The translations under genes were made by a program, and so were the position numbers. From Acidobacteriota bacterium (GTDB taxonomy: Bacteria > Acidobacteriota > Aminicenantia > Aminicenantales > Saccharicenantaceae): 64,000 nt of DNA. Below the pieces are notes generated by a model. That model made no database searches and was not told where the DNA came from. It saw nothing but the letters and a program-made list of their open reading frames with translations. The stretch spans positions 156,293-220,292 of the forward strand of contig JBDKSB010000012.1 in NCBI GenBank assembly GCA_039683095.1, in the 5' to 3' direction. This document shows positions 1 through 64,000 of the stretch, in pieces. Position 1 is the first letter of the stretch, and every line of letters starts with the position of its first letter.

Positions 1-2
1 AG

Positions 3-932
3 ATAGGGTCCGAGCTGGCCAGGGCCCTGCGGGCCAGACACGGCGACGCCAACGTCGTCGTCACCGACCTGTTCCGCCCCAAGGGCGAGCTGGCCGAGGC
101 CGGCCCCTTCGAGCTCCTCGACGTCACGGACGCCGGGGCCCTCGACGCCGCTCTCGGCAGGCACCGGATCGACACGGTCTACCACCTGGCCGCCCTCCTC
201 TCGGCGACCGGCGAGAAGAACCCCCAGAAGGCCTGGCACGTCAACATGGCCGGCCTCTACAACGTCCTCGAGGCCGCCCGGGCCCGCAACCTCGTCCGCG
301 TGTATACGCCGAGCTCCATCGCCGCCTTCGGGCCCGCGACCCCCCGGGTCATGACGCCGCAGGACACCATCCTCAGCCCCACGACCATGTACGGCGTCAC
401 CAAGGTCGCCGGCGAGCATCTCTGCGATTATTATGTCCGGAAGTACGGCCTCGACGTCCGCGGCTGCCGCTACCCCGGCATCATCAGCCACCTGACCCTG
501 CCCGGCGGCGGGACGACCGACTACGCCGTGGCCATCTTCTACGACGCCGTCAGGACCGGCCGCTACACCTGCTTCCTCCGCGAGGACACGCGGCTGCCGA
601 TGATGTACATGCCCGACTGCCTTAAGTGCACGCTCGACCTCATGGACGCGGACTTCGCCCGGCTCAAGCACCATTCGAATTTCAACGTGACGGCCATGAG
701 CTTCTCGGCCGGCGAGCTGGCCGCCGAGATCCGCAAGCACATGCCGTCGTTCGAGATCCGCTACGCGCCGGATTTCCGGCAGGCCATAGCCGACTCCTGG
801 CCCGAGTCCATCGACGACAGCGCGGCCCGGGCCGAGTGGGGCTGGAGGCCGGGCTACGACATGGCGGCGATGACCGTGGACATGCTCGCCGCGCTGGGGG
901 CCCGCCAGGCGGCGGGCTTGCTGGGCGCCTGA
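3..932 (+). CDS. SDR-type L-threonine 3-dehydrogenase, 5' end missing
   Basis: The reading frame is open from the window edge and ends at a TGA at 930-932, giving 309 visible residues. It begins IGSELARAL, which looks like the second half of a Rossmann glycine motif, so roughly the first 10-15 codons lie outside the window. The active-site region reads TMYGVTKVAGE (the Y and K of the SDR YxxxK motif), followed by RYPGIIS and GGGTTDYAVAIFYDA. Those last two blocks are characteristic of the SDR (epimerase-like) threonine dehydrogenases and not of general UDP-sugar epimerases. The family oxidises L-threonine to 2-amino-3-oxobutyrate with NAD+ in the cytoplasm. No 2-amino-3-ketobutyrate CoA ligase gene is visible; it could lie upstream of the window. 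Assignment is by motif recall only. Confidence 0.85.
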   Translation: MGSELARALRARHGDANVVVTDLFRPKGELAEAGPFELLDVTDAGALDAALGRHRIDTVYHLAALLSATGEKNPQKAWHVNMAGLYNVLEAARARNLVRVYTPSSIAAFGPATPRVMTPQDTILSPTTMYGVTKVAGEHLCDYYVRKYGLDVRGCRYPGIISHLTLPGGGTTDYAVAIFYDAVRTGRYTCFLREDTRLPMMYMPDCLKCTLDLMDADFARLKHHSNFNVTAMSFSAGELAAEIRKHMPSFEIRYAPDFRQAIADSWPESIDDSAARAEWGWRPGYDMAAMTVDMLAALGARQAAGLLGA

Positions 933-1047
933 ATCGCCTCTTGCGGCTTCGCGGGCTTCCGCTTAGGTCGAGCCGCGATAAATAGTTCGAGGGCTTCCCA
1001 GGCCCGGCGGCATATAATGAAGGCGGACCGCAGAGGAGGGGATCGTC

Positions 1048-1437
1048 ATGGACGTCAAGCTGAAACGCGCCTATGAACCGCCGGACAAGTCAGACGGCTT
1101 GCGGCTCCTCGTCGAACGCCTGTGGCCCCGAGGCCTGACCAAGGAGAAAGCGGCGATCGACGAGTGGTTCAAGGAGGTCGCCCCCAGCCCGGAGCTCCGA
1201 ACGTGGTACGGCCACGACCCCGCGAAGTGGAGGGAGTTCCGCCGGCGCTATCGGGGCGAGCTTCGGGCCAATGCCGAGGAGGTCAACCGGCTGAGGGCGC
1301 GGATCGGAAAAGGTCCGGCAACGTTCGTTTACGCGGCCAAGGACGAACAACGCAACAGCGCCGTCATCCTGCGGGACTACCTGGCTTCCGCCGACTCGCC
1401 GGGAGCCCGAGCCCGGCGGCGAACTGCGCCGCGCTGA
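1048..1437 (+). CDS. DUF488 (YeaO-like) family protein
   Basis: This 129-residue protein carries the family pattern RAYEPPDKSDGLRLLVERLWPRG near the N-terminus (split here: LLVERLWPRGLTKEK) and WYGHDPAKWREFRRRY in the middle. Both are hallmarks of the DUF488/YeaO family, small cytoplasmic proteins of unknown biochemical role. The start has a good ribosome site (GGAGGGG at 1034-1040). A TATAAT at 1013-1018 could be a -10 box, but I see no convincing -35. The last 15 or so residues are Arg/Ala-rich and low in complexity, so the family core probably ends around residue 115. It stands alone between a threonine dehydrogenase and a convergent URO-D family gene. Confidence 0.85.
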   Translation: MDVKLKRAYEPPDKSDGLRLLVERLWPRGLTKEKAAIDEWFKEVAPSPELRTWYGHDPAKWREFRRRYRGELRANAEEVNRLRARIGKGPATFVYAAKDEQRNSAVILRDYLASADSPGARARRRTAPR

Positions 1438-1559
1438 CGATCGACCGGAGCAGCGGCAAACCGGCGGTCACCATGGCCTGAAAGGACCGCGCCGTCACGG
1501 GATCGGCCTGCCGTCGCCGCAGGAGAAGAAGCCGCAGCGCTCGCGGGCGGCCGGCCGTG

Positions 1560-2561
1560 TCAGATCCGGGTGATGACGTCTGCGCCGAGGTCCGCCTCGC
1601 AGCGGAACATCTCCGCCGCGGCCGCGGGATTGATGCCGGCGAAGATGCTGTTGCAGGTCGAGATCATGTACCCGCCGCCGGGCGAGCCCTGGCCGAGGCA
1701 TCGCACGACCTCGTCCCGCACGGCGGCCAGATCCCGGCCGCAGAGGACGCGGACATCGATATTGCCCACAAGGACGAGATCGCGGCCGTACTCCCGCTTG
1801 ATCCGCGCCAGATCCATTCCCGCCGCCGGCTCGAGCCCGTGTATGCCGGCAAACCCGGCCTCGATCGCCATCGGCAGCAACGGCTCGATATTCCCGTCGC
1901 TGTGCCAGACGACCGGCGCCTTCGCTTCCCGGACGATGCGGCGATGGCAGGGCAGGACCATTTCCCGCCACAGGCGCGGGGAGATCATCGGCCCGTTCTT
2001 GTGCGCGGCGTCGTCGCCGAGGACAAGGACTTCCGCCCCCAGCCTCACGGCTTCGCGGAAGACGGCCAGGCACCATTCCGTGCGGGCCTCGAGCAGCGCG
2101 GCGACGAATCCCGGTTCGTCCGCCAGGCGCAGGAAGAATCGCCCGAATCCCATGGCCATGTAGGCCGCCATGAACGGGCCGATATGGGAGCCGTAGATGA
2201 GGCAATGGTCGGGATGGCGCGCCCTGAGGGCCGAGATGCGCCCCCCGTCGAAAAGGCGTCCGGCCAGGGCCGCGGGCGGGCTGAAGCGCTCGAGATCGGC
2301 CTCCGTTTCGACGGCACCGTCCACGTAAACGCCTCCCTGCCAGACGCGTCCCCACTCGTCCACGCCGTCCTTGCCGGCGCTCGCGCCGAGCTGGACCGAA
2401 CTCGGCATCATCAGGCAATCCTGGCCCATGTTGACGTATGCTTCGGTCTGATCGCCCTGCCCCAACTCGTCGAAAAGGGCGTCGATCCAGACTTCGAACC
2501 GGGGCACCCGGTCGGGGATCCTGTGGTCCAGGGCGGCGAGGACTCGTTCCCGGGGGGTCAT
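1560..2561 (-). CDS. Uroporphyrinogen decarboxylase (URO-D) family protein
   Basis: The 333-residue product begins MTPRERVLAALDHRIPDRVP, the usual opening of the URO-D/MtaA methyltransferase superfamily (TIM barrel). Further family features are a central H-S-D-G segment (about residue 222) and GLEPAAGMDL followed by LVGNIDVRVL near residues 245-275, where the barrel closes. Members include HemE and many cobamide- or methanol-type methyltransferases, as well as lineage-specific proteins of unknown substrate. No heme-biosynthesis or corrinoid genes are adjacent, so a HemE role is not supported by context and I leave the symbol blank. The gene lies on the minus strand, downstream of speE and a small membrane protein, and is convergent with the DUF488 gene. 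Confidence 0.75.
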   Translation of the reverse strand: MTPRERVLAALDHRIPDRVPRFEVWIDALFDELGQGDQTEAYVNMGQDCLMMPSSVQLGASAGKDGVDEWGRVWQGGVYVDGAVETEADLERFSPPAALAGRLFDGGRISALRARHPDHCLIYGSHIGPFMAAYMAMGFGRFFLRLADEPGFVAALLEARTEWCLAVFREAVRLGAEVLVLGDDAAHKNGPMISPRLWREMVLPCHRRIVREAKAPVVWHSDGNIEPLLPMAIEAGFAGIHGLEPAAGMDLARIKREYGRDLVLVGNIDVRVLCGRDLAAVRDEVVRCLGQGSPGGGYMISTCNSIFAGINPAAAAEMFRCEADLGADVITRI

Positions 2562-2710
2562 TGTTTACCACCGATCCAGCCCCTGATGGCCTTGGTTTCC
2601 ATCTTGCCCCGGACGCGGATAAAGCGGGTGGCACGCCCGGGTGAGACGGCGGGCAGGTCGACAATTCGTCTGATCATGCATTTCCTCATGGGTCGAAGAT
2701 GCGCCTGGTT

Positions 2711-2959
2711 TTACAAGAGAAGCTTTCCACGTAGTGTCGAAATTGATGAACTCCGCGCAGTCCATCCGCTCGAGCCCCGCTCAAGAGCCAGAAAGGGCCG
2801 CTCGTAGAGGTCCGCCCCGCTGGCACGATGCCCCAGGTAGCGCTGGGGATCCACCGCGGACGCTTTCGTGTCGATCAGGACGAATTTGGCGATCAGGACG
2901 GCCGCGCTCCCCGCGATCATCAGTCCGAGCCCGGCCAGGATGAGCCATCTCGTGGTCAT
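2711..2959 (-). CDS. Small single-pass membrane protein (hypothetical)
   Basis: This is an 82-residue frame starting MTTRWLILAGLGLMIAGSA, with one strongly hydrophobic segment at about residues 4-28 followed by a short polar tail. A GGAAAGGA ribosome site sits 8-9 nt before the ATG, and the gene follows speE by 80 bp on the same strand, which supports translation. I do not recognise a family. The last 25 or so codons use an odd mixture (TCA, ACA, CTA, CGT) unlike the rest of the window. A different frame over 2565-2765 reads MDCAEFINFDTTWKAS and also looks protein-like, so the true C-terminus could be frameshifted or the tail could be non-coding. Confidence 0.5.
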   Translation of the reverse strand: MTTRWLILAGLGLMIAGSAAVLIAKFVLIDTKASAVDPQRYLGHRASGADLYERPFLALERGSSGWTARSSSISTLRGKLLL

Positions 2960-3039
2960 GATGCGGCGTCCTTTCCGCGGCCGGGCACCGGGTGCGCTCC
3001 GGGACCCCGTCGGCGAACTCCACCTCGGGTCCCGAGCCC

Positions 3040-3897
3040 CTATTTCCCCTTCTTCAGCCGTTCGGCCAGGAAATTCGGCAGGGCGAAGGCCGCCCGGTAC
3101 ACGTCGGGATTGAAATATCTCAAACCGTCGGGGATGTAGAGCGTCCGGACCTTGCCCGGGTCGACCGCGTCCGAAAGGAAGTTGTAGCACCACGTGCCGA
3201 CCGGGTAGGTCGGGACCGGCCCGAGGTAAAGCGGCGAGTGGCGGAAGATCTTTTTCAGGAAGACGCTCTTCCGGGCGTGGGACTCCAGGTGCAGCATGAG
3301 CGAGCCGGCCTGGGCGGCGATGATGCCGCCGGGATTGAGCTTGGCCTTGAGCTTGCGGTAGAAGGCCTCCTGATGGAGGACCGTCGACGGCCCGACGGGG
3401 TCCGAGGAATCGACGAGGATGACGTCGAACTTCTGCCGCACCTCGTCGATGAAGACGTTGCCGTCCGCGACGACGAGCTCGGCCCGCGGGTCGCGGAAAG
3501 TCGACCGGAGCCAGGGGAAGTGCTCGCGGCAGGCCTCGATGACCTTGCCGTCGATCTCGACGAGCCAGGCCTTCTTCACCGGGTGCTTGAGGACCTCGCG
3601 CAGGGCCCCGCCGTCGCCGCCCCCGATGATGAGCACCTGGGCCGGCCGGGGATGGGAGGCCAGGGCCGGGTGGACGAGCATCTCGTGGTAGTAGAACTCG
3701 TCGCGCTCGGTCGTCTGGACAAGGCCGTCGAGGAACAGGATCCGGCCGTAATCCTTGTTGCGGATGATCTCGATCCGCTGGAACTTGGACCGGCCCTCGT
3801 AAAGGACGTCCTTCACGGTGAAGAAGATGCCGGAGGCGCCGGTCTGGTATTCCCGGGCCTCGGTTTTCCTGGCATTGAGCGATTTGGCCGTCTTCAT
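3040..3897 (-). CDS. speE: Spermidine synthase (polyamine aminopropyltransferase)
   Basis: The product is 285 residues from the ATG at 3897, which has GGAGGACAAC just upstream. An in-frame ATG at 3972 would add 25 unlikely residues. The protein carries the SpeE signatures: GRILFLDGLVQTTERDEFYYHEM (split: LDGLVQTTERDEFYYHEM), the nucleotide-binding VLIIGGGDGGALREVLKHP, the acidic WLVEIDGKVIE, and the catalytic region VILVDSSDPVGPSTVLHQ. The enzyme transfers the aminopropyl group of decarboxylated S-adenosylmethionine to putrescine or a related amine in the cytoplasm. No speD or speA gene is visible nearby. A small membrane protein gene follows it on the same strand, and the SpoIID gene lies upstream. 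Confidence 0.93.
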   Translation of the reverse strand: MKTAKSLNARKTEAREYQTGASGIFFTVKDVLYEGRSKFQRIEIIRNKDYGRILFLDGLVQTTERDEFYYHEMLVHPALASHPRPAQVLIIGGGDGGALREVLKHPVKKAWLVEIDGKVIEACREHFPWLRSTFRDPRAELVVADGNVFIDEVRQKFDVILVDSSDPVGPSTVLHQEAFYRKLKAKLNPGGIIAAQAGSLMLHLESHARKSVFLKKIFRHSPLYLGPVPTYPVGTWCYNFLSDAVDPGKVRTLYIPDGLRYFNPDVYRAAFALPNFLAERLKKGK

Positions 3898-4056
3898 GTT
3901 GTCCTCCCCGGCTGCCTCCCGGCCTTCTTCCGAACGGCTCGGCCGGCAGACGGCCCGCCAATCATAGCACATTCGCCGCCGGGCGACAGGCCCGGACGAG
4001 CGTTTTTTGCCTCCAAAACCGGGTGCCGTGCCCTGAAGGCTTTCCCCGGATTTTCA

Positions 4057-4096
4057 GCTTGTTGATTTATTATCAGAACGATGCCTTAGCCAAGGC
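4057..4096 (-). repeat. Solo right end of the 205-bp inverted-repeat element
   Basis: The 40 bases match the last 40 bases of the full copy at 56853-57056 at 32 of 40 positions without gaps. They finish in the same GCCAAGGC end. The outer 14 bases (4083-4096) are a near-perfect palindrome, GCCTTAGCCAAGGC. The rest of the element (another 160 or so bases toward speE) is not recognisable here. The end lies 3 bp beyond the SpoIID gene stop codon, the same placement seen for the other copies at gene 3' ends. Confidence 0.6.
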
Positions 4097-4099
4097 AAT

Positions 4100-6307
4100 T
4101 CAGTAGATCTTATCGATCTTGACGCCGCTGTAATACTTCTTGAGGATGTCCTTGTATTTGCCGCCGGCCACGGCCATGCCGTAGGCCCCGACCTGGCACA
4201 GCCCGACGCCGTGTCCCCAGCCCCGCCCGGAGAAGGTGAACTGGTCGACGCGCCCCTGCTCGTCGTAGGTCCGGTCGATGACGAACAGGGTGTCCCGCAG
4301 GCCCAGGGCGGCCCGGATCTGGAAGCCGCGCACCTCGGCGGCCGAGCTCTCCCCCGTCAGGGTCAGGTCGACCACCCGGCCCGACTCGCCGCGGTGTTTG
4401 ATCTCGATGTCGGCCAGGGGGCCGATGGCATAGGACTGGTTGAGCAGCCTGTCGAGCTCCAGCCGCGATTTCCGGACCTGCCAGCGGTTGAAGCGCGAGG
4501 ACCGGTCGAGGACGTTCGAATTCGGCGGGTAGAACACCTCGAGGTAGGCGATCTGGCCCTCCCGCTCGAGCCAGCGGATGTTCTCGCCGCCGAGCAGGAC
4601 GAGCTTGGTGGCGAAGCTCGTCTCGCCCTCGACCGTCCGCAGCAGGCGGACGTGATTGGACAGGGAGAGGGTGCGGCGGTCGAAATCCTGGCCGACCTCG
4701 ATCGTCCCCTTGCCCGCGGCGCGGAACGTCCCGGTCTTGAAGAAGTCCTTCTGATCCTTGACGATGCGGGCCAGGGCCAGGGCCAGCTCGGCCCGGCTGA
4801 CCGGCCGCCGCGGGTCGCCCGTCCGGACCGAGGCCGGGAAGAGCCCGGACTGGAAACAGTACGCGAGAGGCCGGCGGTCCGGGCCCTGGACCTCGGGCAG
4901 GTCCCTGAGCAGGAAGTCCACTTCCCCGTCGAGGAGCAGCTCCCCGGTCCGGTCCTGCCAGCCGAAGGCCTCGACCAGGAGCCGGGCCAGGCTGACGAAA
5001 TCGAGGGCCGCGGAATCGGGCACGAACCCCTGGTCCCGGATCCCGACCAGCCGCCGCGCGTCGCGGACCCAGTCGACGGCCTCGTCGAAGGTCGCCTCCT
5101 TGCGGAAGTCCAGGGGCTCGGCGCCCATCGGGACGATGCCCAGCCCGACGAGCAGGGCGACGTCGAGGCTGGCGTCCCGGCCGTCGATGACGATCGGGGC
5201 GACGTGGGTGCGGGCCTCGATCTGCCACTCCTTCTGCTTCTCCGAGGCGCACTCGACGCTCTTGAGATACGGCACGGGCCGGCCGAAGAAAACCTTATCG
5301 GCGTCCTCGGTCCGGCCGCCGCAGGTGCTGGTGTAGAGGGCGTTGATCAGCTCGCCCCGGTAGAGCACGACCTCGCCCTTGGTCTCCTCGACCGCCCGCG
5401 TGCTCAGAGGGTTCTCGGAGGCCATGCCCGTGTAGAGCTGGGAGCGCGGCGTGTCGACGAGGTCGTAGCCGAAATGATCGAACTGGCCGATGTTCTTGAG
5501 CGCGTAGGTCCGGGCGGCCACGGCCTGGGCCTTGAGGGCCTCGATGGCGTTGAACTGGCCGGGCGAGAGCTCGCCGGGGACGACGCTCTTCAGGTAGTCC
5601 TCGAGGTTGACGTAATTGACGATCACCAGCCCGCGCGGGGTGCCCTTCATCACCAGGAAGCCGCGGTAACCCCTGCCGTTGAGCATCAGGAAGCTCTGCG
5701 GGTTGGCCGGGATGAAGTAGAGCTCGGAGTCGCGGTCGAGCGATTTGAGCTCGCTCGCGACCAGCATCCAGATCGGCCGCGACGGCTCCTCGACGATCTC
5801 CTCGCGCTCGATCCAGACGTCCTTGAATCCGGCCGCGTTGAGCTCGGCGACCTTGGCCAGGGCGTCGCCGCGGGTCAGGAACTCGCCGAGCTTGACCTCG
5901 AAGACGCCGGCGGCGTCGGCCTCGATGTCCTGGGCCACGGTGACCTCGGCCCCGATCCTGGACCGGGCGCTGGCGGCCAGCTGGTCGGCCTCCTCGCGTT
6001 CTTTGGCGTGGGCCAGCAGGATGACGTATTTCTCGGTCAGCTTCTCGCCGGCGCCCTTGATCTCGGCCTCGTCGGCGTCGTCGTGGATGACCCGGTAGCC
6101 GGTGTTGACCTCGTAGATCTTCATGCCCGAGGAGGACCGGATGCGGATGTCCTTGAGATTGGTGCCCAGCCCGACCCTGATGACCGGCTTGGGGATCATG
6201 AAGCCGTGGAAGAAGGCCCCCTCGGTGCCGAATTCGACAGGGATCCCCCCGAAGAAAAAGAACCCGACGAACAGAATAAAGACGTACTTAAATCTATCGA
6301 ACTTCAT
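4100..6307 (-). CDS. SpoIID/LytB-domain protein with SPOR-like and SLH-like segments
   Basis: This 735-residue exported protein has an N-terminal hydrophobic segment (YVFILFVGFFFFGGI, residues 8-22). A region at about 90-175 resembles a SPOR-type peptidoglycan-binding repeat. The SpoIID core begins near residue 235 with NYVNLEDYLKSVVPGEL, EALKAQAVAARTYAL and YTSTCGGRTEDADKVF, and resumes at the C-terminus with GRGWGHGVGLCQVGAYGMA (about 695-713). SpoIID proteins are lytic transglycosylases that act on denuded glycan strands. Between the two core parts, at about residues 430-520, lies an insertion with an SLH-like pattern (GLFPASVRTGDPRRPVSRAE). The gene ends just before a repeat-element end at 4096. 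A role in peptidoglycan remodelling in a diderm is inferred. Confidence 0.88.
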   Translation of the reverse strand: MKFDRFKYVFILFVGFFFFGGIPVEFGTEGAFFHGFMIPKPVIRVGLGTNLKDIRIRSSSGMKIYEVNTGYRVIHDDADEAEIKGAGEKLTEKYVILLAHAKEREEADQLAASARSRIGAEVTVAQDIEADAAGVFEVKLGEFLTRGDALAKVAELNAAGFKDVWIEREEIVEEPSRPIWMLVASELKSLDRDSELYFIPANPQSFLMLNGRGYRGFLVMKGTPRGLVIVNYVNLEDYLKSVVPGELSPGQFNAIEALKAQAVAARTYALKNIGQFDHFGYDLVDTPRSQLYTGMASENPLSTRAVEETKGEVVLYRGELINALYTSTCGGRTEDADKVFFGRPVPYLKSVECASEKQKEWQIEARTHVAPIVIDGRDASLDVALLVGLGIVPMGAEPLDFRKEATFDEAVDWVRDARRLVGIRDQGFVPDSAALDFVSLARLLVEAFGWQDRTGELLLDGEVDFLLRDLPEVQGPDRRPLAYCFQSGLFPASVRTGDPRRPVSRAELALALARIVKDQKDFFKTGTFRAAGKGTIEVGQDFDRRTLSLSNHVRLLRTVEGETSFATKLVLLGGENIRWLEREGQIAYLEVFYPPNSNVLDRSSRFNRWQVRKSRLELDRLLNQSYAIGPLADIEIKHRGESGRVVDLTLTGESSAAEVRGFQIRAALGLRDTLFVIDRTYDEQGRVDQFTFSGRGWGHGVGLCQVGAYGMAVAGGKYKDILKKYYSGVKIDKIY

Positions 6308-6425
6308 GAGAGGAACCCGCTTGGCTGCGGATTCATGCTAGCGGATGGAGCCGGACTTGTCAAGCGGGGATTCTAGCCATGGGGCATGGCCAGTCTAACC
6401 CGCACAAGATGTAGTGCTTAAGGGG

Positions 6426-8555
6426 CTATCGTTTTTCGTAGACGGCCAGCCAGCCGGCCGTCCCCCCGGCCGCCGGCACCCAGCCGGCCTTGACCAGGGC
6501 CCCGGTCCTCCCGACCGTCGCGGCGGCCGCGCCGGGGGCTTCGAAGCGGACCAGCCGCCAGCCCTGGGGCTCGGTCAGGTAGATCTCGTAGGGATCGCCG
6601 GCCACCACCCGGCTCGTCCCGGACAGGGTCCCGCCGGACCAGCGGACGTCCTCGAGATCGGGGCCGCCGCAGGTGACATGCCGGCTCGTCGCCAGCACCT
6701 GGGGGCGGGACAGCCTTTCCCGGATGGCCAGGGCCTGGGACCGGTAGAGCGGGTCGAACGGTCCCGGGGCGAACCCGCCGGAGAAGCTGCCGAGCAGCCG
6801 TTTCGTCCAGAACTCGAAGACGTAGTACTCCCTGGCCGGGTCCAGGCCCAGGTCGGCGAAGGCGATCTCGGCCGCGGACTCTCCCGTCCGGCCGAGGACG
6901 GACCACGATCCGAAGGGCCGCTCGATCTCGAGCAGGAACAGATCGCAGGCCGGCCGCAGCGACGCGTCGAAGACGCGCGGCCCCGAGCCGCTGACCTCGG
7001 CCCCGACCCGGCCGAGCTCGGAGGAGCGCGACGGATCGACGTCAAAGAGCTGCCCCGGCACGGTCCAGAGCACGGGGGCGGCCCGGCGGGCCGCCTCGGC
7101 CTCCGCCGTCCGGTAGACCGCCGGCTTGTCCGTGAGCAGCAGGATCGAGCCGGTGAGCGAGGTCACCAGCGTCGACCGGAAGCGGTCCTCGTTGAGCTCG
7201 ATGTGGTCGGGATCGTTCCGCCAGACAACGTTGTTCCAGGAGTTGAACTGGGCCAGCCCGGCATAGGAGAAGCCGTCGTTGCCGATGCGGCAGCCGTCGA
7301 TGAGGCCGATTAGCTCGGGCCTGATCCCCCAGCAGCCGAGGACGAAATGGTCCCGGCCGACCTCGTTCCGGACGGCCTCGACATAGGCGCGATAGGCGGC
7401 GACGAGGCTCTTCCTCTTTTTCCGGAAGTAGGACGCATGGGCGTTGTAGCCCTCGTAGCGCAGGTGGCGGAGGGCGTCGACCTTGAAATACTCCCAGCCC
7501 TGGCCGACGAGCTCCCGGTAAACCGGCCGGACGACCGCGTCGACGGCGGCGGCCACGGACGCGTCGAGGCTGAACCCGACCCAGTTGCCGCGGGCCGGCC
7601 GGCCCGCCTCGTCGGTCACGAACCAATCCTTATGGGCCGCGGCGTATTCGGGCTGCTTGAAGGCGACGTTGGTCCAGATGCCCGGCTTCAGGCCCTTGCT
7701 CTTGATGTAGCGCGGCAGGAAATCCAGGCCGCCCGGGAACTTGGCGTTGGCCGTCAGCCAGAGGTCGGGGCGCCCCTCCCCGCTCTGATAGCCGTCGTCG
7801 ATCTGCAGGTGGTCATAGCCGAAGGGCAGGAGCGTCCCGGCCAGCGCGTCGGCCGCCTCGATGATGTCCCGCTCGGTGACCGCGTCGCCGAAGGCGAACC
7901 AGGAGATCCAGCCGGAGACCGGATCGGGCCAGACCTTGTACGTCCAGGGCTCGAAGAACTCGAGCCCGCGGTGGACCTGGTAGAAGCGGGGCCGGAAGCG
8001 CAGGACGATCTCGCCGCCCTCGGCGCTGAGCTCGTAGGACTTGCCGTCCGGGCCGGCCGCGAGCGGACGGACGCCGGCCCGGGGCCCCTCGTCGACCGAG
8101 AGGGCCCAGTCCCGGCCGCGGTCGTAGACGGCCCGGTTGAGGAGGCTCCGGCTCGTCCCCGAGACGTGGCGGACCATGGCCAGGCCCCGGTCCGGGCGGT
8201 CGGCCTGGCAGGGGAAGGACTCCGGTCCGGCCGCCAGCGTCCCCGCGAGCCCGACCCGGCCCCGTCGGTCCCGCGGCGCCAGGCAAACGGTCTGGCTGAC
8301 CGCGCCGCCTTTCGTGAAGACGTTGACCTGGGCCTCGAAGCCCGTCGCCCCGGACGTGATCCTGCCGTCGAAGACGGTCCGGCCGTCGTACTCGACGGTC
8401 AGGCGTTCTTTCCTGATCCTGATCCGGGCCGGACCGTTCTCCGGCGCCGCCGGGGCCGGCCCCTTCCGGCCGCACGAGACCGCGACGGCGGCCGCCATCA
8501 CGGCCGCGGCGACCGATGCCAGGATCCTGCGTCGCTGTCTCCTCAACTTGTCCAT
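6426..8555 (-). CDS. Secreted alpha-galactosidase-like glycoside hydrolase (clan GH-D), lipoprotein
   Basis: The protein is 709 residues. It has a basic start, a hydrophobic stretch and a lipobox AVSC (Cys about residue 28), so a lipoprotein. The catalytic barrel contains LQIDDGYQ, a KxD nucleophile motif in YFKVDALRHLRYEG (about residue 360) and a candidate acid/base Asp in CRIGNDGFSYAG (about 430). This arrangement is typical of GH27/GH36 alpha-galactosidases (melibiase-like). An N-terminal beta-rich domain of about 200 residues and a C-terminal beta domain flank the barrel. The likely reaction is release of alpha-linked galactose or a related sugar outside the cytoplasm; the exact substrate cannot be read. 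No sugar transporter is adjacent. Confidence 0.85.
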   Translation of the reverse strand: MDKLRRQRRRILASVAAAVMAAAVAVSCGRKGPAPAAPENGPARIRIRKERLTVEYDGRTVFDGRITSGATGFEAQVNVFTKGGAVSQTVCLAPRDRRGRVGLAGTLAAGPESFPCQADRPDRGLAMVRHVSGTSRSLLNRAVYDRGRDWALSVDEGPRAGVRPLAAGPDGKSYELSAEGGEIVLRFRPRFYQVHRGLEFFEPWTYKVWPDPVSGWISWFAFGDAVTERDIIEAADALAGTLLPFGYDHLQIDDGYQSGEGRPDLWLTANAKFPGGLDFLPRYIKSKGLKPGIWTNVAFKQPEYAAAHKDWFVTDEAGRPARGNWVGFSLDASVAAAVDAVVRPVYRELVGQGWEYFKVDALRHLRYEGYNAHASYFRKKRKSLVAAYRAYVEAVRNEVGRDHFVLGCWGIRPELIGLIDGCRIGNDGFSYAGLAQFNSWNNVVWRNDPDHIELNEDRFRSTLVTSLTGSILLLTDKPAVYRTAEAEAARRAAPVLWTVPGQLFDVDPSRSSELGRVGAEVSGSGPRVFDASLRPACDLFLLEIERPFGSWSVLGRTGESAAEIAFADLGLDPAREYYVFEFWTKRLLGSFSGGFAPGPFDPLYRSQALAIRERLSRPQVLATSRHVTCGGPDLEDVRWSGGTLSGTSRVVAGDPYEIYLTEPQGWRLVRFEAPGAAAATVGRTGALVKAGWVPAAGGTAGWLAVYEKR

Positions 8556-8679
8556 CGGCGGCTCCTCGCGCGTCGGTTCGATATCCGCCCTATTCTAATT
8601 TTATTGACGGCCGGCCGCAACGCCGGGGGACGCGGAGTATGATAGAATTTCGACGAATCGCCCACGGAGGAGCCGTTCC

Positions 8680-11600
8680 ATGAAGAAAGCCCTGCTCGCC
8701 GCCTGCGCCGCCCTCGCCCTCGTTCCCGGCGTCCTGGCCGGGACGGACAGCCTGTCCCGCCTCTTCCGGCCGGGCCAGGCCGTTCTCGATCTCGACGGCG
8801 ACGGTTTCCCCGAAAAGCCGGCCCTGACCATCGTCGTGCCCGACAGGCCGTCGGCGGCCGAGCTGGCCCTGGCCGCCGATATCGCCGCCCGGACGAACTT
8901 CGAGAGCCTGGCCGTCGATCTCGGCCTGGTCCGGCGCGAATCCGATCTCGCCGGGGCTCCGGCCCCGGCCTTCTCCGTTTTCGTCGGCGGCAACCTCGCC
9001 TCGGTCCGCGAGGCCCTGAAGGACGGGTCGATCGCGCCCGCGCCGCTCGCGCCGAACCAGGGGCGGGTCGTCCTGTTCGGCCGCGAAGGCCGGAAGGGCA
9101 TCGCCTGTCTGGGCGGGTCCGAAGAGGCGCTGCTCCGGACCGGCCGCGCCTTCTTCCTCCGCTGGCCGTATTTCTGGGAGATCTGGGGGCGCGAGGCCGG
9201 GGCGACCTACGAAGCGCTCGAAAAGGACCTGGCCGCCTTCCTGGCCGCTGCCGGACTGGAAAGCCGGTCGACGGTCGTCCGCGAGGCCCTCTACGAATTC
9301 CCCGCGGCCGCGCCCGTCGCGGACGGCCTCGAGGCCCTGTCCTTCGACCAGGGCCAGATCATCGATCTCGCGGTCGAGGTCCGCTTCGCCGCCGCGGCGG
9401 ACTGCCGGAAAGCCGAGGACGCCTTCCTGGCCCTGGCCGCCGCCCAGCGGCGGGGAGAGCGGACGTCCGTCCTGTCCTACCCCGGCTGCGCCGCCCTGAC
9501 CGTCGAGCTTCGCGGCGGCGCCGCCGGCTCCAAGGCCGTCCTGCCCCGGACAGGAGCCACGAAGCGGCTCCTCACGCCCCGGTTCAAGGAACGCCCGCCC
9601 GTGGACCCGGCCGGCAAGGAGTTCGACCTGCTCAGCCTCTATTCCACCAGGGCCGCCTACGGCGACCAGGACAAGGACGGCATCCCGGACGCCCTCGACG
9701 CCGTGATCGTCGCGCCCAGGGACGCGGCGGGCCCGGGCCTGGCCGAGCTGGCCAGCCGCCTCGTCCTGGGCACGGCCGGCGCCTCCTTTCCGATCGTCCA
9801 ATCGGAGGCGGAGATCGAAAGCCGCAAGGCCCTGCCCTGCCCTATCCTCGTCGGCGCCAACGCGATGACGGACGATCTGGCCCGGAGCGGCAAGCTCGAG
9901 CGGCCGGATCTCGCCGCCGGGGCAGGCGCGGTCCAGATCGTGCCCAAGGCCTTCGGCAAGTCGTCGGCCGCCGTGGTCAGCGGCGCCGATCCGGCCGGTC
10001 TCGACGGGACGCTGTCCTATCTTGCCCGGACGTTTCCCTATTTCGCAGCCTACGGCGAAGGGAACCCGCAGCTCGCCGACCTGGCCGCCGATCTGGAGCG
10101 GTTCCTGGCCGGCGAGAAAGGCGCGGCCGAGGCCTTCCTGATGAACGCCGTGGACCAGGCCGCCGCCGAGATCAAGGGACGCGACCTCGAGTCGGTCGAC
10201 GCCGAGCTCGTCCTGCCGGCGGCCAACGCCCCGTTCGAGGAGGCCGTCAGGGCCGCCCTGCGCGGCGCGGCCGGCGGCGCGCCGGTCTCGGTCGCCGTCT
10301 CGCCGCTCCGGACCGGCCGGACGGTCTTCGAAAAGGAGCGGTCGTTCACCTGGGAGGTCGATGACGCCAAGGCCGCGCTCAAGGACCGGCTCAAGGCTCT
10401 GGTCAACGCGGCCGGCAAGGGCGGCGCGGTCGAGGTCAGCATCGGCGTCAGCGAATCCCCCGCCGTGCGGGAGAAGGTCCGGGGCGAGGTCCTGGCGTTC
10501 CTCGCCGCCTCAGGCTTCCCGGCGGCCCGGGTCGAGGTCCTGTCCGCCTACAAGCCCGGCTATTCCTGGCTGGTCGAAAAGGTCCTCCCGGCCCTCCGGG
10601 GCCGGGGCGTCGATCGCCTGACCGTTCGCTTCGCCGGAGTCCGGCCGGATTTCGCCCGGCCCCGGCGCGCCTATGCCGAGCCGAACCGCTGGCTCCAGGA
10701 GCTCTATCCCGTTGACGAGATCCTGGCCCGGGACCTGGGCCTGCCGGTCGACCGCATCGTCTTCGAGAAGGCCGGCCCCGGCGGCCCGGTCTACGCCGTC
10801 GAGGCGGCGGACGCCGGGGGCCGGGTCGTATTCGCCGACAGCTTCACGCCGCGGACGCGGGCGATCCCGCTGTCGGCGGTCCTGCCGGAATGGGGAACGG
10901 CCGAAGCGACGACGGGCTGGCTGCGCGTCGTCGCCGGCGGCACGGTGGTCTGCGACCAGCCGCTGGCCACCGACCTCGAGAAGTTCTGGGATTTCTACCA
11001 GGCGGACGTCCTGACGGCCGTCGTCGCCCACATCCGGAAGAAGACCGGCGGCCAGCCGACGTTCTCGAAACAGCCCTACTTCAAGCGCCTGCTCGTCGAC
11101 CTCCGGGCGAGCGAGCCGGATTATCGGATCGGGCTGGACCAGGAGATGATCTCGTCGCTCGAGGCCATCCACGACGAGGTCTACTTCGACACGCTCGACC
11201 TGCTGCGGGGCATCACCCGCTTCGATCCCGAGGCGAGCGACGCGGCGGACGACACCTCCCGGTCCTCGGCGCCGGGCAACGTCTTCCCGTCCCTCCACCC
11301 TTCGCTCGAAGGCGGCCCGGCCGCGGTCCGCATCGTCCTCGAGGATTGGCCGGCCCCCTCGCCCCAGCTCGTCCTCCGCTGGAAGGAGAAGGGCCGCGAG
11401 GAGGTCTCGCGCAAGTCGGTCTTCCCCGCACTCAAGCCGAAGGAGACCCGGGCCTCGACGCTCGTCTACGATGGCCGGGCGGGGCGCGTCGCCAACGTCT
11501 TCTTCGAATCCGAATGGGAGAAGGAGGCCGACTACCTGGCCTTCGTCGACATCGCCGGGTCCTGGCGCCGGATCTCCGGGGCCGGGCTCGTGGCCGACCC

Positions 11601-12819
11601 GTTCCGCTTCCCCGGGCTCGACGGCGTCACCCTGCGGGCCCGCTGGCAGGCCCTGAAGAAGGACGAGCGGCTGCCGGTCCTGCCCGGCCCGGCGCCGTCC
11701 GGGGCCGTGGCCGTCCCGGCCCCGGCGCAGGACGGCCGGGCCATCGTCACCACGCGCGAGATCATCCCGCCGGACCAGGCCGCGGACCTCGTCCGCCGCC
11801 TGGCCGCGCTGCCGGGCGTGCGCGGCTACACCGGGGGCCGGTCCTACGAAGGCCGCGAGGTCCCGGTCCTCGAGCTCTTCCTGCCGCTTGGGCCTTACGT
11901 CTCGATGCCTCGGCTGGTCACGGCCAAGCCGACCCTGCAGGCCGTCGCCCGGCAGCACGCCAACGAAGTCTCGTCGACGAACTACCTGCTCCGCTTCGCC
12001 GAGATCCTGGCCCGGGACGCGGCCGCGCGCGAGGCCCTCAAGACCATGAGCTTCGTCTTCGAGCCCGTGGAGAATCCGGACGGGGCGGCGCTGGCCTGGG
12101 TCATGGAAAAGAACGAGCCCGGGCATAGCCTCCACGCCGGCCGCTACGGGGCCCTCGGCGTCGACATGGGCTACCAGACCGGGACGAAGCCGATCCTGCC
12201 CGAGGCCGCCGTCCGGGCCCGCCTCTACGACCGCTGGGCGCCGGACCTGGTCCTGAACCTCCACGGCTATCCTTCCCACGAATGGGTCCAGCCCTTCTCG
12301 AACTACACGCCCTATCTCTTCCGCGATTACTGGATCCCCAGGGGCTGGTTCACCTACTTCGAGTCGCTGCGCCTGCCGATCTACGAAAGGCAGCGGGAGG
12401 AGGCCGGGGCGCTGAGGAAGCTCATCGCGGCCGAGCTCAACGCCGACCCGGCCATCGCCGCCTCGAACCGGAGGCTCTACGACCGCTACGAGCGCTGGGC
12501 GGCCCGCTGGGAGCCGCACATGGATGCGCTCGAGGTCGCCGACGGGGTCAACATCTACGCCAGGCGCCGGGGCCCGGTCGAGGGCCGGATGACCCCCCGG
12601 GCCAGGACGACCTTCAACGAGCAGAACCCCGAGCTCATGGACGAGACGGCGACCGGCGATTGGCTCGAGTTCCTCTGCTCCCAGGGCCTGGCCTACCTCC
12701 GGGCCCATGTGAAGTACCTCGCGCAGGCGGCGGCCCCGGTCGTTCGCATCGAGGAGGAGATCCGCGGCCGGACCCGCGTCACGCTGGTCCGCGAGCGGCC
12801 GGGAAGGAGCCGGACCTGA
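8680..12819 (+). CDS. Very large secreted M14-type zinc carboxypeptidase
   Basis: The gene encodes 1379 residues starting with a clear signal peptide (MKKALLAACAALALVPGVLA). A metallocarboxypeptidase domain lies at the far C-terminus: zinc-ligand motif H1093-A-N-E1096 in ARQHANEVSSTNYLLRF, Asn/Arg-type substrate region EPVENPDGAALAW, and third ligand H1195 in LVLNLHGYPSHEW. These are the usual M14 features. The preceding 1000 or so residues are not recognisable to me. They include a calcium-binding-like DQDKDGIPDALDA near residue 328 and several alpha/beta segments. M14 catalytic domains are about 300 residues, so most of this protein is accessory. It is likely exported and digests peptides, possibly as a nutrient-scavenging enzyme. 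It is the only gene in its immediate transcript. Confidence 0.8.
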   Translation: MKKALLAACAALALVPGVLAGTDSLSRLFRPGQAVLDLDGDGFPEKPALTIVVPDRPSAAELALAADIAARTNFESLAVDLGLVRRESDLAGAPAPAFSVFVGGNLASVREALKDGSIAPAPLAPNQGRVVLFGREGRKGIACLGGSEEALLRTGRAFFLRWPYFWEIWGREAGATYEALEKDLAAFLAAAGLESRSTVVREALYEFPAAAPVADGLEALSFDQGQIIDLAVEVRFAAAADCRKAEDAFLALAAAQRRGERTSVLSYPGCAALTVELRGGAAGSKAVLPRTGATKRLLTPRFKERPPVDPAGKEFDLLSLYSTRAAYGDQDKDGIPDALDAVIVAPRDAAGPGLAELASRLVLGTAGASFPIVQSEAEIESRKALPCPILVGANAMTDDLARSGKLERPDLAAGAGAVQIVPKAFGKSSAAVVSGADPAGLDGTLSYLARTFPYFAAYGEGNPQLADLAADLERFLAGEKGAAEAFLMNAVDQAAAEIKGRDLESVDAELVLPAANAPFEEAVRAALRGAAGGAPVSVAVSPLRTGRTVFEKERSFTWEVDDAKAALKDRLKALVNAAGKGGAVEVSIGVSESPAVREKVRGEVLAFLAASGFPAARVEVLSAYKPGYSWLVEKVLPALRGRGVDRLTVRFAGVRPDFARPRRAYAEPNRWLQELYPVDEILARDLGLPVDRIVFEKAGPGGPVYAVEAADAGGRVVFADSFTPRTRAIPLSAVLPEWGTAEATTGWLRVVAGGTVVCDQPLATDLEKFWDFYQADVLTAVVAHIRKKTGGQPTFSKQPYFKRLLVDLRASEPDYRIGLDQEMISSLEAIHDEVYFDTLDLLRGITRFDPEASDAADDTSRSSAPGNVFPSLHPSLEGGPAAVRIVLEDWPAPSPQLVLRWKEKGREEVSRKSVFPALKPKETRASTLVYDGRAGRVANVFFESEWEKEADYLAFVDIAGSWRRISGAGLVADPFRFPGLDGVTLRARWQALKKDERLPVLPGPAPSGAVAVPAPAQDGRAIVTTREIIPPDQAADLVRRLAALPGVRGYTGGRSYEGREVPVLELFLPLGPYVSMPRLVTAKPTLQAVARQHANEVSSTNYLLRFAEILARDAAAREALKTMSFVFEPVENPDGAALAWVMEKNEPGHSLHAGRYGALGVDMGYQTGTKPILPEAAVRARLYDRWAPDLVLNLHGYPSHEWVQPFSNYTPYLFRDYWIPRGWFTYFESLRLPIYERQREEAGALRKLIAAELNADPAIAASNRRLYDRYERWAARWEPHMDALEVADGVNIYARRRGPVEGRMTPRARTTFNEQNPELMDETATGDWLEFLCSQGLAYLRAHVKYLAQAAAPVVRIEEEIRGRTRVTLVRERPGRSRT

Positions 12820-12854
12820 TCGCTGTCGAGGCCGAAAAACGCCGGAGTTTGGGT

Positions 12855-12883
12855 TTGACCCCGTCCCGAAGACTTGATAATAT
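12855..12883 (+). promoter_or_regulatory. Sigma-70-type promoter for the sigma-54 activator gene
   Basis: TTGACC at 12855-12860 and TAATAT at 12878-12883 are separated by exactly 17 nt. The start codon is 34 nt downstream of the -10 box. The 97-bp intergenic stretch contains no gene. Confidence 0.6.
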
Positions 12884-12916
12884 AAGCCCACCGCCGCGGA
12901 AGCGGGGCGGGGCCAG

Positions 12917-14284
<1,368 letters not shown>

Positions 14285-14299
14285 CGGGCGGGGCCGCCC

Positions 14300-16750
14300 T
14301 CAGGCCCGCGCGGCCGCGGCCTTCTTCGACGTCTTGTCCTGGTACATCCTCCGGTCGGCCTGCGTTAAAAGCTCCTGGAGGGAGCAGGGCCGGTCGGGAT
14401 TGTAGCGGCAGATCCCGACGCTGAAGGTCAGCTCGAAGGCCCGCTCGGCCTGGGCGTTGCGGGCCCCGATCCGCTCGCCGAGGCGGCGGGCCAGGGCGGA
14501 CGCCTTGCCCTCGGCGATATCGATGGCCAGGACGACGAATTCGTCCCCGCCGATCCGGGCGATGATATCGGAATCGCGGAAGACTTCCCGGAGCAGGTCG
14601 GCCGCCTCGACCAGGGCCCGGTCGCCCGCGTCGTGGCCGAGCGTGTCGTTGATCCTCTTGAGATCGTCGAGGTCGGCGTAGAAGAGGGTCATCTCCTTGC
14701 GCGTCCGGTGGGCGACCTTGACCTGCTGCTCGGCCAGGGTCCAGAAGCCGCGGCGGTTGTAGACCTTGGTCAGCTCGTCGACGAGGGAGAGCTCGCGCAG
14801 GGCGTTCTCCGTGCGCGTCCGCTGGACGGCGATCGCGTAGAGCTGGGCCAGCCGCTCGACGGCCTTCAGATCGCGTTCGAGGTAGGGGTTCTCCGCGTTG
14901 GCGATGACGATGAGCCCGACGATGTCCCCCGACATGATGGCCGGGACGGCCAGGAACGGGCCGACCGGCAGGTGCCAGTCCGGCAGGCCGCGATAGCGCG
15001 GGTCCAGGCTCGGCATCGAGGTCACGATGGCCCGCTGCTCCTCGAGCACCCAGCGCCACATGCCCGAGTTCTCGTGGAAGCGGTCGGCGGCGTCGGGGTG
15101 CCCGTCCAGCATCTCCCGGGCGTCGGCGGTCATGGCCGCCGGCACCAGGGCGCCCGTCTTCTGGTCGACGTGGCCGACGAACCCGGACAGGCTGGCGGTC
15201 AGCCGGCGGGCCTGGTCGAGGACGAGCGCGGAGACCTCCTCGATCGGCGTCGGGGACAGGAGCCGCTCGGACACCTCTCCGACCGCCGCCTGCAGATGCA
15301 CGACCCAGGCGTGCTCTTCCTTGATCCTCTTCTTTTCGCTGATGTCCTCGATGACGCCGTCATAGAACAGGACGCGGCCCTGGGGGTCCTTGGCCGCGCG
15401 GCAGGAGTCCTCGACCCAGATCGTGGTCCCGTTGGCCCGCTTGAGCTGGCATTCGAACAGGCCGATCATGGAGGTCGAGTCGAGGTAGGCCTGCTTGTTG
15501 TCCCGGTCCCGGGGGTCCTTATGAAGGTCCCAGAAACCGACGGCCTTGAGGGCGGCGACGTCGGGATAGCCGAGCATGCGGGCCAGCTGCGGCGCCGCCT
15601 CGACGATCTTGCCCTGCGGCGTCGTGCGGTAGGTGCCCAGGGGATAATGGAAGGTCCGGGCCATCATCTCTTCGCCGGAGGCCAGGATGGCCTCGGCGGC
15701 GTCGGCCCGTTCGCGCGCGTCCTCGGCGGCCAGGCCGGCCCGGACGTTGGCCAGGGCCACGCCGGCGAGCTTGGCCAGGGTCAGGGCCAGGTCGGCCTCG
15801 CGGCCGTCACGTCCGGCCGGCCCGGACCCGGAGAGCTCGAGAACGCCGAGGATCTCGCGGCCGTGGGCGATCTTGAAAAAAGCCTTCGTGCCGTCCTCCG
15901 ACCGGACGCAGTCCGCGTTGAGGGCGATGATCCGGTCCACGGGCGTCCCTTCGACCAGGGGCCGGCCGGCGAACGACTCCAACGGATAATAGGCCGCTTC
16001 CCGGGGGGCCAGGACGGTCCGGACGAGCTCGAGGACGCCGGCCTGGGCCTCGTCCATGCTCCCGGCGGAGGTCACGGCATCGAGGAGCCGTCCGGCCCGG
16101 GCATGATCGATGCCGCTCTCCCCGCCCCGGGACAGGCGGTCGGCGATCTCCGTTTCGAGCCCGTCCACGCGCCAGGCCAGGCCGATCCGGCTCAAGGCCA
16201 GGCGGAAATGTTCCAGCCCGGCCGGATGGACCTCGCACGGCAGCCGGAGGAAACGGCCGAAGGACCGGAGCTCGCGGTCGATGCCCGGATAGGCGCCCGT
16301 GTCGACCAGGACGACCTTGCGGGCCACGTCGCGGAAAAAGGCCTGGGCCGCCCTGCGGTCGGAGGCCCAGCGGGCCTCGACATGGGCTTCCCAATCCTTG
16401 AGCCAGCCAGGCAGCACGGGGAGCGCCCCGTCCTGAAGCACCCGGTCCAGGAGGCCCTTGTCGGCGACCCACTCGAAGCACTGGCTTTCCTGGTAGAGGC
16501 GGCAGGCCCCGTCGAGCCCCAGCTCCCGGGCCGGCCTGGTCAGGCAGTATCCGCCGATAACGCCGAACGAGCAGCCCTTCTTGGCGCAGGACGCCGCGGC
16601 CGCGCCGAGACCGGACCATTCGGCTTCGGCCAGGTCGCAGCTGACGGGCTGGGGAAGGAACCGGACAGAGGCGAGGTCGGGACAAGATTGGACGGCCTGG
16701 ATCTCGCGGCCGAAGCTCGCACAAGTGATCAGTTCCAGCCTGGGAGACAT
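14300..16750 (-). CDS. DUF1638-like / GAF / PAS / GAF / GGDEF diguanylate cyclase
   Basis: The 816-residue protein is modular. Residues 1-185 resemble DUF1638 (ITCASFGREI near the start, GVIGGYC, and a PVLPGWLKDW segment like the PGWI block of that family). About 215-340 is GAF-like, 360-475 is a PAS domain ending in EDISEKKRIKEE, 483-650 is a second GAF, and 653-810 is GGDEF. The active site reads RIGGDEF (about 735) and an inhibitory I-site R-D-S-D lies five residues before it, so an active, product-inhibited diguanylate cyclase is predicted. It has no membrane segment. The DUF1638 assignment is from memory of the pattern and is the least certain part. Its promoter sits in an AT-rich patch upstream. 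Confidence 0.85.
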   Translation of the reverse strand: MSPRLELITCASFGREIQAVQSCPDLASVRFLPQPVSCDLAEAEWSGLGAAAASCAKKGCSFGVIGGYCLTRPARELGLDGACRLYQESQCFEWVADKGLLDRVLQDGALPVLPGWLKDWEAHVEARWASDRRAAQAFFRDVARKVVLVDTGAYPGIDRELRSFGRFLRLPCEVHPAGLEHFRLALSRIGLAWRVDGLETEIADRLSRGGESGIDHARAGRLLDAVTSAGSMDEAQAGVLELVRTVLAPREAAYYPLESFAGRPLVEGTPVDRIIALNADCVRSEDGTKAFFKIAHGREILGVLELSGSGPAGRDGREADLALTLAKLAGVALANVRAGLAAEDARERADAAEAILASGEEMMARTFHYPLGTYRTTPQGKIVEAAPQLARMLGYPDVAALKAVGFWDLHKDPRDRDNKQAYLDSTSMIGLFECQLKRANGTTIWVEDSCRAAKDPQGRVLFYDGVIEDISEKKRIKEEHAWVVHLQAAVGEVSERLLSPTPIEEVSALVLDQARRLTASLSGFVGHVDQKTGALVPAAMTADAREMLDGHPDAADRFHENSGMWRWVLEEQRAIVTSMPSLDPRYRGLPDWHLPVGPFLAVPAIMSGDIVGLIVIANAENPYLERDLKAVERLAQLYAIAVQRTRTENALRELSLVDELTKVYNRRGFWTLAEQQVKVAHRTRKEMTLFYADLDDLKRINDTLGHDAGDRALVEAADLLREVFRDSDIIARIGGDEFVVLAIDIAEGKASALARRLGERIGARNAQAERAFELTFSVGICRYNPDRPCSLQELLTQADRRMYQDKTSKKAAAARA

Positions 16751-17084
16751 AGTATGTCCTATTTCGGTACATTATAATAATAGCACATAAATATTTCGTA
16801 AGTCAAGCATTATAATCAAGTTGAGCACATTTCAACGTTCTAATTATGAACACATTTATTAGCGTTGCATCGTGTATTTGCTTATATATCTTCATATTAC
16901 GTGATTAGCCGAAATTTTGAGATATTGGCTAAACTGAGCGAGCTTGGATGGCTAATCCCGGGCTCTTCGGCTCTCTGCCGCCCGCGCGCCGGCTCAGCCG
17001 CCTCGCCGCTCCGGTCCGGCCTCCGGGCTGGCAAGTCACTGCTCTTTGGTTTAAAATCGCTTTGACCCCATCACGGAGGGACCG
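16751..17084. other. AT-rich intergenic region between divergent genes
   Basis: This 334-bp gap holds no convincing gene. The left 180 or so bases are strikingly AT-rich for this genome and contain several TATAAT-like and TTGA-like boxes on both strands. The right part is GC-rich. A weak plus-strand promoter (CTGGCA, 18 nt, TAAAAT at 17052-17057) could serve the gene at 17085. No CRISPR, tRNA or recognisable riboswitch is seen. Confidence 0.6.
16777..16806 (-). promoter_or_regulatory. Candidate sigma-70 promoter of the GGDEF gene
   Basis: Reading the minus strand, TTGACT (16801-16806) and TATTAT (16777-16782) are 18 nt apart. A start codon follows about 27 nt later at 16750. A second TATAAT overlaps the -10 at 16774-16779. 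Confidence 0.5.
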
Positions 17085-17846
17085 ATGAAGAAATCGACGA
17101 TCTGGATCCTGGCCGCCGTCCTGTCGGCCATAACGGCCGCGCGGCCCCTCCGGGCCCAAAGCGGCCCGGCCGCGGCGGGCAGCAAGGAAGCCCTGGCCGT
17201 GGTCGAAAAGCTCGTCTCGGCCATGGGCGGGCGCAAGGCCCTCGCTTCGATCAAGGACACGACCGTCTCCGGCACGGCCGAGATGGTCCAGTACGGCATC
17301 ACCGTGCCCATCACGGTCTACCAGAAAGGGACGGACAAGCTGCGCGTGGAGCTGACCATCCCCGAAGCGAACATGACCGTCGTCAGGGCCTACGACGGCC
17401 GCAAGGCCTGGGTCACGGACCCGCGGTCCGGCGCGGTCGAAGAGCTGCCCGATTTCATGGCCAGGCAACTCGCCCGGCAGGCGGCCGGGACCCTGGCCTG
17501 GCTCGATCCGCGGCGCGCCGGGGTCAAGTACGCCCTCAAGCCCAAGGCGGCCCTCGAGGGCAAGGACTACGTCGTCCTCGAGCAGACGGAGGCGGACGGG
17601 CACAAGACCGTCTATTACCTCGATCCCGAGACCTATCTCCCCTACCTGACCCGGACGCGGGCCTTCGACCAGAGCGGGATCGAGGTGGAGACCGAGACGT
17701 ATTCGACCCGCTACGAGAGGACCGGCGGCATCATGATCCCCTACGCCCTGCGCGCGCTCCACAACGGCGCCGAGGCCCAGCGCATCACCATCACGGCCGT
17801 CACCCGCAACACGAATCTCGACGACGGCCTCTTCACTTTGAAATGA
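17085..17846 (+). CDS. LolA-like exported outer-membrane lipoprotein-sorting family protein
   Basis: This 253-residue protein has a signal peptide (MKKSTIWILAAVLSAITAARPLRA). Its mature part has the alternating beta pattern of the LolA/LppX-like fold: early helix SKEALAVVEKLVSAMGGRKAL, then VSGTAEMVQYGITVPITVYQ, DGRKAWVTDP and YYLDPETYLPYLTR. Such proteins bind lipids or lipid anchors in the periplasm, but this one is too divergent to call LolA itself. It ends 13 bp before the M48 lipoprotein gene and is probably co-transcribed with it. The start follows a CGGAGGG ribosome site. Function in envelope homeostasis is inferred from fold and neighbour. Confidence 0.65.
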   Translation: MKKSTIWILAAVLSAITAARPLRAQSGPAAAGSKEALAVVEKLVSAMGGRKALASIKDTTVSGTAEMVQYGITVPITVYQKGTDKLRVELTIPEANMTVVRAYDGRKAWVTDPRSGAVEELPDFMARQLARQAAGTLAWLDPRRAGVKYALKPKAALEGKDYVVLEQTEADGHKTVYYLDPETYLPYLTRTRAFDQSGIEVETETYSTRYERTGGIMIPYALRALHNGAEAQRITITAVTRNTNLDDGLFTLK

Positions 17847-17859
17847 CAAGGAGGTCCCG

Positions 17860-19288
17860 ATGACCAGAACCAGATCAGCGGCCCTCGTCCTTCTTCTTCT
17901 CGCGGCGGCCGCCTGCGCGGTCAACCCCGTCACCGGCCAGAAGGAGTTCATGCTCTATTCCGAGAGCCAGGAGATCCAGCTCGGACGGCAGACGGACACC
18001 GAGGTCGCGGCCACTTACGGGGTCTACGACGATCCGGCCCTTGCGGCCTACATCGACCAGGTGGGCAAGTCCCTGGCGGCCAGGGGACAGCGGCCGGGCC
18101 TGCCCTGGCGCTTCACCGTGCTCGACAGCCCGGTCATCAACGCCTTCGCCGTTCCGGGAGGCTCGGTCTACGTCACCCGGGGCATCCTGGCCCTGATGGG
18201 CTCGGAGGCGGAGCTGGCCGCGGTCCTCGGCCATGAGATCGGCCATGTCAACGCCCGCCACTCCATGAGCCAGATGAGCAAGGCCCAGGCGGCCCAGATC
18301 GGGTTGGCCGTCGGCAGCGTCGTCAGCAGGCAGTTCGCCAAGTACGCCGGCCTGGCCGGCGCCGGACTCCAGGTCCTCTTCCTGAAATTCAGCCGCGACA
18401 ACGAGAACCAGGCCGACGGACTGGGCGTCGACTACGCGCGGGCCGCCGGCTACAACCCGGCCGACATGGCCGTCACCTTCGCCGCACTGCAGAAGATGGG
18501 CGACCTTTCGGGCGGCGGCAGCTCCCTGCCCGGGTTCCTTTCGACGCACCCGCTGACGGCCGACCGCGTCACCCACGTCCAGAGCCTCCTGCGGCCGGCC
18601 GACAAGCCGCTGGCCCGCAACCCGGACGCCTACCTCAGGAGGGTCGAGAGCGTCGTCTACGGCGAGGACCCCCGGCAGGGTTACGTCGAGAACGGCGTGT
18701 TCTATCATCCGGCCCTCCGCTTCCAGTTCGCCGTTCCTTCGGGCTGGACCGTCGAGAACATGCCGACCCAGGTCACGCTGGTGTCGTCCGACCGGAACGC
18801 CGGCCTGATCCTGCAGGGCGGGAAGTCGGCCGACAGCGCCGAGGAGTTCCTCAAGAAGCAGGCCGCCCAGATCACGAGTTCCGGGGGCAAGCTCCTGAAC
18901 GAGAACCGGACGACGGTCAACGGCCTGGCCTGCTACGAGCAGGCCTACACGATCACCGAGCAGAACGAGGCCCCGGTCCAGATGAGGCTGTCCTGCCTGA
19001 AGAAGGGGGACTGGGTCTACGCCTTCCAGGCCATGAGCGCCGCCAGCGCCTACCCCGGGTACGATGCGGAATTCAGGAGGGTCGTCGCCTCGTTCCGGGA
19101 CCTCGTCGACGCCGCGAAGATCAACCGCTCGCCCAGGCGCCTGGCCCTGGTCAGGGCCAACGGGGCGGACACGCTCCAGGCCATCCTGAAAAAGGCGGGG
19201 CTGACGGAGAAGCTGGGGCCTCAGTTCGCGGTCATGAACGGCCTCGAGCTCTCGGCCGTGCCGGCGGCCGGCAAGCTGATCAAGACCG

Positions 19289-19296
<8 letters not shown>
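17860..19296 (+). CDS. M48-family metalloprotease lipoprotein (BepA/YggG-like)
   Basis: The protein is 478 residues with lipobox AAAC (Cys about 19) and a strong AAGGAGG ribosome site. Catalytic motif HEIGHVNARH lies near residues 125-134, and the third zinc ligand is the Glu of ENQADGLGVDY near 187. These match periplasmic M48 proteases that degrade misfolded outer-membrane proteins. The C-terminal 210 residues form a beta-rich domain (FQFAVPSGWTVENMP) that ends with a compact helical segment, as in many bacterial M48B proteins. It is downstream of the LolA-like gene, and its last 8 bases overlap the end of the convergent fabZ gene. Placement beside the bamA cluster fits an envelope quality-control role. 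Confidence 0.9.
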
Positions 19297-19744
<448 letters not shown>

Positions 19745-19762
19745 GGTCCGGCTCCCGGGAGG

Positions 19763-20302
19763 CTACTTCTTGACGGGCGGGGCCGCCTTCATCGCGTCGT
19801 AGCGGCTGATGACCTCGCCGGTCAGGTCGACGGCCGGGTTGAAATAGACCGTCCCGCTCTTGGCCAGGTCGAAGATGATGTCGAGGCCCTTGTCCTTGCG
19901 GAGCTGCTCGATGAGGGGGATGAGCGCGTCCTGGATCTTCGAGAGCGTGGAGGCCTGGAGTTCCTGCATGGCCTTGGTAGCGTCCTCGGCGGCCCGCTGA
20001 CGCAAGGTCTGCTTGTTCTGGATGTCGGCCTGGATGCCCGCGGCCGCCTCGGCGGTCAGGGTCAGGCGCTGGGTCTGCAGGCGGTTCTGCAGCTGCTTGA
20101 TCTGGTCGTCCAGGCCGGCGATCTGGTCGGTGTACCTCTTATCGGCCGCCTGGAGCGCGGCGATCGCCTTCTTGCCCTCGGCGGACCGCTCCAGGACCTC
20201 CTGCGAGTTGATGGTCGCCAGCTTGGTCTGGGCCAGAGCAAGCCCGGCCAGGCCGGCCAGGGCCGCGGTGATGAGAGCGCAGATTCGAATGGGTCGTTTC
20301 AT
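19763..20302 (-). CDS. skp: OmpH/Skp-family periplasmic chaperone
   Basis: This 179-residue protein has a signal peptide ending LAGLALAQ and opens its mature part with TKLATINSQEVLERSAEGKK, typical of OmpH/Skp. A long coiled coil (about residues 45-130, repeating Q/L/A/E) follows, then a C-terminal IIFDLAKSGTVYFNPAVDLTG segment seen in Skp tips. Skp trimers hold unfolded outer-membrane proteins in the periplasm. The gene lies 13 bp downstream of bamA, the classic arrangement, and 18 bp upstream of fabZ. Confidence 0.92.
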   Translation of the reverse strand: MKRPIRICALITAALAGLAGLALAQTKLATINSQEVLERSAEGKKAIAALQAADKRYTDQIAGLDDQIKQLQNRLQTQRLTLTAEAAAGIQADIQNKQTLRQRAAEDATKAMQELQASTLSKIQDALIPLIEQLRKDKGLDIIFDLAKSGTVYFNPAVDLTGEVISRYDAMKAAPPVKK

Positions 20303-20315
20303 GGTCGAAAACCTC

Positions 20316-22640
20316 CTAGAACGTCGTGCCGACGGCGAAGCGGAAGGCGAAGTTGGAGTCGTCCGCGTAGATCTTCTTGTTGTTGTAGGCGAAGATGAGC
20401 CGGAAGGGGACGCGCAGGGCGGGGATGAAGAGCCGGGCTTCGAGGCCGGCCGAGGAATACATGCCCTTCCAGGTGATGGGATTCCCCCAGGCGACGGCGG
20501 AGCCCCGGTCGTAGAAGAAGATCGCGTAGAGCGGGCCGCCGACGGGGATGATGTACTCCGCGTTGATGGTCAAGGCCTTGTCGCCGCCGACCATGTAGCC
20601 GTTGTCGTCGCGGGGGCCGATCGAGTAGACCTCGTAGCCGCGGATGGACCGCTCGCCGCCGAGGAAGAATTTCTCCCAGTACGGCACCTTCGTGCCGTGG
20701 AGGGTATGCATGAACTGGTATTCGGCGTGGAAGCCGAAGACGTGGGCCTTGGGCCCGCCCCCCAGGACCGGGTGATAGTAGGTGAACGAGAACGTGGGCC
20801 GGATCATGTCGACCGCGCCGCCGAGGAAGCTGCCCGCGTACTTGACGCTGGCCGAATACGAGGTGCCGCGCGTCGGCGTCAGGGGGCTGTCGATGGTCGA
20901 CCGCCAGATCTGGGGCGTGATCGAGTTCTCCCAGTACTTGCCGGAGGTCGCCCCGTAATAGGACGCGTAGTAGGACCCGGACGGATAGGAGATCTCGATC
21001 CTCTGGACGGTGTAGGTCAGGTTCGCCCGCCACATGCCGAAGAGCCGCGTGCCCAGGGTGAAGTCGACGCCCTGGGTGTTCTGCTTGTAGAGGGAGTAGG
21101 TCGTGTAGTCGATCTTCCGGCTGTAGACGTTGAAGCCGGCGGTGATGGGCTTGTCGAACACGTACGGCTCGGAGAAGCCGAACGAATAGTTCTTGACCAG
21201 CTTGCCCTGCTGGAGGCCCAAGTCCAGGGTCTCGCCGGCGCCGAGGAAGTTGACCGTCGAGTAGCTGAACGCCAGGAAGGTCCCCTCGTAGCCGCTGTAG
21301 CCGGCCGTGAACTGGATGTTGTTGCGCTGCATCTCCTTGACGTTGACCTGGACGTTCATCTTGGTCGGGTCTTCGGGGTCCGGCTTGATGTCGGGGTCTT
21401 TCTCCAGGTCGACGATGCCGAGCTGCTTGATCCGCAGAATGCTGTTCTTGAACAGGCCGAAGCTGAAGCGGTCCCCCTCGCGGATGATCATCTCCCGGCG
21501 GATGACCTTGTCCTTGGTGAAGGTGTTGCCCCGGAACTCGAGCCGGTTGAGGTAGGCCACCTCCCCCTCGACGATGTTGAACGTCACGTTGACGATCTTG
21601 TTCTTGGGGTCGAGGTTCTCGACCGGGATGGTCTGGGCGTAAACGTAGCCGCCGTCGCGGTAGGTCTCGCCGATGTCGGTGACGGTCTTCTCCCGGACCT
21701 TGGTGCTGTAAACCTCCCCGGGCTGGAGCTTGACCAGGCTGCGCAGGTACTTGGGGTTGAGGGCCTTGCTGCCCTCGATCTTGATCTCGCCGGTGCGGTA
21801 GCGGTAGCCGGGGTTGATCGGGAAGACCAGCCGCATCATCTTCTGCTTCTTGAACAAGACCGAGCGCCGGACGAACTCCTCGGTCCGGGGCTGGCCGACC
21901 GAGGCCTCCATGTAGCCGAGCTCCTGGTATTTCGTCTTGATGGCCTCGATCTCTTCCTCGATCTTGTTCTGCTTGTAGACGTCCTTGCCGGCGACCCAGT
22001 TGAACAGCGAGTGGGGCCGGTTGTTCTTCATCGACCACTCGAGGGTGCTGGCCGGGATCTTGGTGCCGCCCTCGAAGACGACCGCCCCGACGCGGAGCTT
22101 GGGGCCCTCGTCGATCTTGAACAGGACGTCGACCTCGTTCTTGCCCTGCCGGACGGACTCGACTTCGATCTTCGAGGCCAGCAGGCCCTTCTCGTAGAGG
22201 AGGTCGGTGATGGTGTCCTTGATGCGCTGGAGCTTATAGGGGCTGTAATAGGAATACGGCAGGATGGCCTGGTCCTTCTCCTTGAGCTTGTCGGTGATGT
22301 CCTTTTCCTTGACCTTCTTGCCCGTCTTGTAGGTGACGGCCCGGACGACCGGGTTCTCCTCGACGATGATCCGGACGATCCGGCCCCGGGCGCCGGCCGC
22401 CTCCTCGAAGCGGACGTTGGCGAAAAAGCCCGTCGACCAGAGGACGCGGAAATCGCGGCGGAGCTGGTCGGCGCTGTAGACGTCCCCCGCCCGGAAAGAC
22501 AGGTAATACTCGATGGTCTCCTGCCCGACCCGGTCGTTGCCGGAGATCTCGATCTTCTCGATGACGTCCTGGGCGGCCAGGACGGCGGGGAGGACGAGCA
22601 GGGCCAGGAGTCCGAGGAGGACGGTGACGCGCTTTCTCAT
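20316..22640 (-). CDS. bamA: Outer-membrane protein assembly factor BamA
   Basis: The product is 774 residues from the ATG at 22640. An in-frame ATG at 22667 exists, but the AGAAGGA ribosome site favours 22640. After a signal peptide (VTVLLGLLALLVLPAVLAAQ) come five POTRA-like repeats over about residues 25-420, with GDVYSADQL, GEIKIEGSKALNPKYL and LEFRGNTFTKDKVI among the repeat starts. The C-terminal 330 residues form the beta-barrel, with the conserved GGERSIRGYE loop and a terminal Phe (FRFAVGTTF). BamA inserts beta-barrel proteins into the outer membrane. The lolC-lolD pair lies upstream and skp downstream. Confidence 0.95.
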   Translation of the reverse strand: MRKRVTVLLGLLALLVLPAVLAAQDVIEKIEISGNDRVGQETIEYYLSFRAGDVYSADQLRRDFRVLWSTGFFANVRFEEAAGARGRIVRIIVEENPVVRAVTYKTGKKVKEKDITDKLKEKDQAILPYSYYSPYKLQRIKDTITDLLYEKGLLASKIEVESVRQGKNEVDVLFKIDEGPKLRVGAVVFEGGTKIPASTLEWSMKNNRPHSLFNWVAGKDVYKQNKIEEEIEAIKTKYQELGYMEASVGQPRTEEFVRRSVLFKKQKMMRLVFPINPGYRYRTGEIKIEGSKALNPKYLRSLVKLQPGEVYSTKVREKTVTDIGETYRDGGYVYAQTIPVENLDPKNKIVNVTFNIVEGEVAYLNRLEFRGNTFTKDKVIRREMIIREGDRFSFGLFKNSILRIKQLGIVDLEKDPDIKPDPEDPTKMNVQVNVKEMQRNNIQFTAGYSGYEGTFLAFSYSTVNFLGAGETLDLGLQQGKLVKNYSFGFSEPYVFDKPITAGFNVYSRKIDYTTYSLYKQNTQGVDFTLGTRLFGMWRANLTYTVQRIEISYPSGSYYASYYGATSGKYWENSITPQIWRSTIDSPLTPTRGTSYSASVKYAGSFLGGAVDMIRPTFSFTYYHPVLGGGPKAHVFGFHAEYQFMHTLHGTKVPYWEKFFLGGERSIRGYEVYSIGPRDDNGYMVGGDKALTINAEYIIPVGGPLYAIFFYDRGSAVAWGNPITWKGMYSSAGLEARLFIPALRVPFRLIFAYNNKKIYADDSNFAFRFAVGTTF

Positions 22641-22657
22641 GTCGAAAATCCTTCTCT

Positions 22658-22686
22658 CATATACCATATCGGCCCGGAATGGTCAA
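22658..22686 (-). promoter_or_regulatory. Candidate promoter before bamA
   Basis: On the minus strand TTGACC (22681-22686) and TATATG (22658-22663) are 17 nt apart. The start codon is only 17 nt beyond the -10, so the leader would be about 10 nt and the ribosome site would sit at its very 5' end. This makes it plausible but not certain. It would be an internal promoter in the ribH-fabZ run. Confidence 0.45.
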
Positions 22687-22726
22687 AAACCCCGGCCCGG
22701 CCGCGGGGGCACGACGCTCCCTTCAC

Positions 22727-23422
22727 TTAACTCGGGATCCCGGCCTGTAGTTTCATCGCCCCGGCTTCCATGACATAGACCTTGTCGCAGAAGCGGGCGA
22801 TCTTCTCGTTGTGCGTGACCAGGATCGAGGACAGTCCCTTGCCGGCATGGAGGTCGAGGATGAGGCGGAGGACCTTCTCCCCCGTCTTCCAGTCGAGATT
22901 GCCCGTCGGCTCGTCGGCCAGCAGCAGGCAGGGGCCGTTGACGAGGGAGCGGGCGATGGCCACCCGCTGTTGTTCGCCGCCCGAGAGCTGGCCCGGCCGG
23001 GCCTCGGTCTTGTCCTCGAGCCCGACCTCCCGGAGCATCTCCAGGGCCCGCCCGAAGGCCTCCCGGCGCGGCATCCCGCCGATCATGGGCGGGAAGGCGA
23101 CGTTCTCCAGGGCGCTGAACTCGGGCAGGAGGTGGTAGACCTGGAAGACGAACCCGATCTTGCGGTTGCGGATCGAGGCCACGTCCCGCTCGGCGCCGGC
23201 GAAGAGGTCCTCGCCGTCGAGCCGGACCCGGCCCTCGGTCGGCCGGTCGAGCCCGCCGAGCAGGTTGAGAAGGGTCGTCTTGCCCACGCCCGACGCGCCC
23301 ATGACGGCCACGAGCTCGCCGCGGCCGAGCGCGAAATCGAGGCCCTCGAAGACGCGCAGGTCCCCCTTCGGCAGGGGGTAGGTCTTGCCCAGGCCTTCGG
23401 CGACAAGGACCGGGTCACTCAT
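22727..23422 (-). CDS. lolD: Lipoprotein-release ABC transporter ATPase LolD
   Basis: The 231-residue ATPase has Walker [19 protein letters not shown]-loop [21 protein letters not shown], signature [15 protein letters not shown] and Walker [12 protein letters not shown] with a following H-loop VTHNE. The [15 protein letters not shown] block is typical of the LolD/MacB subfamily. Its start overlaps the end of the lolC-type permease gene by 8 bp, which identifies the partner. The complex extracts lipoproteins from the inner membrane for transfer to the outer membrane, in line with the many lipobox proteins in this window. Confidence 0.92.
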
Positions 23423-24634
23423 ACTTCAACGCCACCACGGGGTCCACCTTGGCCGCGCGGCGGGCCGGGAAGAGGGTCGAGACGAAGCTGATGAGCAGGG
23501 TGACGCCGACGATCGCGGCCAGGTCGAGCGGATGCATCCGGAAAGGGACGTAGGAGATCTGGTAGATGTCGACGGGGATGCGGATGAGCTTGAAGGCGTT
23601 GGCCAGGGCGCACCAGCCCAGGCCGAGCCCGGCGCCGAGGGCCGTTCCGACGACGCCGATGAGCGCGCCCTGGAAGAAGAAGATGCGGTTGATCATCGCC
23701 GGGGTGGCCCCGATGGCCATGAGGATGCCGATGTCGCGTGTTTTCTCCATGACCATGAGGATGAGCGTGGCGATGATGTTCAGGGCGGCCACGACGACGA
23801 TCAGGGTGATCGTCAGGAAGAGGATGTTCTTCTCGAGCTTCAGGGCCGAGAACAGCGACTTGTTGAGCTCCATCCAGGTCGTGATGTAAACGACCGGCGG
23901 CAGGACGGCCATGATCTTCCGGCCGATCTCGGGCGCGGCGAAGATGTCCCGGAGCTTGACCTGGATGTAGCTGGCCCGCCCCTCGAGGCCGAAGAGCCGC
24001 TGGGCCGTGGCCATGGCCGTCAGGGCCGTCGAGCTGTCGAACTCGTAGAGGCCGGTGTTGAAGATGCCGGTCACCTCGAAGGTCTTCCGCTTCGGCAGGA
24101 GGCCCATGGGCGACAGGGTCGACGAGGCCGAGATGACACTGACGACGTCGCCCACCTGGGCGCCTATGCGCAGGGCCAGCTCGCGCCCGAGCAGGAGCCC
24201 CTCCCGGCCGCCGCTGCGGGCCTCCGGGATCCGGCCCGCCTCGAGCTTCTGGAGCCAGGCCGAGCCCGGCCGCTCGCGCTCGAAGTCGATGCCCTTGACC
24301 AGGGCCCCCGAGTTCTCGCCCCGCCCGGTGATGAGGACGGTGTTGTAGACGACGGCCGAGGCCGATTCGACGCCGGGCAGGGCCCGGATCTTGCGGGCCA
24401 TGTCCTCGTAGCTCTCGAGGCCCCGGCCGCTGAGGTCGGAGACCATGACGTGCGAGGTCGCGCCGAGGATCTTGGCCTGGACGTCGCCCTGGAAGCCGGT
24501 GATGAGGGCGATGGCGATGACCAGGGCGGCCACGCCGATGGCCACGCCGATGACGGAGATCAGGGTGATGACCGAGACGAAGGCCTCTTTCCTCCGCGCC
24601 GTGAGGTAACGCCGGGCGACGAACAGCTCGAAGC

Positions 24635-24638
<4 letters not shown>
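23415..24638 (-). CDS. lolC: Lipoprotein-release permease LolC/LolE
   Basis: The protein is 407 residues from the ATG at 24638. The open frame continues upstream into lysS, but that part is antiphase shadow. It opens with FELFVARRYLTARRKEAF, the family's N-terminal signature, followed by a first membrane helix, a 230-residue periplasmic domain, and three C-terminal helices in an FtsX fold (LEKNILFLTITLIVVVAALN, MINRIFFFQGALIGVVG, and a final helix before FPARRAAKVDPVVAL). A single LolC/E-type gene suggests a homodimeric LolF-like transporter, as in many non-gammaproteobacteria. It overlaps lysS by 4 bp and lolD by 8 bp. Confidence 0.92.
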
Positions 24639-26140
<1,502 letters not shown>

Positions 26141-26602
26141 CTTCTTTTTTGTCCGCCTCCCCGGCCGGGGCCGCGGCGGCCCCGAGGCGCCGGACGACCG
26201 CGTCGAGGACGCCGTTGACGAACACGGCCGATTCCTCGCCGCTGAAGCGCTTGGCGATCTCGATGGCCTCGTTCATGACGATGGCCGGGACGAGCGCCGG
26301 CTCGTAGAGGAGCTCGCAGACGGCGATCCTCAGGATGTTCCTGTCGACCACGGCCATGCGGGCCAGGCGCCAGTTCGTCGAGGCCGCCTGGATGGCGTCG
26401 TCGATCGCGGCGCCGTTATCGAGGATCTTCTGGACGAGCCAGGCGCCGTATTCCCGGACGGGCTTGGAGGCTTTCTGGCGCTGCCAGTAGGCCCGGATGA
26501 GGGCCGGCTCGTCGCCGGCGTTGAATTCAAGCTGGAACAGGATCTGGAGGGCGCACTCCCGGGCCTTGCGGCGTTCTCCCATGGCGTGGACCGGCCGACC
26601 GC

Positions 26603-27073
26603 TCAGCGGAGGCCCGCCTCCTTGATCACGTTCAGGGTCTCGACGAGCGAGAAGGCCGCGTCATAGCCCTTGTTGCCGGCCTTGGTCCCGGCCCGCTCGA
26701 TGCCCTGCTCGACCGTGTCGACCGTCAGGATGCCGAAGGCGACGGGCACGCCGTCGTCCATGGCGATCTGGGCCAGGCCCTTGGTCACCTCGGCGCTGAG
26801 GAAGTCGAAGTGGGGCGTGTCGCCGCGGATGAGGGCGCCGATGCAGAGGATGCCGTCGGCGGCCTTGGCCTTGGCGATCTTCTTGGCCAGGAGCGGGACC
26901 TCGAACGAGCCCGGCACCTTGTAGACCGTCAGGTCGGCCTCCTGGGCCCCCGTCTTCTGGAGGGCCTCCAGGGCCCCTTCGAGCAGGCGCTCGGAGATGA
27001 AGCTGTTGAAGCGGCTGACCACGATCGCGATCCGGAACCCCTTGGCCTGGAGCTTGCCTTGATGGATCTTCAT
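26603..27073 (-). CDS. ribH: 6,7-dimethyl-8-ribityllumazine synthase
   Basis: The product is 156 residues from the ATG at 27073, which follows GGAGGGC. The open frame extends to 27157 but that extension has no family support. Conserved features are IVVSRFNSFISERLLEGA, VPGSFEVPLLAKKIA, and the active-site block GALIRGDTPHFDFL with the catalytic His, followed by PVAFGILTVDTVEQGIERAG. The enzyme condenses ribityl-aminouracil with a four-carbon phosphate in riboflavin synthesis. Other rib genes are not in the window. It heads the minus-strand run and is divergent from the LonB-like gene. Confidence 0.95.
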   Translation of the reverse strand: MKIHQGKLQAKGFRIAIVVSRFNSFISERLLEGALEALQKTGAQEADLTVYKVPGSFEVPLLAKKIAKAKAADGILCIGALIRGDTPHFDFLSAEVTKGLAQIAMDDGVPVAFGILTVDTVEQGIERAGTKAGNKGYDAAFSLVETLNVIKEAGLR

Positions 27074-27235
27074 GGTGTCACGCCCTCCGACACGAATCGC
27101 TTCCCGGGGAACCGGGAGCGGCCCTATTCTAGCAGATGTCCGGCGGTTTTTCACCAAAAATGCCGCCCGGCAGCCGGGCCCGGGCCGCCTTGAGCGGGTG
27201 AAGAGATTGTGCTACCTTGGCATCAGGAGAAAGCG

Positions 27236-29683
27236 ATGAGAACCAAGAACGGATTCCCCGAGCTCGCCGCCGACCAGCTGCGCTGGACCTGCTGCCCCGA
27301 TCTCGTCCCGGTCCGATCGAGCGACGAGGCCCTGGCCTGCAAGAAGATCATCGGCCAGGAGCGGGCCCTGCGGGCCATCCAGACGGGCCTCGACATTAAG
27401 AGCCTCGGCTACAACATCTTCATCACCGGCATGGTCGGCACCGGCCGGACGACCACGGTCAAGCAGCTGCTCGACCAGCTCGAGAAGGGCGACCGGACGC
27501 CCGAGGACATCCTCTACGTCAACAATTTCAAGTACCCCGACGAGCCCGTCCTCGTCACGCTGCCGGCCGGCCGGGGCAAGGCCTTCGGCGAGGCCATGAC
27601 CAAGCTCATCGACATGCTGCGGACGAACATCCCCCACCTCCTGAAGAGCCCCTACTATTCCGAGAAGCGGGACGCCATCATCGAGTCCCAGCAGAAGAAG
27701 CAGCGGGACCTGCTGCAGGGGTTCGAGGAGAAGGTCGCCGCGCAGGGCTTCTCCGTCATCCAGGTCCAGATGGGCCTGTTCACCCGGCCCGACCTCATCC
27801 CCGTCATCGAGGGCCAGCCCATCCCCTTCGCCAAGATCGAGAGCCTGGTCAAGGAGAAGAAGCTCCCCAAGGAGACCCTCGAGACGCTGCGGGCGAAGTA
27901 CCAGGAGCTGACGTCCGAGCTCGAGGCCGTCTTCGAGCGCCTCAAGGAGATCGACGAGGAGACCCGGGACCTGCTCCGGAGCTGGGACGAGGAATGCATC
28001 TCGCCGGTCGTCCGCGGCGCCATCGACGACATCCGGGCCAAGTTCGACGGGCCGAAGATCTCGGCCTACCTCGAGGAGGTCGAGAAGGCCCTGGTCAAGT
28101 CCCTGGAGTCCCTCAAGGCCCAGAAGAAGGGCGACGACGACAAGGAGCCCGTGGACGGCTTCACCGAATACCGGGTCAACCTGCTGGTCGACAACTCGGA
28201 CCAGAAGGGCGCTCCGGTGGTCATCGAGACCAACCCGAGCTACGTCAACCTCTTCGGCTCGATCGAATCGGCCATGACCCGCATCGGCCTGAGCCAGACC
28301 GACTTCACCATGATCAAGGCCGGCTCCTTTCTCAAGGCCAACGGCGGCTACCTCGTCGTCAACGCCCTCGACGCCCTGGTCGAGTCCGGCGTCTGGACGA
28401 CCCTCAAGCGGACCCTGCGCAACCAGGTCTTCGAGATCCAGAACTACCTCCAGATGTACCTGTTCTCCAGCCCCCGCCTGAAGCCGGAGCCCATCCGGGC
28501 CGACGTCAAGGTGATCATGATCGGCGACTCCTATATCTACAACCTTCTCTACGCCCAGGACGAGGACTTCAAGAAGATCTTCAAGATCAAGGCCGAGTTC
28601 GACTCGGAGATGCCCAAGGACGAGAGGTCCTTCGCCGATTACGTCCGCTTCGTCAAGAAGATCTGCGACGAGGACGGCCTTCTGCCCATCGACCAGGACG
28701 GCCTCGCGGCCCTCATCGAGTACTCCACCCGCATCGCCGGCCGCCAGAAGAAGCTGTCGACGCGGTTCCATGTCATCGCCGACGTCGTCCGGGAGTCGAG
28801 CTACTGGGCCCGCCGGCGGAAGAAGGACTCCGTCGGGCGGGAGGACATCGAGCAGGCCGTCGACGAGCGCTTCGAACGGGTCAGCCTGATCGAGGACAAG
28901 ATCCAGGAGATGATCGAGGAGGGCACGATCCTCATCGACACCGGGGGCGCCGTGGTCGGCCAGGTCAACGGCCTGTCGGTCTACGACATGGGCCAGTTCA
29001 TGTTCGGCAAGCCGGCCCGCATCACGGCCCGGACGGGCATGGGCCGCGGCGGCGTCATCAACATCGATCGGGAGGCCGACCTGAGCGGCCCGACGCACAA
29101 CAAGGGCGTCCTCATCCTGGGCGGATACCTGCGGGGCAAGTACGCCCGCAAGCGGCCGATGTCGCTGACGGCCTCCTTGGCCTTCGAGCAGTCCTACGGC
29201 GGCGTCGACGGCGACAGCGCATCTTCGACCGAGGTCTACGCCATCCTCTCGAGCCTCTCGGGCCTGCCCCTGCGCCAGGACATCGCCGTCACCGGCTCGC
29301 TCAACCAGCGGGGCGAGATCCAGCCGATCGGCGGGGTCAACGAGAAGATCGAGGGCTTCTTCGACGTCTGCCGGGCCAAGGGCCTGACCGGGACCCAGGG
29401 GGTCGTCATCCCCCGCCAGAACGTCGAGAACCTGATGCTCCGGTCCGACGTCGTCGCCGCGGTCCGCGAGGGCAAGTTCCACGTCCACGCGGTCGGGACG
29501 ATCGACGAGGGGATCGAGATCCTGACCGGCGTCGAGGCGGGCGCGGCCGACGCGGACGGGAACTATCCGGACGGGACGGTCCACGGCCTGGTCGACCTGG
29601 AGCTGCAGAGGCTGGCCAGGGGAATGAAGGAATTCGCGGCCCCGGCCGAGAAGGGGGAAAGCGGCCCGGAGGCCAGGAAGTAG
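27236..29683 (+). CDS. LonB-like ATP-dependent protease (AAA_32 type)
   Basis: The protein is 815 residues from the ATG at 27236, preceded by AGGAGAAAG; an in-frame ATG at 27209 lacks a ribosome site. The N-terminal AAA region has Walker A GMVGTGRTTT (Arg where Lys is usual, a known trait of this Lon-like family as I recall it). A long helical insert at about 130-290 follows, then GGYLVVNALDALVESGVW as Walker B-like, and the C-terminal Lon protease domain with the catalytic Ser of GDSASSTEVYAILSSLSGLP and Lys of GGVNEKIEGFFD. It likely degrades damaged or regulatory proteins in the cytoplasm. It ends head-to-tail with the convergent rluB gene with no spacer (stops at 29681 and 29684). Confidence 0.92.
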   Translation: MRTKNGFPELAADQLRWTCCPDLVPVRSSDEALACKKIIGQERALRAIQTGLDIKSLGYNIFITGMVGTGRTTTVKQLLDQLEKGDRTPEDILYVNNFKYPDEPVLVTLPAGRGKAFGEAMTKLIDMLRTNIPHLLKSPYYSEKRDAIIESQQKKQRDLLQGFEEKVAAQGFSVIQVQMGLFTRPDLIPVIEGQPIPFAKIESLVKEKKLPKETLETLRAKYQELTSELEAVFERLKEIDEETRDLLRSWDEECISPVVRGAIDDIRAKFDGPKISAYLEEVEKALVKSLESLKAQKKGDDDKEPVDGFTEYRVNLLVDNSDQKGAPVVIETNPSYVNLFGSIESAMTRIGLSQTDFTMIKAGSFLKANGGYLVVNALDALVESGVWTTLKRTLRNQVFEIQNYLQMYLFSSPRLKPEPIRADVKVIMIGDSYIYNLLYAQDEDFKKIFKIKAEFDSEMPKDERSFADYVRFVKKICDEDGLLPIDQDGLAALIEYSTRIAGRQKKLSTRFHVIADVVRESSYWARRRKKDSVGREDIEQAVDERFERVSLIEDKIQEMIEEGTILIDTGGAVVGQVNGLSVYDMGQFMFGKPARITARTGMGRGGVINIDREADLSGPTHNKGVLILGGYLRGKYARKRPMSLTASLAFEQSYGGVDGDSASSTEVYAILSSLSGLPLRQDIAVTGSLNQRGEIQPIGGVNEKIEGFFDVCRAKGLTGTQGVVIPRQNVENLMLRSDVVAAVREGKFHVHAVGTIDEGIEILTGVEAGAADADGNYPDGTVHGLVDLELQRLARGMKEFAAPAEKGESGPEARK

Positions 29684-30421
29684 CTAGCGGGCCGGCGCCG
29701 TCCCGGCGAGCCGTTTCAGCCGCTGGACCTCGGCGGCGCGCAGATAGCGCCACTCGCCGGTCTTGAGCCCATCAAGGGTCAGGCCGGCGAAATCGACGCG
29801 CACCAGGCTTTCGACGGGATAGCCGACGGCCTCGAACAGCTTCCGGATCTCCCGCTTCCGGCCCTCATGGATGTCGACCTTCAGCGTCGCGGCGCGGTGG
29901 CCGCGCCGGAGGAGCGTCACCCGCGCCGGGGCCGTCCGCCGCCCTTCCAGGAAGAGACCGTGCCGGACCTTGTCGAGGTCCTCCTCGCGGGGCTCGCCTT
30001 CGACCCGCGCCTCGTAGGTCTTCGTCACGCCGTAGCGGGGATGGGTCAGCTTCAGGGCCAGGTCGCCGTCGTTGGTCAGAAGCAGGGCCCCCTCGGTGTC
30101 GAGGTCGAGCCGGCCGACGGGATAGACCCGGACCGCCAGGCGGCCGAGGAGATCGAGGACCGTCGGCCGCCCGAACGGGTCCTTGACGCTGACGACCCGG
30201 CCGGCCGGCTTGTTGAGCAGGATATAGACGAGCTTCTCCTCCTCGGCCCGGACCGGCTTCCCGCCGGCCACGACCCGGTCCCGGGCCGGATCGATCTTCT
30301 CCCCGAGCTCCTGGACGACCCGTCCGTTGACGCGGACCCGCCCCTCGGCGATCCAGCGGTCGGCCTCGCGCCGCGAGCAGACCCCGGCGTGGGCCAGGAA
30401 CTTGTTGAGACGCGTCTCCAT
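29684..30421 (-). CDS. rluB: Pseudouridine synthase RsuA/RluB family
   Basis: The 245-residue protein has an N-terminal S4 RNA-binding domain (RLNKFLAHAGVCSRREADRW) and the catalytic block VGRLDLDTEGALLLTNDG with the catalytic Asp. It also has a C-terminal EGRKREIRKLFEAVGYPVESLVRV motif (split: EGRKREIRKLFEAVGYPV) typical of RluB. It isomerises a uridine in 23S rRNA. RluB, RluE, RluF and RsuA are close relatives; the S4 domain and length favour RluB. It is divergent from the permease gene at 30566. Confidence 0.88.
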   Translation of the reverse strand: METRLNKFLAHAGVCSRREADRWIAEGRVRVNGRVVQELGEKIDPARDRVVAGGKPVRAEEEKLVYILLNKPAGRVVSVKDPFGRPTVLDLLGRLAVRVYPVGRLDLDTEGALLLTNDGDLALKLTHPRYGVTKTYEARVEGEPREEDLDKVRHGLFLEGRRTAPARVTLLRRGHRAATLKVDIHEGRKREIRKLFEAVGYPVESLVRVDFAGLTLDGLKTGEWRYLRAAEVQRLKRLAGTAPAR

Positions 30422-30565
30422 GTTGATCCGGCCCCATTATCCTGGCCGGGTCGGGAAGTGTCAAGACAGGCCGGGCGGCGGGGCGAATCCGGCATGAGGA
30501 GGCCTCGAGAAGAACGAATGCGCCGGGGATTCGTATACATAGGGTAGAATATAGAAGGAACATCC

Positions 30566-31801
30566 ATGGCCAAGCTGCAGGTCGGCGAATCGCTCGGGAT
30601 GGCCCTCGATTCCCTGTGGGCCAACAAGCTGCGCAGCTTCCTGACCCTGCTCGGCATCATCATCGGCGTCCTGACCATCATCGCCGTCGTCTCGGTCATC
30701 CAGGGCCTCAACAACTACGTCTACACGAAGATGTCCTTCTACGGGGCCAACGACTTCTCCGTCCAGAAGTTCTCGATGATCGGGACATCGCTCAAGGAAT
30801 TCAAGGAGCAGCTGAAGCGGAAGGACATAACCCTGGTCGAGCGCGACCTCATCCGGGCCAACTGCCCGTCCTGCGGGCTCGTCGGCGCCTCGGACTCTTC
30901 GAGCGCGACGGTCAAGTACGGCAGCCAGTCCCTCAAGGGGACCGAGGTCCGCGGCGTGACCTACCTGGACCACGAGATCGGCTCGGTCGTCGAGCTCACC
31001 TCGGGCCGCCACCTGCAGAGCATGGACGAGACCAACTCCCGGTCCGTCTGCGTCATCGGCGCCGACATCGCCGAGAAGGTCTTCGGCGGGCTCGATCCCC
31101 TCGGCCGCTGGCTCAAGGTCGGCAGCCGCGATTTCCAGGTCATCGGCGTGGCCAAGAAGAAGGGCAAGATCCTGGGCTACAGCCAGGACAACTTCGTCCG
31201 CGTCCCGATCACGACCTTCATGAAGGTCTACGGATCGCGGCGCTCCATCAGCATCAACATCCACACGGATTCGCAGGAGGCGATGGCCCGGGCCCAGGAA
31301 GAGGTCCGGACCGTGCTCCGCTCCTGGCGCAAGCGCGGCTACAACGACCCGGACGACTTCTCCTTCGCCACCTCGGAGACCTTCATCCAGTTCTACAAGA
31401 CGGCCACCTCGGGCATCTACTTCGCCATGATCGCCGTCTCCTCGATCGCCCTCATCGTCGGCGGCATCGTCATCATGAACATCATGTTCGTCTCCGTGTC
31501 CGAGCGGAAGAAGGAGATCGGCGTGCGCATGGCCGTGGGGGCGCGGCGGCGTGATATCCTGTTCCAGTTCCTCATCGAATCGGCGGTCATCTCCGGCGTC
31601 GGCGGCTTCATCGGCATCGTCCTCGGCTTCCTGGTCGCCAGGATCGTCTCCGCGGCGACCTCGATGCCCTCGAGCGTCGAGCCCGTCTCGATCGTCCTGG
31701 CCATGATTATGTCCTGGTCGATCGGCCTGTTCTTCGGCATCTATCCGGCCAACCGGGCGGCTAAGCTCGACCCGGTCGAGGCCCTGAGGGCCGAGCTATG
31801 A
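30566..31801 (+). CDS. MacB-like ABC transporter permease
   Basis: This 411-residue protein starts with a cytoplasmic helix and KLRSFLTLLGIIIGVLTIIA (first TM), then a periplasmic MacB_PCD domain of about 220 residues (GATSDSSSA-like Ser-rich part, ICVIGADIAEKVFGG region), and three C-terminal FtsX helices ending IYPANRAAKLDPVEALRAEL. MacB-type permeases normally work with an ATPase and a periplasmic adaptor in efflux or mechanotransmission. The neighbouring gene encodes a second permease of the same type and overlaps it by 4 bp, so a heterodimer is likely. No ATPase or adaptor is encoded beside them. A GAAGGAAC ribosome site precedes the start. Confidence 0.88.
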   Translation: MAKLQVGESLGMALDSLWANKLRSFLTLLGIIIGVLTIIAVVSVIQGLNNYVYTKMSFYGANDFSVQKFSMIGTSLKEFKEQLKRKDITLVERDLIRANCPSCGLVGASDSSSATVKYGSQSLKGTEVRGVTYLDHEIGSVVELTSGRHLQSMDETNSRSVCVIGADIAEKVFGGLDPLGRWLKVGSRDFQVIGVAKKKGKILGYSQDNFVRVPITTFMKVYGSRRSISINIHTDSQEAMARAQEEVRTVLRSWRKRGYNDPDDFSFATSETFIQFYKTATSGIYFAMIAVSSIALIVGGIVIMNIMFVSVSERKKEIGVRMAVGARRRDILFQFLIESAVISGVGGFIGIVLGFLVARIVSAATSMPSSVEPVSIVLAMIMSWSIGLFFGIYPANRAAKLDPVEALRAEL

Positions 31802-33042
31802 AGCTCCAGATCGTCCGCGAGACCTTCCGCATGGCCCTGGACTCCCTGCGGACCAACAAGCTCCGCTCGCTCCTGACCATCCTCGGCATAGTCATCGGGG
31901 TCATGACCGTCATCGGCATGGTCTCCGTCATCCAGGGGCTCAACAAGAGCTTCCTCTCGGAGCTCCAGTCGGCCGGCTCGGATATCATCATCATCACCAA
32001 GAACGAGGCCGTCCAGATGGGCCGCCGCTCCGAGGAGGAGCGGACGCGCAAGGACCTGACCTTCGACGACGTCCGGGCCCTCCAGCAGGACGCGACGCTG
32101 GCCAGGGCCGTCGCGGTCAGCGTCAACGTCAGCCCGTTCGACCAGGTCGAGATCAAGTACCGGAACGCCAAGAGCGACTCGGCCATCGTCATCGGCATGA
32201 ACGACAAGTGGCCCGCGGTCATGTCGCTCTACCTGCCGCGCCTGGGCCGGTTCATCACCGAGGGCGAGGTCGCCCGCAGCGCCCCGGTCTGCGTCCTGGG
32301 CTCCGAGCTGGCCGACGTCCTGTTCCCGACGACGAACCCGGTCGGCAAGGAGATCCGGGTCGGGCCGGCGGCCTTCACCGTCGTCGGCGTCCTGGCCAAG
32401 CGGGGCCAGATGTTCGGCCAGAGCCGGGACAACTTCGTCGGGCTGCCCATCACGACGCTGATGAAGCATTTCAGCTACGACAAGGAGGCCCTCGAGATCA
32501 TCGCCGCGCCGCGCCAGCCGGACACCCTCCAGGAGACGATCGAGCAGATCAGCGGGGTCCTCCGCCAGCGGCGCAAGGTGCCCTACGGCAAGCCCAACGA
32601 CTTCTCCGTCATGACCCAGGATTCGATGGTCGATCTCTACAACCAGCTGACCGGCGCGGCCTACCTGGTCATGATCGTCATCTCCTCGATCGGCCTGCTC
32701 GTCGGCGGCATCGGGGTCATGAATATCATGCTCGTCTCGGTCAAGGAGCGGACCCGCGAGATCGGCATCCGCAAGGCCATCGGGGCCCGCTCGGGCGACA
32801 TCCTGAAGCAGTTCCTGATCGAGGCCATCGTCCTGACCGGGGCCGGCGGCCTGATCGGCGTCCTGGCCGGGTTCGCGATCGCCCTGACGGTCAAGGCCGC
32901 GACGCCGCTGCCGGCGACGGTCTCGCCCTGGTCGGTCGCGCTCGGCCTCTCGGTCTCGGCCGCGATCGGCCTGTTCTTCGGCCTGGTCCCGGCCCGCAAG
33001 GCCGCCCGCATGGACCCGATAGTTTCCCTCCGCTACGAGTAG
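31798..33042 (+). CDS. MacB-like ABC transporter permease, second subunit
   Basis: The 414-residue protein has the same architecture: KLRSLLTILGIVIGVMTVIG as the first TM helix, a periplasmic domain (VCVLGSELADVLFP region, QSRDNFVGLPITT) and three C-terminal helices around IGLLVGGIGVMNIMLVSVKE and a final GLVPARKAARMDPIVSLRYE. It shares the QSxDNFVxxPITT block with the upstream permease, so the pair arose by duplication. Its start codon overlaps the upstream stop (ATGA), which implies coupled translation. The gene is followed by a low-GC islet. The partner ATPase must come from elsewhere. Confidence 0.88.
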   Translation: MKLQIVRETFRMALDSLRTNKLRSLLTILGIVIGVMTVIGMVSVIQGLNKSFLSELQSAGSDIIIITKNEAVQMGRRSEEERTRKDLTFDDVRALQQDATLARAVAVSVNVSPFDQVEIKYRNAKSDSAIVIGMNDKWPAVMSLYLPRLGRFITEGEVARSAPVCVLGSELADVLFPTTNPVGKEIRVGPAAFTVVGVLAKRGQMFGQSRDNFVGLPITTLMKHFSYDKEALEIIAAPRQPDTLQETIEQISGVLRQRRKVPYGKPNDFSVMTQDSMVDLYNQLTGAAYLVMIVISSIGLLVGGIGVMNIMLVSVKERTREIGIRKAIGARSGDILKQFLIEAIVLTGAGGLIGVLAGFAIALTVKAATPLPATVSPWSVALGLSVSAAIGLFFGLVPARKAARMDPIVSLRYE

Positions 33043-33269
33043 CCCCCGTCCGGGAGCGGCATTCCGGCGATCGGGCCCAGGAGCTGAAGCGCTCCTTCAG
33101 GCTTCAAGATTGGCCGCTATTACGGACGAGGCTCCCCTATCCGCAGAAATAAAATGGGCGAATCCTGGTCTATAAATCGATTGATATCCGCGGAGAGAAG
33201 GATAAACTAAAGAAGGTTAGCAAAGGGGTAGGTTCTTAATTCCCTTGGCGTTTCTGTCGGGGAAAGGGA

Positions 33270-33623
33270 TTGTCAACGTCGTATATCCGAGAAAGACCAC
33301 CCGAAAATCCTTCGAGAGCAATCGATGGGCATAGCCCCCCTGTTGCTATTCCCTTTTCCAGCGGCTATCGTTGTCCATCGGGGAATCAGTTGGTAGCAGG
33401 CGCTGAGCCTGAGTCAAGTCATCAGTACGGCAAGGCACTTGATTTCGCGGGCTCGAGCATAACTTGCTTTTATTCCTTTTTCGCCACCATGTATACAGGG
33501 TGTATGACGGGAAGCAGCTATTTGCACAGAAGTGATGGAATTGTAGTTTTCGGCACAACCAACCCAATACCGTTTCCGAGCGCAACCGTCGTATATGATC
33601 GGGGCCATGCACAATGGGAATGA
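33270..33623 (+). pseudogene. Remnant of an M15-type D,D-/L,D-carboxypeptidase domain
   Basis: The frame is open from 33240; its only candidate start is a TTG at 33270 (no ATG or GTG), giving 117 residues. It contains SGYRCPSGNQLVAGA and SSHQYGKALDFAG, which reproduce the SGYR and SxHxxGxAxD metal-ligand motifs of the M15 peptidases. The third ligand is only suggested by YDRGHAQWE at the end. The usual N-terminal 40-80 residues are missing and there is no ribosome site. The composition is about 50% GC against about two-thirds nearby. I read it as a truncated, probably inactive horizontal acquisition; a short active domain is the alternative. Confidence 0.55.
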
Positions 33624-33652
33624 TCCCCGCCGGTTTCCGAACGAGGGACGAA

Positions 33653-34504
33653 ATGAAACAGGCACTTGCCTTTCTCTGCGTCATGATGCTCCTGACTTCT
33701 GTGGCCGGTGCCCGGACAAAAGAGCAAAATGCGCAGGCGGCCAAACTCGAGGAATTTCGGCTGAAGCTGAAAAGCGAAGCCTTCAACGACCGCGAGGAGG
33801 CGGTCCGATCCATCGGCACGCTCAGGAAGGAAGATCGTTCCGAATTCCTCAATCGTGAGCTCATCCTGCTCTATAAGATGGAGGTCGAACGAGACGCGAA
33901 AAGGATGGAATATGCCGATAAGCCGGGCATGTTCGAAGATAAAGTCCCTAAAGAAATTCAATACACGAATACGGAGGAATTCCATGAGTATTTAGGCATG
34001 TTGGCCAGGCTAATCGCTCAGACAAGAGACCCTGCGATCCTGCCGCTGCTAATAAGAACCATGTTGGAAACCGATGTCCTGATCCCCTATGGAGATCTGG
34101 CCATTGACCCCGTGATACGGGAGATGGAAAGCTCCGGCAACGAGTTCAGGCGACTGGTTGCTTTTGTAACTCTCCGGCAATTCTACACATATAAGGGCGA
34201 GGCCTATGCCCCAAACCCAGAGGCGAAAGCACGCATCGTGGCGGCCGCAATTAAATTCGCGGGACATGACAAGGATGGGCCCAATCGGTCAGGCGCCGTT
34301 GAGTTTCTCGGGGACGTAGGAGACCGAAGCGTTCTGCCTCTTTTGGAGAGGATCGCCGCAGACGACCCCTATCACTTCAGGACCGAAGCTGTGCTCGGGA
34401 TCGACGAAGAGATGCCTCCCGGCGCCAAGATCATCAGGTATCCCGTCAGAAATGCGGCCAGGAAAGCGATCGAAAGAATTAAAGCACGAGACAAAGAAAG
34501 ATAG
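33653..34504 (+). CDS. Secreted HEAT-repeat-like hypothetical protein
   Basis: The gene encodes 283 residues from the ATG at 33653. Upstream in-frame ATGs exist but the signal peptide MKQALAFLCVMMLLTSVAGA begins here. The mature protein is helical, with paired helices of HEAT/armadillo type: REEAVRSIGTLRKEDRSEFL, DPAILPLLIRTMLETDVLI and, at the end, SGAVEFLGDVGDRSVLPLLE followed by VRNAARKAIERIKARDKE. I recognise no enzyme motif. HEAT repeats usually mediate protein binding. GC content and codon use are lower than in most neighbours, and with the M15 remnant upstream it makes up a probable acquired islet. Confidence 0.65.
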   Translation: MKQALAFLCVMMLLTSVAGARTKEQNAQAAKLEEFRLKLKSEAFNDREEAVRSIGTLRKEDRSEFLNRELILLYKMEVERDAKRMEYADKPGMFEDKVPKEIQYTNTEEFHEYLGMLARLIAQTRDPAILPLLIRTMLETDVLIPYGDLAIDPVIREMESSGNEFRRLVAFVTLRQFYTYKGEAYAPNPEAKARIVAAAIKFAGHDKDGPNRSGAVEFLGDVGDRSVLPLLERIAADDPYHFRTEAVLGIDEEMPPGAKIIRYPVRNAARKAIERIKARDKER

Positions 34505-34537
34505 TCTCGTCGGGATGGCCGGCGGCCGCCTCCCGGA

Positions 34538-35728
34538 TCAGGCGTTTTCCGCCAGCCAGCGGGCCGCGGCCTCGACGGCCGCGCCGAGCCGGCTCTTGTC
34601 CGCGGTGACGAGCTCGACGAGCGACGGGCCTCCCCCGCCTTTGACCGGGACGACGGCGGCCACGGCCGGCACGGCCTGGCGCAGGTCCGCCTTCAGGGAC
34701 TCGGCCCGGGCCAGGATGACATGCCCCTGGCTCTCGCCCGAGGCGCCGTAGGCCACGGCGAAATCGCCCCTCCTGACGATGTTGAGGGCCAGGAAGCGGG
34801 CTTCCTCGGGGGTCTTGTCCTCGAGGACCCCGGCGACGACGCGCCCCGGAGCGGCCCGGACGATCTCGGCGGCCTCGAAAGCCGCCAGGCGCTCCTCCAG
34901 CCGGCGGGCCCGTTTCTTGAGGGCCTTGCTCTCGGCGGAGTTCCTCTCGACCTGCCCGCCGACGTCCGCCGCGGCGCAGGAGAACGACGCCGCCAGCTTC
35001 CGGACCGTCCGGTCCTTGGCCCGGTAGTCGCAGAGGGCCCGGCCGCCGCAGAGGAACTCGAAGCGGAGGTTGCCCCGGATCTTCTCGACGCCGCCGAGCC
35101 TGATCAGGCCGATCTCGCCCGTCCGCCGGACGTGGGTGCCGCCGCAGGCCGAATAATCGAAGCCGTCGACCTCGACGACCCGGAGAAGGCCCTGCTTCTT
35201 CGGGGGCCGCCGCAGGGGCACCTCGCCGATCCGCTCCTCCGGGACGAAATAGGTCTTGACCTGGCGGTCCTCCCAGACGACGGCGTTGGCCCGGTCCTCG
35301 ACCCGGTCGCAGTCGGCGTCGCCGATCTTCGGCAGGCCGATCTCCAGCGTGGAGAGGTCGGGGCCCATATGGAAGGAGCGCGTTTCGCCCTTGAGCAGCT
35401 CCCAGAAGGCCTGGGACAGGACGTGCTGGCCGGTGTGCTGCTGCATGTGGTCGAAGCGGACGGCCCGGTCGACGGCGCCGTGGACGCGGCCCTCGGGAGC
35501 GGGGCCGTCGAGGACATGAAGGATGGCGCCCTCGAGATCGAGGACCTGGAGGACGGGGACGCCGCCGAGCGTGCCGCGGTCCCAGGGCTGGCCGCCGGAC
35601 TCGGGGTAGAAGGCGGTCCGGTCGAGCACGACGGCCGGCCGGCCCTCGTGCTCGCGCCGCTCGACGACCTCGGCGTCGAACTCCAGAAGACAGGCGTCGT
35701 CGAAGTACAGCCTTCTCGTTTCGCTCAT
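34538..35728 (-). CDS. Alanyl-tRNA editing protein (AlaX-L type)
   Basis: The 396-residue protein has the AlaRS-type editing domain. Zinc ligands appear in QQHTGQHVLSQAF and SACGGTHVRRTGEIG. It opens with LDRTAFYPESGGQPWDRGTL, as trans-editing AlaX proteins do. A coiled coil (about 255-285) and a C-terminal DHHA1-like domain with KGGGGPSLVELV follow. No class II catalytic domain is present, so it cannot be AlaRS. It deacylates mischarged Ser- or Gly-tRNA(Ala). It is 16 bp upstream of the RNase HIII gene on the same strand. Confidence 0.9.
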   Translation of the reverse strand: MSETRRLYFDDACLLEFDAEVVERREHEGRPAVVLDRTAFYPESGGQPWDRGTLGGVPVLQVLDLEGAILHVLDGPAPEGRVHGAVDRAVRFDHMQQHTGQHVLSQAFWELLKGETRSFHMGPDLSTLEIGLPKIGDADCDRVEDRANAVVWEDRQVKTYFVPEERIGEVPLRRPPKKQGLLRVVEVDGFDYSACGGTHVRRTGEIGLIRLGGVEKIRGNLRFEFLCGGRALCDYRAKDRTVRKLAASFSCAAADVGGQVERNSAESKALKKRARRLEERLAAFEAAEIVRAAPGRVVAGVLEDKTPEEARFLALNIVRRGDFAVAYGASGESQGHVILARAESLKADLRQAVPAVAAVVPVKGGGGPSLVELVTADKSRLGAAVEAAARWLAENA

Positions 35729-35744
35729 GATGCGCTCCTTCGGG

Positions 35745-36425
35745 TCAGACGAGCCGGTCGGCGCCTGCCGCGGCCAGGACGCGGACGGTCGTCTTGAAAT
35801 GGGTCTTGGCGAACCTGGCCAGGATGTCCGGCCCTTTCGCCCGAACGAGCTTCACGGCCGCGGCCTCGACCTGGTCGGACGCGCCCTTCGGCAGCTCGAT
35901 CCCGGCCTCCCGCGACAGGGCGCCGAGCCGGGCCAGGAACTCGGCCCGGGCCAGGATGGAGGCGGCCGCGACGGCCAGGTCCTCCTCGGCCCGCGGCATC
36001 TGGACGAGCTCGATCTCGCGGCCCTTCTGGAGCAGGGCGTTGCGGACGAAGCGCTCGTCGCCGAACTGGTCGGTGATGGCCTTGCCCGCCGGCACGCGCT
36101 CGAGGACGTTCTCGATGGCCCGGGCATGGCCCCAGGCCAGCAGCCGGTTGAGGTTATGCATCTTGCCCCAGAGCTCGTTGTATTTCTCCGGACCGACGGT
36201 CACGACCGAATGGAAGGGGTAGCCCCGCTTGAGCTCCGCGGCGATCTCGCGGCAGCGGGCGTCCGAGGTCCGCTTGGAGTCCTTGACCCCGAGCTCGCGC
36301 AGGACCCCGTCCTGGCCTTCGGGCAGGAAGAAGGCGGCGATGACCAGCGGCCCGAAGAAGTCGCCCTTGCCCGATTCGTCCGAACCGACGCGCCCGGGCT
36401 CGGGAGAGAAGAGCCCGGCGCCCAT
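35745..36425 (-). CDS. rnhC: Ribonuclease HIII lacking the N-terminal domain
   Basis: The 226-residue product starts almost directly at the catalytic domain, GRVGSDESGKGDFFGPLVIA, whose Asp-Glu-Ser-Gly-Lys block distinguishes RNase HIII from RNase HII. A second acidic ligand appears in LGVKDSKRTSD, and DQFGDERFV with ASILARAEFLARL follow. Typical RNase HIII proteins are about 300 residues with an N-terminal TBP-like substrate-binding domain of about 80 residues, which is missing here. The enzyme cuts the RNA strand of RNA-DNA hybrids. The first base of its ATG is the last base of the amidohydrolase TGA (shared at 36425), so translation may be coupled. Confidence 0.88.
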   Translation of the reverse strand: MGAGLFSPEPGRVGSDESGKGDFFGPLVIAAFFLPEGQDGVLRELGVKDSKRTSDARCREIAAELKRGYPFHSVVTVGPEKYNELWGKMHNLNRLLAWGHARAIENVLERVPAGKAITDQFGDERFVRNALLQKGREIELVQMPRAEEDLAVAAASILARAEFLARLGALSREAGIELPKGASDQVEAAAVKLVRAKGPDILARFAKTHFKTTVRVLAAAGADRLV

Positions 36426-38104
36426 CAGTCCTTCCCGTAGACGACGCGGCCGTCGAAAATGGTCATCCGGACCGAGGTCCGCTCGATCTCCTCGGCCGGG
36501 ATGGTGAAGATGTCGCGGTCGAGGACGACCAGGTCGGCGGCCTTCCCCGGCGCGATCGTGCCCTTCGCCGCCTCGGCGAACTGGGCCCAGGCGCCGTTCA
36601 CGGTGTAGGCCCGGACGGCCTCCTCGACGGAGACCTTCTCGGCCGGGACCCAGCCGCCCGGGTTCTTGCCGTCGAGCGTGCGGCGCGTCGCCGCGGCGTA
36701 GATGCCCAGGATGGGGCTCAGCGGCGCGACCGTCCAGTCGGAGCCGAAGGCCAGGACCGCCCCGGCCCGGCGCAGGGACTCGAAGGGGTAGGCCGTCTTG
36801 ACCCGTTCGGGCCCGATCTTGCTCTCGGCCCAGCGGCCGTCGTCGATGGCGTGATAGGGCTGCACGGAGGCCGCGAGCCCGAGCCGCCCGAACCGGGCGA
36901 TATCGGCCGGCCGCTGGTGCTGGGCGTGCTCGACCCGCCAGCGCCGGTCCCGCGGGCCATTGACGGCAACCGCCTTCTCGACCATGTCGAGGAGCATGCT
37001 GACGGCCCGGTCGCCGATGGCGTGGACGGCCAGCTGCAGCCCGGCGCGGTCGGCCTCGAGGATGCGCCGCTCCATGACGCCCGGCGGGAACATCTGGCCG
37101 TTGAGCAGGCCCGAGGTCTTCGGGTCGTCCGCATAGGGCTCGAAGAAATAGGCCGTGGACGAGCCCAGGGAGCCGTCCACGAAACCCTTGAGCCCGGCCA
37201 GCTGGAGATAGGCGTCGCCGAGCGGCGGCTTGATCTTCAGCCGGGCCAGGACGTCGACCTCGGTGATGGGGATATAGACGCTGACGCGGGTCGAGAGACG
37301 CCCGCGCCGCTCCAGCTCCCGGAAGGTCTCGAAGCTCCGCGCGTCGGCCATCTCGCAGACCGAGGTGACGCCGTTTTGGGCCGCGTGGCGCACGGCGGTC
37401 TCGGCGGCCTCGAGCCGCTCGTCCGGGGTCGGCTCGGGCACCTTGGCGTAAACCAGGTCCATGGCCGTGTCCTTGAGGATGCCGGTCGGCTCGCCGGTCG
37501 CCGGGTCCTTGAGGATCTCCCCGCCCGGCGGCGCCGGCGTGTCCTTCGTGACGCCAGCCAGCTTGAGGGCCAGGCTGTTGGCCAGGATCATGTGCTCGTC
37601 GAGGCGGCAGACGCAGACGGGGTTGTCGGGGGTCACGGCGTCGATCCAGTCCCTGCGCGGCAGCTCCACCGGGCTGAACTGCTGATGGTCCCAGTCGCCG
37701 TTCAGGATCCAGCGGCCCGGCCCGAGCTCCTTCGCCTTGGCGGCGATGCGGGCGACGAAGTCCTCGCGGCTCCGGGCTTCGCGGAGCTGGATGCGCCGCA
37801 GGGCGAAGCCGCCCTCCAGGAAGTGGGTATGGCTGTCGATGAAGCCGGGCAGGACCAGCGCCCCGCCGAGATCGACGACCTTGGCCCCGGCAGCCAGGCC
37901 CTTCAATGCCGCCGTCGTGCCGACGTCGACGATCGTACCGCCGCGGACGGCCACGGCCTGGGCCCAGGGCCGGGACGCCTCGCCGGTCCAGACCTTGCCG
38001 TTGATCAGAACCAGGTCCACCATGTTCGCCTCCGGTGCCTTGGCGCAGGCCGTCGCGGCCGCCAGGGCCAGGATCATCGCTGCCACGCAGCTCGTTCTCT
38101 TCAT
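36425..38104 (-). CDS. Amidohydrolase_3 (YtcJ-like) family lipoprotein
   Basis: The protein is 559 residues with a lipobox ATAC (Cys about 20). The metal-binding start of the TIM barrel is GFIDSHTHFLEGG (HxH). Later features are LQLAVHAIGDRAVS, HAQHQRPADIARFGRLGL and AFGSDWTVAPLSPILGI with the terminal Asp ligand. The enzyme family hydrolyses amides or N-formyl groups on small substrates; the true substrate is unknown. Lipid anchoring puts it outside the cytoplasm, which is unusual for the family but recurs in some secretory clades. Its 3' end meets the rnhC start with a 1-bp overlap. Confidence 0.85.
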   Translation of the reverse strand: MKRTSCVAAMILALAAATACAKAPEANMVDLVLINGKVWTGEASRPWAQAVAVRGGTIVDVGTTAALKGLAAGAKVVDLGGALVLPGFIDSHTHFLEGGFALRRIQLREARSREDFVARIAAKAKELGPGRWILNGDWDHQQFSPVELPRRDWIDAVTPDNPVCVCRLDEHMILANSLALKLAGVTKDTPAPPGGEILKDPATGEPTGILKDTAMDLVYAKVPEPTPDERLEAAETAVRHAAQNGVTSVCEMADARSFETFRELERRGRLSTRVSVYIPITEVDVLARLKIKPPLGDAYLQLAGLKGFVDGSLGSSTAYFFEPYADDPKTSGLLNGQMFPPGVMERRILEADRAGLQLAVHAIGDRAVSMLLDMVEKAVAVNGPRDRRWRVEHAQHQRPADIARFGRLGLAASVQPYHAIDDGRWAESKIGPERVKTAYPFESLRRAGAVLAFGSDWTVAPLSPILGIYAAATRRTLDGKNPGGWVPAEKVSVEEAVRAYTVNGAWAQFAEAAKGTIAPGKAADLVVLDRDIFTIPAEEIERTSVRMTIFDGRVVYGKD

Positions 38105-38296
38105 GTTCTTCTCTCGTTCACCTTATATAAAAGAATCCCCCGTCGAAAGCAACTCCCTCTTCAGTCCCTCGTCGATATTATTCGTGAAGATGGGAAGCGA
38201 TACGGCCCGCCGGCGGCGGCCATGCATGACTTTGACGACTGTGGTAAAATAACGGATTCGACGGGCGATCCTTCGCCCGATCCTTCGGAGGATTCA

Positions 38297-38854
38297 ATGA
38301 TCGATGCGACCCAGATCCGCAAAGGAATGATCATCATCATGGACGGCACCCTCTGGCGGGTGATGGAGATGCAGCTCATCACGCCCGGCCGGTGGAAGGC
38401 CATGGTCCAGACGAAGCTGCGCAACATCCTCAACGGCTCCCAGACCGAGCACCGCTTCCGCTCCGAGGAGCGGCTCGAACAGGCCCGCCTCGACGAGCTG
38501 GAGATGGAGTTCCTCTACGAGCAGGGCGGCGAGTACGTCTTCATGAACCTGGAGAACTACGAGCAGGTCTCGCTCGGCGCCGAGACCATCGGCGAGGCCG
38601 TCAAGTACCTCAAGGCGAACACGGTCATCGAGGTCGAGATGTACGAGGGCAAGCCGGTCGGACTCAACCTGCCCCGGACCATGGACTTCAAGGTCCTCAG
38701 CACCGAGCCCCGGTTGCAGGGCGCGACCAAGACGGCCCTCTACAAGCCGGCCGTCATCGAGACCGGCGCGACCGTCCAGGTGCCGGAGTTCATCAAGGAA
38801 GGCGACGTCATCCGCATCGACACGCAGGACGACAAGTACCTCGGCCGGGCCTGA
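38297..38854 (+). CDS. efp: Elongation factor P
   Basis: The protein is exactly 185 residues from the ATG at 38297, preceded by CGGAGGA. It begins MIDATQIRKGMIIIMDGTLW and has FMNLENYEQVSLG, the domain II core. The terminal domain ends GDVIRIDTQDDKYLGRA. EF-P relieves ribosome stalling at polyproline. The tip of the KOW-like loop reads TPGRWKAMVQ: Arg32 stands where E. coli has the modified Lys34, and Trp33 replaces the usual Gly or Asn. No epmA/B or earP gene is visible in the window. It is divergent from the amidohydrolase gene and convergent with the propeller gene. Confidence 0.95.
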   Translation: MIDATQIRKGMIIIMDGTLWRVMEMQLITPGRWKAMVQTKLRNILNGSQTEHRFRSEERLEQARLDELEMEFLYEQGGEYVFMNLENYEQVSLGAETIGEAVKYLKANTVIEVEMYEGKPVGLNLPRTMDFKVLSTEPRLQGATKTALYKPAVIETGATVQVPEFIKEGDVIRIDTQDDKYLGRA

Positions 38855-38868
38855 GCCGGCCCCCCCGT

Positions 38869-41061
38869 TCAGAAGTCCAGCCGGGCCACCCCGACGTTCC
38901 CGTAGCTGTCCCGGACCCTGACCGTGACCTGATTCTCCGCGCCCGCGGGGAGCTTCAGCGAGACCTTGAACGATTCGCTGCGGGAATCCGCGATGCCGTC
39001 GAGGGGGAAGACGACCCGCCACTCCCCCGGCCGGACGAGCACCTTGGCCTCCTCGATGTAGGAGTAGGCGTCCTCGGCCTGGAAGGCGACGTCGAGCGCG
39101 GCGCCGTTGCGGGCCGCCGTCAGGCCCTTGACGACCGGCAGGGAATTGTCGATGACCAGCGGCGGCCCGGTCTTGTCGGTCCGGAGCTCCAGGCCGTCCG
39201 GGTTCGACGGGTCGTCGGAGGCCGTCAGCCGGACCTGGTACGTCCCGTCCGGATAGGCCATCGTGTCGAAGGCGTAGATCGTCTCGGTCAGGTCCGCGGC
39301 CAGGACCCGCCAGGCCTGCTCGCCGTCCTTCTTGAGGGCCAGGGCGTAGCGCAGCGTGTCGCCGTTCTCGTCGGAAGCGTCCCAGGTGATCGTCTGGTAG
39401 CCCTTGCGCTCGCTCTTCCGCGCCGGCATCCCGATGCGGAGCGCGTCGTCCTTCTTGGCAGGATCGTCGGCCGGGTTCCGCTCGAGGCCGAGAATGGCGT
39501 CGTCCTGTTCGGGCAGCTTGAGATAGACCTCGTTGGGCTTCAAGAGCTCGAGACGGGTCACGGCGGGGGCGATGTTGGCCTGCAGGTAAAACACTCTCAA
39601 ACGGTTGAAGGCCGGCGAAACCTTCCCGGTCTGGGTCCGCAGCAGGACCTTGACCTGGAGATAGCGCGCCTTGGGGCTGAGCAGCTGCTCGTCGCCCTTG
39701 CCGTAGAACGGCGACCAATCCGTCCAGGTGGCGTTGGGCTCGCCGGTGTTGCCGCTCCGGCTCTGGAGCTGGACCGAGGCCCCGGCCGCCGCGGCCGCGT
39801 CCCAGGCGATCCGCCCCCACGACGCCTGCGTGCGGGCGTCGAGAACCGGGCTGGTGTACTCGCCGGAGAACCTCTGCTCGGGCAGCAGGAGCCCGAAGTA
39901 GCAGGGATTGTTCGAGAGGACATAGATCTTGGAATCGAGCGGCGCGAGCTGGTAGACCTGCTCGGAGCTCTGCTGCAGAAGCAGGGCGACCTGACCGTTC
40001 CGGTCCGCGGAATAGATCCGGCCCTGGCCGCCCGTGCCGAAGATGACCTTCTTCTCGTCCTCGCGCCAGAGCAGGGTGTAGATCATCTCGTCATCCGAGC
40101 TCCACAGCCGCTGGGCCAGCCCGTCCGGGGTGATCCGGAAGAGCGCGCCGCCCTCCCTGGCCCCCGCGGCCGCGGCCGGCGTCGCGGCCGGGCGGACCGC
40201 CGCCCCTCCGCTCCCGGCGCTCACGGCCCCGCCGGCGCTGACGGTCAGGACGACCTCGGAACCCAGGCGCACGGGCTCGTCGGAGGACTCGTCCTTCCTG
40301 GCCCGGGCCGGCGTGCCCGAGGCCCCGGCGTAGATCTGGCCGTCGCGGTCGACGGCCAGGCTCCGCACCTCCTCGTAAGGCGTCTCGAACAGGACCGAGG
40401 CGCGGCCCTCGGCCGAGATCCGGTAGACGAGCCCGTTGCCGCCGCTGCCGGCGACGACATCGCCGCGGGCCGTCCGCTCCAGGCAGAGGATGTGGTTCTC
40501 CGCGGCCTTGAAGAACATCCCGCCCTCGCCGAGCGGCGAGATCCGGTAGATGCCGCCGCTCTCGCCGACGGCCGCCCAGAGCTCGCCGGAGTCGAAGAAG
40601 AGCAGGTCCCAGATGTACTTTTCGGCCGGGTTGAAGAACTCCTCGCCCTTGCCCTTGTCCGTGATCTTGTAGATCTTGCCGTTCGGCGAGGTCGCGGCGT
40701 AAAGGGTCCCCTTGCGGTCCTGGGCGAGCGCCGTCACGTCCATCTCCGCCGCCTGGAACCAGAGATCGGCCTTGCCCGCCTTGTCGATGCGGTAGACCCG
40801 GCCGCCGTGGCCGGTGCCCAGGTAAGTGAGGCCGTCCGCGGTCGCCAGGACCGAGAGGTAGAATTCCTCCTGGGGGGCGGCGATCTTCTCTTCCTTGGGG
40901 GCCAGGGCCAGGGCGCCGTCGTACGAAACCGAAACGCCTTCGAACTTGCCCCGCAGATAGTCGTCCCGGGTCCGAAGCTCCCACTTCTGGGGCACGACCG
41001 CCTGGAGGGACGAGGCCAGGACGAGCAGGCCGAACACGGCGGGCAAAGCGTATTTGCGCAT
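38869..41061 (-). CDS. Secreted beta-propeller/Ig-like protein (hypothetical)
   Basis: This 730-residue protein has a signal peptide (MRKYALPAVFGLLVLASSLQA). Residues 75-370 contain repeated propeller-blade patterns (TYLGTGHGGRVYRIDKAGK, LYAATSPNGKIYKITDKGK, LWAAVGESGGIYRISPLGE, VVAGSGGNGLVYRISAEGR), each about 40 residues. An Ala/Gly-rich low-complexity insertion interrupts them near residues 275-300. The C-terminal half has fibronectin- or Ig-like beta patterns (WDASDENGDTLRYALALKK, YPDGTYQVRLTASDDPSNPD). I know no specific function; similar architectures bind ligands at the cell surface. It lies 11 bp downstream of the S55-domain gene and is likely co-transcribed. Confidence 0.7.
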   Translation of the reverse strand: MRKYALPAVFGLLVLASSLQAVVPQKWELRTRDDYLRGKFEGVSVSYDGALALAPKEEKIAAPQEEFYLSVLATADGLTYLGTGHGGRVYRIDKAGKADLWFQAAEMDVTALAQDRKGTLYAATSPNGKIYKITDKGKGEEFFNPAEKYIWDLLFFDSGELWAAVGESGGIYRISPLGEGGMFFKAAENHILCLERTARGDVVAGSGGNGLVYRISAEGRASVLFETPYEEVRSLAVDRDGQIYAGASGTPARARKDESSDEPVRLGSEVVLTVSAGGAVSAGSGGAAVRPAATPAAAAGAREGGALFRITPDGLAQRLWSSDDEMIYTLLWREDEKKVIFGTGGQGRIYSADRNGQVALLLQQSSEQVYQLAPLDSKIYVLSNNPCYFGLLLPEQRFSGEYTSPVLDARTQASWGRIAWDAAAAAGASVQLQSRSGNTGEPNATWTDWSPFYGKGDEQLLSPKARYLQVKVLLRTQTGKVSPAFNRLRVFYLQANIAPAVTRLELLKPNEVYLKLPEQDDAILGLERNPADDPAKKDDALRIGMPARKSERKGYQTITWDASDENGDTLRYALALKKDGEQAWRVLAADLTETIYAFDTMAYPDGTYQVRLTASDDPSNPDGLELRTDKTGPPLVIDNSLPVVKGLTAARNGAALDVAFQAEDAYSYIEEAKVLVRPGEWRVVFPLDGIADSRSESFKVSLKLPAGAENQVTVRVRDSYGNVGVARLDF

Positions 41062-41072
41062 GGCGGGGGCTC

Positions 41073-42896
41073 CTACTTCCGGATGCGGACGGGGATGGTC
41101 GCCCCGCCCTTGAAAACATAGGGAACGGGCAGCTGGTATTCGCCCAGCGTGGACCGGGTGATCTCGGTCGGGCCGGCGGCCGAGGACCGGGGCGAGGCGA
41201 ACATCATCTTCAGGGTCGGCGGCAGGTTGGGCAGCTCCTCGCCCTTCAGGAACAGCCCCGGTTTGGTGGCCATCAGGCGGAAATAGATCCGGTTGTTCTT
41301 GCGGAGGTTGCTGAGCAGCCGGACGAGCTGGTCGAGGCTCCGGGGCACGAACTCCTGGATGCGGTACTGGGTCCGCTCGATCTGCTGCATGGTCGCGGCG
41401 TCGCCGACGAGGATCTGGAACTCGGTGCCCGCCGGCAGGGCCGGGGCGAGGACGCTGACCTCCTCCATCCGCCTATCGTCCTTCTGGGTCCGGAAAAAGG
41501 CCTGCAGCTTGATGGCCTCGCCCGGCGAGACCTCGTACTTGTCCAACAGGACCTTCTCCAGGGTCGCCGTCCGGGCCTCCTCGGCGGCCTTGACCGACAG
41601 GTCGATGCGGTAGATGCCGACATCCCTGAACTCGTTGTTCATAAGGACATAGGTGACCGCGGCCAGGAGCCCGGACAGGCTCGTCGACGAGGTGTCGTAG
41701 GCGCCGGAGTAGAGGTCCTCGAGGTGGACCGAAAGGCCGCCCTGGTCGAGGAAGACGTCGGCGCTGAACTCAAGGGCCAGGTCGCCGTAGCTCCGCTCCT
41801 CGCCCGTCACCAGGCCGGACACGGCCATGTTGACGAGGGCGGGGGTCAGGAACCTGTCGGCGACGAGCCGGAGCTTGAAGTCCTTGCGGACGCCGGGCCC
41901 GGTCTGCAGCCCGACGTTGAGCGGGATGAGATGGGGCAGGGCCCCGACCTGGCCCGCGGCGCCGGCGGTCCGGTCCTGGCTGAAGCGGCCGATGACGGGG
42001 CCCGTCGAGGACAGCTTGAAAGAGCTCTCCAGGCTGGGCATGACCGTGATGACGTCGGCCCGGGTCATGGCGTAGTCGACGGGGCCGAGGTTGTAAACCG
42101 GGTGGCCGAAGGCCAGTATCCTGTCGCCGTCGACGTAGGTCACCGTCCCGACCGCCGAGACGTCGAGGTCGCCCCCGATGAGCTGGACGCCCACGGCGTC
42201 CCCTTCCTGGATTGCCGGCCCGGCCGGGCTCCCCAGGGGCTGCGCCGCCTGGCCGGAGGTCCCGCCGCGGACGGCCATGAAGCCCAGGGGCGCGAAGTAC
42301 GACCGGGCCCGGGCGAAGGCCCCGGCGGAGAAGCCGCTCAGGACGAGCGGCAGCTCGAGGGGGGCGAAGGTCTGGGCGGCGCGGTCCCCCGCCGCGGGCT
42401 TCGCGGCCAGGGTCTTCAGATATTGCCCGGCCAGCTCGTCCTGGCTCAGGTCCTCGCGCAAGGCGAGGGACGGAGCGGCGCCGGGCGCGGAGGCCGGGGC
42501 CGGCTGCCCGAGGGCCAGCATCTCCTCGATCGGCGTGATCCCGGCGATCGAATCCTTGGAGAAGGTGAAGCCCGAGGCCACGGCGCCGATGAGCTTGCCG
42601 TCGATGTAAACGGGGCTGCCGCTCATGCCGGCGATGATGCCGGTCGTCTCCAGGCCACGGCCCTTGAGCCGGGCCAGGATGATGCTGCGCTTGGGCGACG
42701 AGTTCTGCAGGACGCCGAGGATCTCGACGTCGAAATCCTCGATCGTCCGGCCCTGGAAGACGCTCTTGCCGCGCCCCTTCATGCCCGGTTTGACCTGGGA
42801 CAGCGGCATGGTGATGGTGGCCGCCTCGGCCGCCAGGACGGCGGCGAGCAAGGCCAGGACGATGAGCGGAGCGCGCCGGGCTTTCAGATGTTCCAC
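41073..42896 (-). CDS. SpoIVB-type S55 peptidase domain protein
   Basis: The likely start is a GTG at 42896, which has AGGGAGGAG 6-12 nt upstream and is followed by a hydrophobic signal peptide (APLIVLALLAAVLAAEA). No ATG is in a better place. The product is about 607 residues. The S55 domain carries the catalytic-Ser motif GMSGSPVYIDGKLIGAV near residue 90 and a second conserved block VDGDRILAFGHPVYNLGPVD near 255-275, the His-containing FGHP. S55 proteases such as SpoIVB act in signalling; in non-spore-formers they occur in secreted proteins of unknown role. The C-terminal third is beta-rich. It is in an operon-like pair with the propeller gene. Confidence 0.82.
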   Translation of the reverse strand: MEHLKARRAPLIVLALLAAVLAAEAATITMPLSQVKPGMKGRGKSVFQGRTIEDFDVEILGVLQNSSPKRSIILARLKGRGLETTGIIAGMSGSPVYIDGKLIGAVASGFTFSKDSIAGITPIEEMLALGQPAPASAPGAAPSLALREDLSQDELAGQYLKTLAAKPAAGDRAAQTFAPLELPLVLSGFSAGAFARARSYFAPLGFMAVRGGTSGQAAQPLGSPAGPAIQEGDAVGVQLIGGDLDVSAVGTVTYVDGDRILAFGHPVYNLGPVDYAMTRADVITVMPSLESSFKLSSTGPVIGRFSQDRTAGAAGQVGALPHLIPLNVGLQTGPGVRKDFKLRLVADRFLTPALVNMAVSGLVTGEERSYGDLALEFSADVFLDQGGLSVHLEDLYSGAYDTSSTSLSGLLAAVTYVLMNNEFRDVGIYRIDLSVKAAEEARTATLEKVLLDKYEVSPGEAIKLQAFFRTQKDDRRMEEVSVLAPALPAGTEFQILVGDAATMQQIERTQYRIQEFVPRSLDQLVRLLSNLRKNNRIYFRLMATKPGLFLKGEELPNLPPTLKMMFASPRSSAAGPTEITRSTLGEYQLPVPYVFKGGATIPVRIRK

Positions 42897-42971
42897 CGCA
42901 ACTCCTCCCTTCCGGGCCGGCCCGCCGCGGCCCCGTTGACCGCGGCGGCCGAATCTCATAGAATGCCGCCG

Positions 42972-43946
42972 ATGCGAGTGCTGGTCACCGGAGGAACAGG
43001 TTTCCTCGGGAGTCATCTCGTCGAGGCCCTCCTCGAAGAACCCGGCGCCGAGGTCTATGCCCTCGTCCGCGACCCGTCGAAGCCGCGCTGGCTCCAGGGG
43101 GTCGAGGGGGTCCGCTTCATCGCCGGCGATCTCGGGAGCCCGCCCCGCCTGCCGGCCGGGCTGACCTGCGTCTACCACCTGGCCGGAGTGACCAAAACCC
43201 TCAGACCGGCCAATTATTATACCGTAAACCGCGACGGCACGGCAAATCTCCTCCGGGCCCTCGAGGGTCAGTCGGAGCGCCTGCGCTTCGTCCACTTGAG
43301 CAGCCTGGCCGCCGTCGGCCCCTCCTCCCCCGGCCGTGGGGTGACAGAGGACGAGCCGCCTCACCCGATCTCCCCTTACGGCGAGAGCAAGCTCCAGGCC
43401 GAGGAGGAGGTCCTGAAGCGCAGGGACCGCTTCTCCGTGGTCCTGCTCCGGGCGGCGGCCATCTATGGCCCCCGGGACGAGGACTTCCTCGAGTTCTTCC
43501 GCTGGATCAGGCGCGGCATCCGGCCCATCCTGGGCGGCCGCAAGGTCATGAGCCTGATCTACGTCAGGGACGCCGTCCGGGCCTGCCTCCTGGCGGGAAG
43601 GGACAGGCTGCCGAGCGGGCGGACCTTCAACCTGGCCGATCCCCGGCCCTGCGGCTGGGAGGACGTCGGACGGATCGCCGCCCGCCTCCTCGGAAAGAGG
43701 ACGGTGCCGGTCTACGTGCCGTTCTGGTCGGCCTACCTGGCTTCGGTCGCCTCGGAAGGCATCGGGCGCCTCATCGGTGTCGACCAGAGCCTGATCAACG
43801 TCAGCAAGATCAGGCAGATGAAGCCCGACGGCTGGGTGGCCGACGCGGCCCTGGCCCGCCGCGAGCTGGGCTTCGAGACGATCTTCACGCTGGAGCAGGG
43901 CCTGGGCGAGACGATCGCCTGGTACCTCTGGAAAGGCCTGTTGTGA
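42972..43946 (+). CDS. NAD-dependent epimerase/dehydratase family (SDR-extended) protein
   Basis: The product is 324 residues from the ATG at 42972; an in-frame ATG three codons upstream is possible. It has the nucleotide-binding VLVTGGTGFLGSHLVEALL, the catalytic YGESKLQAEEE (the YxxxK motif) and VYHLAGVTKTLRPANYYTVN. The substrate is not clear. Such proteins include dihydroflavonol-4-reductase-like and sugar-nucleotide enzymes, and VGRLIG-type C-terminal helices do not settle it. It is divergent from the S55 gene and 49 bp upstream of fabH, so a role tied to lipid or polyketide synthesis is conceivable. Confidence 0.85.
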   Translation: MRVLVTGGTGFLGSHLVEALLEEPGAEVYALVRDPSKPRWLQGVEGVRFIAGDLGSPPRLPAGLTCVYHLAGVTKTLRPANYYTVNRDGTANLLRALEGQSERLRFVHLSSLAAVGPSSPGRGVTEDEPPHPISPYGESKLQAEEEVLKRRDRFSVVLLRAAAIYGPRDEDFLEFFRWIRRGIRPILGGRKVMSLIYVRDAVRACLLAGRDRLPSGRTFNLADPRPCGWEDVGRIAARLLGKRTVPVYVPFWSAYLASVASEGIGRLIGVDQSLINVSKIRQMKPDGWVADAALARRELGFETIFTLEQGLGETIAWYLWKGLL

Positions 43947-43995
43947 CCCGGGCCGCCGCGGTCCGGAGTTTATTTTTCGGGAGGCATCCTTTATA

Positions 43996-45012
43996 ATGAA
44001 AATTAGAATGAGCGCACCGCGGACCATCGTCACCGGCACCGGCCACTACGTGCCGCCCCGCGTGGTCACCAATCACGACCTCGAAAAGCTGATGGATACG
44101 TCCGACGAGTGGATCCGCGAACGGAGCGGCATCGTCGAGCGCCACCACGTCGAACCCGGGGTCAACACGTCCGACCTGGCCGTCGAGGCCGCCCGCCGGG
44201 CCATCGAGAACGCCGGGATCGATCCGGCGACCATCGATTTCGTCGTCGCCGCGACCCTGTCCCCCGACCACTATTTCCCCGGCATCGGCGTCCTCGTCCA
44301 GGCCAAGCTGGGCCTGGGCACGACCGGCGCCCTGGACGTCCGCAACCAGTGCAGCGGCTTCATCTACGCCCTGTCGGTCGCCGACCAGTTCATCCGGACG
44401 GGGACCTACAAGCGCATCCTCCTCGTCGCCGCCGAGGTCCAGTCCGGCGTCCTCGACTACTCGGACAAGGGCCGCGACATGTCGGTCCTGTTCGGCGACG
44501 GGGCCGGAGCGATCATTCTCGAGCCCAACCCCGGCGACGACGGCCGGGGCCTCCTGTCCACCCACCTCTACGCCGACGGCAACTTCGCCAACCACCTCTG
44601 GATGGAGAAGCCCAGCTCCTCGGACCATCCGACGTTCCAGCAGCGGCTCTTCGACGAGGGCCGGTTCTTCCCCAAGATGGAGGGCCGCAACGTCTTCGTC
44701 AACGCCTGCCAGCGCATGCCCGAGGCGGTGCGGACCGGCCTGGAGCGCAACGGCCTGGCCATCGAGGACATCGACGCCCTCATCCCCCACCAGGCCAACG
44801 ACCGGATCTCTCTCCAGGTCGCCAAGGCCCTCAAGATCCCTCTCGAGAAGGTCATCCGGAACATCGACCGTTACGGCAACACGACCGCCGCGTCCATCCC
44901 CATCGCCCTCGACGAGGCCGTCCGGGGCGGCCGGATCAAGCGGGGGGACCTGGTCGCCATGGCCTCGTTCGGCTCCGGGTATACGTGGGCGTCGGCCTTC
45001 CTCCGCTGGTAG
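43996..45012 (+). CDS. fabH: 3-oxoacyl-[acyl-carrier-protein] synthase III
   Basis: This 338-residue protein (334 if translation starts at the in-frame ATG at 44008) has the full FabH triad: Cys in VRNQCSGFIYALS, His in LIPHQANDRIS and Asn in DRYGNTTAASIPIAL. It opens RTIVTGTGHYVPPRVVTN. FabH condenses acetyl- or other acyl-CoA with malonyl-ACP. A TATAAT (43992-43997) overlaps the first ATG. If it is the -10 box, the transcript begins close to 44008 and the shorter start is right. Near a GGGAGG upstream, the longer form is also possible. Confidence 0.92.
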   Translation: MKIRMSAPRTIVTGTGHYVPPRVVTNHDLEKLMDTSDEWIRERSGIVERHHVEPGVNTSDLAVEAARRAIENAGIDPATIDFVVAATLSPDHYFPGIGVLVQAKLGLGTTGALDVRNQCSGFIYALSVADQFIRTGTYKRILLVAAEVQSGVLDYSDKGRDMSVLFGDGAGAIILEPNPGDDGRGLLSTHLYADGNFANHLWMEKPSSSDHPTFQQRLFDEGRFFPKMEGRNVFVNACQRMPEAVRTGLERNGLAIEDIDALIPHQANDRISLQVAKALKIPLEKVIRNIDRYGNTTAASIPIALDEAVRGGRIKRGDLVAMASFGSGYTWASAFLRW

Positions 45013-45049
45013 GCCTGGCTCCCATTCATATACAGGGTTATAAAAGGGT

Positions 45050-45079
45050 TTGTCAGGCAAAGGACAACTGTGCTAGGAT
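45050..45079 (+). promoter_or_regulatory. Candidate promoter of the DUF885-like gene
   Basis: TTGTCA at 45050-45055 and TAGGAT at 45074-45079 are 18 nt apart. The GGAGGAGC ribosome site and ATG at 45106 follow 26 nt later. Confidence 0.5.
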
Positions 45080-45105
45080 TTGCCAGACCTTTTGAGGAGG
45101 AGCGC

Positions 45106-46848
45106 ATGAAAAAGACAGCCGTCGTCGTCGCCGCGCTGGCCCTGTTCGCCTGCGCGACCGGCGCCCTGCTGGCCCAGTCGGCCGAGGACGCCAAGTTCAA
45201 GAAGTTCCAGGACACGTTCTGGGACGCCTATTTCAAGTTCTACCCGACCGCCGGGACCATCCAGGGCTACGCGAAGTACAACGATAAGCTCGAAGACCCG
45301 AGCGAAGGGGCCCTCGACAAGTTCAACGAGATCCTGGACGGCTTCAACCAGGAGCTGGTCACCAAGATCGACATGACCAAGCTCTCCGCCGAGAACCAGA
45401 TCGACCACGGGATGTTCCTCGACTTCCTCGACCTCGAGTTCCTCAAGCTCCAGTACACCCTCCCCTGGCAGGACAATCCGCTCCTTTACAACGACCTGTT
45501 CGTCCAGAGCCTGCAGAGCCTGCTCGTCAGGAACGGCGGCGCCAACGTCGCCGCGGCCACGGCCCGGGCCAAGCTCATCCCCGGCCTGGTCAAGCGGGCC
45601 AAGGACAGCCTGAAGAACCCGCCCCAGGAATACACCCAGGCGGCCATCGACCAGATGCCGGCCATCCTCGACTTCTACCGCGTGGATATCCCCAAGCTCT
45701 CCGGCGGCGCCGCGGCCCTCCAGGCCGAGGCCGGCAAGGCCGTCGCGGCCCTCGAGGACTACCAGCGCTGGCTGAAGGGCGAGCTCCTGGCCAAGTCGAC
45801 CGGCAACTTCCGCATGCCCGATCCTCACCTCCGCCTGCTGCGCCGGACGACCCAGGGCAACCTGCCCATCCTCGAGGAAGTGGTCCAGCGCTCTCTGGCC
45901 GACTTCAACAACATCCGCCGGGAGATGTTCCTCGTCTGCATCCCCTTCTACAAGATCATGTACCCCAACGTCGACATCGAGCAGCTCGGCCGGACCAAGG
46001 GCGAGGAGCAGACCAAGAACATCGTCATCCAGGGCGTGCTCGACAAGATCAAGGGCGATCACGTCGGCCGCGACGAGTTCGTCGGCCGCATCAACGCCGG
46101 CGCGGCCAGCCTCAAGACCTTCATCCAGCAGCAGAACGTGATCGAGCTGCCGGCCGACGCGCTGGCCATCGAGCCCATGCCGGCCTATGGCCTGCCGGGC
46201 AGATGGACCGTCCTGTCGCACCCCGGCGCCTTCGAAGCCTCCGGGCCCTACACCCTCTACGTCAGGCCCGTTCCCGCCGACTGGCCGGCGGACGCGGCGA
46301 CGTCGTTCCTGGAGGAGCACAACAACTACTACGTCGACTTCATGATCGTCCAGAACATCTTCCCCGGTCAGTTCGTGCCGCTGGCCATGACCCGGAAGGA
46401 CCCCTCCGTCATCCGACGGATAGCCGCCAACCAGGGCCTGCTCAAGGGCTGGCCGATCTTCCTCGAGGACGTGTTCATGGAATCCGGCTACGGCAACTAT
46501 GACCTCCGGATGCGCCTCAACCAGCTCAAGCTCATGCTCAAGACCGTCATCGACTTCCAGATGGACATCAACGTCAACGAGGGCACCTGGACCAAGGACA
46601 AGGTCCTCGATTACATGACCGTCCGCGGCTTCATGACCAGGACCGAGGCCGAGCGCCGCTGGAACCAGATCGTGCTCAACCCCGGCGTGGGCGCCCAGTC
46701 CTACATCGGCTACCAGGAGATCCTGGACATGGAGAAGGACTATCGCAAGCTCAAGGGCCAGTCCTTCAACGCCAAGGAGTTCCTGCAGAAGCTGGTCAGC
46801 TACGGCGCGATCCCGCTCACCAAGCTGAAAACCAAGATAGCCCAGTAA
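45106..46848 (+). CDS. Secreted DUF885-family protein with degenerate metal site
   Basis: The product is 580 residues from the ATG at 45106, which follows GAGGAGG. A signal peptide (MKKTAVVVAALALFACATGALLAQ) leads into a helical protein in which FKFYPTAGTIQGYAKYND, QSLLVRNG and the late GWPIFLEDVFMESGYG match DUF885. Active members carry HExxPGHxxQ; here the segment at residues 416-423 reads QNIFPGQF, so His416, Glu417 and His422 are replaced by Gln, Asn and Gln. Metallopeptidase activity is therefore unlikely, though the fold seems intact. The gene is monocistronic, with its own promoter and a strong terminator downstream. Confidence 0.85.
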   Translation: MKKTAVVVAALALFACATGALLAQSAEDAKFKKFQDTFWDAYFKFYPTAGTIQGYAKYNDKLEDPSEGALDKFNEILDGFNQELVTKIDMTKLSAENQIDHGMFLDFLDLEFLKLQYTLPWQDNPLLYNDLFVQSLQSLLVRNGGANVAAATARAKLIPGLVKRAKDSLKNPPQEYTQAAIDQMPAILDFYRVDIPKLSGGAAALQAEAGKAVAALEDYQRWLKGELLAKSTGNFRMPDPHLRLLRRTTQGNLPILEEVVQRSLADFNNIRREMFLVCIPFYKIMYPNVDIEQLGRTKGEEQTKNIVIQGVLDKIKGDHVGRDEFVGRINAGAASLKTFIQQQNVIELPADALAIEPMPAYGLPGRWTVLSHPGAFEASGPYTLYVRPVPADWPADAATSFLEEHNNYYVDFMIVQNIFPGQFVPLAMTRKDPSVIRRIAANQGLLKGWPIFLEDVFMESGYGNYDLRMRLNQLKLMLKTVIDFQMDINVNEGTWTKDKVLDYMTVRGFMTRTEAERRWNQIVLNPGVGAQSYIGYQEILDMEKDYRKLKGQSFNAKEFLQKLVSYGAIPLTKLKTKIAQ

Positions 46849-46855
46849 GCTCCTG

Positions 46856-46895
46856 GGGGGCGCGCGCCGCCTAGGCGCGCGCCCCCTTTTTCTTT
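46856..46895 (+). terminator. Rho-independent terminator after the DUF885-like gene
   Basis: A perfect 13-bp stem (46856-46868 with 46874-46886; left arm GGGGGCGCGCGCC) encloses a 5-nt loop and is followed by TTTTTCTTT. It starts 7 nt past the stop codon and ends just before tatD. Confidence 0.9.
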
Positions 46896-46901
46896 CCTCC
46901 C

Positions 46902-47699
46902 ATGGCCGATCCGCCCCGTCTCGTCGATTCCCACGCCCACCTCGACATGCCCGAGTTCGACGCCGACCGGCCCGAAGTCGTCCGCCGGGCCTTCGCGGCC
47001 GGCCTGGCGGCCATCCTCTGCCCGGCCGACCTGACCCGCCCGGCCAGCCTGGCCGCGATCGAGGCCCTGGCCGCCGAGTTCGGCCCCATCCTGGCCGCGG
47101 CCGGCGTCCATCCCCACCAGGCCAAGGACCTGACCTCAGACCATGTCCGGGAGCTCGGGGCCCTGGCCGGCCGCTCGGCCATCCGGGCGATCGGCGAGAT
47201 CGGGCTCGATTATCACTACGACTTCTCGCCGCGGGAGTCGCAGCTCCAGGCCCTCCGGACCCAGCTGGCCTTCGCCGGTTCGGCCGGTCTGCCGGTCATC
47301 CTCCACAGCCGCCTGGCCGGGGCGGACATCATCGCCTCCGTCGACGGCGAGCGCTTCGGGCGCGGCGGCATCCTCCACTGCTTCACGGAGGACTGGACGG
47401 TCGCCTCGGCCATGCTCGACCGCGGCTTCCTCATCTCGTTCTCCGGCATCCTGACCTTCCCCAAGGCCGGCGCTCTCCGCGAGGTCGCCGCCCGGGTCCC
47501 GCTCGACCGCCTGCTCGTCGAGACCGATTCGCCCTACCTCGCGCCCGTCCCCTACCGCGGCGCGGGGCGGCGCAACGAGCCGGCCTTCGTCGTCGAGACG
47601 GCCCGGGTCCTGGCCGGGCTCCGGGGCCTCGCCCTCGAGGACCTGGCCGAGGCCACGACCAGGAATTTCGCCCGCCTGTTCCCGTTTGAAAAAGCCTGA
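46902..47699 (+). CDS. tatD: TatD-family deoxyribonuclease
   Basis: The 265-residue protein carries all TatD motifs: VDSHAHLDMPEFD near residue 8, AIGEIGLDYHYDFSPRESQ, VILHSRLAGADI, ILHCFTEDWTVASAMLDRGF and LLVETDSPYLAPVPYRG. Metal-dependent 3'-5' DNA (and other) hydrolase activity is known for the family. It starts right after the terminator and leads a four-gene run, tatD-yajQ-polyprenyl synthase-CYTH; yajQ follows after 24 bp. A weak ribosome site (CCTCCC region) precedes it. Confidence 0.93.
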   Translation: MADPPRLVDSHAHLDMPEFDADRPEVVRRAFAAGLAAILCPADLTRPASLAAIEALAAEFGPILAAAGVHPHQAKDLTSDHVRELGALAGRSAIRAIGEIGLDYHYDFSPRESQLQALRTQLAFAGSAGLPVILHSRLAGADIIASVDGERFGRGGILHCFTEDWTVASAMLDRGFLISFSGILTFPKAGALREVAARVPLDRLLVETDSPYLAPVPYRGAGRRNEPAFVVETARVLAGLRGLALEDLAEATTRNFARLFPFEKA

Positions 47700-47723
47700 G
47701 GCCGATGCTAAGATAGCCCCGCC

Positions 47724-48215
47724 ATGGGCCTGGACCATTCGTTCGACATCGTCTCCCGCCTCGACATGCAGGAAGTGGCGAACGCCGTCAACATCACCCT
47801 GAAGGAGATCCGGAACCGCTTCGACTTCCGGAACAGCCGGGTCGACATCGTCCTCGACAAGGAGAAGATGAGCCTCGTCGCCGAGGACGATTTCAAGATC
47901 AAGGCTCTGCGGACGGCCCTCGAGGAGAAGCTGGTCAAGCGCAAGGTCTCCCTGAAGGCCCTCCAGTACGGCCGCGTCGAGGACGGCGCCAACCGCACGG
48001 TCAAGCAGGAGGTCCTCTTCCAGGCCGGCATCCCGATCGAGAAGGCACGCGAGATCGTCAGGCTGGTCAAGGCGGAGAAGTTCAAGGCCCAGGTCGCCAT
48101 CCAGGGCGACGAGGTCCGGGTCTCCTCGGCCAAGATCGACGTCCTCCAGGAGGTCCTGGCCTTCCTCCGCGGCCGGGACCTCGGCATTCACATGCAGTTC
48201 ACGAACTACCGATGA
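47724..48215 (+). CDS. yajQ: YajQ-family nucleotide-binding protein
   Basis: The 163-residue product begins DHSFDIVSRLDMQEVANAVN and contains RFDFRNSRVDIVLD, KQEVLFQAGIPIEKAREIV, and ends GIHMQFTNYR, matching YajQ closely in length and motifs. YajQ proteins bind nucleotides, including cyclic di-GMP in some species, in the cytoplasm. A potential link with the GGDEF protein at 14 kb is only speculative. Its last 4 bases overlap the polyprenyl synthase start (ATGA). Confidence 0.93.
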   Translation: MGLDHSFDIVSRLDMQEVANAVNITLKEIRNRFDFRNSRVDIVLDKEKMSLVAEDDFKIKALRTALEEKLVKRKVSLKALQYGRVEDGANRTVKQEVLFQAGIPIEKAREIVRLVKAEKFKAQVAIQGDEVRVSSAKIDVLQEVLAFLRGRDLGIHMQFTNYR

Positions 48216-49237
48216 CGTCCGCCACCCCGCTCGTCGACCGCTGGTCCGCCGTCCCCGAGTGGAAGGACATGTCCTCGCTCTACCAGGAGATCCGGCCGGA
48301 CCTCGACCGGGTCGAGGACCGTCTCGAGTCCTGGTCCCGGTCGGCCAACCCCCTGACGGCCGAGATCAGCCGCTACGTCCTGCGCAAGAAGGGCAAGCGC
48401 CTGCGCCCGGCCGTCGTCCTGCTGACCTCCCGCCTGTTCAGCCCGGGCAGCGAGGAGTCCGTCTTCCTGGCCTCTCTCGTCGAGCTCCTGCATACGGCCA
48501 GCCTCATCCACGACGACATCGTCGACAACGCCGGGGTCCGCCGCGGCAAAGAGTCCGTCCACGCCAAGTGGGGCCCGAACATCACCGTCCTGCTAGGGGA
48601 CTACCTCTACATCAAGTCCATCGGCCTGTCGCTGCAGTCCCGCCACGAGCGGGTCATCCGCCTCATCGCCGACGTCTCGGCCCGGATGATCGAGGGCGAG
48701 CTCGACGAGTACTCCCGGTCGTGCGACCTGGATATCACGGAAGGGCAATACCTGGAGATCATCCGGAACAAGACGGCGGCCCTGTTCGGCGTCTGCTGCC
48801 GCATCGGCGCCATCCTCGGGCTGGCTTCGCCCGAAGAGGAGGAGGCCGTCGCCGGCTACGGCCTGAACCTGGGCATGACCTTCCAGATCGTCGACGACCT
48901 GCTCGATCTCAGGGGCGATCCCGGGATCCTCGGCAAGCCGGTCCTGTCCGACCTTGGCGAGGGCCGGATCACCCTGCCCCTGATCAGGGCGCTCTCGTCC
49001 GGGGACCGGGCCGGGCGGCAGCGCATCGAGGCCCTCGCGGGACGGAAGGACATCTCCGCCGGGGACCGGCGCGGGCTCCTCGACGGCCTGGCCGCCGCCG
49101 GCGCCTTCGACTACGCCGCCGGCCGGGCCCGGGAGTTCGCCGAAAAGTCGCTCGAGGCCATGGCGCCCTTCCCGGACACCACGCCCAAGGAGACGCTGGT
49201 CCGGCTGGCCGTTTTCGGCCTCCTGCGCAAGCGATGA
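48212..49237 (+). CDS. Trans-type polyprenyl diphosphate synthase
   Basis: The 341-residue protein has the two aspartate-rich motifs LIHDDIVDNAGVRRGK (DDxxD) and FQIVDDLLDLRGD, with RKKGKRLRPAVVLL and VLLGDYLYIKSI typical of octaprenyl or longer-chain synthases (IspB-like). It elongates allylic diphosphates with isopentenyl diphosphate to make quinone side chains. The chain-length position before the first motif reads VELLHTASL, so a long-chain product is likely. It overlaps yajQ by 4 bp, and the CYTH gene follows 17 bp later. Confidence 0.9.
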   Translation: MTSATPLVDRWSAVPEWKDMSSLYQEIRPDLDRVEDRLESWSRSANPLTAEISRYVLRKKGKRLRPAVVLLTSRLFSPGSEESVFLASLVELLHTASLIHDDIVDNAGVRRGKESVHAKWGPNITVLLGDYLYIKSIGLSLQSRHERVIRLIADVSARMIEGELDEYSRSCDLDITEGQYLEIIRNKTAALFGVCCRIGAILGLASPEEEEAVAGYGLNLGMTFQIVDDLLDLRGDPGILGKPVLSDLGEGRITLPLIRALSSGDRAGRQRIEALAGRKDISAGDRRGLLDGLAAAGAFDYAAGRAREFAEKSLEAMAPFPDTTPKETLVRLAVFGLLRKR

Positions 49238-49254
49238 GGTGACGCGAGGGGCCC

Positions 49255-49779
49255 ATGACCGAGATAGAAGTCAAGATCCGGATCGACGATCCGAAGGTTT
49301 GGCGGGCGAAGGTCCTGGCCCTGGGCGCCGTGGTGGCCCGGGACCGGCACCTCGAGACCAACATCCTGTTCGATTTCGCCTCCGGAGCGCTCCGGCAGGC
49401 GGGCCGGGCGCTGCGGCTGCGGACGGCGGGACGGCGGGCCGCCCTGACCTTCAAGGGGGAAAGGCGGGGGTCCCGGTCCTTCAAGGTCCGGGAGGAGTTC
49501 GAGACCCAGGTCCGCGATCCGAAGGAGACGCGGCGGATCCTCCGGGCCCTGGGACTGCGCGAGACGTTTTCCTACCGGAAGCGCCGGACCGTGCTCCGGA
49601 CCAGCCGGCTGACCGTCTGCATCGACGAGACGGCGGCGGGCGACTTCATCGAGCTCGAGGGGGAGCGCCACGAGATCACCCGCTTCGCCCGTTCCCTGGG
49701 GTTCGGCCGGGCGGACTTCATCACCCGGAGCTATGTGGATCTGCTGAGCGGCCGGGTGGAACCGGCCGGAGCGGACTAA
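49255..49779 (+). CDS. CYTH-domain protein (class IV adenylate cyclase-like)
   Basis: This 174-residue protein starts with the CYTH signature TEIEVKIRI (ExExK). It then has RAGRALRLR, AALTFKGERRG and VREEFETQV, and ends with a GDFIELEGE motif, all aligned along the triphosphate tunnel. The size fits CyaB-type class IV cyclases or thiamine-triphosphatase-like enzymes. Substrate preference cannot be told from sequence alone. It is the last gene in the tatD run and is convergent with rpoZ. Confidence 0.88.
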   Translation: MTEIEVKIRIDDPKVWRAKVLALGAVVARDRHLETNILFDFASGALRQAGRALRLRTAGRRAALTFKGERRGSRSFKVREEFETQVRDPKETRRILRALGLRETFSYRKRRTVLRTSRLTVCIDETAAGDFIELEGERHEITRFARSLGFGRADFITRSYVDLLSGRVEPAGAD

Positions 49780-49797
49780 GCCGCCGGCGGACCGGCG

Positions 49798-50196
49798 CTA
49801 CTCTTCCTTGTCTTCCTTGCCGAGGTCTTCCTCGCCCTCGACGTCCTCGTTCTCGTCCTCGGACTCTTCCCCGGCTTCCGGCGTTTCTTCTTCGCCTCCG
49901 AGATCGGTCGCTTCATCGGCGACATCCTTGCCGGCCAGGCCGTCGGATTCAACGGCCTCCTCGGGGACGCCGCCGCCCACGAAAATGCGGTCTTCGCGCT
50001 CGGGGACGTCGTCCATCCTGGTCGGGATGATCTCGTATTCGACGAGACCGTTCCGGACCTCGGCCTGGGCGATGCGGATCGGGTTCTTGGACCTGGTCTC
50101 GATCTTGGGCTTGGCGCCCTTGAGGAGCTGCTTGGCGCGCTTGGCCGCCAGGATGATGAAACGGTACTTGCTGTCGATATTCCCGAATGCGTCCAA
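49798..50196 (-). CDS. rpoZ: RNA polymerase omega subunit with acidic tail
   Basis: The likely start is TTG at 50196, with CAGGAGCC about 10 nt upstream; the longer frame to 50313 has no support. The 132-residue product begins LDAFGNIDSKYRFIILAAKR and contains RAKQLLKGAKPKIE and NPIRIAQAEVRNGLVEYEI, the conserved omega core of about 65 residues. The rest, from about residue 75, is a Glu/Asp-rich tail without structure. Omega aids core polymerase assembly. The tail is unusually long. A candidate promoter lies at 50240-50268. Confidence 0.88.
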   Translation of the reverse strand: MDAFGNIDSKYRFIILAAKRAKQLLKGAKPKIETRSKNPIRIAQAEVRNGLVEYEIIPTRMDDVPEREDRIFVGGGVPEEAVESDGLAGKDVADEATDLGGEEETPEAGEESEDENEDVEGEEDLGKEDKEE

Positions 50197-50239
50197 AGTC
50201 GGTCGGCTCCTGTGGATAATTAGGCAGATACGGACGTTA

Positions 50240-50268
50240 AGGATAGCAGAAAGCGCCCGGAAACGCAA
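50240..50268 (-). promoter_or_regulatory. Candidate promoter of rpoZ
   Basis: On the minus strand TTGCGT (50263-50268) and TATCCT (50240-50245) are 17 nt apart. The match to consensus is only moderate. Confidence 0.35.
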
Positions 50269-50284
50269 GGCCGGGGCAATTGTT

Positions 50285-50313
50285 TTGACAGGCGCGGCTT
50301 CCTGTGGTATCAA
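50285..50313 (+). promoter_or_regulatory. Promoter of the NSS transporter gene
   Basis: Consensus TTGACA at 50285-50290 and TATCAA at 50308-50313 are 17 nt apart. The ATG at 50343 follows a GAGGAGG ribosome site. Confidence 0.6.
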
Positions 50314-50342
50314 ACCCCTTCGCGATCCCTCGAGGAGGTCCC

Positions 50343-52040
50343 ATGACTCAAGGCATTAGCGCCAGCGGCTGGTCGTTCCTGGTCTTCGGCTGGGGTTTCA
50401 TCCTGACCCTGACCGTCTATTGCTTCTCCCGGGTCCTGTTCGCCAAGAAGCCCGATGTTGTCGTCGAGGCCGGGGGCCGCGAGCAGTGGGGTTCGCGCAT
50501 CGGCCTCATCCTGGCCGTGGCCGGCAACGCCATCGGCCTGGGCAACTTCCTCCGCTTCCCGGTCAAGGCCGCGGCCAACGGCGGCGGCGCCTTCATGGTC
50601 CCCTATTTCGTGGCTTTCCTCCTCCTCGGCATCCCGATGATGTGGGTCGAGTGGACGATCGGCCGCATGGGCGGCGCCCACGGCCACGGCACGACCCCGG
50701 GCATGCTCGCCCTGCTCTGGAAGAAGGCGCCGTCGAAGTACCTCGGGGCCCTGGGCATCGTCATCCCCTTCATCATCGTCATCTACTACAACTTCATCGA
50801 ATCGTGGTGCCTGGGCTATTCCTGGTTCTCGGTGACGGGGCGGTACTTCGGGCACGCCAACCGCGAGGCCATGGGCCAGTTCCTGCGCGGCTTCCAGGGG
50901 ATCGAATCGAACCAGTTCTTCCAGGGCCTGGCGCCGGTCCTGATCTTCTGGGGCATCACCATCGCCCTGAATTTCTACTTCCTCTACAAGGGCATCTCCA
51001 AGGGCATCGAGGTCCTGGCCAAGTACGGCATGCCGCTGCTCTTCATCTTCGGCATCGTCCTGGTCGTCCGGGTCCTGACCATGGGCACGCCCGACCCGAC
51101 GCATCCGGAGATGAACATCGCGAGCGGCATGGGCTACATGTGGAACCCTGACTTCAGCCGCCTGGGTTCGGCCTCGGTCTGGCTCGTCGCCGCGGGCCAG
51201 ATCTTCTTCACCCTGAGCCTGGGCCAGGGCATCATCAACACCTACGCCTCCTACGTCCGGGAGAACCAGGACATCACCCTGAACGGCGTGACAACGGCCT
51301 CCACCAACGAGTTCGCCGAGGTCATCCTCGGCGGCACGGTGGCCATCCCCATCGCCGTGGCCTTCTTCGGGCGGGCGGAGACGCAGGTCATCGCCCAGGG
51401 CGGGGCCTTCAACCTCGGCTTCCAGGCCCTGCCGGTCATCTTCCAGAAGATCCCGTTCGGCCAGATCTTCGGCGGCATGTGGTTCTTCCTCCTCTTCATC
51501 GCCGGCATCACCTCGTCGGTGGCCCTGACCCAGCCGGCCATCGCCTTCCTCGAGGACGAGTTCAAGTGGAAGCGGGAGAAGGCGGTCATCGCCGTCTTCT
51601 CCGTGCTCGTCGTCATGTCGGCGATCGTAATAGCCTTCTTCCGGTTCGGCTTCCTCGACGAGCTCGACTTCTGGGCCGGCACGTTCGGCCTGGTCGTCTT
51701 CGCGGCCATCGAGATCATCCTCTTCTCCTGGGTCTTCGGGCTCAAGAAGGGCTGGACCGAGATGCATAAGGGCGCCGACCTCAAGGTCCCCGGGTTCTTC
51801 AAGTTCGTCCTGACCTGGATCACGCCCCTCTACTTGCTGATCATGCTGGGCGTCTGGACCTGGCAGGACGCGGTCAAGGAGTTCCTGATGACGGGCAAGG
51901 ACCCGGCCAACCGCCCCTATCTCTGGGGCGCCCGGGCCATGATCGCGCTCATCCTTCTGGCCGTTTTGATCCTCATCCGCAAGGCCTGGCAGAAAAAGAA
52001 GGGACCTGCGGCCGAGGGCGAAGAGGCCCGGCCCGCCTGA
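50343..52040 (+). CDS. Sodium-dependent neurotransmitter-symporter (NSS/SNF) family transporter
   Basis: The product is 565 residues from the ATG at 50343, with about 12-13 membrane helices. The first NSS helix contains GNAIGLGNFLRFPVKAAANG, the sodium-site and unwound substrate-site signature of LeuT-like transporters, and is followed by GGAFMVPYFVAFLLLGIPMM. TM6 and TM8 regions read FTLSLGQGIINTYASYV and LLFIAGITSSVALTQPAIAF. It probably imports amino acids with sodium. The long N-terminal segment before the first core helix includes one extra TM (GWSFLVFGWGFILTLTVYCF), which many LeuT members lack. Monocistronic. Confidence 0.93.
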   Translation: MTQGISASGWSFLVFGWGFILTLTVYCFSRVLFAKKPDVVVEAGGREQWGSRIGLILAVAGNAIGLGNFLRFPVKAAANGGGAFMVPYFVAFLLLGIPMMWVEWTIGRMGGAHGHGTTPGMLALLWKKAPSKYLGALGIVIPFIIVIYYNFIESWCLGYSWFSVTGRYFGHANREAMGQFLRGFQGIESNQFFQGLAPVLIFWGITIALNFYFLYKGISKGIEVLAKYGMPLLFIFGIVLVVRVLTMGTPDPTHPEMNIASGMGYMWNPDFSRLGSASVWLVAAGQIFFTLSLGQGIINTYASYVRENQDITLNGVTTASTNEFAEVILGGTVAIPIAVAFFGRAETQVIAQGGAFNLGFQALPVIFQKIPFGQIFGGMWFFLLFIAGITSSVALTQPAIAFLEDEFKWKREKAVIAVFSVLVVMSAIVIAFFRFGFLDELDFWAGTFGLVVFAAIEIILFSWVFGLKKGWTEMHKGADLKVPGFFKFVLTWITPLYLLIMLGVWTWQDAVKEFLMTGKDPANRPYLWGARAMIALILLAVLILIRKAWQKKKGPAAEGEEARPA

Positions 52041-52157
52041 CGTTCGGGGCGGTCGATCGGATGCCGTGCCTTGTCCGCCGCTTCAGGACCGTGGACCATA
52101 GCGGGCCGGGGAGGCGTCCGCGGGAGTCCCGGCCCGGGCCCGCTCGCCCTGGCCGCG

Positions 52158-52186
52158 TTGAAATGTGACGGCATCTATGGTAGAAA
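52158..52186 (+). promoter_or_regulatory. Candidate promoter of the MinD-like gene
   Basis: TTGAAA at 52158-52163 and TAGAAA at 52181-52186 are separated by 17 nt. The ATG at 52216 follows after 29 nt. Confidence 0.5.
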
Positions 52187-52215
52187 TGACCGTCGGGGCT
52201 AAGGCTTGATGGAGC

Positions 52216-53154
52216 ATGGATAAGCGGATCTGGGCCATCGGAGGCGGCAAGGGCGGCACTGGCAAGAGCTTCGTCGCCGCGAATCTCGGCCTGCACCTGG
52301 CTTCCCTCGACCGCGAGGTCGTCCTGATCGACGCCGATCTAGGCGCCCCCAACCTGCACACCCTCCTGGGGATGAAGCCCTCCCATCCGGATCTAGGGGA
52401 CTTCCTGACGGGCGCCGCGGCCAACCTCGAGGAGGCGGCCGTCGAGACCCCCTACAGGAACCTGCGCCTGATCAAGGGCTCCGAGAACATCCTGTTCATC
52501 GCCAACCTGGCCCACTTCCGGAAACTCCGGCTGCTCCGCCAGATCCGGCAGCTCCCGACGAAGAACGTCATCCTCGACCTGGGCACCGGCAGCAGCTACA
52601 ACACGCTCGATTTCTTCCTCAGCGCCAATCCCGGCGTGGTGGTGGCCACGCCCGAGCCGACGGCCATCGAGAACACCTACCTGTTCCTGAAGTCCTGCAT
52701 CATGCGGGTCCTCAAGCTCTACATGGACCACTACAAGATCCGGGACCTGCACCAGAAGATGCTCGACCAGATCGAGAAGAATTCCCAGTCGCTCTACGGG
52801 TTCTTCAAGTCGCTCATGGAGAGCGACCGGTCCTACGGGACCATCCTCTACCGGGCCCTGCGAGGCTTCCGGCCCTGCCTGGTCATGAACAAGGCACGCG
52901 ACGAGCGCGACGTGCTGCTGGGCCGGTCCGTGGCCGACGTGGCCCGCCGCTACCTGCTCATCGACATGAAGTACCTCGGCGCCGTGCCCTACGACGAGGA
53001 CGTCCAGAAGTCGCTCCGCGGCCTCCGGCCGTACTACCCCGACCACCGGGACTCGGCCGCGGCCAGGGCCATCCGGCGGATGTCCGAGGAGCTGGCCTAT
53101 TCGATCGAATTCACCCTGCGGACGCCGCCCGAGATCCGCCTGCCCGAAGCATGA
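52216..53154 (+). CDS. MinD/ParA-family P-loop ATPase (FlhG-like)
   Basis: The 312-residue protein has the deviant Walker A GGGKGGTGKSFVAANLGLHL, switch I region VVLIDADLGAPNLHTLLG and a Walker B-like VILDLGTGSSYNTLDFFLSA. This is the FlhG/YlxH-type pattern, with an insert of about 60 residues (LKLYMDHYKIRDLHQKMLDQ) after VVVATPEPTAIENTY. No flagellar genes are visible. In Myxococcota- and Acidobacteria-like genomes, an ATPase of this type is found next to a J-like protein, as here. The final 4 bases overlap that gene. A role in polar or cell-cycle positioning is inferred. Confidence 0.85.
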   Translation: MDKRIWAIGGGKGGTGKSFVAANLGLHLASLDREVVLIDADLGAPNLHTLLGMKPSHPDLGDFLTGAAANLEEAAVETPYRNLRLIKGSENILFIANLAHFRKLRLLRQIRQLPTKNVILDLGTGSSYNTLDFFLSANPGVVVATPEPTAIENTYLFLKSCIMRVLKLYMDHYKIRDLHQKMLDQIEKNSQSLYGFFKSLMESDRSYGTILYRALRGFRPCLVMNKARDERDVLLGRSVADVARRYLLIDMKYLGAVPYDEDVQKSLRGLRPYYPDHRDSAAARAIRRMSEELAYSIEFTLRTPPEIRLPEA

Positions 53155-53525
53155 TGCTGAAGAGAATCGAGGACTGGAACTACTACGAGCTCCTCTCCGT
53201 GGAGCGGACGGCCTCCCAGGACGAGATCTGGGAGGGCTACCAGGCCGCCCTGGCCACCTATAAGGATGGATCGCTGGCCCTTTACGGCCTGGTATCGGAA
53301 GCCGAGCGGCAGCTCGTCCTCGAGCGCGTCCAGGAGGCTTTCCGAACCCTGCGCGACCCGGCCCGGCGGCGGGAATACGACCTGGCCCTGCTCCGGCAGG
53401 CCCCCTATTTCCCGCCCAAGGCCGCCTTCCGCAAGTCGATCGGCAAGCTCGAGATCGGCGAGGCGCCGGCCAAGCCGACGCTCAGGGAGCGGCTGAGGCG
53501 GCTGTTCGTCAGAAATCGCCGGTGA
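53151..53525 (+). CDS. DnaJ-like protein lacking the HPD motif
   Basis: This 124-residue protein begins with a J-domain pattern: NYYELLSVERTASQDEIWEG, then helix III-like LVLERVQEAFRTLRDPARRREYDLALL. The HPD tripeptide that stimulates DnaK is absent, so it is probably a protein-protein adaptor. The C-terminal 40 residues are basic (LRERLRRLFVRNRR). Translational coupling with the MinD-like ATPase (ATGA overlap) suggests a joint complex. The 3' end overlaps the convergent pseudopilin-like gene by 17 bp. Confidence 0.7.
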   Translation: MMLKRIEDWNYYELLSVERTASQDEIWEGYQAALATYKDGSLALYGLVSEAERQLVLERVQEAFRTLRDPARRREYDLALLRQAPYFPPKAAFRKSIGKLEIGEAPAKPTLRERLRRLFVRNRR

Positions 53526-53889
53526 TATCGTCGCCGGTGCCGAAGGCGCCGTCCGGGCCGGCCGAACGGAGCCGGAAGCCCGAATCCGAGAGCCGCTCAT
53601 AGCGGATCTTCCTGCCCCAGGCGTCGGTCACGGCGGCGGCCGCCGGGTGCAGGCGCCGCATCTCCTCGAGCGTCTCCGGCAGGCGGCCGTCCGACTCGGC
53701 CGCATAAGACTGGATCTCCCGCGACAGGGTCTCCAGGTTGACCTTGGTCAGGCTGATCCTTGACTCGGCGTATTTGCCGGTCATGGTCTGAAGCCCGCCC
53801 TGGCCGTCCTTCCCGACCTTGGCGAAGAATATGAAGGCGACGGCGACCGTCGCCAGCAGCAGGCCGAGAATGAGTCCCCGCATCTTCAT
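53509..53889 (-). CDS. Small exported protein with GspG-like C-terminal motif
   Basis: The 126-residue product has an N-terminal hydrophobic helix (GLILGLLLATVAVAFIFFAK). A helical spacer follows, and the C-terminus reads VTDAWGRKIRYERLSDSGF and LRSAGPDGAFGTGDDI. That ending is the calcium-binding pattern of type II secretion major pseudopilin GspG (DxWGxxxxY, SAGPDGxxGTxDD). The N-terminus lacks the prepilin cleavage site with Glu5, so it may be a pseudopilin relative anchored by a plain signal-anchor helix. It overlaps the J-like gene at its 3' end and lies 1 bp upstream of the ATP-grasp stop... that is, its start abuts the ATP-grasp gene end at 53891. Confidence 0.65.
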   Translation of the reverse strand: MKMRGLILGLLLATVAVAFIFFAKVGKDGQGGLQTMTGKYAESRISLTKVNLETLSREIQSYAAESDGRLPETLEEMRRLHPAAAAVTDAWGRKIRYERLSDSGFRLRSAGPDGAFGTGDDITGDF

Positions 53890-53890
53890 G

Positions 53891-54835
53891 TCAGGCCTCC
53901 CCCTCTTCGCCGGCCTCGTCCCGCCGGGCCGCGACCTCGGCGGCGTGGGCGGCGATGCGGTCGGCGATCCGCTCGACGACGGCGTCCGGCACTCCGTCGG
54001 CGTGGGCCGAACGGAGCCTCATGTCGCAGATCTCGTTGACGTAATCGACGGCGACGAGGCGGCCGCGGACGTCGCGGGCCAGCTCGGTCGAGAAGAACCG
54101 CAGCCTCGAGACGCGGGCGATCGACCGGACCATGGCGTACATCGCCTCGAGGCCCGCGGCCGCGGCCTGGTCGTAGCCGAGTTCGGCGTAAACATGGGTC
54201 CGGTCGTCCCACCAGGCCAGATGCACCTGGCCCAGGACGTAGAAGCCGCGGAACCAGAACCGGCGCCCGTCCCGCACCTCGGGCACGATCCGTTCCTGGA
54301 GCAGGTACTTGTCGGCCGGGTAGGTCCGGCGCGCCGCCAGGACCTCGGCCGGGCCGGAAGCGTCGATGACGACGCCGAGGCTGCCGCCGGTCGTGTTGGC
54401 CGGCTTGATTACGAACGGCAGGCCGAGAGGCGCAAGGTCGCCGGGCGCCAGGGCGATATGGGGCCGGGCGGCGTACGACGGCAGGATGACCGTATAGGGC
54501 GCCGGGATGCCCGCCGAAAGGAACTCCAGGTGCATGGTCGCCTTGTCCGAGGCCCAGCGCAGCTTGTCCAACCCCTCCAGGACGTCCCGGCCGCGGGCCA
54601 GGGCCAGGGCTTGCAGCTCGATGAACTCCGGCGAGGACCCGGAAGCGCGGTCGACCAGGAGGCTGAAGTCCAGGGCCCCGGAACGGAAGTCCGCGAGGGC
54701 CCGGCCGGCCTCGGCCGGCCGGACGATAAGGACGCTCAGTCCGCGGTTGCGGGCCGCCGAGGCGACGAGACGGACGAAGTCCGCGTCGTATTCCCAATCG
54801 TAGGCGACGGCCAGATCGTATCTCGGCATCGGCAT
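53891..54835 (-). CDS. ATP-grasp family protein
   Basis: The 314-residue product shows the ATP-grasp layout. An N-terminal Rossmann-like segment (YDLAVAYDWEYDADFVRLVA) is followed by the ATP-binding lysine region LPFVIKPANTTGGSLGVVID, the LLQERIVPEVRDGRRFWFRG strand pair, and VDYVNEICDMRLRSAHADG with the Mg-binding acidic/Asn site. ATP-grasp enzymes join a carboxylate to an amine or thiol via an acyl-phosphate. The ligation partner cannot be inferred. The start could also be two codons downstream. The pseudopilin-like gene follows it immediately (1-bp gap), and the FG-GAP gene lies upstream, 42 bp away. Confidence 0.78.
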   Translation of the reverse strand: MPMPRYDLAVAYDWEYDADFVRLVASAARNRGLSVLIVRPAEAGRALADFRSGALDFSLLVDRASGSSPEFIELQALALARGRDVLEGLDKLRWASDKATMHLEFLSAGIPAPYTVILPSYAARPHIALAPGDLAPLGLPFVIKPANTTGGSLGVVIDASGPAEVLAARRTYPADKYLLQERIVPEVRDGRRFWFRGFYVLGQVHLAWWDDRTHVYAELGYDQAAAAGLEAMYAMVRSIARVSRLRFFSTELARDVRGRLVAVDYVNEICDMRLRSAHADGVPDAVVERIADRIAAHAAEVAARRDEAGEEGEA

Positions 54836-54877
54836 CGCTTTCGGTCTCGGCCCCGGCCGGCCCGGACGCGGGCGGGA

Positions 54878-56179
54878 CTAGGATTTCTTGAAGACGTAGG
54901 CCGCGCCCCGGTCGGTGCCGGCCCCGTCCTCGCCGACGGAGCCGCTCAGGATATACAGGCCGTAGATGTCGACCGAGAATCCGAGCCAATCCTGGTTGGA
55001 GGCGTCGCTCGACCTCAGATACTGGACCTGGCCCCAGTTGTCGGTGCCGCCTTCGTCCTCGGAAAAGACATAGACCTGGCCGCGCTCCGTGCCGCCGCCC
55101 GGGGCCCAGGGCGCGCCGATGGCGACGTTCGTGCCGTTCACGGCGACGCTGTAGCCGAAAAAGTCGTTGTCGTGCTTGTCTTTCGCCGTCAGCTTCTTGA
55201 TCTGGCCCCAGTTATCCGTCCCGCCGCTGTCCTTGCCGAAGACGTAGGCCGCGCCACGGTTGGTGCCGTCGCCGTCGTACCAAGCTTCGCCGACGACCGC
55301 CAGGGCCCCCCGGATGGACACGGAGTTGCCGAACCAGGAGTTGTCGGTGGGGCTCGCCGGCGTGAGCTTCCTGACCTGGCCCCATACCCCGGCGCCGCCG
55401 AGGTCGCGGGAGAAGATGTAGACGGCGCCGCGGGCCGTGCCGTCACCGTTCACCCGGGGCGCGCCGACGAAGGCCAGGTCCCCGTCGAGGGCGACGGAGT
55501 AGCCGAATTGATCGACGTCCACGCCGTCGCTGGCCGTGATCTTGTTGGCCTGGCCCCAGTTGTCCGCCCCGCCCTCGTCCTTGAGGAAGACGTAGGCCGC
55601 GCCCCGGTCGGTGCCGGCCCCGTCCTCGGCGTCGGCGCCGACGAGGACGGTGTCCCCGCTGATGGCCACGCCGTACCCGAAGTTGTCGTCGTCCGCCCGG
55701 TCGCTGGCGGTCAGCTTCTTGACCTGGCCCCAGTTATCCGTGCCGCCCTGGTTGCGGTAAAAGACGTAGGCGGCGCCCATGTCGGTCCCGGTACCGTTCT
55801 CGCCGCCGGCGCCGACAACGGCGTAATCGCCGGAGATGTCGACCGAGACGCCGAAATAATCGTAGTCGCTGTCGTCCGAGGCGGAGAGGATCTTGACCTC
55901 GGTCCAGGCGTCGGAGGACTTGGAGAAGATATAGGCCTTGCCGCGGTCCGTGCCGTTCCCGTTGGCGCCCGGAGCGCCGACGATGGCGAAGTTGCTGTCC
56001 ATGGCCACCGAGTAGCCGAAGCTGTCGCTGTCGGCGATATTGCTGGCCGCAAGCTTCAGGATCTGCTTGTAGGTCTGGACGTTGTCGTCGCCTCCGCCGT
56101 CGTCGTTCGCGGAGCAGCCGTTGAGGGCCAAGGCGATCGCCGCGGCCAGGAGGACGGTCAGGGCGGGATGGTTCTTCAT
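54878..56179 (-). CDS. FG-GAP repeat lipoprotein
   Basis: The 433-residue protein has a lipobox NGCS (Cys about 22) and a seven-fold repeat of about 54-58 residues of the FG-GAP (integrin alpha beta-propeller) type: FGYSVAMDSNFAIVGAPGAN, FGVSVDISGDYAVVGAGGEN, FGYGVAISGDTVLVGADAED and so on, each ending in RGAAYVF. The DNA of the repeats is similar too (GACCTGGCCCCAGTT recurs), so unequal recombination could vary the number. It is a single closed propeller at the cell surface; ligand unknown. Confidence 0.88.
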   Translation of the reverse strand: MKNHPALTVLLAAAIALALNGCSANDDGGGDDNVQTYKQILKLAASNIADSDSFGYSVAMDSNFAIVGAPGANGNGTDRGKAYIFSKSSDAWTEVKILSASDDSDYDYFGVSVDISGDYAVVGAGGENGTGTDMGAAYVFYRNQGGTDNWGQVKKLTASDRADDDNFGYGVAISGDTVLVGADAEDGAGTDRGAAYVFLKDEGGADNWGQANKITASDGVDVDQFGYSVALDGDLAFVGAPRVNGDGTARGAVYIFSRDLGGAGVWGQVRKLTPASPTDNSWFGNSVSIRGALAVVGEAWYDGDGTNRGAAYVFGKDSGGTDNWGQIKKLTAKDKHDNDFFGYSVAVNGTNVAIGAPWAPGGGTERGQVYVFSEDEGGTDNWGQVQYLRSSDASNQDWLGFSVDIYGLYILSGSVGEDGAGTDRGAAYVFKKS

Positions 56180-56355
56180 GGGTCCAGCCTTTCAGCCTTT
56201 TGTCGCTTCCGGGATACCGAACTACAATTACAGAATCCGCGTTGCCTGTCAATCCGGAGGCTGGCGGCGCCGCGGGCGGCCCCCACCCGGGAGACCGTCC
56301 CGGCCGGATCCGCGGCTGGCTCCCCGGCCCGGGCGGGAGAGCGCCGGGGCCGGGC

Positions 56356-56748
56356 TCAGCGGACGGCGCAGCGGCGGGCGAAATCCCGGAGCTGGCCGTG
56401 GGTCAGGCCGCGGTGATAGGTCCCGTCCAGGCGGCGGACGAGCTGTCCCTTCTCGAAGAAAAGGAGGGTTGGAAAGACGGAGACGCCGTATCTCTCGACG
56501 AGCGGGTCGTCGTCGTCGACGATGATCCGCGCGTAACAGGGGTCGCCGGTGGCCGCGTGGGCCAGGTAGATCGGCAGGAACTCCTGCGAGAACGGGCACC
56601 AGGAGGCGTAGAGCATGATCATGAGCCGGTCGCGGGAGGCGACGGCGGCGTCGAAATCCTCGGGGCTCTCGAGCAAGACGCAGGCGTCTTCCGCGGCGGC
56701 CGGCCGAGGATGGTCGTCCGGCTTTTTCAAGATGTTGCGGATGGACAT
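56356..56748 (-). CDS. Thioredoxin-fold protein with CPFS active site
   Basis: The 130-residue product has the thioredoxin fold with LMIMLYASWCPFSQEFLPIY, where the second Cys of CxxC is Ser. It also has YGVSVFPTLLFFEKGQLVRR (cis-Pro VFPT). A CxxS motif permits mixed disulfides or glutathione-like isomerisation but not standard dithiol reduction. It has no signal peptide. It is preceded by a candidate promoter (56797-56825), and the gap to the FG-GAP start (177 bp) holds no gene. Confidence 0.8.
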   Translation of the reverse strand: MSIRNILKKPDDHPRPAAAEDACVLLESPEDFDAAVASRDRLMIMLYASWCPFSQEFLPIYLAHAATGDPCYARIIVDDDDPLVERYGVSVFPTLLFFEKGQLVRRLDGTYHRGLTHGQLRDFARRCAVR

Positions 56749-56796
56749 GGGTCGGGCTCCGTTCGAGGCGAGATCATCCGGGCGGCTCCGGCCTCC

Positions 56797-56825
56797 ATCT
56801 TATCAGGAACGGCCGGATCGGTAAA
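56797..56825 (-). promoter_or_regulatory. Weak candidate promoter of the thioredoxin-like gene
   Basis: On the minus strand TTTACC (56820-56825) and TAAGAT (56797-56802) are 17 nt apart. Confidence 0.35.
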
Positions 56826-56852
56826 ACCCACCATCGCGTCTTGGCGTCTTGT

Positions 56853-57056
56853 GCCTTGGCTAACGTATATATCTGATATAAAAATATTTAAGTCAATCAC
56901 GGGGTCCAAAAGGGCTCTTTCAGGCGATTTTTTCCAGGGAAAAGCTCATAACCCGGATCGCCGATATTGGCGGCAAAAAGGGCGAGGCATCAGTTTGGCG
57001 GAAACCAGATATCTTCGCTAATTGATTTAATATGAGATGGTTGCGTTAGCCAAGGC
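56853..57056 (-). repeat. 205-bp inverted-repeat element, copy A
   Basis: The 204-bp element begins GCCTTGGCTAACG (56853-56865) and ends CGTTAGCCAAGGC (57044-57056), a perfect 13-bp inverted repeat. Degenerate pairing continues inward for a further 25 or so bases. A 20-nt core, ATTGGCGGCAAAAAGGGCGA, lies at 56966-56985, 113 nt from the left end and 71 nt from the right; copy B has it at 114 and 71. The outer parts are AT-rich. No open reading frame is inside it. The right end forms the last codons and stop of the LamG-like gene. Confidence 0.85.
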
Positions 57057-57746
57057 AGGCGTGAACAGCATCAGGTCGTCGAAGGCGCCGGTGTCGTCGA
57101 ACGAGCCGACGCCGACGAGGCCGTGGGTCAGGGTCCGGTCTCGGGCGGTCAGGATGGGAGCCGTCATATCGTCGAGATAGGCCCGGATCTCCCCGGTCCG
57201 CGCGTCGCAAACCACCTTGAAGGCGTGCCAGGCCAGGTCGGTCAGCCGGAAGACCGACTTCCCCGCCGGTTCGAGGTTGATCTTGATCCGGTCGGCGCCG
57301 TTGACCAGGCCGATGATGTTGTGGACGGCGTCGCTCGTCCCGGCGAAATGGACATAATAGAAATGGGCCAGATCCTGGTAGTGAAAGATGACGTCCATGT
57401 CGCGGACGGCGACGGCGGGGTCTGTCGAGCAGCGCAGCCGGCCGCTGAACTCGAAGGACCCGGCGTCGTGTCCCGAGAGCACGGAAACCGAGGTCGGCGC
57501 CCGGATCAGACCCGGGCTTCCCGGGGCGGTCAGCTCGTAGACCTTTGAGCCTTTTTCGTCCGCGACGCGCCAATGCGAGGGGTCGTTCGGGGCCCAGCCG
57601 TCGGCGCGGCCGTCCTCGAAGTCGCTCGAGGCTACGGGCCGCGGCCCCGTTCCGGCCGCGCGGCAGCCGGCCGCGACGACCGCGACGGCCGCGAGCAGCG
57701 CCAGGGCCGCCGCGGCCTCCAGGACCGGGACCGCCCGGCCGTTCAA
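57027..57746 (-). CDS. LamG/DUF1080-like lipoprotein, 3' end inside the repeat
   Basis: The product is 239 residues with a lipobox AAGC (Cys about 28). The mature part has a concanavalin-like jelly-roll pattern of the DUF1080 / laminin-G class: SFEFSGRLRCSTDPAVAVRD, FYYVHFAGTSDAVHNIIGLV and VVCDARTGEIRAYLDDM. These domains bind glycans and occur in sugar-degrading outer-surface proteins. The last ten codons (PALANATISY) and the TAA are read from the right end of repeat copy A, so the original C-terminus may have been replaced. The start overlaps the AKR stop by 4 bp. Confidence 0.75.
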   Translation of the reverse strand: MNGRAVPVLEAAAALALLAAVAVVAAGCRAAGTGPRPVASSDFEDGRADGWAPNDPSHWRVADEKGSKVYELTAPGSPGLIRAPTSVSVLSGHDAGSFEFSGRLRCSTDPAVAVRDMDVIFHYQDLAHFYYVHFAGTSDAVHNIIGLVNGADRIKINLEPAGKSVFRLTDLAWHAFKVVCDARTGEIRAYLDDMTAPILTARDRTLTHGLVGVGSFDDTGAFDDLMLFTPALANATISY

Positions 57747-58789
57747 CAGGCCTCCCCGTCTCGGTAGCCCGGCTTCATCCAGGGCAGGGCCGCGCCGGCG
57801 AAGAACGGCTCGAGCTTGACCGTCAGGCGGCTCATCTCCTCGGGCGACAGGGGCTGGAAGTCGCGCAGAAGCGCGGCGTTCTTGCGGACGACGTCAACGC
57901 TGTCCGTGCCGATGACCGCCGCGTGCACGTGCGGCAGGGTCAGCGCGTAGCGGATGAGGTCCGTGGCGGCCAGCCCCGGGACCGTTTCGCGGGGCCGGAC
58001 GGACTTTATGATCATGATGCCCATCTTCCGGGCGGCCGCGGCCGGGATGGCCCCGCTCTCGAAGTCGCCGTGCCGCTCCTCGTAGTGATTGAGGGCGATG
58101 AGCATGGTGTCGAAGTCGTGGCGGCGGGCCGCCTCGGCCATGGCCGCGGCGTCGACGTGGCCGCTGAAGCCGATGAACCGGGCGATCTTCTGGTCCCTGA
58201 TCTTGCACAGGGCGTCGAGGGCGCCGCCGGCGAGGCCGAGCGTGTCCAGGTCGGCCATGGATTCGATCAGGTGGACCTGGTAGAGGTCGATGTGGTCGGT
58301 CCGCAGGCGCTTCAGGCTCGTCTCGAGCTGGCGCATGACGCCGTCGTAGGAGCGCTCCTCGAACTTGGTGGCCAGGAAGACCTCTTTGCGGCGGCGCTCC
58401 AGGACCCGGCCGATCCGCTCCTCGCTGACGATCGCCTTGTTCGTGTAGTCGCCGGCCGTGTCCCAGTAATAGAAGCCGTGGTCGAGCGCCGCCTCGAGGA
58501 TCCCGGCGGCCTTGTCCTCGTCGAGGACGGCGCAGAAGCGGCTGCCGAGCCCGATGCCGATGCGCGGCACGAGGGCCCCGCTCTTGCCGAGCGCCACGGT
58601 CGGCAGGCCTTTCGGATCGAAGCCGGCGGCAGCAGGACCGGCTCCGGAGCGGGTCGTCCCTCGGGGGTCAGGAACGGGAGTATCACCGGACGGAACCGCC
58701 CCTATCAATGTCGTGGCCGCCGTCCCGGCCGCCGCCGCGGCGGCCATCTTCTTGAGGAATTCCCGCCGGCGGACCTGCTCTGGGCTCAT
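57743..58789 (-). CDS. Aldo/keto reductase with twin-arginine signal
   Basis: This 348-residue protein has a Tat-like leader (QVRRREFLKKMAAAAAAGTA) and an AKR barrel. The catalytic residues appear as Asp and Tyr in YYWDTAGDYTN, Lys in VFLATKFEERSYDG and His in LYQVHLIESM. NADP binding is suggested by the late VIGTDSVDVVRKN loop. A Tat-exported AKR is uncommon but known among acidobacterial-type genomes. It is 4 bp overlapped with the LamG-like gene, likely one transcript. GAGGAGA precedes the ATG, and repeat copy B ends 23 bp upstream of it. Confidence 0.85.
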   Translation of the reverse strand: MSPEQVRRREFLKKMAAAAAAGTAATTLIGAVPSGDTPVPDPRGTTRSGAGPAAAGFDPKGLPTVALGKSGALVPRIGIGLGSRFCAVLDEDKAAGILEAALDHGFYYWDTAGDYTNKAIVSEERIGRVLERRRKEVFLATKFEERSYDGVMRQLETSLKRLRTDHIDLYQVHLIESMADLDTLGLAGGALDALCKIRDQKIARFIGFSGHVDAAAMAEAARRHDFDTMLIALNHYEERHGDFESGAIPAAAARKMGIMIIKSVRPRETVPGLAATDLIRYALTLPHVHAAVIGTDSVDVVRKNAALLRDFQPLSPEEMSRLTVKLEPFFAGAALPWMKPGYRDGEAC

Positions 58790-58812
58790 GAGATTCTCCT
58801 CGTTGTCGTTGC

Positions 58813-59017
58813 GCCTTGGCTAACGCAATTGAATGATAACAAACAAATTGATAGAATAAAAGGGATTAAAAAGGGCTATAATCGGCGGTTTTCGCGGGGG
58901 AAAAGCGCAAAGCTAAGATCGCAGAAATTGGCGGCAAAAAGGGCGATGCTTCAGTTTGCCGGGAACACGAAATCAGATCCATTGCTTTTAGTATGATGGG
59001 TTTGCGTTAGCCAAGGC
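58813..59017 (-). repeat. 205-bp inverted-repeat element, copy B
   Basis: The 205-bp element begins GCCTTGGCTAACGCAA (58813-58828) and ends TTGCGTTAGCCAAGGC (59002-59017), a perfect 16-bp inverted repeat. The 20-nt core ATTGGCGGCAAAAAGGGCGA is at 58927-58946. Other blocks shared with copy A include AAAAGGGCT and GGGAAAAGC. No target-site duplication is obvious on either side. It sits between the tRNA-Lys 3' end (8 nt away) and the AKR gene. Confidence 0.88.
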
Positions 59018-59025
59018 ATGAAAAA

Positions 59026-59098
59026 TGACCCGCGTAGGACTCGAACCTACAACCCGCAGATTAAGAGTCTGCTGCTCTACCAATTGAGCTAGCGGGCC
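59026..59098 (-). tRNA. tRNA-Lys (anticodon CUU)
   Basis: The 73-nt cloverleaf reads GGCCCGC for the 5' acceptor strand and GCGGGTC for the 3' strand, with one G-U pair. The D-loop has TAGCTCAATTGGTAGAGC, and the anticodon stem-loop GCAGA-CTCTTAA-TCTGC gives CTT. The T-loop block is GTAGGTTCGAGTCCTAC. CCA is not encoded. A perfect sigma-70 promoter lies upstream. The lysS gene that charges it is at 25 kb. Confidence 0.96.
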
Positions 59099-59220
59099 AT
59101 GTATCTGTTCGGCTATCAGATTTTCTATCTGTAGCTTACGCTAATCGCCTCAGGTACCATTGTCCAAATCTTGACCAGAGGCTCTCTCCTCCGCGCCCAC
59201 CGGGCCGGAGGATTGGAGGC

Positions 59221-59249
59221 ATTATAGCCGGGCACGAAAAAGATGTCAA
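59221..59249 (-). promoter_or_regulatory. Consensus sigma-70 promoter of tRNA-Lys
   Basis: On the minus strand TTGACA (59244-59249), a 17-nt spacer and TATAAT (59221-59226) form a perfect consensus. The tRNA 5' end lies about 115 nt further on, with a GC-rich hairpin-prone leader (CCTCCGGCCCGGTGGGCGCGG). The promoter also begins just beyond the last phage tail gene. Confidence 0.9.
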
Positions 59250-59284
59250 TCTTCGTTTCCCTGATCAGCCATCGCCTGGGCCGG

Positions 59285-60523
59285 CTATCCGTTGAAGGCA
59301 GCCGAGATCGATCCGACCCGGAGATAAGCCACCATATCCAACGTTGTCATGACCATGATCATCAGCAGGAGGTTCGACGTCGGCAGGTTCGCCGTCTTCG
59401 AGACGACCTTCGTCCCGTTGATGTAGAAGTCGACCTGGCCGCTCGAGACGGCGACGATCCGAAGGGTGAACCAGGAGGCCGCCGCGGCGATCCCGGTGTC
59501 GGATGCCGAGAGCGTCGTTCCATCCTTGACCAGGGCATAGATGTTCGACCCTACGGCCGAGGAATGACGGAACATGGCCAAGTGCCGGCTCGCGGGATCC
59601 TCGGTATCGGTCGTGAACGCGGCGTCGGTGAGGCCGATCCACGTCCGGACGTTAGTCAGCGTCTCGAACTGAATCCGGCAGGTGATGTCGAAGAGCTGCG
59701 CCGGGGTCACGAGGAGCGAGGAGTTCTGGGAAAGAAGCTGCTCGGTGTTGCCGGCCGTGGTGTTCGTGACCAAGCGGGCATAATGCGGGATGGTCGAGGA
59801 GAAGGTCATAGAGCCCGTTCCCGACGCCAGGAGATCAATGAGCGTCTGGAGCAGGGCCGAACCCGTGGCCCGGGCCGCCGCCCACCTCCTATCGGCCATG
59901 ACCGGGAGGACCTCCATCAGCTGAACGAGCCGCCCTTCCTGGCCGTTGTCGTTGAGTGCGTAGAGGCGGTTGTCGGACTTGAAATAGACCTTCCCCTTGC
60001 CGCTCGCGGGGGTCGCCGGCGTCGCGATCTCTGGGAGCGTCAAGGCCCCGGTGAGCTCCTGGCCGGCCAGGACGAGGTTCGTCCGGTCGGACTCGAGGCT
60101 CAGGAAGTGCGTCCTGGCGGATGTCGCCCAGGTCCCCACGCCGCTCTCGATGATCCAGGCCGTCGCGCTGACGAGCCTCATGGTGACATAGGCGAAGGTC
60201 TCCCCCGCCACGTTGTTGACGAGAGTGCCGCCGGCCGCCCCGCCGTTGATCGTGTCGGAGTCGGCGGCGTCGATCGTGACGTTGCCGGCGCCGAGCTTTA
60301 CGATCCGGAACCAGCCGCCGATCTGCGGGGTATCGACAGACGGCAGGTAGACGGTTCGGGCCGACGCCGAGTTGATGATGACGGTCCGGCCGAAGTCCGC
60401 CGTCGTGAGCGTCGTGTCGGCCGCCGAGCCATCGAGATAGTCGCCCTGGGAGACGTACTTGACCAGGTTAAGGAAATCGGATCGCTTGGTCGCGTTGCCG
60501 ATCGTGACATCGGGTTTCGCCAT
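59285..60523 (-). CDS. Phage tail fibre-like structural protein
   Basis: The 412-residue protein is beta-rich with repeated Thr/Ala/Ser-laden strands (DFGRTVIINSASARTVYLPS, NVTIDAADSDTINGGAAGG). Its C-terminal segment (RIVAVSSGQVDFYINGTKVV) resembles a LamG-like tail tip. I recognise no enzyme. Composition is less GC-rich than the surrounding chromosome. It is the last gene in a run of four tail genes, the first of which is truncated by the window edge, and starts 9 bp after the 820-residue protein's stop. Confidence 0.6.
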   Translation of the reverse strand: MAKPDVTIGNATKRSDFLNLVKYVSQGDYLDGSAADTTLTTADFGRTVIINSASARTVYLPSVDTPQIGGWFRIVKLGAGNVTIDAADSDTINGGAAGGTLVNNVAGETFAYVTMRLVSATAWIIESGVGTWATSARTHFLSLESDRTNLVLAGQELTGALTLPEIATPATPASGKGKVYFKSDNRLYALNDNGQEGRLVQLMEVLPVMADRRWAAARATGSALLQTLIDLLASGTGSMTFSSTIPHYARLVTNTTAGNTEQLLSQNSSLLVTPAQLFDITCRIQFETLTNVRTWIGLTDAAFTTDTEDPASRHLAMFRHSSAVGSNIYALVKDGTTLSASDTGIAAAASWFTLRIVAVSSGQVDFYINGTKVVSKTANLPTSNLLLMIMVMTTLDMVAYLRVGSISAAFNG

Positions 60524-60532
60524 GATATTCTC

Positions 60533-62995
60533 CTACCACCACACGCTTCGATTCGCGGTCGTCCAGTCGCCGGCGACGACCAGGCCGTCGTCATCGCACC
60601 AGAAGCCCTGGGATCCCTTCTCCGCGTCCGTCGCGGAGGCCCAGGCCGCCGCCGTGTCAGAGCACCAAATCCCAACCTGTGCCGCCCCGCCCTTGAAGTT
60701 GTCGACGACGATCGCACAGCGGGCCGCCCCGAGCTCCTTCGAGATCGATATAATCTGGAAGAACTGGTCGACGATTGAGCCCGCAGCGCCGGGTGCGATG
60801 GCCTTGCTGATCTTGAGGATGTCCGAGGGCTTCCGGTCGAATAGCTTGAGCCCGTTCACTGTCAGGCCCAGCTCGACCATCGGGATATTCGTAAGATACA
60901 AGATGCGCTGCTTGAGGTAGGTCGCCGAGGCCTCGTCAGTCAGCCACGTATAGAGCCGCTTATAGGCGGTTTCCTCGCCATCTACATAGCGGGCCCGGGA
61001 ATTCGTGCCCTCGACGACCTCGAAGGCATCGTCATCCCCTACGGTATCAAGGCCCTGCTGGTCGGCCGTCGCCGGCGTGGGATTGAAGTAGACCTGGACG
61101 CCGGCGAAAAGCTTCTCGGCCGGCGCCCTCTGCTCGAACTCCGCGATCTCCTGCGTCTCGATCACGGCATCCTCGGTGTAGAGCGGAGAGAACGCGTCAA
61201 ACGAGATCCGCCCGTCGAGCTCCTGATAGACGATGCCGAGGACCGACCGCTCGATCTCGTTGATGTAGATCGAGAGGTTCTTCCTGTTCCGGATGTACTT
61301 GCCGAGGACGTACTCTCCAAGCGAGGCCTTGGCCGCCGCGAAGGCCGTTGTGTTGATCTGCGTCGCGGCGAGGCCCAGGACCTCGAGGAGAAGGAACCGG
61401 ATGATATCCGAGGCATTGGTCATGAGGTCGGTCGATGTCTCGCCAGTAATATCGGAGAGAACCGCACCCTGGGCCGTGCAGGAGATCTCGCCCGTCGGCG
61501 TATAGGATACGAATGTGAACTTGCAGTTAGCCAGGTCCACGATGTAGCTCGACGGACTCACCAGGATCCCGGCGTCGTAGACGGCCTCCACGGCCTTGAG
61601 CGTCTGATAGTCTGCATCGGCGATCGTCCACTCGGTGCCGTCGGCCGGCGCCGTGTTCGTGCAAAGCGGCCGGATCCCCGTCACGCGGCCGAAGAGAAGC
61701 GGCAGCGGCTTCCCCCGCGCGTTCTCAGAGACCCCGTCCCCGAAGCAGGGATTGACCGGGACCTGGCGTGACAGGAGCTCGAGCCAGTTGACGGTGTCGA
61801 ACCGGACCGCGGATGCGGCCCATTTCTCGTCCTTGACATAGCCGGAGTAGATCGTGGCGTACTCCGTGAGCGGCAGATCCTCTCCACCGTGGAGGATCTC
61901 GACGGCTGCGTTCTTCCACGACCAGGTCGTCCAGATGTAATCGAAGAACCTCTTTGAGTTCAGGATCTCGAGCGCGAGGTCTCCGCAGGCAAGCCCCCCG
62001 CCGGTGAGGAAGTCCGATTCCTCCGATTCGATGGCTCCGAGCGCGGAGGCGTTCAGGAGCGGCTCGTAGTAGATGTTGTCGAAGATCTTCCCCTTGGCAT
62101 TCTTCCCAAGGCCCGAGGCGAAGTGAAGCCTGAAGAAGGCCACAATGTAGACCGACTCCCGGTCGGCCGCGAGGTCGTCTGTACAGCGGACGTAGAGCTT
62201 CTTGGACGTCGCGTCGTAATAGTAACTGCCGGCCGCCCCGTCGACGGCCGCGCTCGAGGTCTTGAGGGTGAGCGCCGTCCCGTTGTGCTCGACGGCCGTG
62301 AGCGCCCGGTAGGTCGCCCCATAGGAGCCCATCAAGGGCAGATCATTCCAGTCGATTTCGTAGGTGTAGACGAGGCCCGAGGTCTTCGTCCAGCCCCGCA
62401 GCTGCTCTTTCGGGGTAATCCGGAGGAGGAGGTCGCGCTGGCACGCCGGCGAGGCGACCAGGTCCTCATACGTCGCCGGGCCGAGTTCCTCCAGGTAGAC
62501 GTCATCGACATAGAACGACGAGGAGGCGGCTGCCCTATTGAAGGCGCCCCAGAGCATGTTGAGATTGTCGGGAGCGGCCGGCGTCTTGAAGATGAAGGAG
62601 TGCCGGGCCCAGGCCCCGGCGCTATCCAGGCCGCCCGAGTAGTCGTAGTCATAGGAGCCGCCGTTTGGCTGCCAGGTCCCATCGTCCTGCAGGTACTTGT
62701 TGTACCCGCCGATCATGATCCTCGCGAAGCCGGCGACGGTCTTGCCGGCGGCCGTCCGATACCACATCGTAGCCCGGTACCAGGTCGAGGGCTTCACGAC
62801 CCGGGTCTGATAGAACTCGGCCCACCCATTCGACGCGTCGACGTCGCCGCGAATGCAATATACCCCGGAATGGACAACGGTCGCCTCGCGGTTAAGGGAC
62901 GACGCGCCGGTAAGAAGCTTGGTCCAGTTGGTAGGATTCGTCGCCGACGACCAGACTTCGAAGCCGCCGTCGACAAGAAGGTTCGGCCCGGGCAT
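60533..62995 (-). CDS. Phage tail/baseplate protein with N-terminal carbohydrate-binding-like domain
   Basis: The 820-residue product begins with a jelly-roll domain (LLVDGGFEVWSSATNPTNW, RATMWYRTAAGKTVAGFARI, SSSFYVDDVYLEELGP) like carbohydrate-binding module CBM4/9 at residues 1-165. The middle (about 330-700) has tail-hub or baseplate-like strands: LYSRQVP-type turns, VSPSSYIVDLANCKFTFVSY and ISFDAFSPLYTEDAVIETQE. The exact structural role cannot be told. The start codon directly follows the stop of the upstream gene. A host-glycan-binding role for the N-terminus is inferred. Confidence 0.6.
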   Translation of the reverse strand: MPGPNLLVDGGFEVWSSATNPTNWTKLLTGASSLNREATVVHSGVYCIRGDVDASNGWAEFYQTRVVKPSTWYRATMWYRTAAGKTVAGFARIMIGGYNKYLQDDGTWQPNGGSYDYDYSGGLDSAGAWARHSFIFKTPAAPDNLNMLWGAFNRAAASSSFYVDDVYLEELGPATYEDLVASPACQRDLLLRITPKEQLRGWTKTSGLVYTYEIDWNDLPLMGSYGATYRALTAVEHNGTALTLKTSSAAVDGAAGSYYYDATSKKLYVRCTDDLAADRESVYIVAFFRLHFASGLGKNAKGKIFDNIYYEPLLNASALGAIESEESDFLTGGGLACGDLALEILNSKRFFDYIWTTWSWKNAAVEILHGGEDLPLTEYATIYSGYVKDEKWAASAVRFDTVNWLELLSRQVPVNPCFGDGVSENARGKPLPLLFGRVTGIRPLCTNTAPADGTEWTIADADYQTLKAVEAVYDAGILVSPSSYIVDLANCKFTFVSYTPTGEISCTAQGAVLSDITGETSTDLMTNASDIIRFLLLEVLGLAATQINTTAFAAAKASLGEYVLGKYIRNRKNLSIYINEIERSVLGIVYQELDGRISFDAFSPLYTEDAVIETQEIAEFEQRAPAEKLFAGVQVYFNPTPATADQQGLDTVGDDDAFEVVEGTNSRARYVDGEETAYKRLYTWLTDEASATYLKQRILYLTNIPMVELGLTVNGLKLFDRKPSDILKISKAIAPGAAGSIVDQFFQIISISKELGAARCAIVVDNFKGGAAQVGIWCSDTAAAWASATDAEKGSQGFWCDDDGLVVAGDWTTANRSVWW

Positions 62996-63745
62996 CTACA
63001 GGACCTCCCTCATGGTGAGGGCCGCACTCCGCCGCTTCATGTAGATATAGCCATACTCGGGGAGCTCCTCGAGCCGGACATACGCGGTGAGGTCGTGCGC
63101 GCCATCCGTCTCGATCTCGTTGCCGTAGTCTGCGATAACCCAGAAGAATTCCTTGAGGCCCACGGCCTTGACCAAATTCTCGATCTCGTCTGGGAGTACG
63201 TTCGACCAACCGAACGTGTAGATGTGATAGGAGGACTTATCCTCGAAGGCTTCGGCGCCGTCTGTCGATTCCGAGATGACGGTCGGGTCGACGAGGCGTC
63301 GGGTGTGGGAGGAGAAGTTCCGTTCCGGAGACGGGGCGGTGCCGATGTAGACCCGGCCGATTGAGACATAGCCGTCCGGGTTCGCGGGGTCAGCAAACGT
63401 GAACCTCCACCAGCGGTAGGACTGGTTCGCGGCCCAGAGATAGAGGATATCCCTGGCGTTCCAGGTCATCGTGACATCTACGCTCGGCGCCGTCCAGACG
63501 TCGGTCGCATTGGCCTGGACATGGACCGTCGCGCCCGACGTCAGGTTGTGGCCGGTGATGATGACAGCCAGGATCGCCTTGGCCGAGCCCAGGTCGAACT
63601 TCAGCCACTCCGACGTGCAGCCAGTCGCGCGCCAGGGCTTTGAGCGCCAGGCACTCTGGACGTTCGCGGCCGGCAGGGTCGCGACCGCCGAGGAGGCCGA
63701 AACAATGCCGGCATCCGAATGGTTGGTGTAGCAGAAGCGGATCAT
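62996..63745 (-). CDS. Phage tail protein with discoidin (F5/8 C)-like fold
   Basis: The 249-residue protein has the pattern of a discoidin/F5-8 type C jelly-roll in its first 150 residues (KPWRATGCTSEWLKFDLGSA, ILAVIITGHNLTSGATVHVQ, YRWWRFTFADPANPDGYVSI). The rest is a beta-rich tail-like domain (YHIYTFGWSNVLPDEIENLV). The annotation as tail protein rests on context between the tape-measure end and the larger tail protein. It overlaps the tape-measure stop by 4 bp. Confidence 0.6.
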   Translation of the reverse strand: MIRFCYTNHSDAGIVSASSAVATLPAANVQSAWRSKPWRATGCTSEWLKFDLGSAKAILAVIITGHNLTSGATVHVQANATDVWTAPSVDVTMTWNARDILYLWAANQSYRWWRFTFADPANPDGYVSIGRVYIGTAPSPERNFSSHTRRLVDPTVISESTDGAEAFEDKSSYHIYTFGWSNVLPDEIENLVKAVGLKEFFWVIADYGNEIETDGAHDLTAYVRLEELPEYGYIYMKRRSAALTMREVL

Positions 63746-63999
63746 GCCTCACTCCTCACGAGCGTCCGGACGTTCATCCCGCCGCGGCCGCGGCTCGAGA
63801 GCTTGTTGATGCTCGGGAGCAGGGCCCGGCCGACCTGCTTGCCGTCCATATAAAGGTTGATGATGGCCGGGAGGGTTGCCGCCTCCGCGCTCCTGGCCGC
63901 CACGCCTTCCCTAGCCGCGGCCGGCGCCGTCAGCTGGGCCATCTGTACGATCTGAATAAGCTTCTTCTCCGGCAGCACATACTCGGTCCCGTGGCCGAT
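63742..63999 (-). CDS. Phage tape-measure protein, C-terminal part
   Basis: The frame is open through the window edge, so only the last 85 residues are seen. They read GHGTEYVLPEKKLIQIVQ near the start and LYMDGKQVGRALLPSINKLS at the end. Tape-measure proteins commonly finish with a GxxGPEYVLPE-type block followed by a small beta domain, which fits. The GTG at 63976 is in frame but is not the true start. Confidence 0.6.
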   Translation of the reverse strand: MGHGTEYVLPEKKLIQIVQMAQLTAPAAAREGVAARSAEAATLPAIINLYMDGKQVGRALLPSINKLSSRGRGGMNVRTLVRSEA

Positions 64000-64000
64000 C

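Follow-up and report, generated by a model that had tools for sequence, protein, structure and literature searches.

The closest described relatives of the elements reported here are the TIRtrons, which encode TIR-associated tyrosine transposases (TIRYTs; Di Nocera et al. 2013, PMC3733652) and whose transposases fall, according to Quentin et al. 2018 (PMC6006769), mostly in TnpA-Y1 subclass 2.1, to which a C-terminal HTH-like extension belongs. An acidobacterial TIRYT group is described in PMC3733652, where many of the terminal inverted repeats (TIRs) carry GGGGWSAS, a motif that is common but not universal. Two other kinds of repeat are relevant for comparison: the REPINs, which are spread by RAYTs (Bertels and Rainey 2011, PMC3116915), and the bacterial MITEs (ERIC, NEMIS, RUP and others) listed in PMC3733652.

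The window, by which we mean the whole stretch of 64,000 nucleotides that was analysed, corresponds to C12:156293-220292 of G000, the 3.29-Mb genome of a Candidatus Aminicenantes relative. It contains three members of one repeat family, listed below with their parts and with an adjoining gene; R1 denotes a sequence-only profile of the repeating unit.

56853-57056: element copy 1, 204 bp, a doublet of two head-to-head units with a 13-bp perfect TIR
56853-56952, plus strand: left unit of copy 1, 16-mer GCCTTGGCTAACGTAT and A/T-run arm; R1 match at C12:213145-213244, E 4.7e-12
56950-57056, minus strand: right unit of copy 1, 16-mer GCCTTGGCTAACGCAA and arm; R1 match at C12:213242-213348, E 4.2e-16
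56966-56985: 20-nt core ATTGGCGGCAAAAAGGGCGA of copy 1, within the T-run zone of its right unit
57027-57746, minus strand: chromosomal gene that takes its C-terminal residues and stop codon from copy 1, reading ..ALANATISY* into the element
58813-59017: element copy 2, 205 bp, a doublet of two head-to-head units with a 16-bp perfect TIR
58813-58913, plus strand: left unit of copy 2, an R1 profile match
58911-59017, minus strand: right unit of copy 2, an R1 profile match
58927-58946: 20-nt core ATTGGCGGCAAAAAGGGCGA of copy 2, within the T-run zone of its right unit
3989-4096 (C12:160281-160388), minus strand: third window member, a single unit with 16-mer GCCTTGGCTAAGGCAT; R1 E 7.2e-14

A preliminary description of this DNA had reported the two copies of 204 and 205 bp, their perfect TIRs of 13 and 16 bp continuing imperfectly inward, and a 20-nt core set 71 nt in from the right end of each, and all of this is exactly as described. 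It had also taken the 205-bp palindrome as the element and counted two copies in the window. Both copies are real, but the repeating unit is a one-sided half of about 105 bp that occurs also singly and in direct tandem, and the third member lies outside the span reported, its outer end 4 nt beyond the stop codon of a predicted gene. The halves of copy 2 match the R1 profile at E 7.9e-13 and 1.2e-13. The nearest relative of copy 1 in G000 is copy 2, and the right units of the two are mutual best matches, with 71% identity beyond the 16-mer. The 20-nt core is present only in these two copies and absent from all others examined; because they are each other's closest relatives, it is a trace of shared ancestry between sister copies and no feature of the family. 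Self-BLAST detected no similarity among the flanking DNA on the three sides, which rules out a segmental duplication as the origin of the pair, an outcome that the preliminary description had named as fatal to its reading. One end of copy 2 stands 8 bp from a tRNA-Lys(CTT) gene (59025-59099), and from 186 bp past this gene a run of phage-like genes whose function is unknown (phrog_8917, phrog_8610, phrog_11633) occupies 59285-63978 on the minus strand, perhaps a prophage, or a module of phage origin, sited at the tRNA gene.

Each unit opens with a nearly invariant 16-mer, GCCTTGGCTAACGCAA, followed by an arm of A/T runs at fixed positions (22-31, 36-38, 45-46, 78-82 and 89-93), between which no base preference is seen. 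Forty-three units could be aligned over about 105 bp almost without gaps, with sharp conservation of positions 1-16 and of the A/T-run positions; mean pairwise identity is 94% in positions 1-16 as against 28-52% thereafter. Among these 43 units there are 13 doublets of 204-260 bp, about 17 other, single units and two direct tandems. Further copies, for which the preliminary description had proposed a genome-wide search, are abundant in G000: the exact 13-mer of the TIR occurs 33 times, the 16-mer GCCTTGGCTAACGCAA has 37 matches with at most one mismatch (none for a reversed-pattern control), and R1 finds 45 strong units, taken as those with E<1e-5. Apart from two isolated one-mismatch hits, the family was not found in the other 78 genomes searched, 12 of them from the same genus. 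Many ends are partnerless, the single units having no second 16-mer. The unit at L037:5112 suggests that such singles are possibly doublets with one decayed half; stand-alone units are themselves no more decayed, with 0.35 mismatches in the 16-mer compared with 0.73 in doublets.

A search for empty sites at orthologous loci, also proposed in the preliminary description, found the site of copy 1 empty in five genomes of the same genus (G002, G007, G012, G009 and G010), with the neighbouring genes present and the gene at 57027-57746 contiguous in congeners that have no element. The gap at this site is 32 bp in G002 and 256 bp in G000, and it is likewise far shorter in G002 at most of the other copies examined (on C4, C11, C1 and C12). 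Because sites are empty in same-genus genomes at copy 1 and at most of the other positions examined, we regard the copies as insertions. Neither the flanks of paired copies nor the empty sites displayed show a target-site duplication; the preliminary description had noticed none, and this is consistent with a HuH/Y1 tyrosine transposase. The family favours gene 3' ends: when genes are predicted by a simple caller based on codon usage, 23 of the 43 outer ends are no more than 40 nt away from a 3' end, and two are that close to a 5' end. The element end often supplies the stop codon of the gene, as TAA at positions 9-11 or as stops near 25-30 and 36-39. At four-fold degenerate sites of one gene, G000 and the element-free G002 are 79% identical, whereas the best sister copies reach only 71%, so that divergence beyond the 16-mer is odd for insertions younger than the split of these two genomes; the excess could come from error-prone copying, from rapid drift or from loss in G002. 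A pair of ends 1.97 kb apart at C12:916211-918178 was considered as an autonomous insertion sequence and rejected, its interior consisting of ordinary genes, including one for orotate phosphoribosyltransferase, that G002 and G009 carry there without the G000 family.

The copies are also unevenly placed, 21 of 30 sites having a neighbour within 5 kb where 2.5 would be expected. Beyond the 16-mer, same-strand units 0.3-10 kb apart share 48% identity, compared with 40% both for opposite-strand neighbours and for the distant background, and this same-strand excess was reached in none of 5000 permutations. Since sister copies lie within about 4 kb of each other on the same strand, spread has been local, a pattern that we infer to be compatible with a single-strand mechanism acting near the donor.

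At one place in G000, C9:52775-53814, an inverted pair of units (L033:12776 on the plus strand and L033:13815 on the minus strand) encloses a single gene (L033:12930-13700) for a protein of 256 aa. This protein matches Y1_Tnp PF01797 above the gathering score (E 4.7e-7) and the NCBIfam model REP_Tyr_transpos for REP-associated tyrosine transposases at 58.8 bits, under that model's cut-off of 80; the gene is the sole close match to a REP-type tyrosine transposase in G000 (E<=1e-8). The HuH (NHIH), W and Y (YIDLN) motifs show no variation or almost none across 10 homologs, which also share a conserved C-terminal region at about residues 145-246, where Pfam gives no HTH match even at E 10. The nearest named relative of the transposase is from Candidatus Aminicenantes bacterium RBG_19FT_COMBO_65_30. 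Homologs in other genera are likewise flanked by inverted ends, some of them related in sequence (GTGCCTTGGCTG, TGCCTTGGCTGATG, AGCTTGGCTGAC) and others of the GGGGAC (GGGGACRG) or GGGTCGG type, and ends of this kind are what Di Nocera et al. 2013 (PMC3733652) reported for TIRYTs. In G013, a TIRYT homolog with a TAG inside its reading frame is bordered on either side by a different and shorter palindromic repeat of roughly 110 bp, CTCTGGCTGCTGG...CCAGCAGCCAGAG (L098, 1350-1460, 2230-2330 and 3580-3690).

The arm can be followed beyond G000. As an independent test, twenty-two ends from other genomes were aligned in register by their terminal repeats, one of them clipped by the end of its locus and out of register, and at the A/T positions learned from G000 they carry A or T in 92% of cases, as against 50% at the remaining scored positions. 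The register has a sharp optimum at offset 0 with weaker side lobes near +/-11. Relatives that differ in the first 13 bases are still matched by R1 on either flank; the GGGACGGGCC ends of L104, for example, are matched in the same register at both ends, and the A/T-run register recurs in homologous elements of other genera of the order, including those with GGGGAC-type ends. Outside the order the arm is patchy: among four elements from another family of the phylum whose ends are detectable or are candidates, it is present in L219 and was not seen in L220, L222 and L223. The best period of the A/T runs is 10.8 bp, and because this gives p=0.052 against block-permuted profiles, helical phasing is a hint only, the fixed register being the solid part. 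As a hypothesis, the arm would be bound, or wrapped, in double-stranded form.

Another genome of the genus, G009, carries an end family of its own, GGGGTCAGACCCCAGC, in about 29 copies (L192:3404-3648, L193, L194 and L202-L212) that cluster at C4:88-144 kb and near 1.08, 1.15 and 1.25 Mb. It keeps the same A/T register (86% over 30 units), and none of the Y1 genes found in G009 is located at a copy of this family. In three G009 regions, chosen only for orthology to G000 element sites, six G000 sites could be compared. At four of the six (L034:4226, L035:3659, L035:9585 and L038:7179) the gene end that bears an element in G000 bears one of the G009 family in G009, and at a fifth (L038:5212) a G009 element lies in the corresponding intergenic region; orientation agrees where it can be judged. 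The chance of overlap per site is below about 1%, as estimated from about 20 G009 sites in 2.8 Mb. Alignable sites are empty in G002, which is closer to G000 than G009 is. Orthologous descent of the elements at shared sites was rejected, unit identity between the two genomes being not above background. The simplest reading is that insertion has recurred at these gene ends, and in-place replacement of an older element is an alternative. Two G009-family units 1.4 kb apart enclose a reading frame for an IS630-type transposase (L203:2419-3834), and a GATGGTCGCTTCGA(G/T)GACTCCG..CCTGCCG stretch, probably another dispersed repeat family, occurs at unrelated places in two genomes (L075:36-170 in G002, upstream of an aldo/keto reductase gene and adjoining a palindrome, and L039 near 5270-5350, at C12:624 kb of G000).

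We consider it very likely that the window elements are mobile but non-autonomous, that two inverted copies of a transposon end of about 105 bp make up each of them, and that they belong to a 45-unit family whose presumed mover is the REP-type (HuH/Y1) tyrosine transposase at G000:C9:52775-53814, a TIRtron encoding a TIRYT. As caveats to this assignment, the genome has one copy of the transposase, and its match to the NCBIfam REP model is under the model's own cut-off. The transposase would recognise the 16-mer together with the arm and its A/T runs at fixed positions, and would cut and join single-stranded DNA, leaving no target-site duplication. Reinsertion would take place mostly within a few kilobases and on the same strand, and copies may survive at gene ends, where the AT-rich end would provide a stop codon in every frame. 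A broader model can be offered tentatively, as one that we would sooner doubt than assert: the TIRYT-type transposases of this order may recognise a double-stranded end of about 100 bp with A/T runs at a fixed, roughly helical spacing (a wrapped or bent transpososome end) and not the short single-stranded hairpin of REP and IS200 elements, so that the terminal word switches between species (GCCTTGGCTAACG, GGGGTCAGACCCC, GGGGACGGGCC) while the arm register stays, and families that differ in their word settle again at the same gene 3' ends and move in short same-strand hops.

RNAalifold on the 43 units gave two pairs, neither covarying, and single units fold no better than shuffles (mean z -0.02) and form no hairpin; good single-strand folding is seen for whole doublets (z -5.6 and -3.8). 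Recognition of a REP-type hairpin is therefore unlikely, and a structured RNA element, which the preliminary description had entertained for the 20-nt core, is not supported, given the same lack of covariation and shuffle-like folding. This weighs on the suggestion that the elements are REPINs in the strict sense, that is, doublets of REP sequences (GTAG-tagged single-stranded DNA hairpins) spread by a RAYT. Much would agree with it: the doublets are inverted and bear the conserved 16-mer on either side, the same units flank a Y1 transposase of REP type, the sites are intergenic and adjoin gene ends, and whole doublets fold well. We nevertheless judge it unlikely, because besides the missing hairpin and covarying pairs the conserved 16-mer has no GTAG or GTGG tag (the other strand of the end is GTTAGCCAAGGC), stand-alone 16-mers are not more decayed, contrary to the REP singlets in PMC3116915, and copies are clustered where the REP doublets of PMC3116915 are randomly placed.

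It is more improbable still that the units are chromosomal functional sites, such as RNA elements, terminators or binding sites of a nucleoid protein, and not mobile DNA. Such sites might be expected to look in part as these do, with strictly conserved ends around a diverged interior, A/T runs at fixed positions and a location of the outer ends beside gene 3' ends; the occupation of the same gene ends by a different end family in a congener could be read likewise. The family is, however, present in one of 79 relatives' genomes, the 12 of the same genus included, its sites are empty in congeners, and a transposase gene lies between an inverted pair of its units; covariation is lacking, no terminator-like site was found within the window elements, and the sole Rfam match over the window is a tRNA. 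Least credible of all, to the point of being negligible, are attC recombination sites of an integron with its gene cassettes. The consensus of attC is GTTRRRY, and the end GTTAGCC/GGCTAAC bears what we take to be a similarity to attC core boxes; the elements also occur in clusters, often with one gene between two of them. GTTAGCC nonetheless deviates from that consensus, the gene between the ends on C9 is for a Y1 transposase and no tyrosine recombinase, and the genes between elements are ordinary chromosomal ones. Their order is conserved in congeners around the empty sites, which already refutes this reading.

REP-type tyrosine transposases are widespread, and if the elements are TIRtron ends, as we prefer, they bear on how the transposases with TIRs in place of REP hairpins recognise DNA. 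An arm register that stays the same over three end words yields a model of the binding site that is concrete and can be tested, and with its empty sites, sister copies within about 4 kb and paired families in congeners the genus provides a system for following both spread and changes of end specificity. For annotation, it should be noted that element ends can make artificial C-termini on genes, as in the gene at 57027-57746.

Comparison with known systems places the family as follows. The preliminary description had seen the profile of a MITE and knew of no named family. The elements are indeed short, non-coding, dispersed, TIR-bearing and inserted relative to congeners, and the size and intergenic placement are those of bacterial MITEs; a MITE of unknown kind is not the best reading, however, as target-site duplication is not seen, the related transposase is of the Y1 tyrosine type and copies range from half to double units. 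While the sequence is without a name, the kind has one in PMC3733652, that of TIRtron/TIRYT. With REPINs, which spread in trans, the family shares inverted doublets, a highly conserved 16-mer per end, a variable spacer and a REP-type tyrosine transposase, but its unit is about 105 bp compared with 20-40 bp in REPs, and it has tens of copies where REPINs have hundreds. It resembles the TIRtrons of PMC3733652 and PMC6006769 in a Y1/HuH transposase gene flanked by TIRs unrelated to GTAG REPs, in repeats dispersed also as singles, dimers and groups (reported for some TIRtrons), and in a YIDLN motif that fits the Y---N of class 2 in PMC6006769. It departs from them in that GGGGWSAS is missing from the G000 ends (GCCTTGGCTAACG), and in the new end sequence GCCTTGGCTAACGCAA; relatives of the same protein do have GGGGACRG or GGGTCGG ends, and several of them share GGGGWSAS. 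The fixed-register A/T arm of about 100 bp after the terminal repeat, kept between families with different ends, and the local same-strand spread are further differences, unmentioned in the accessible text of the two papers. As far as that text extends, the cross-genus A/T-run register, the local same-strand spread and the different end family of a congener at the same gene ends are apparently unreported. The closest filing for these elements is thus the TIRtron/TIRYT family, REPIN-like in its working and outside the definition of REP.
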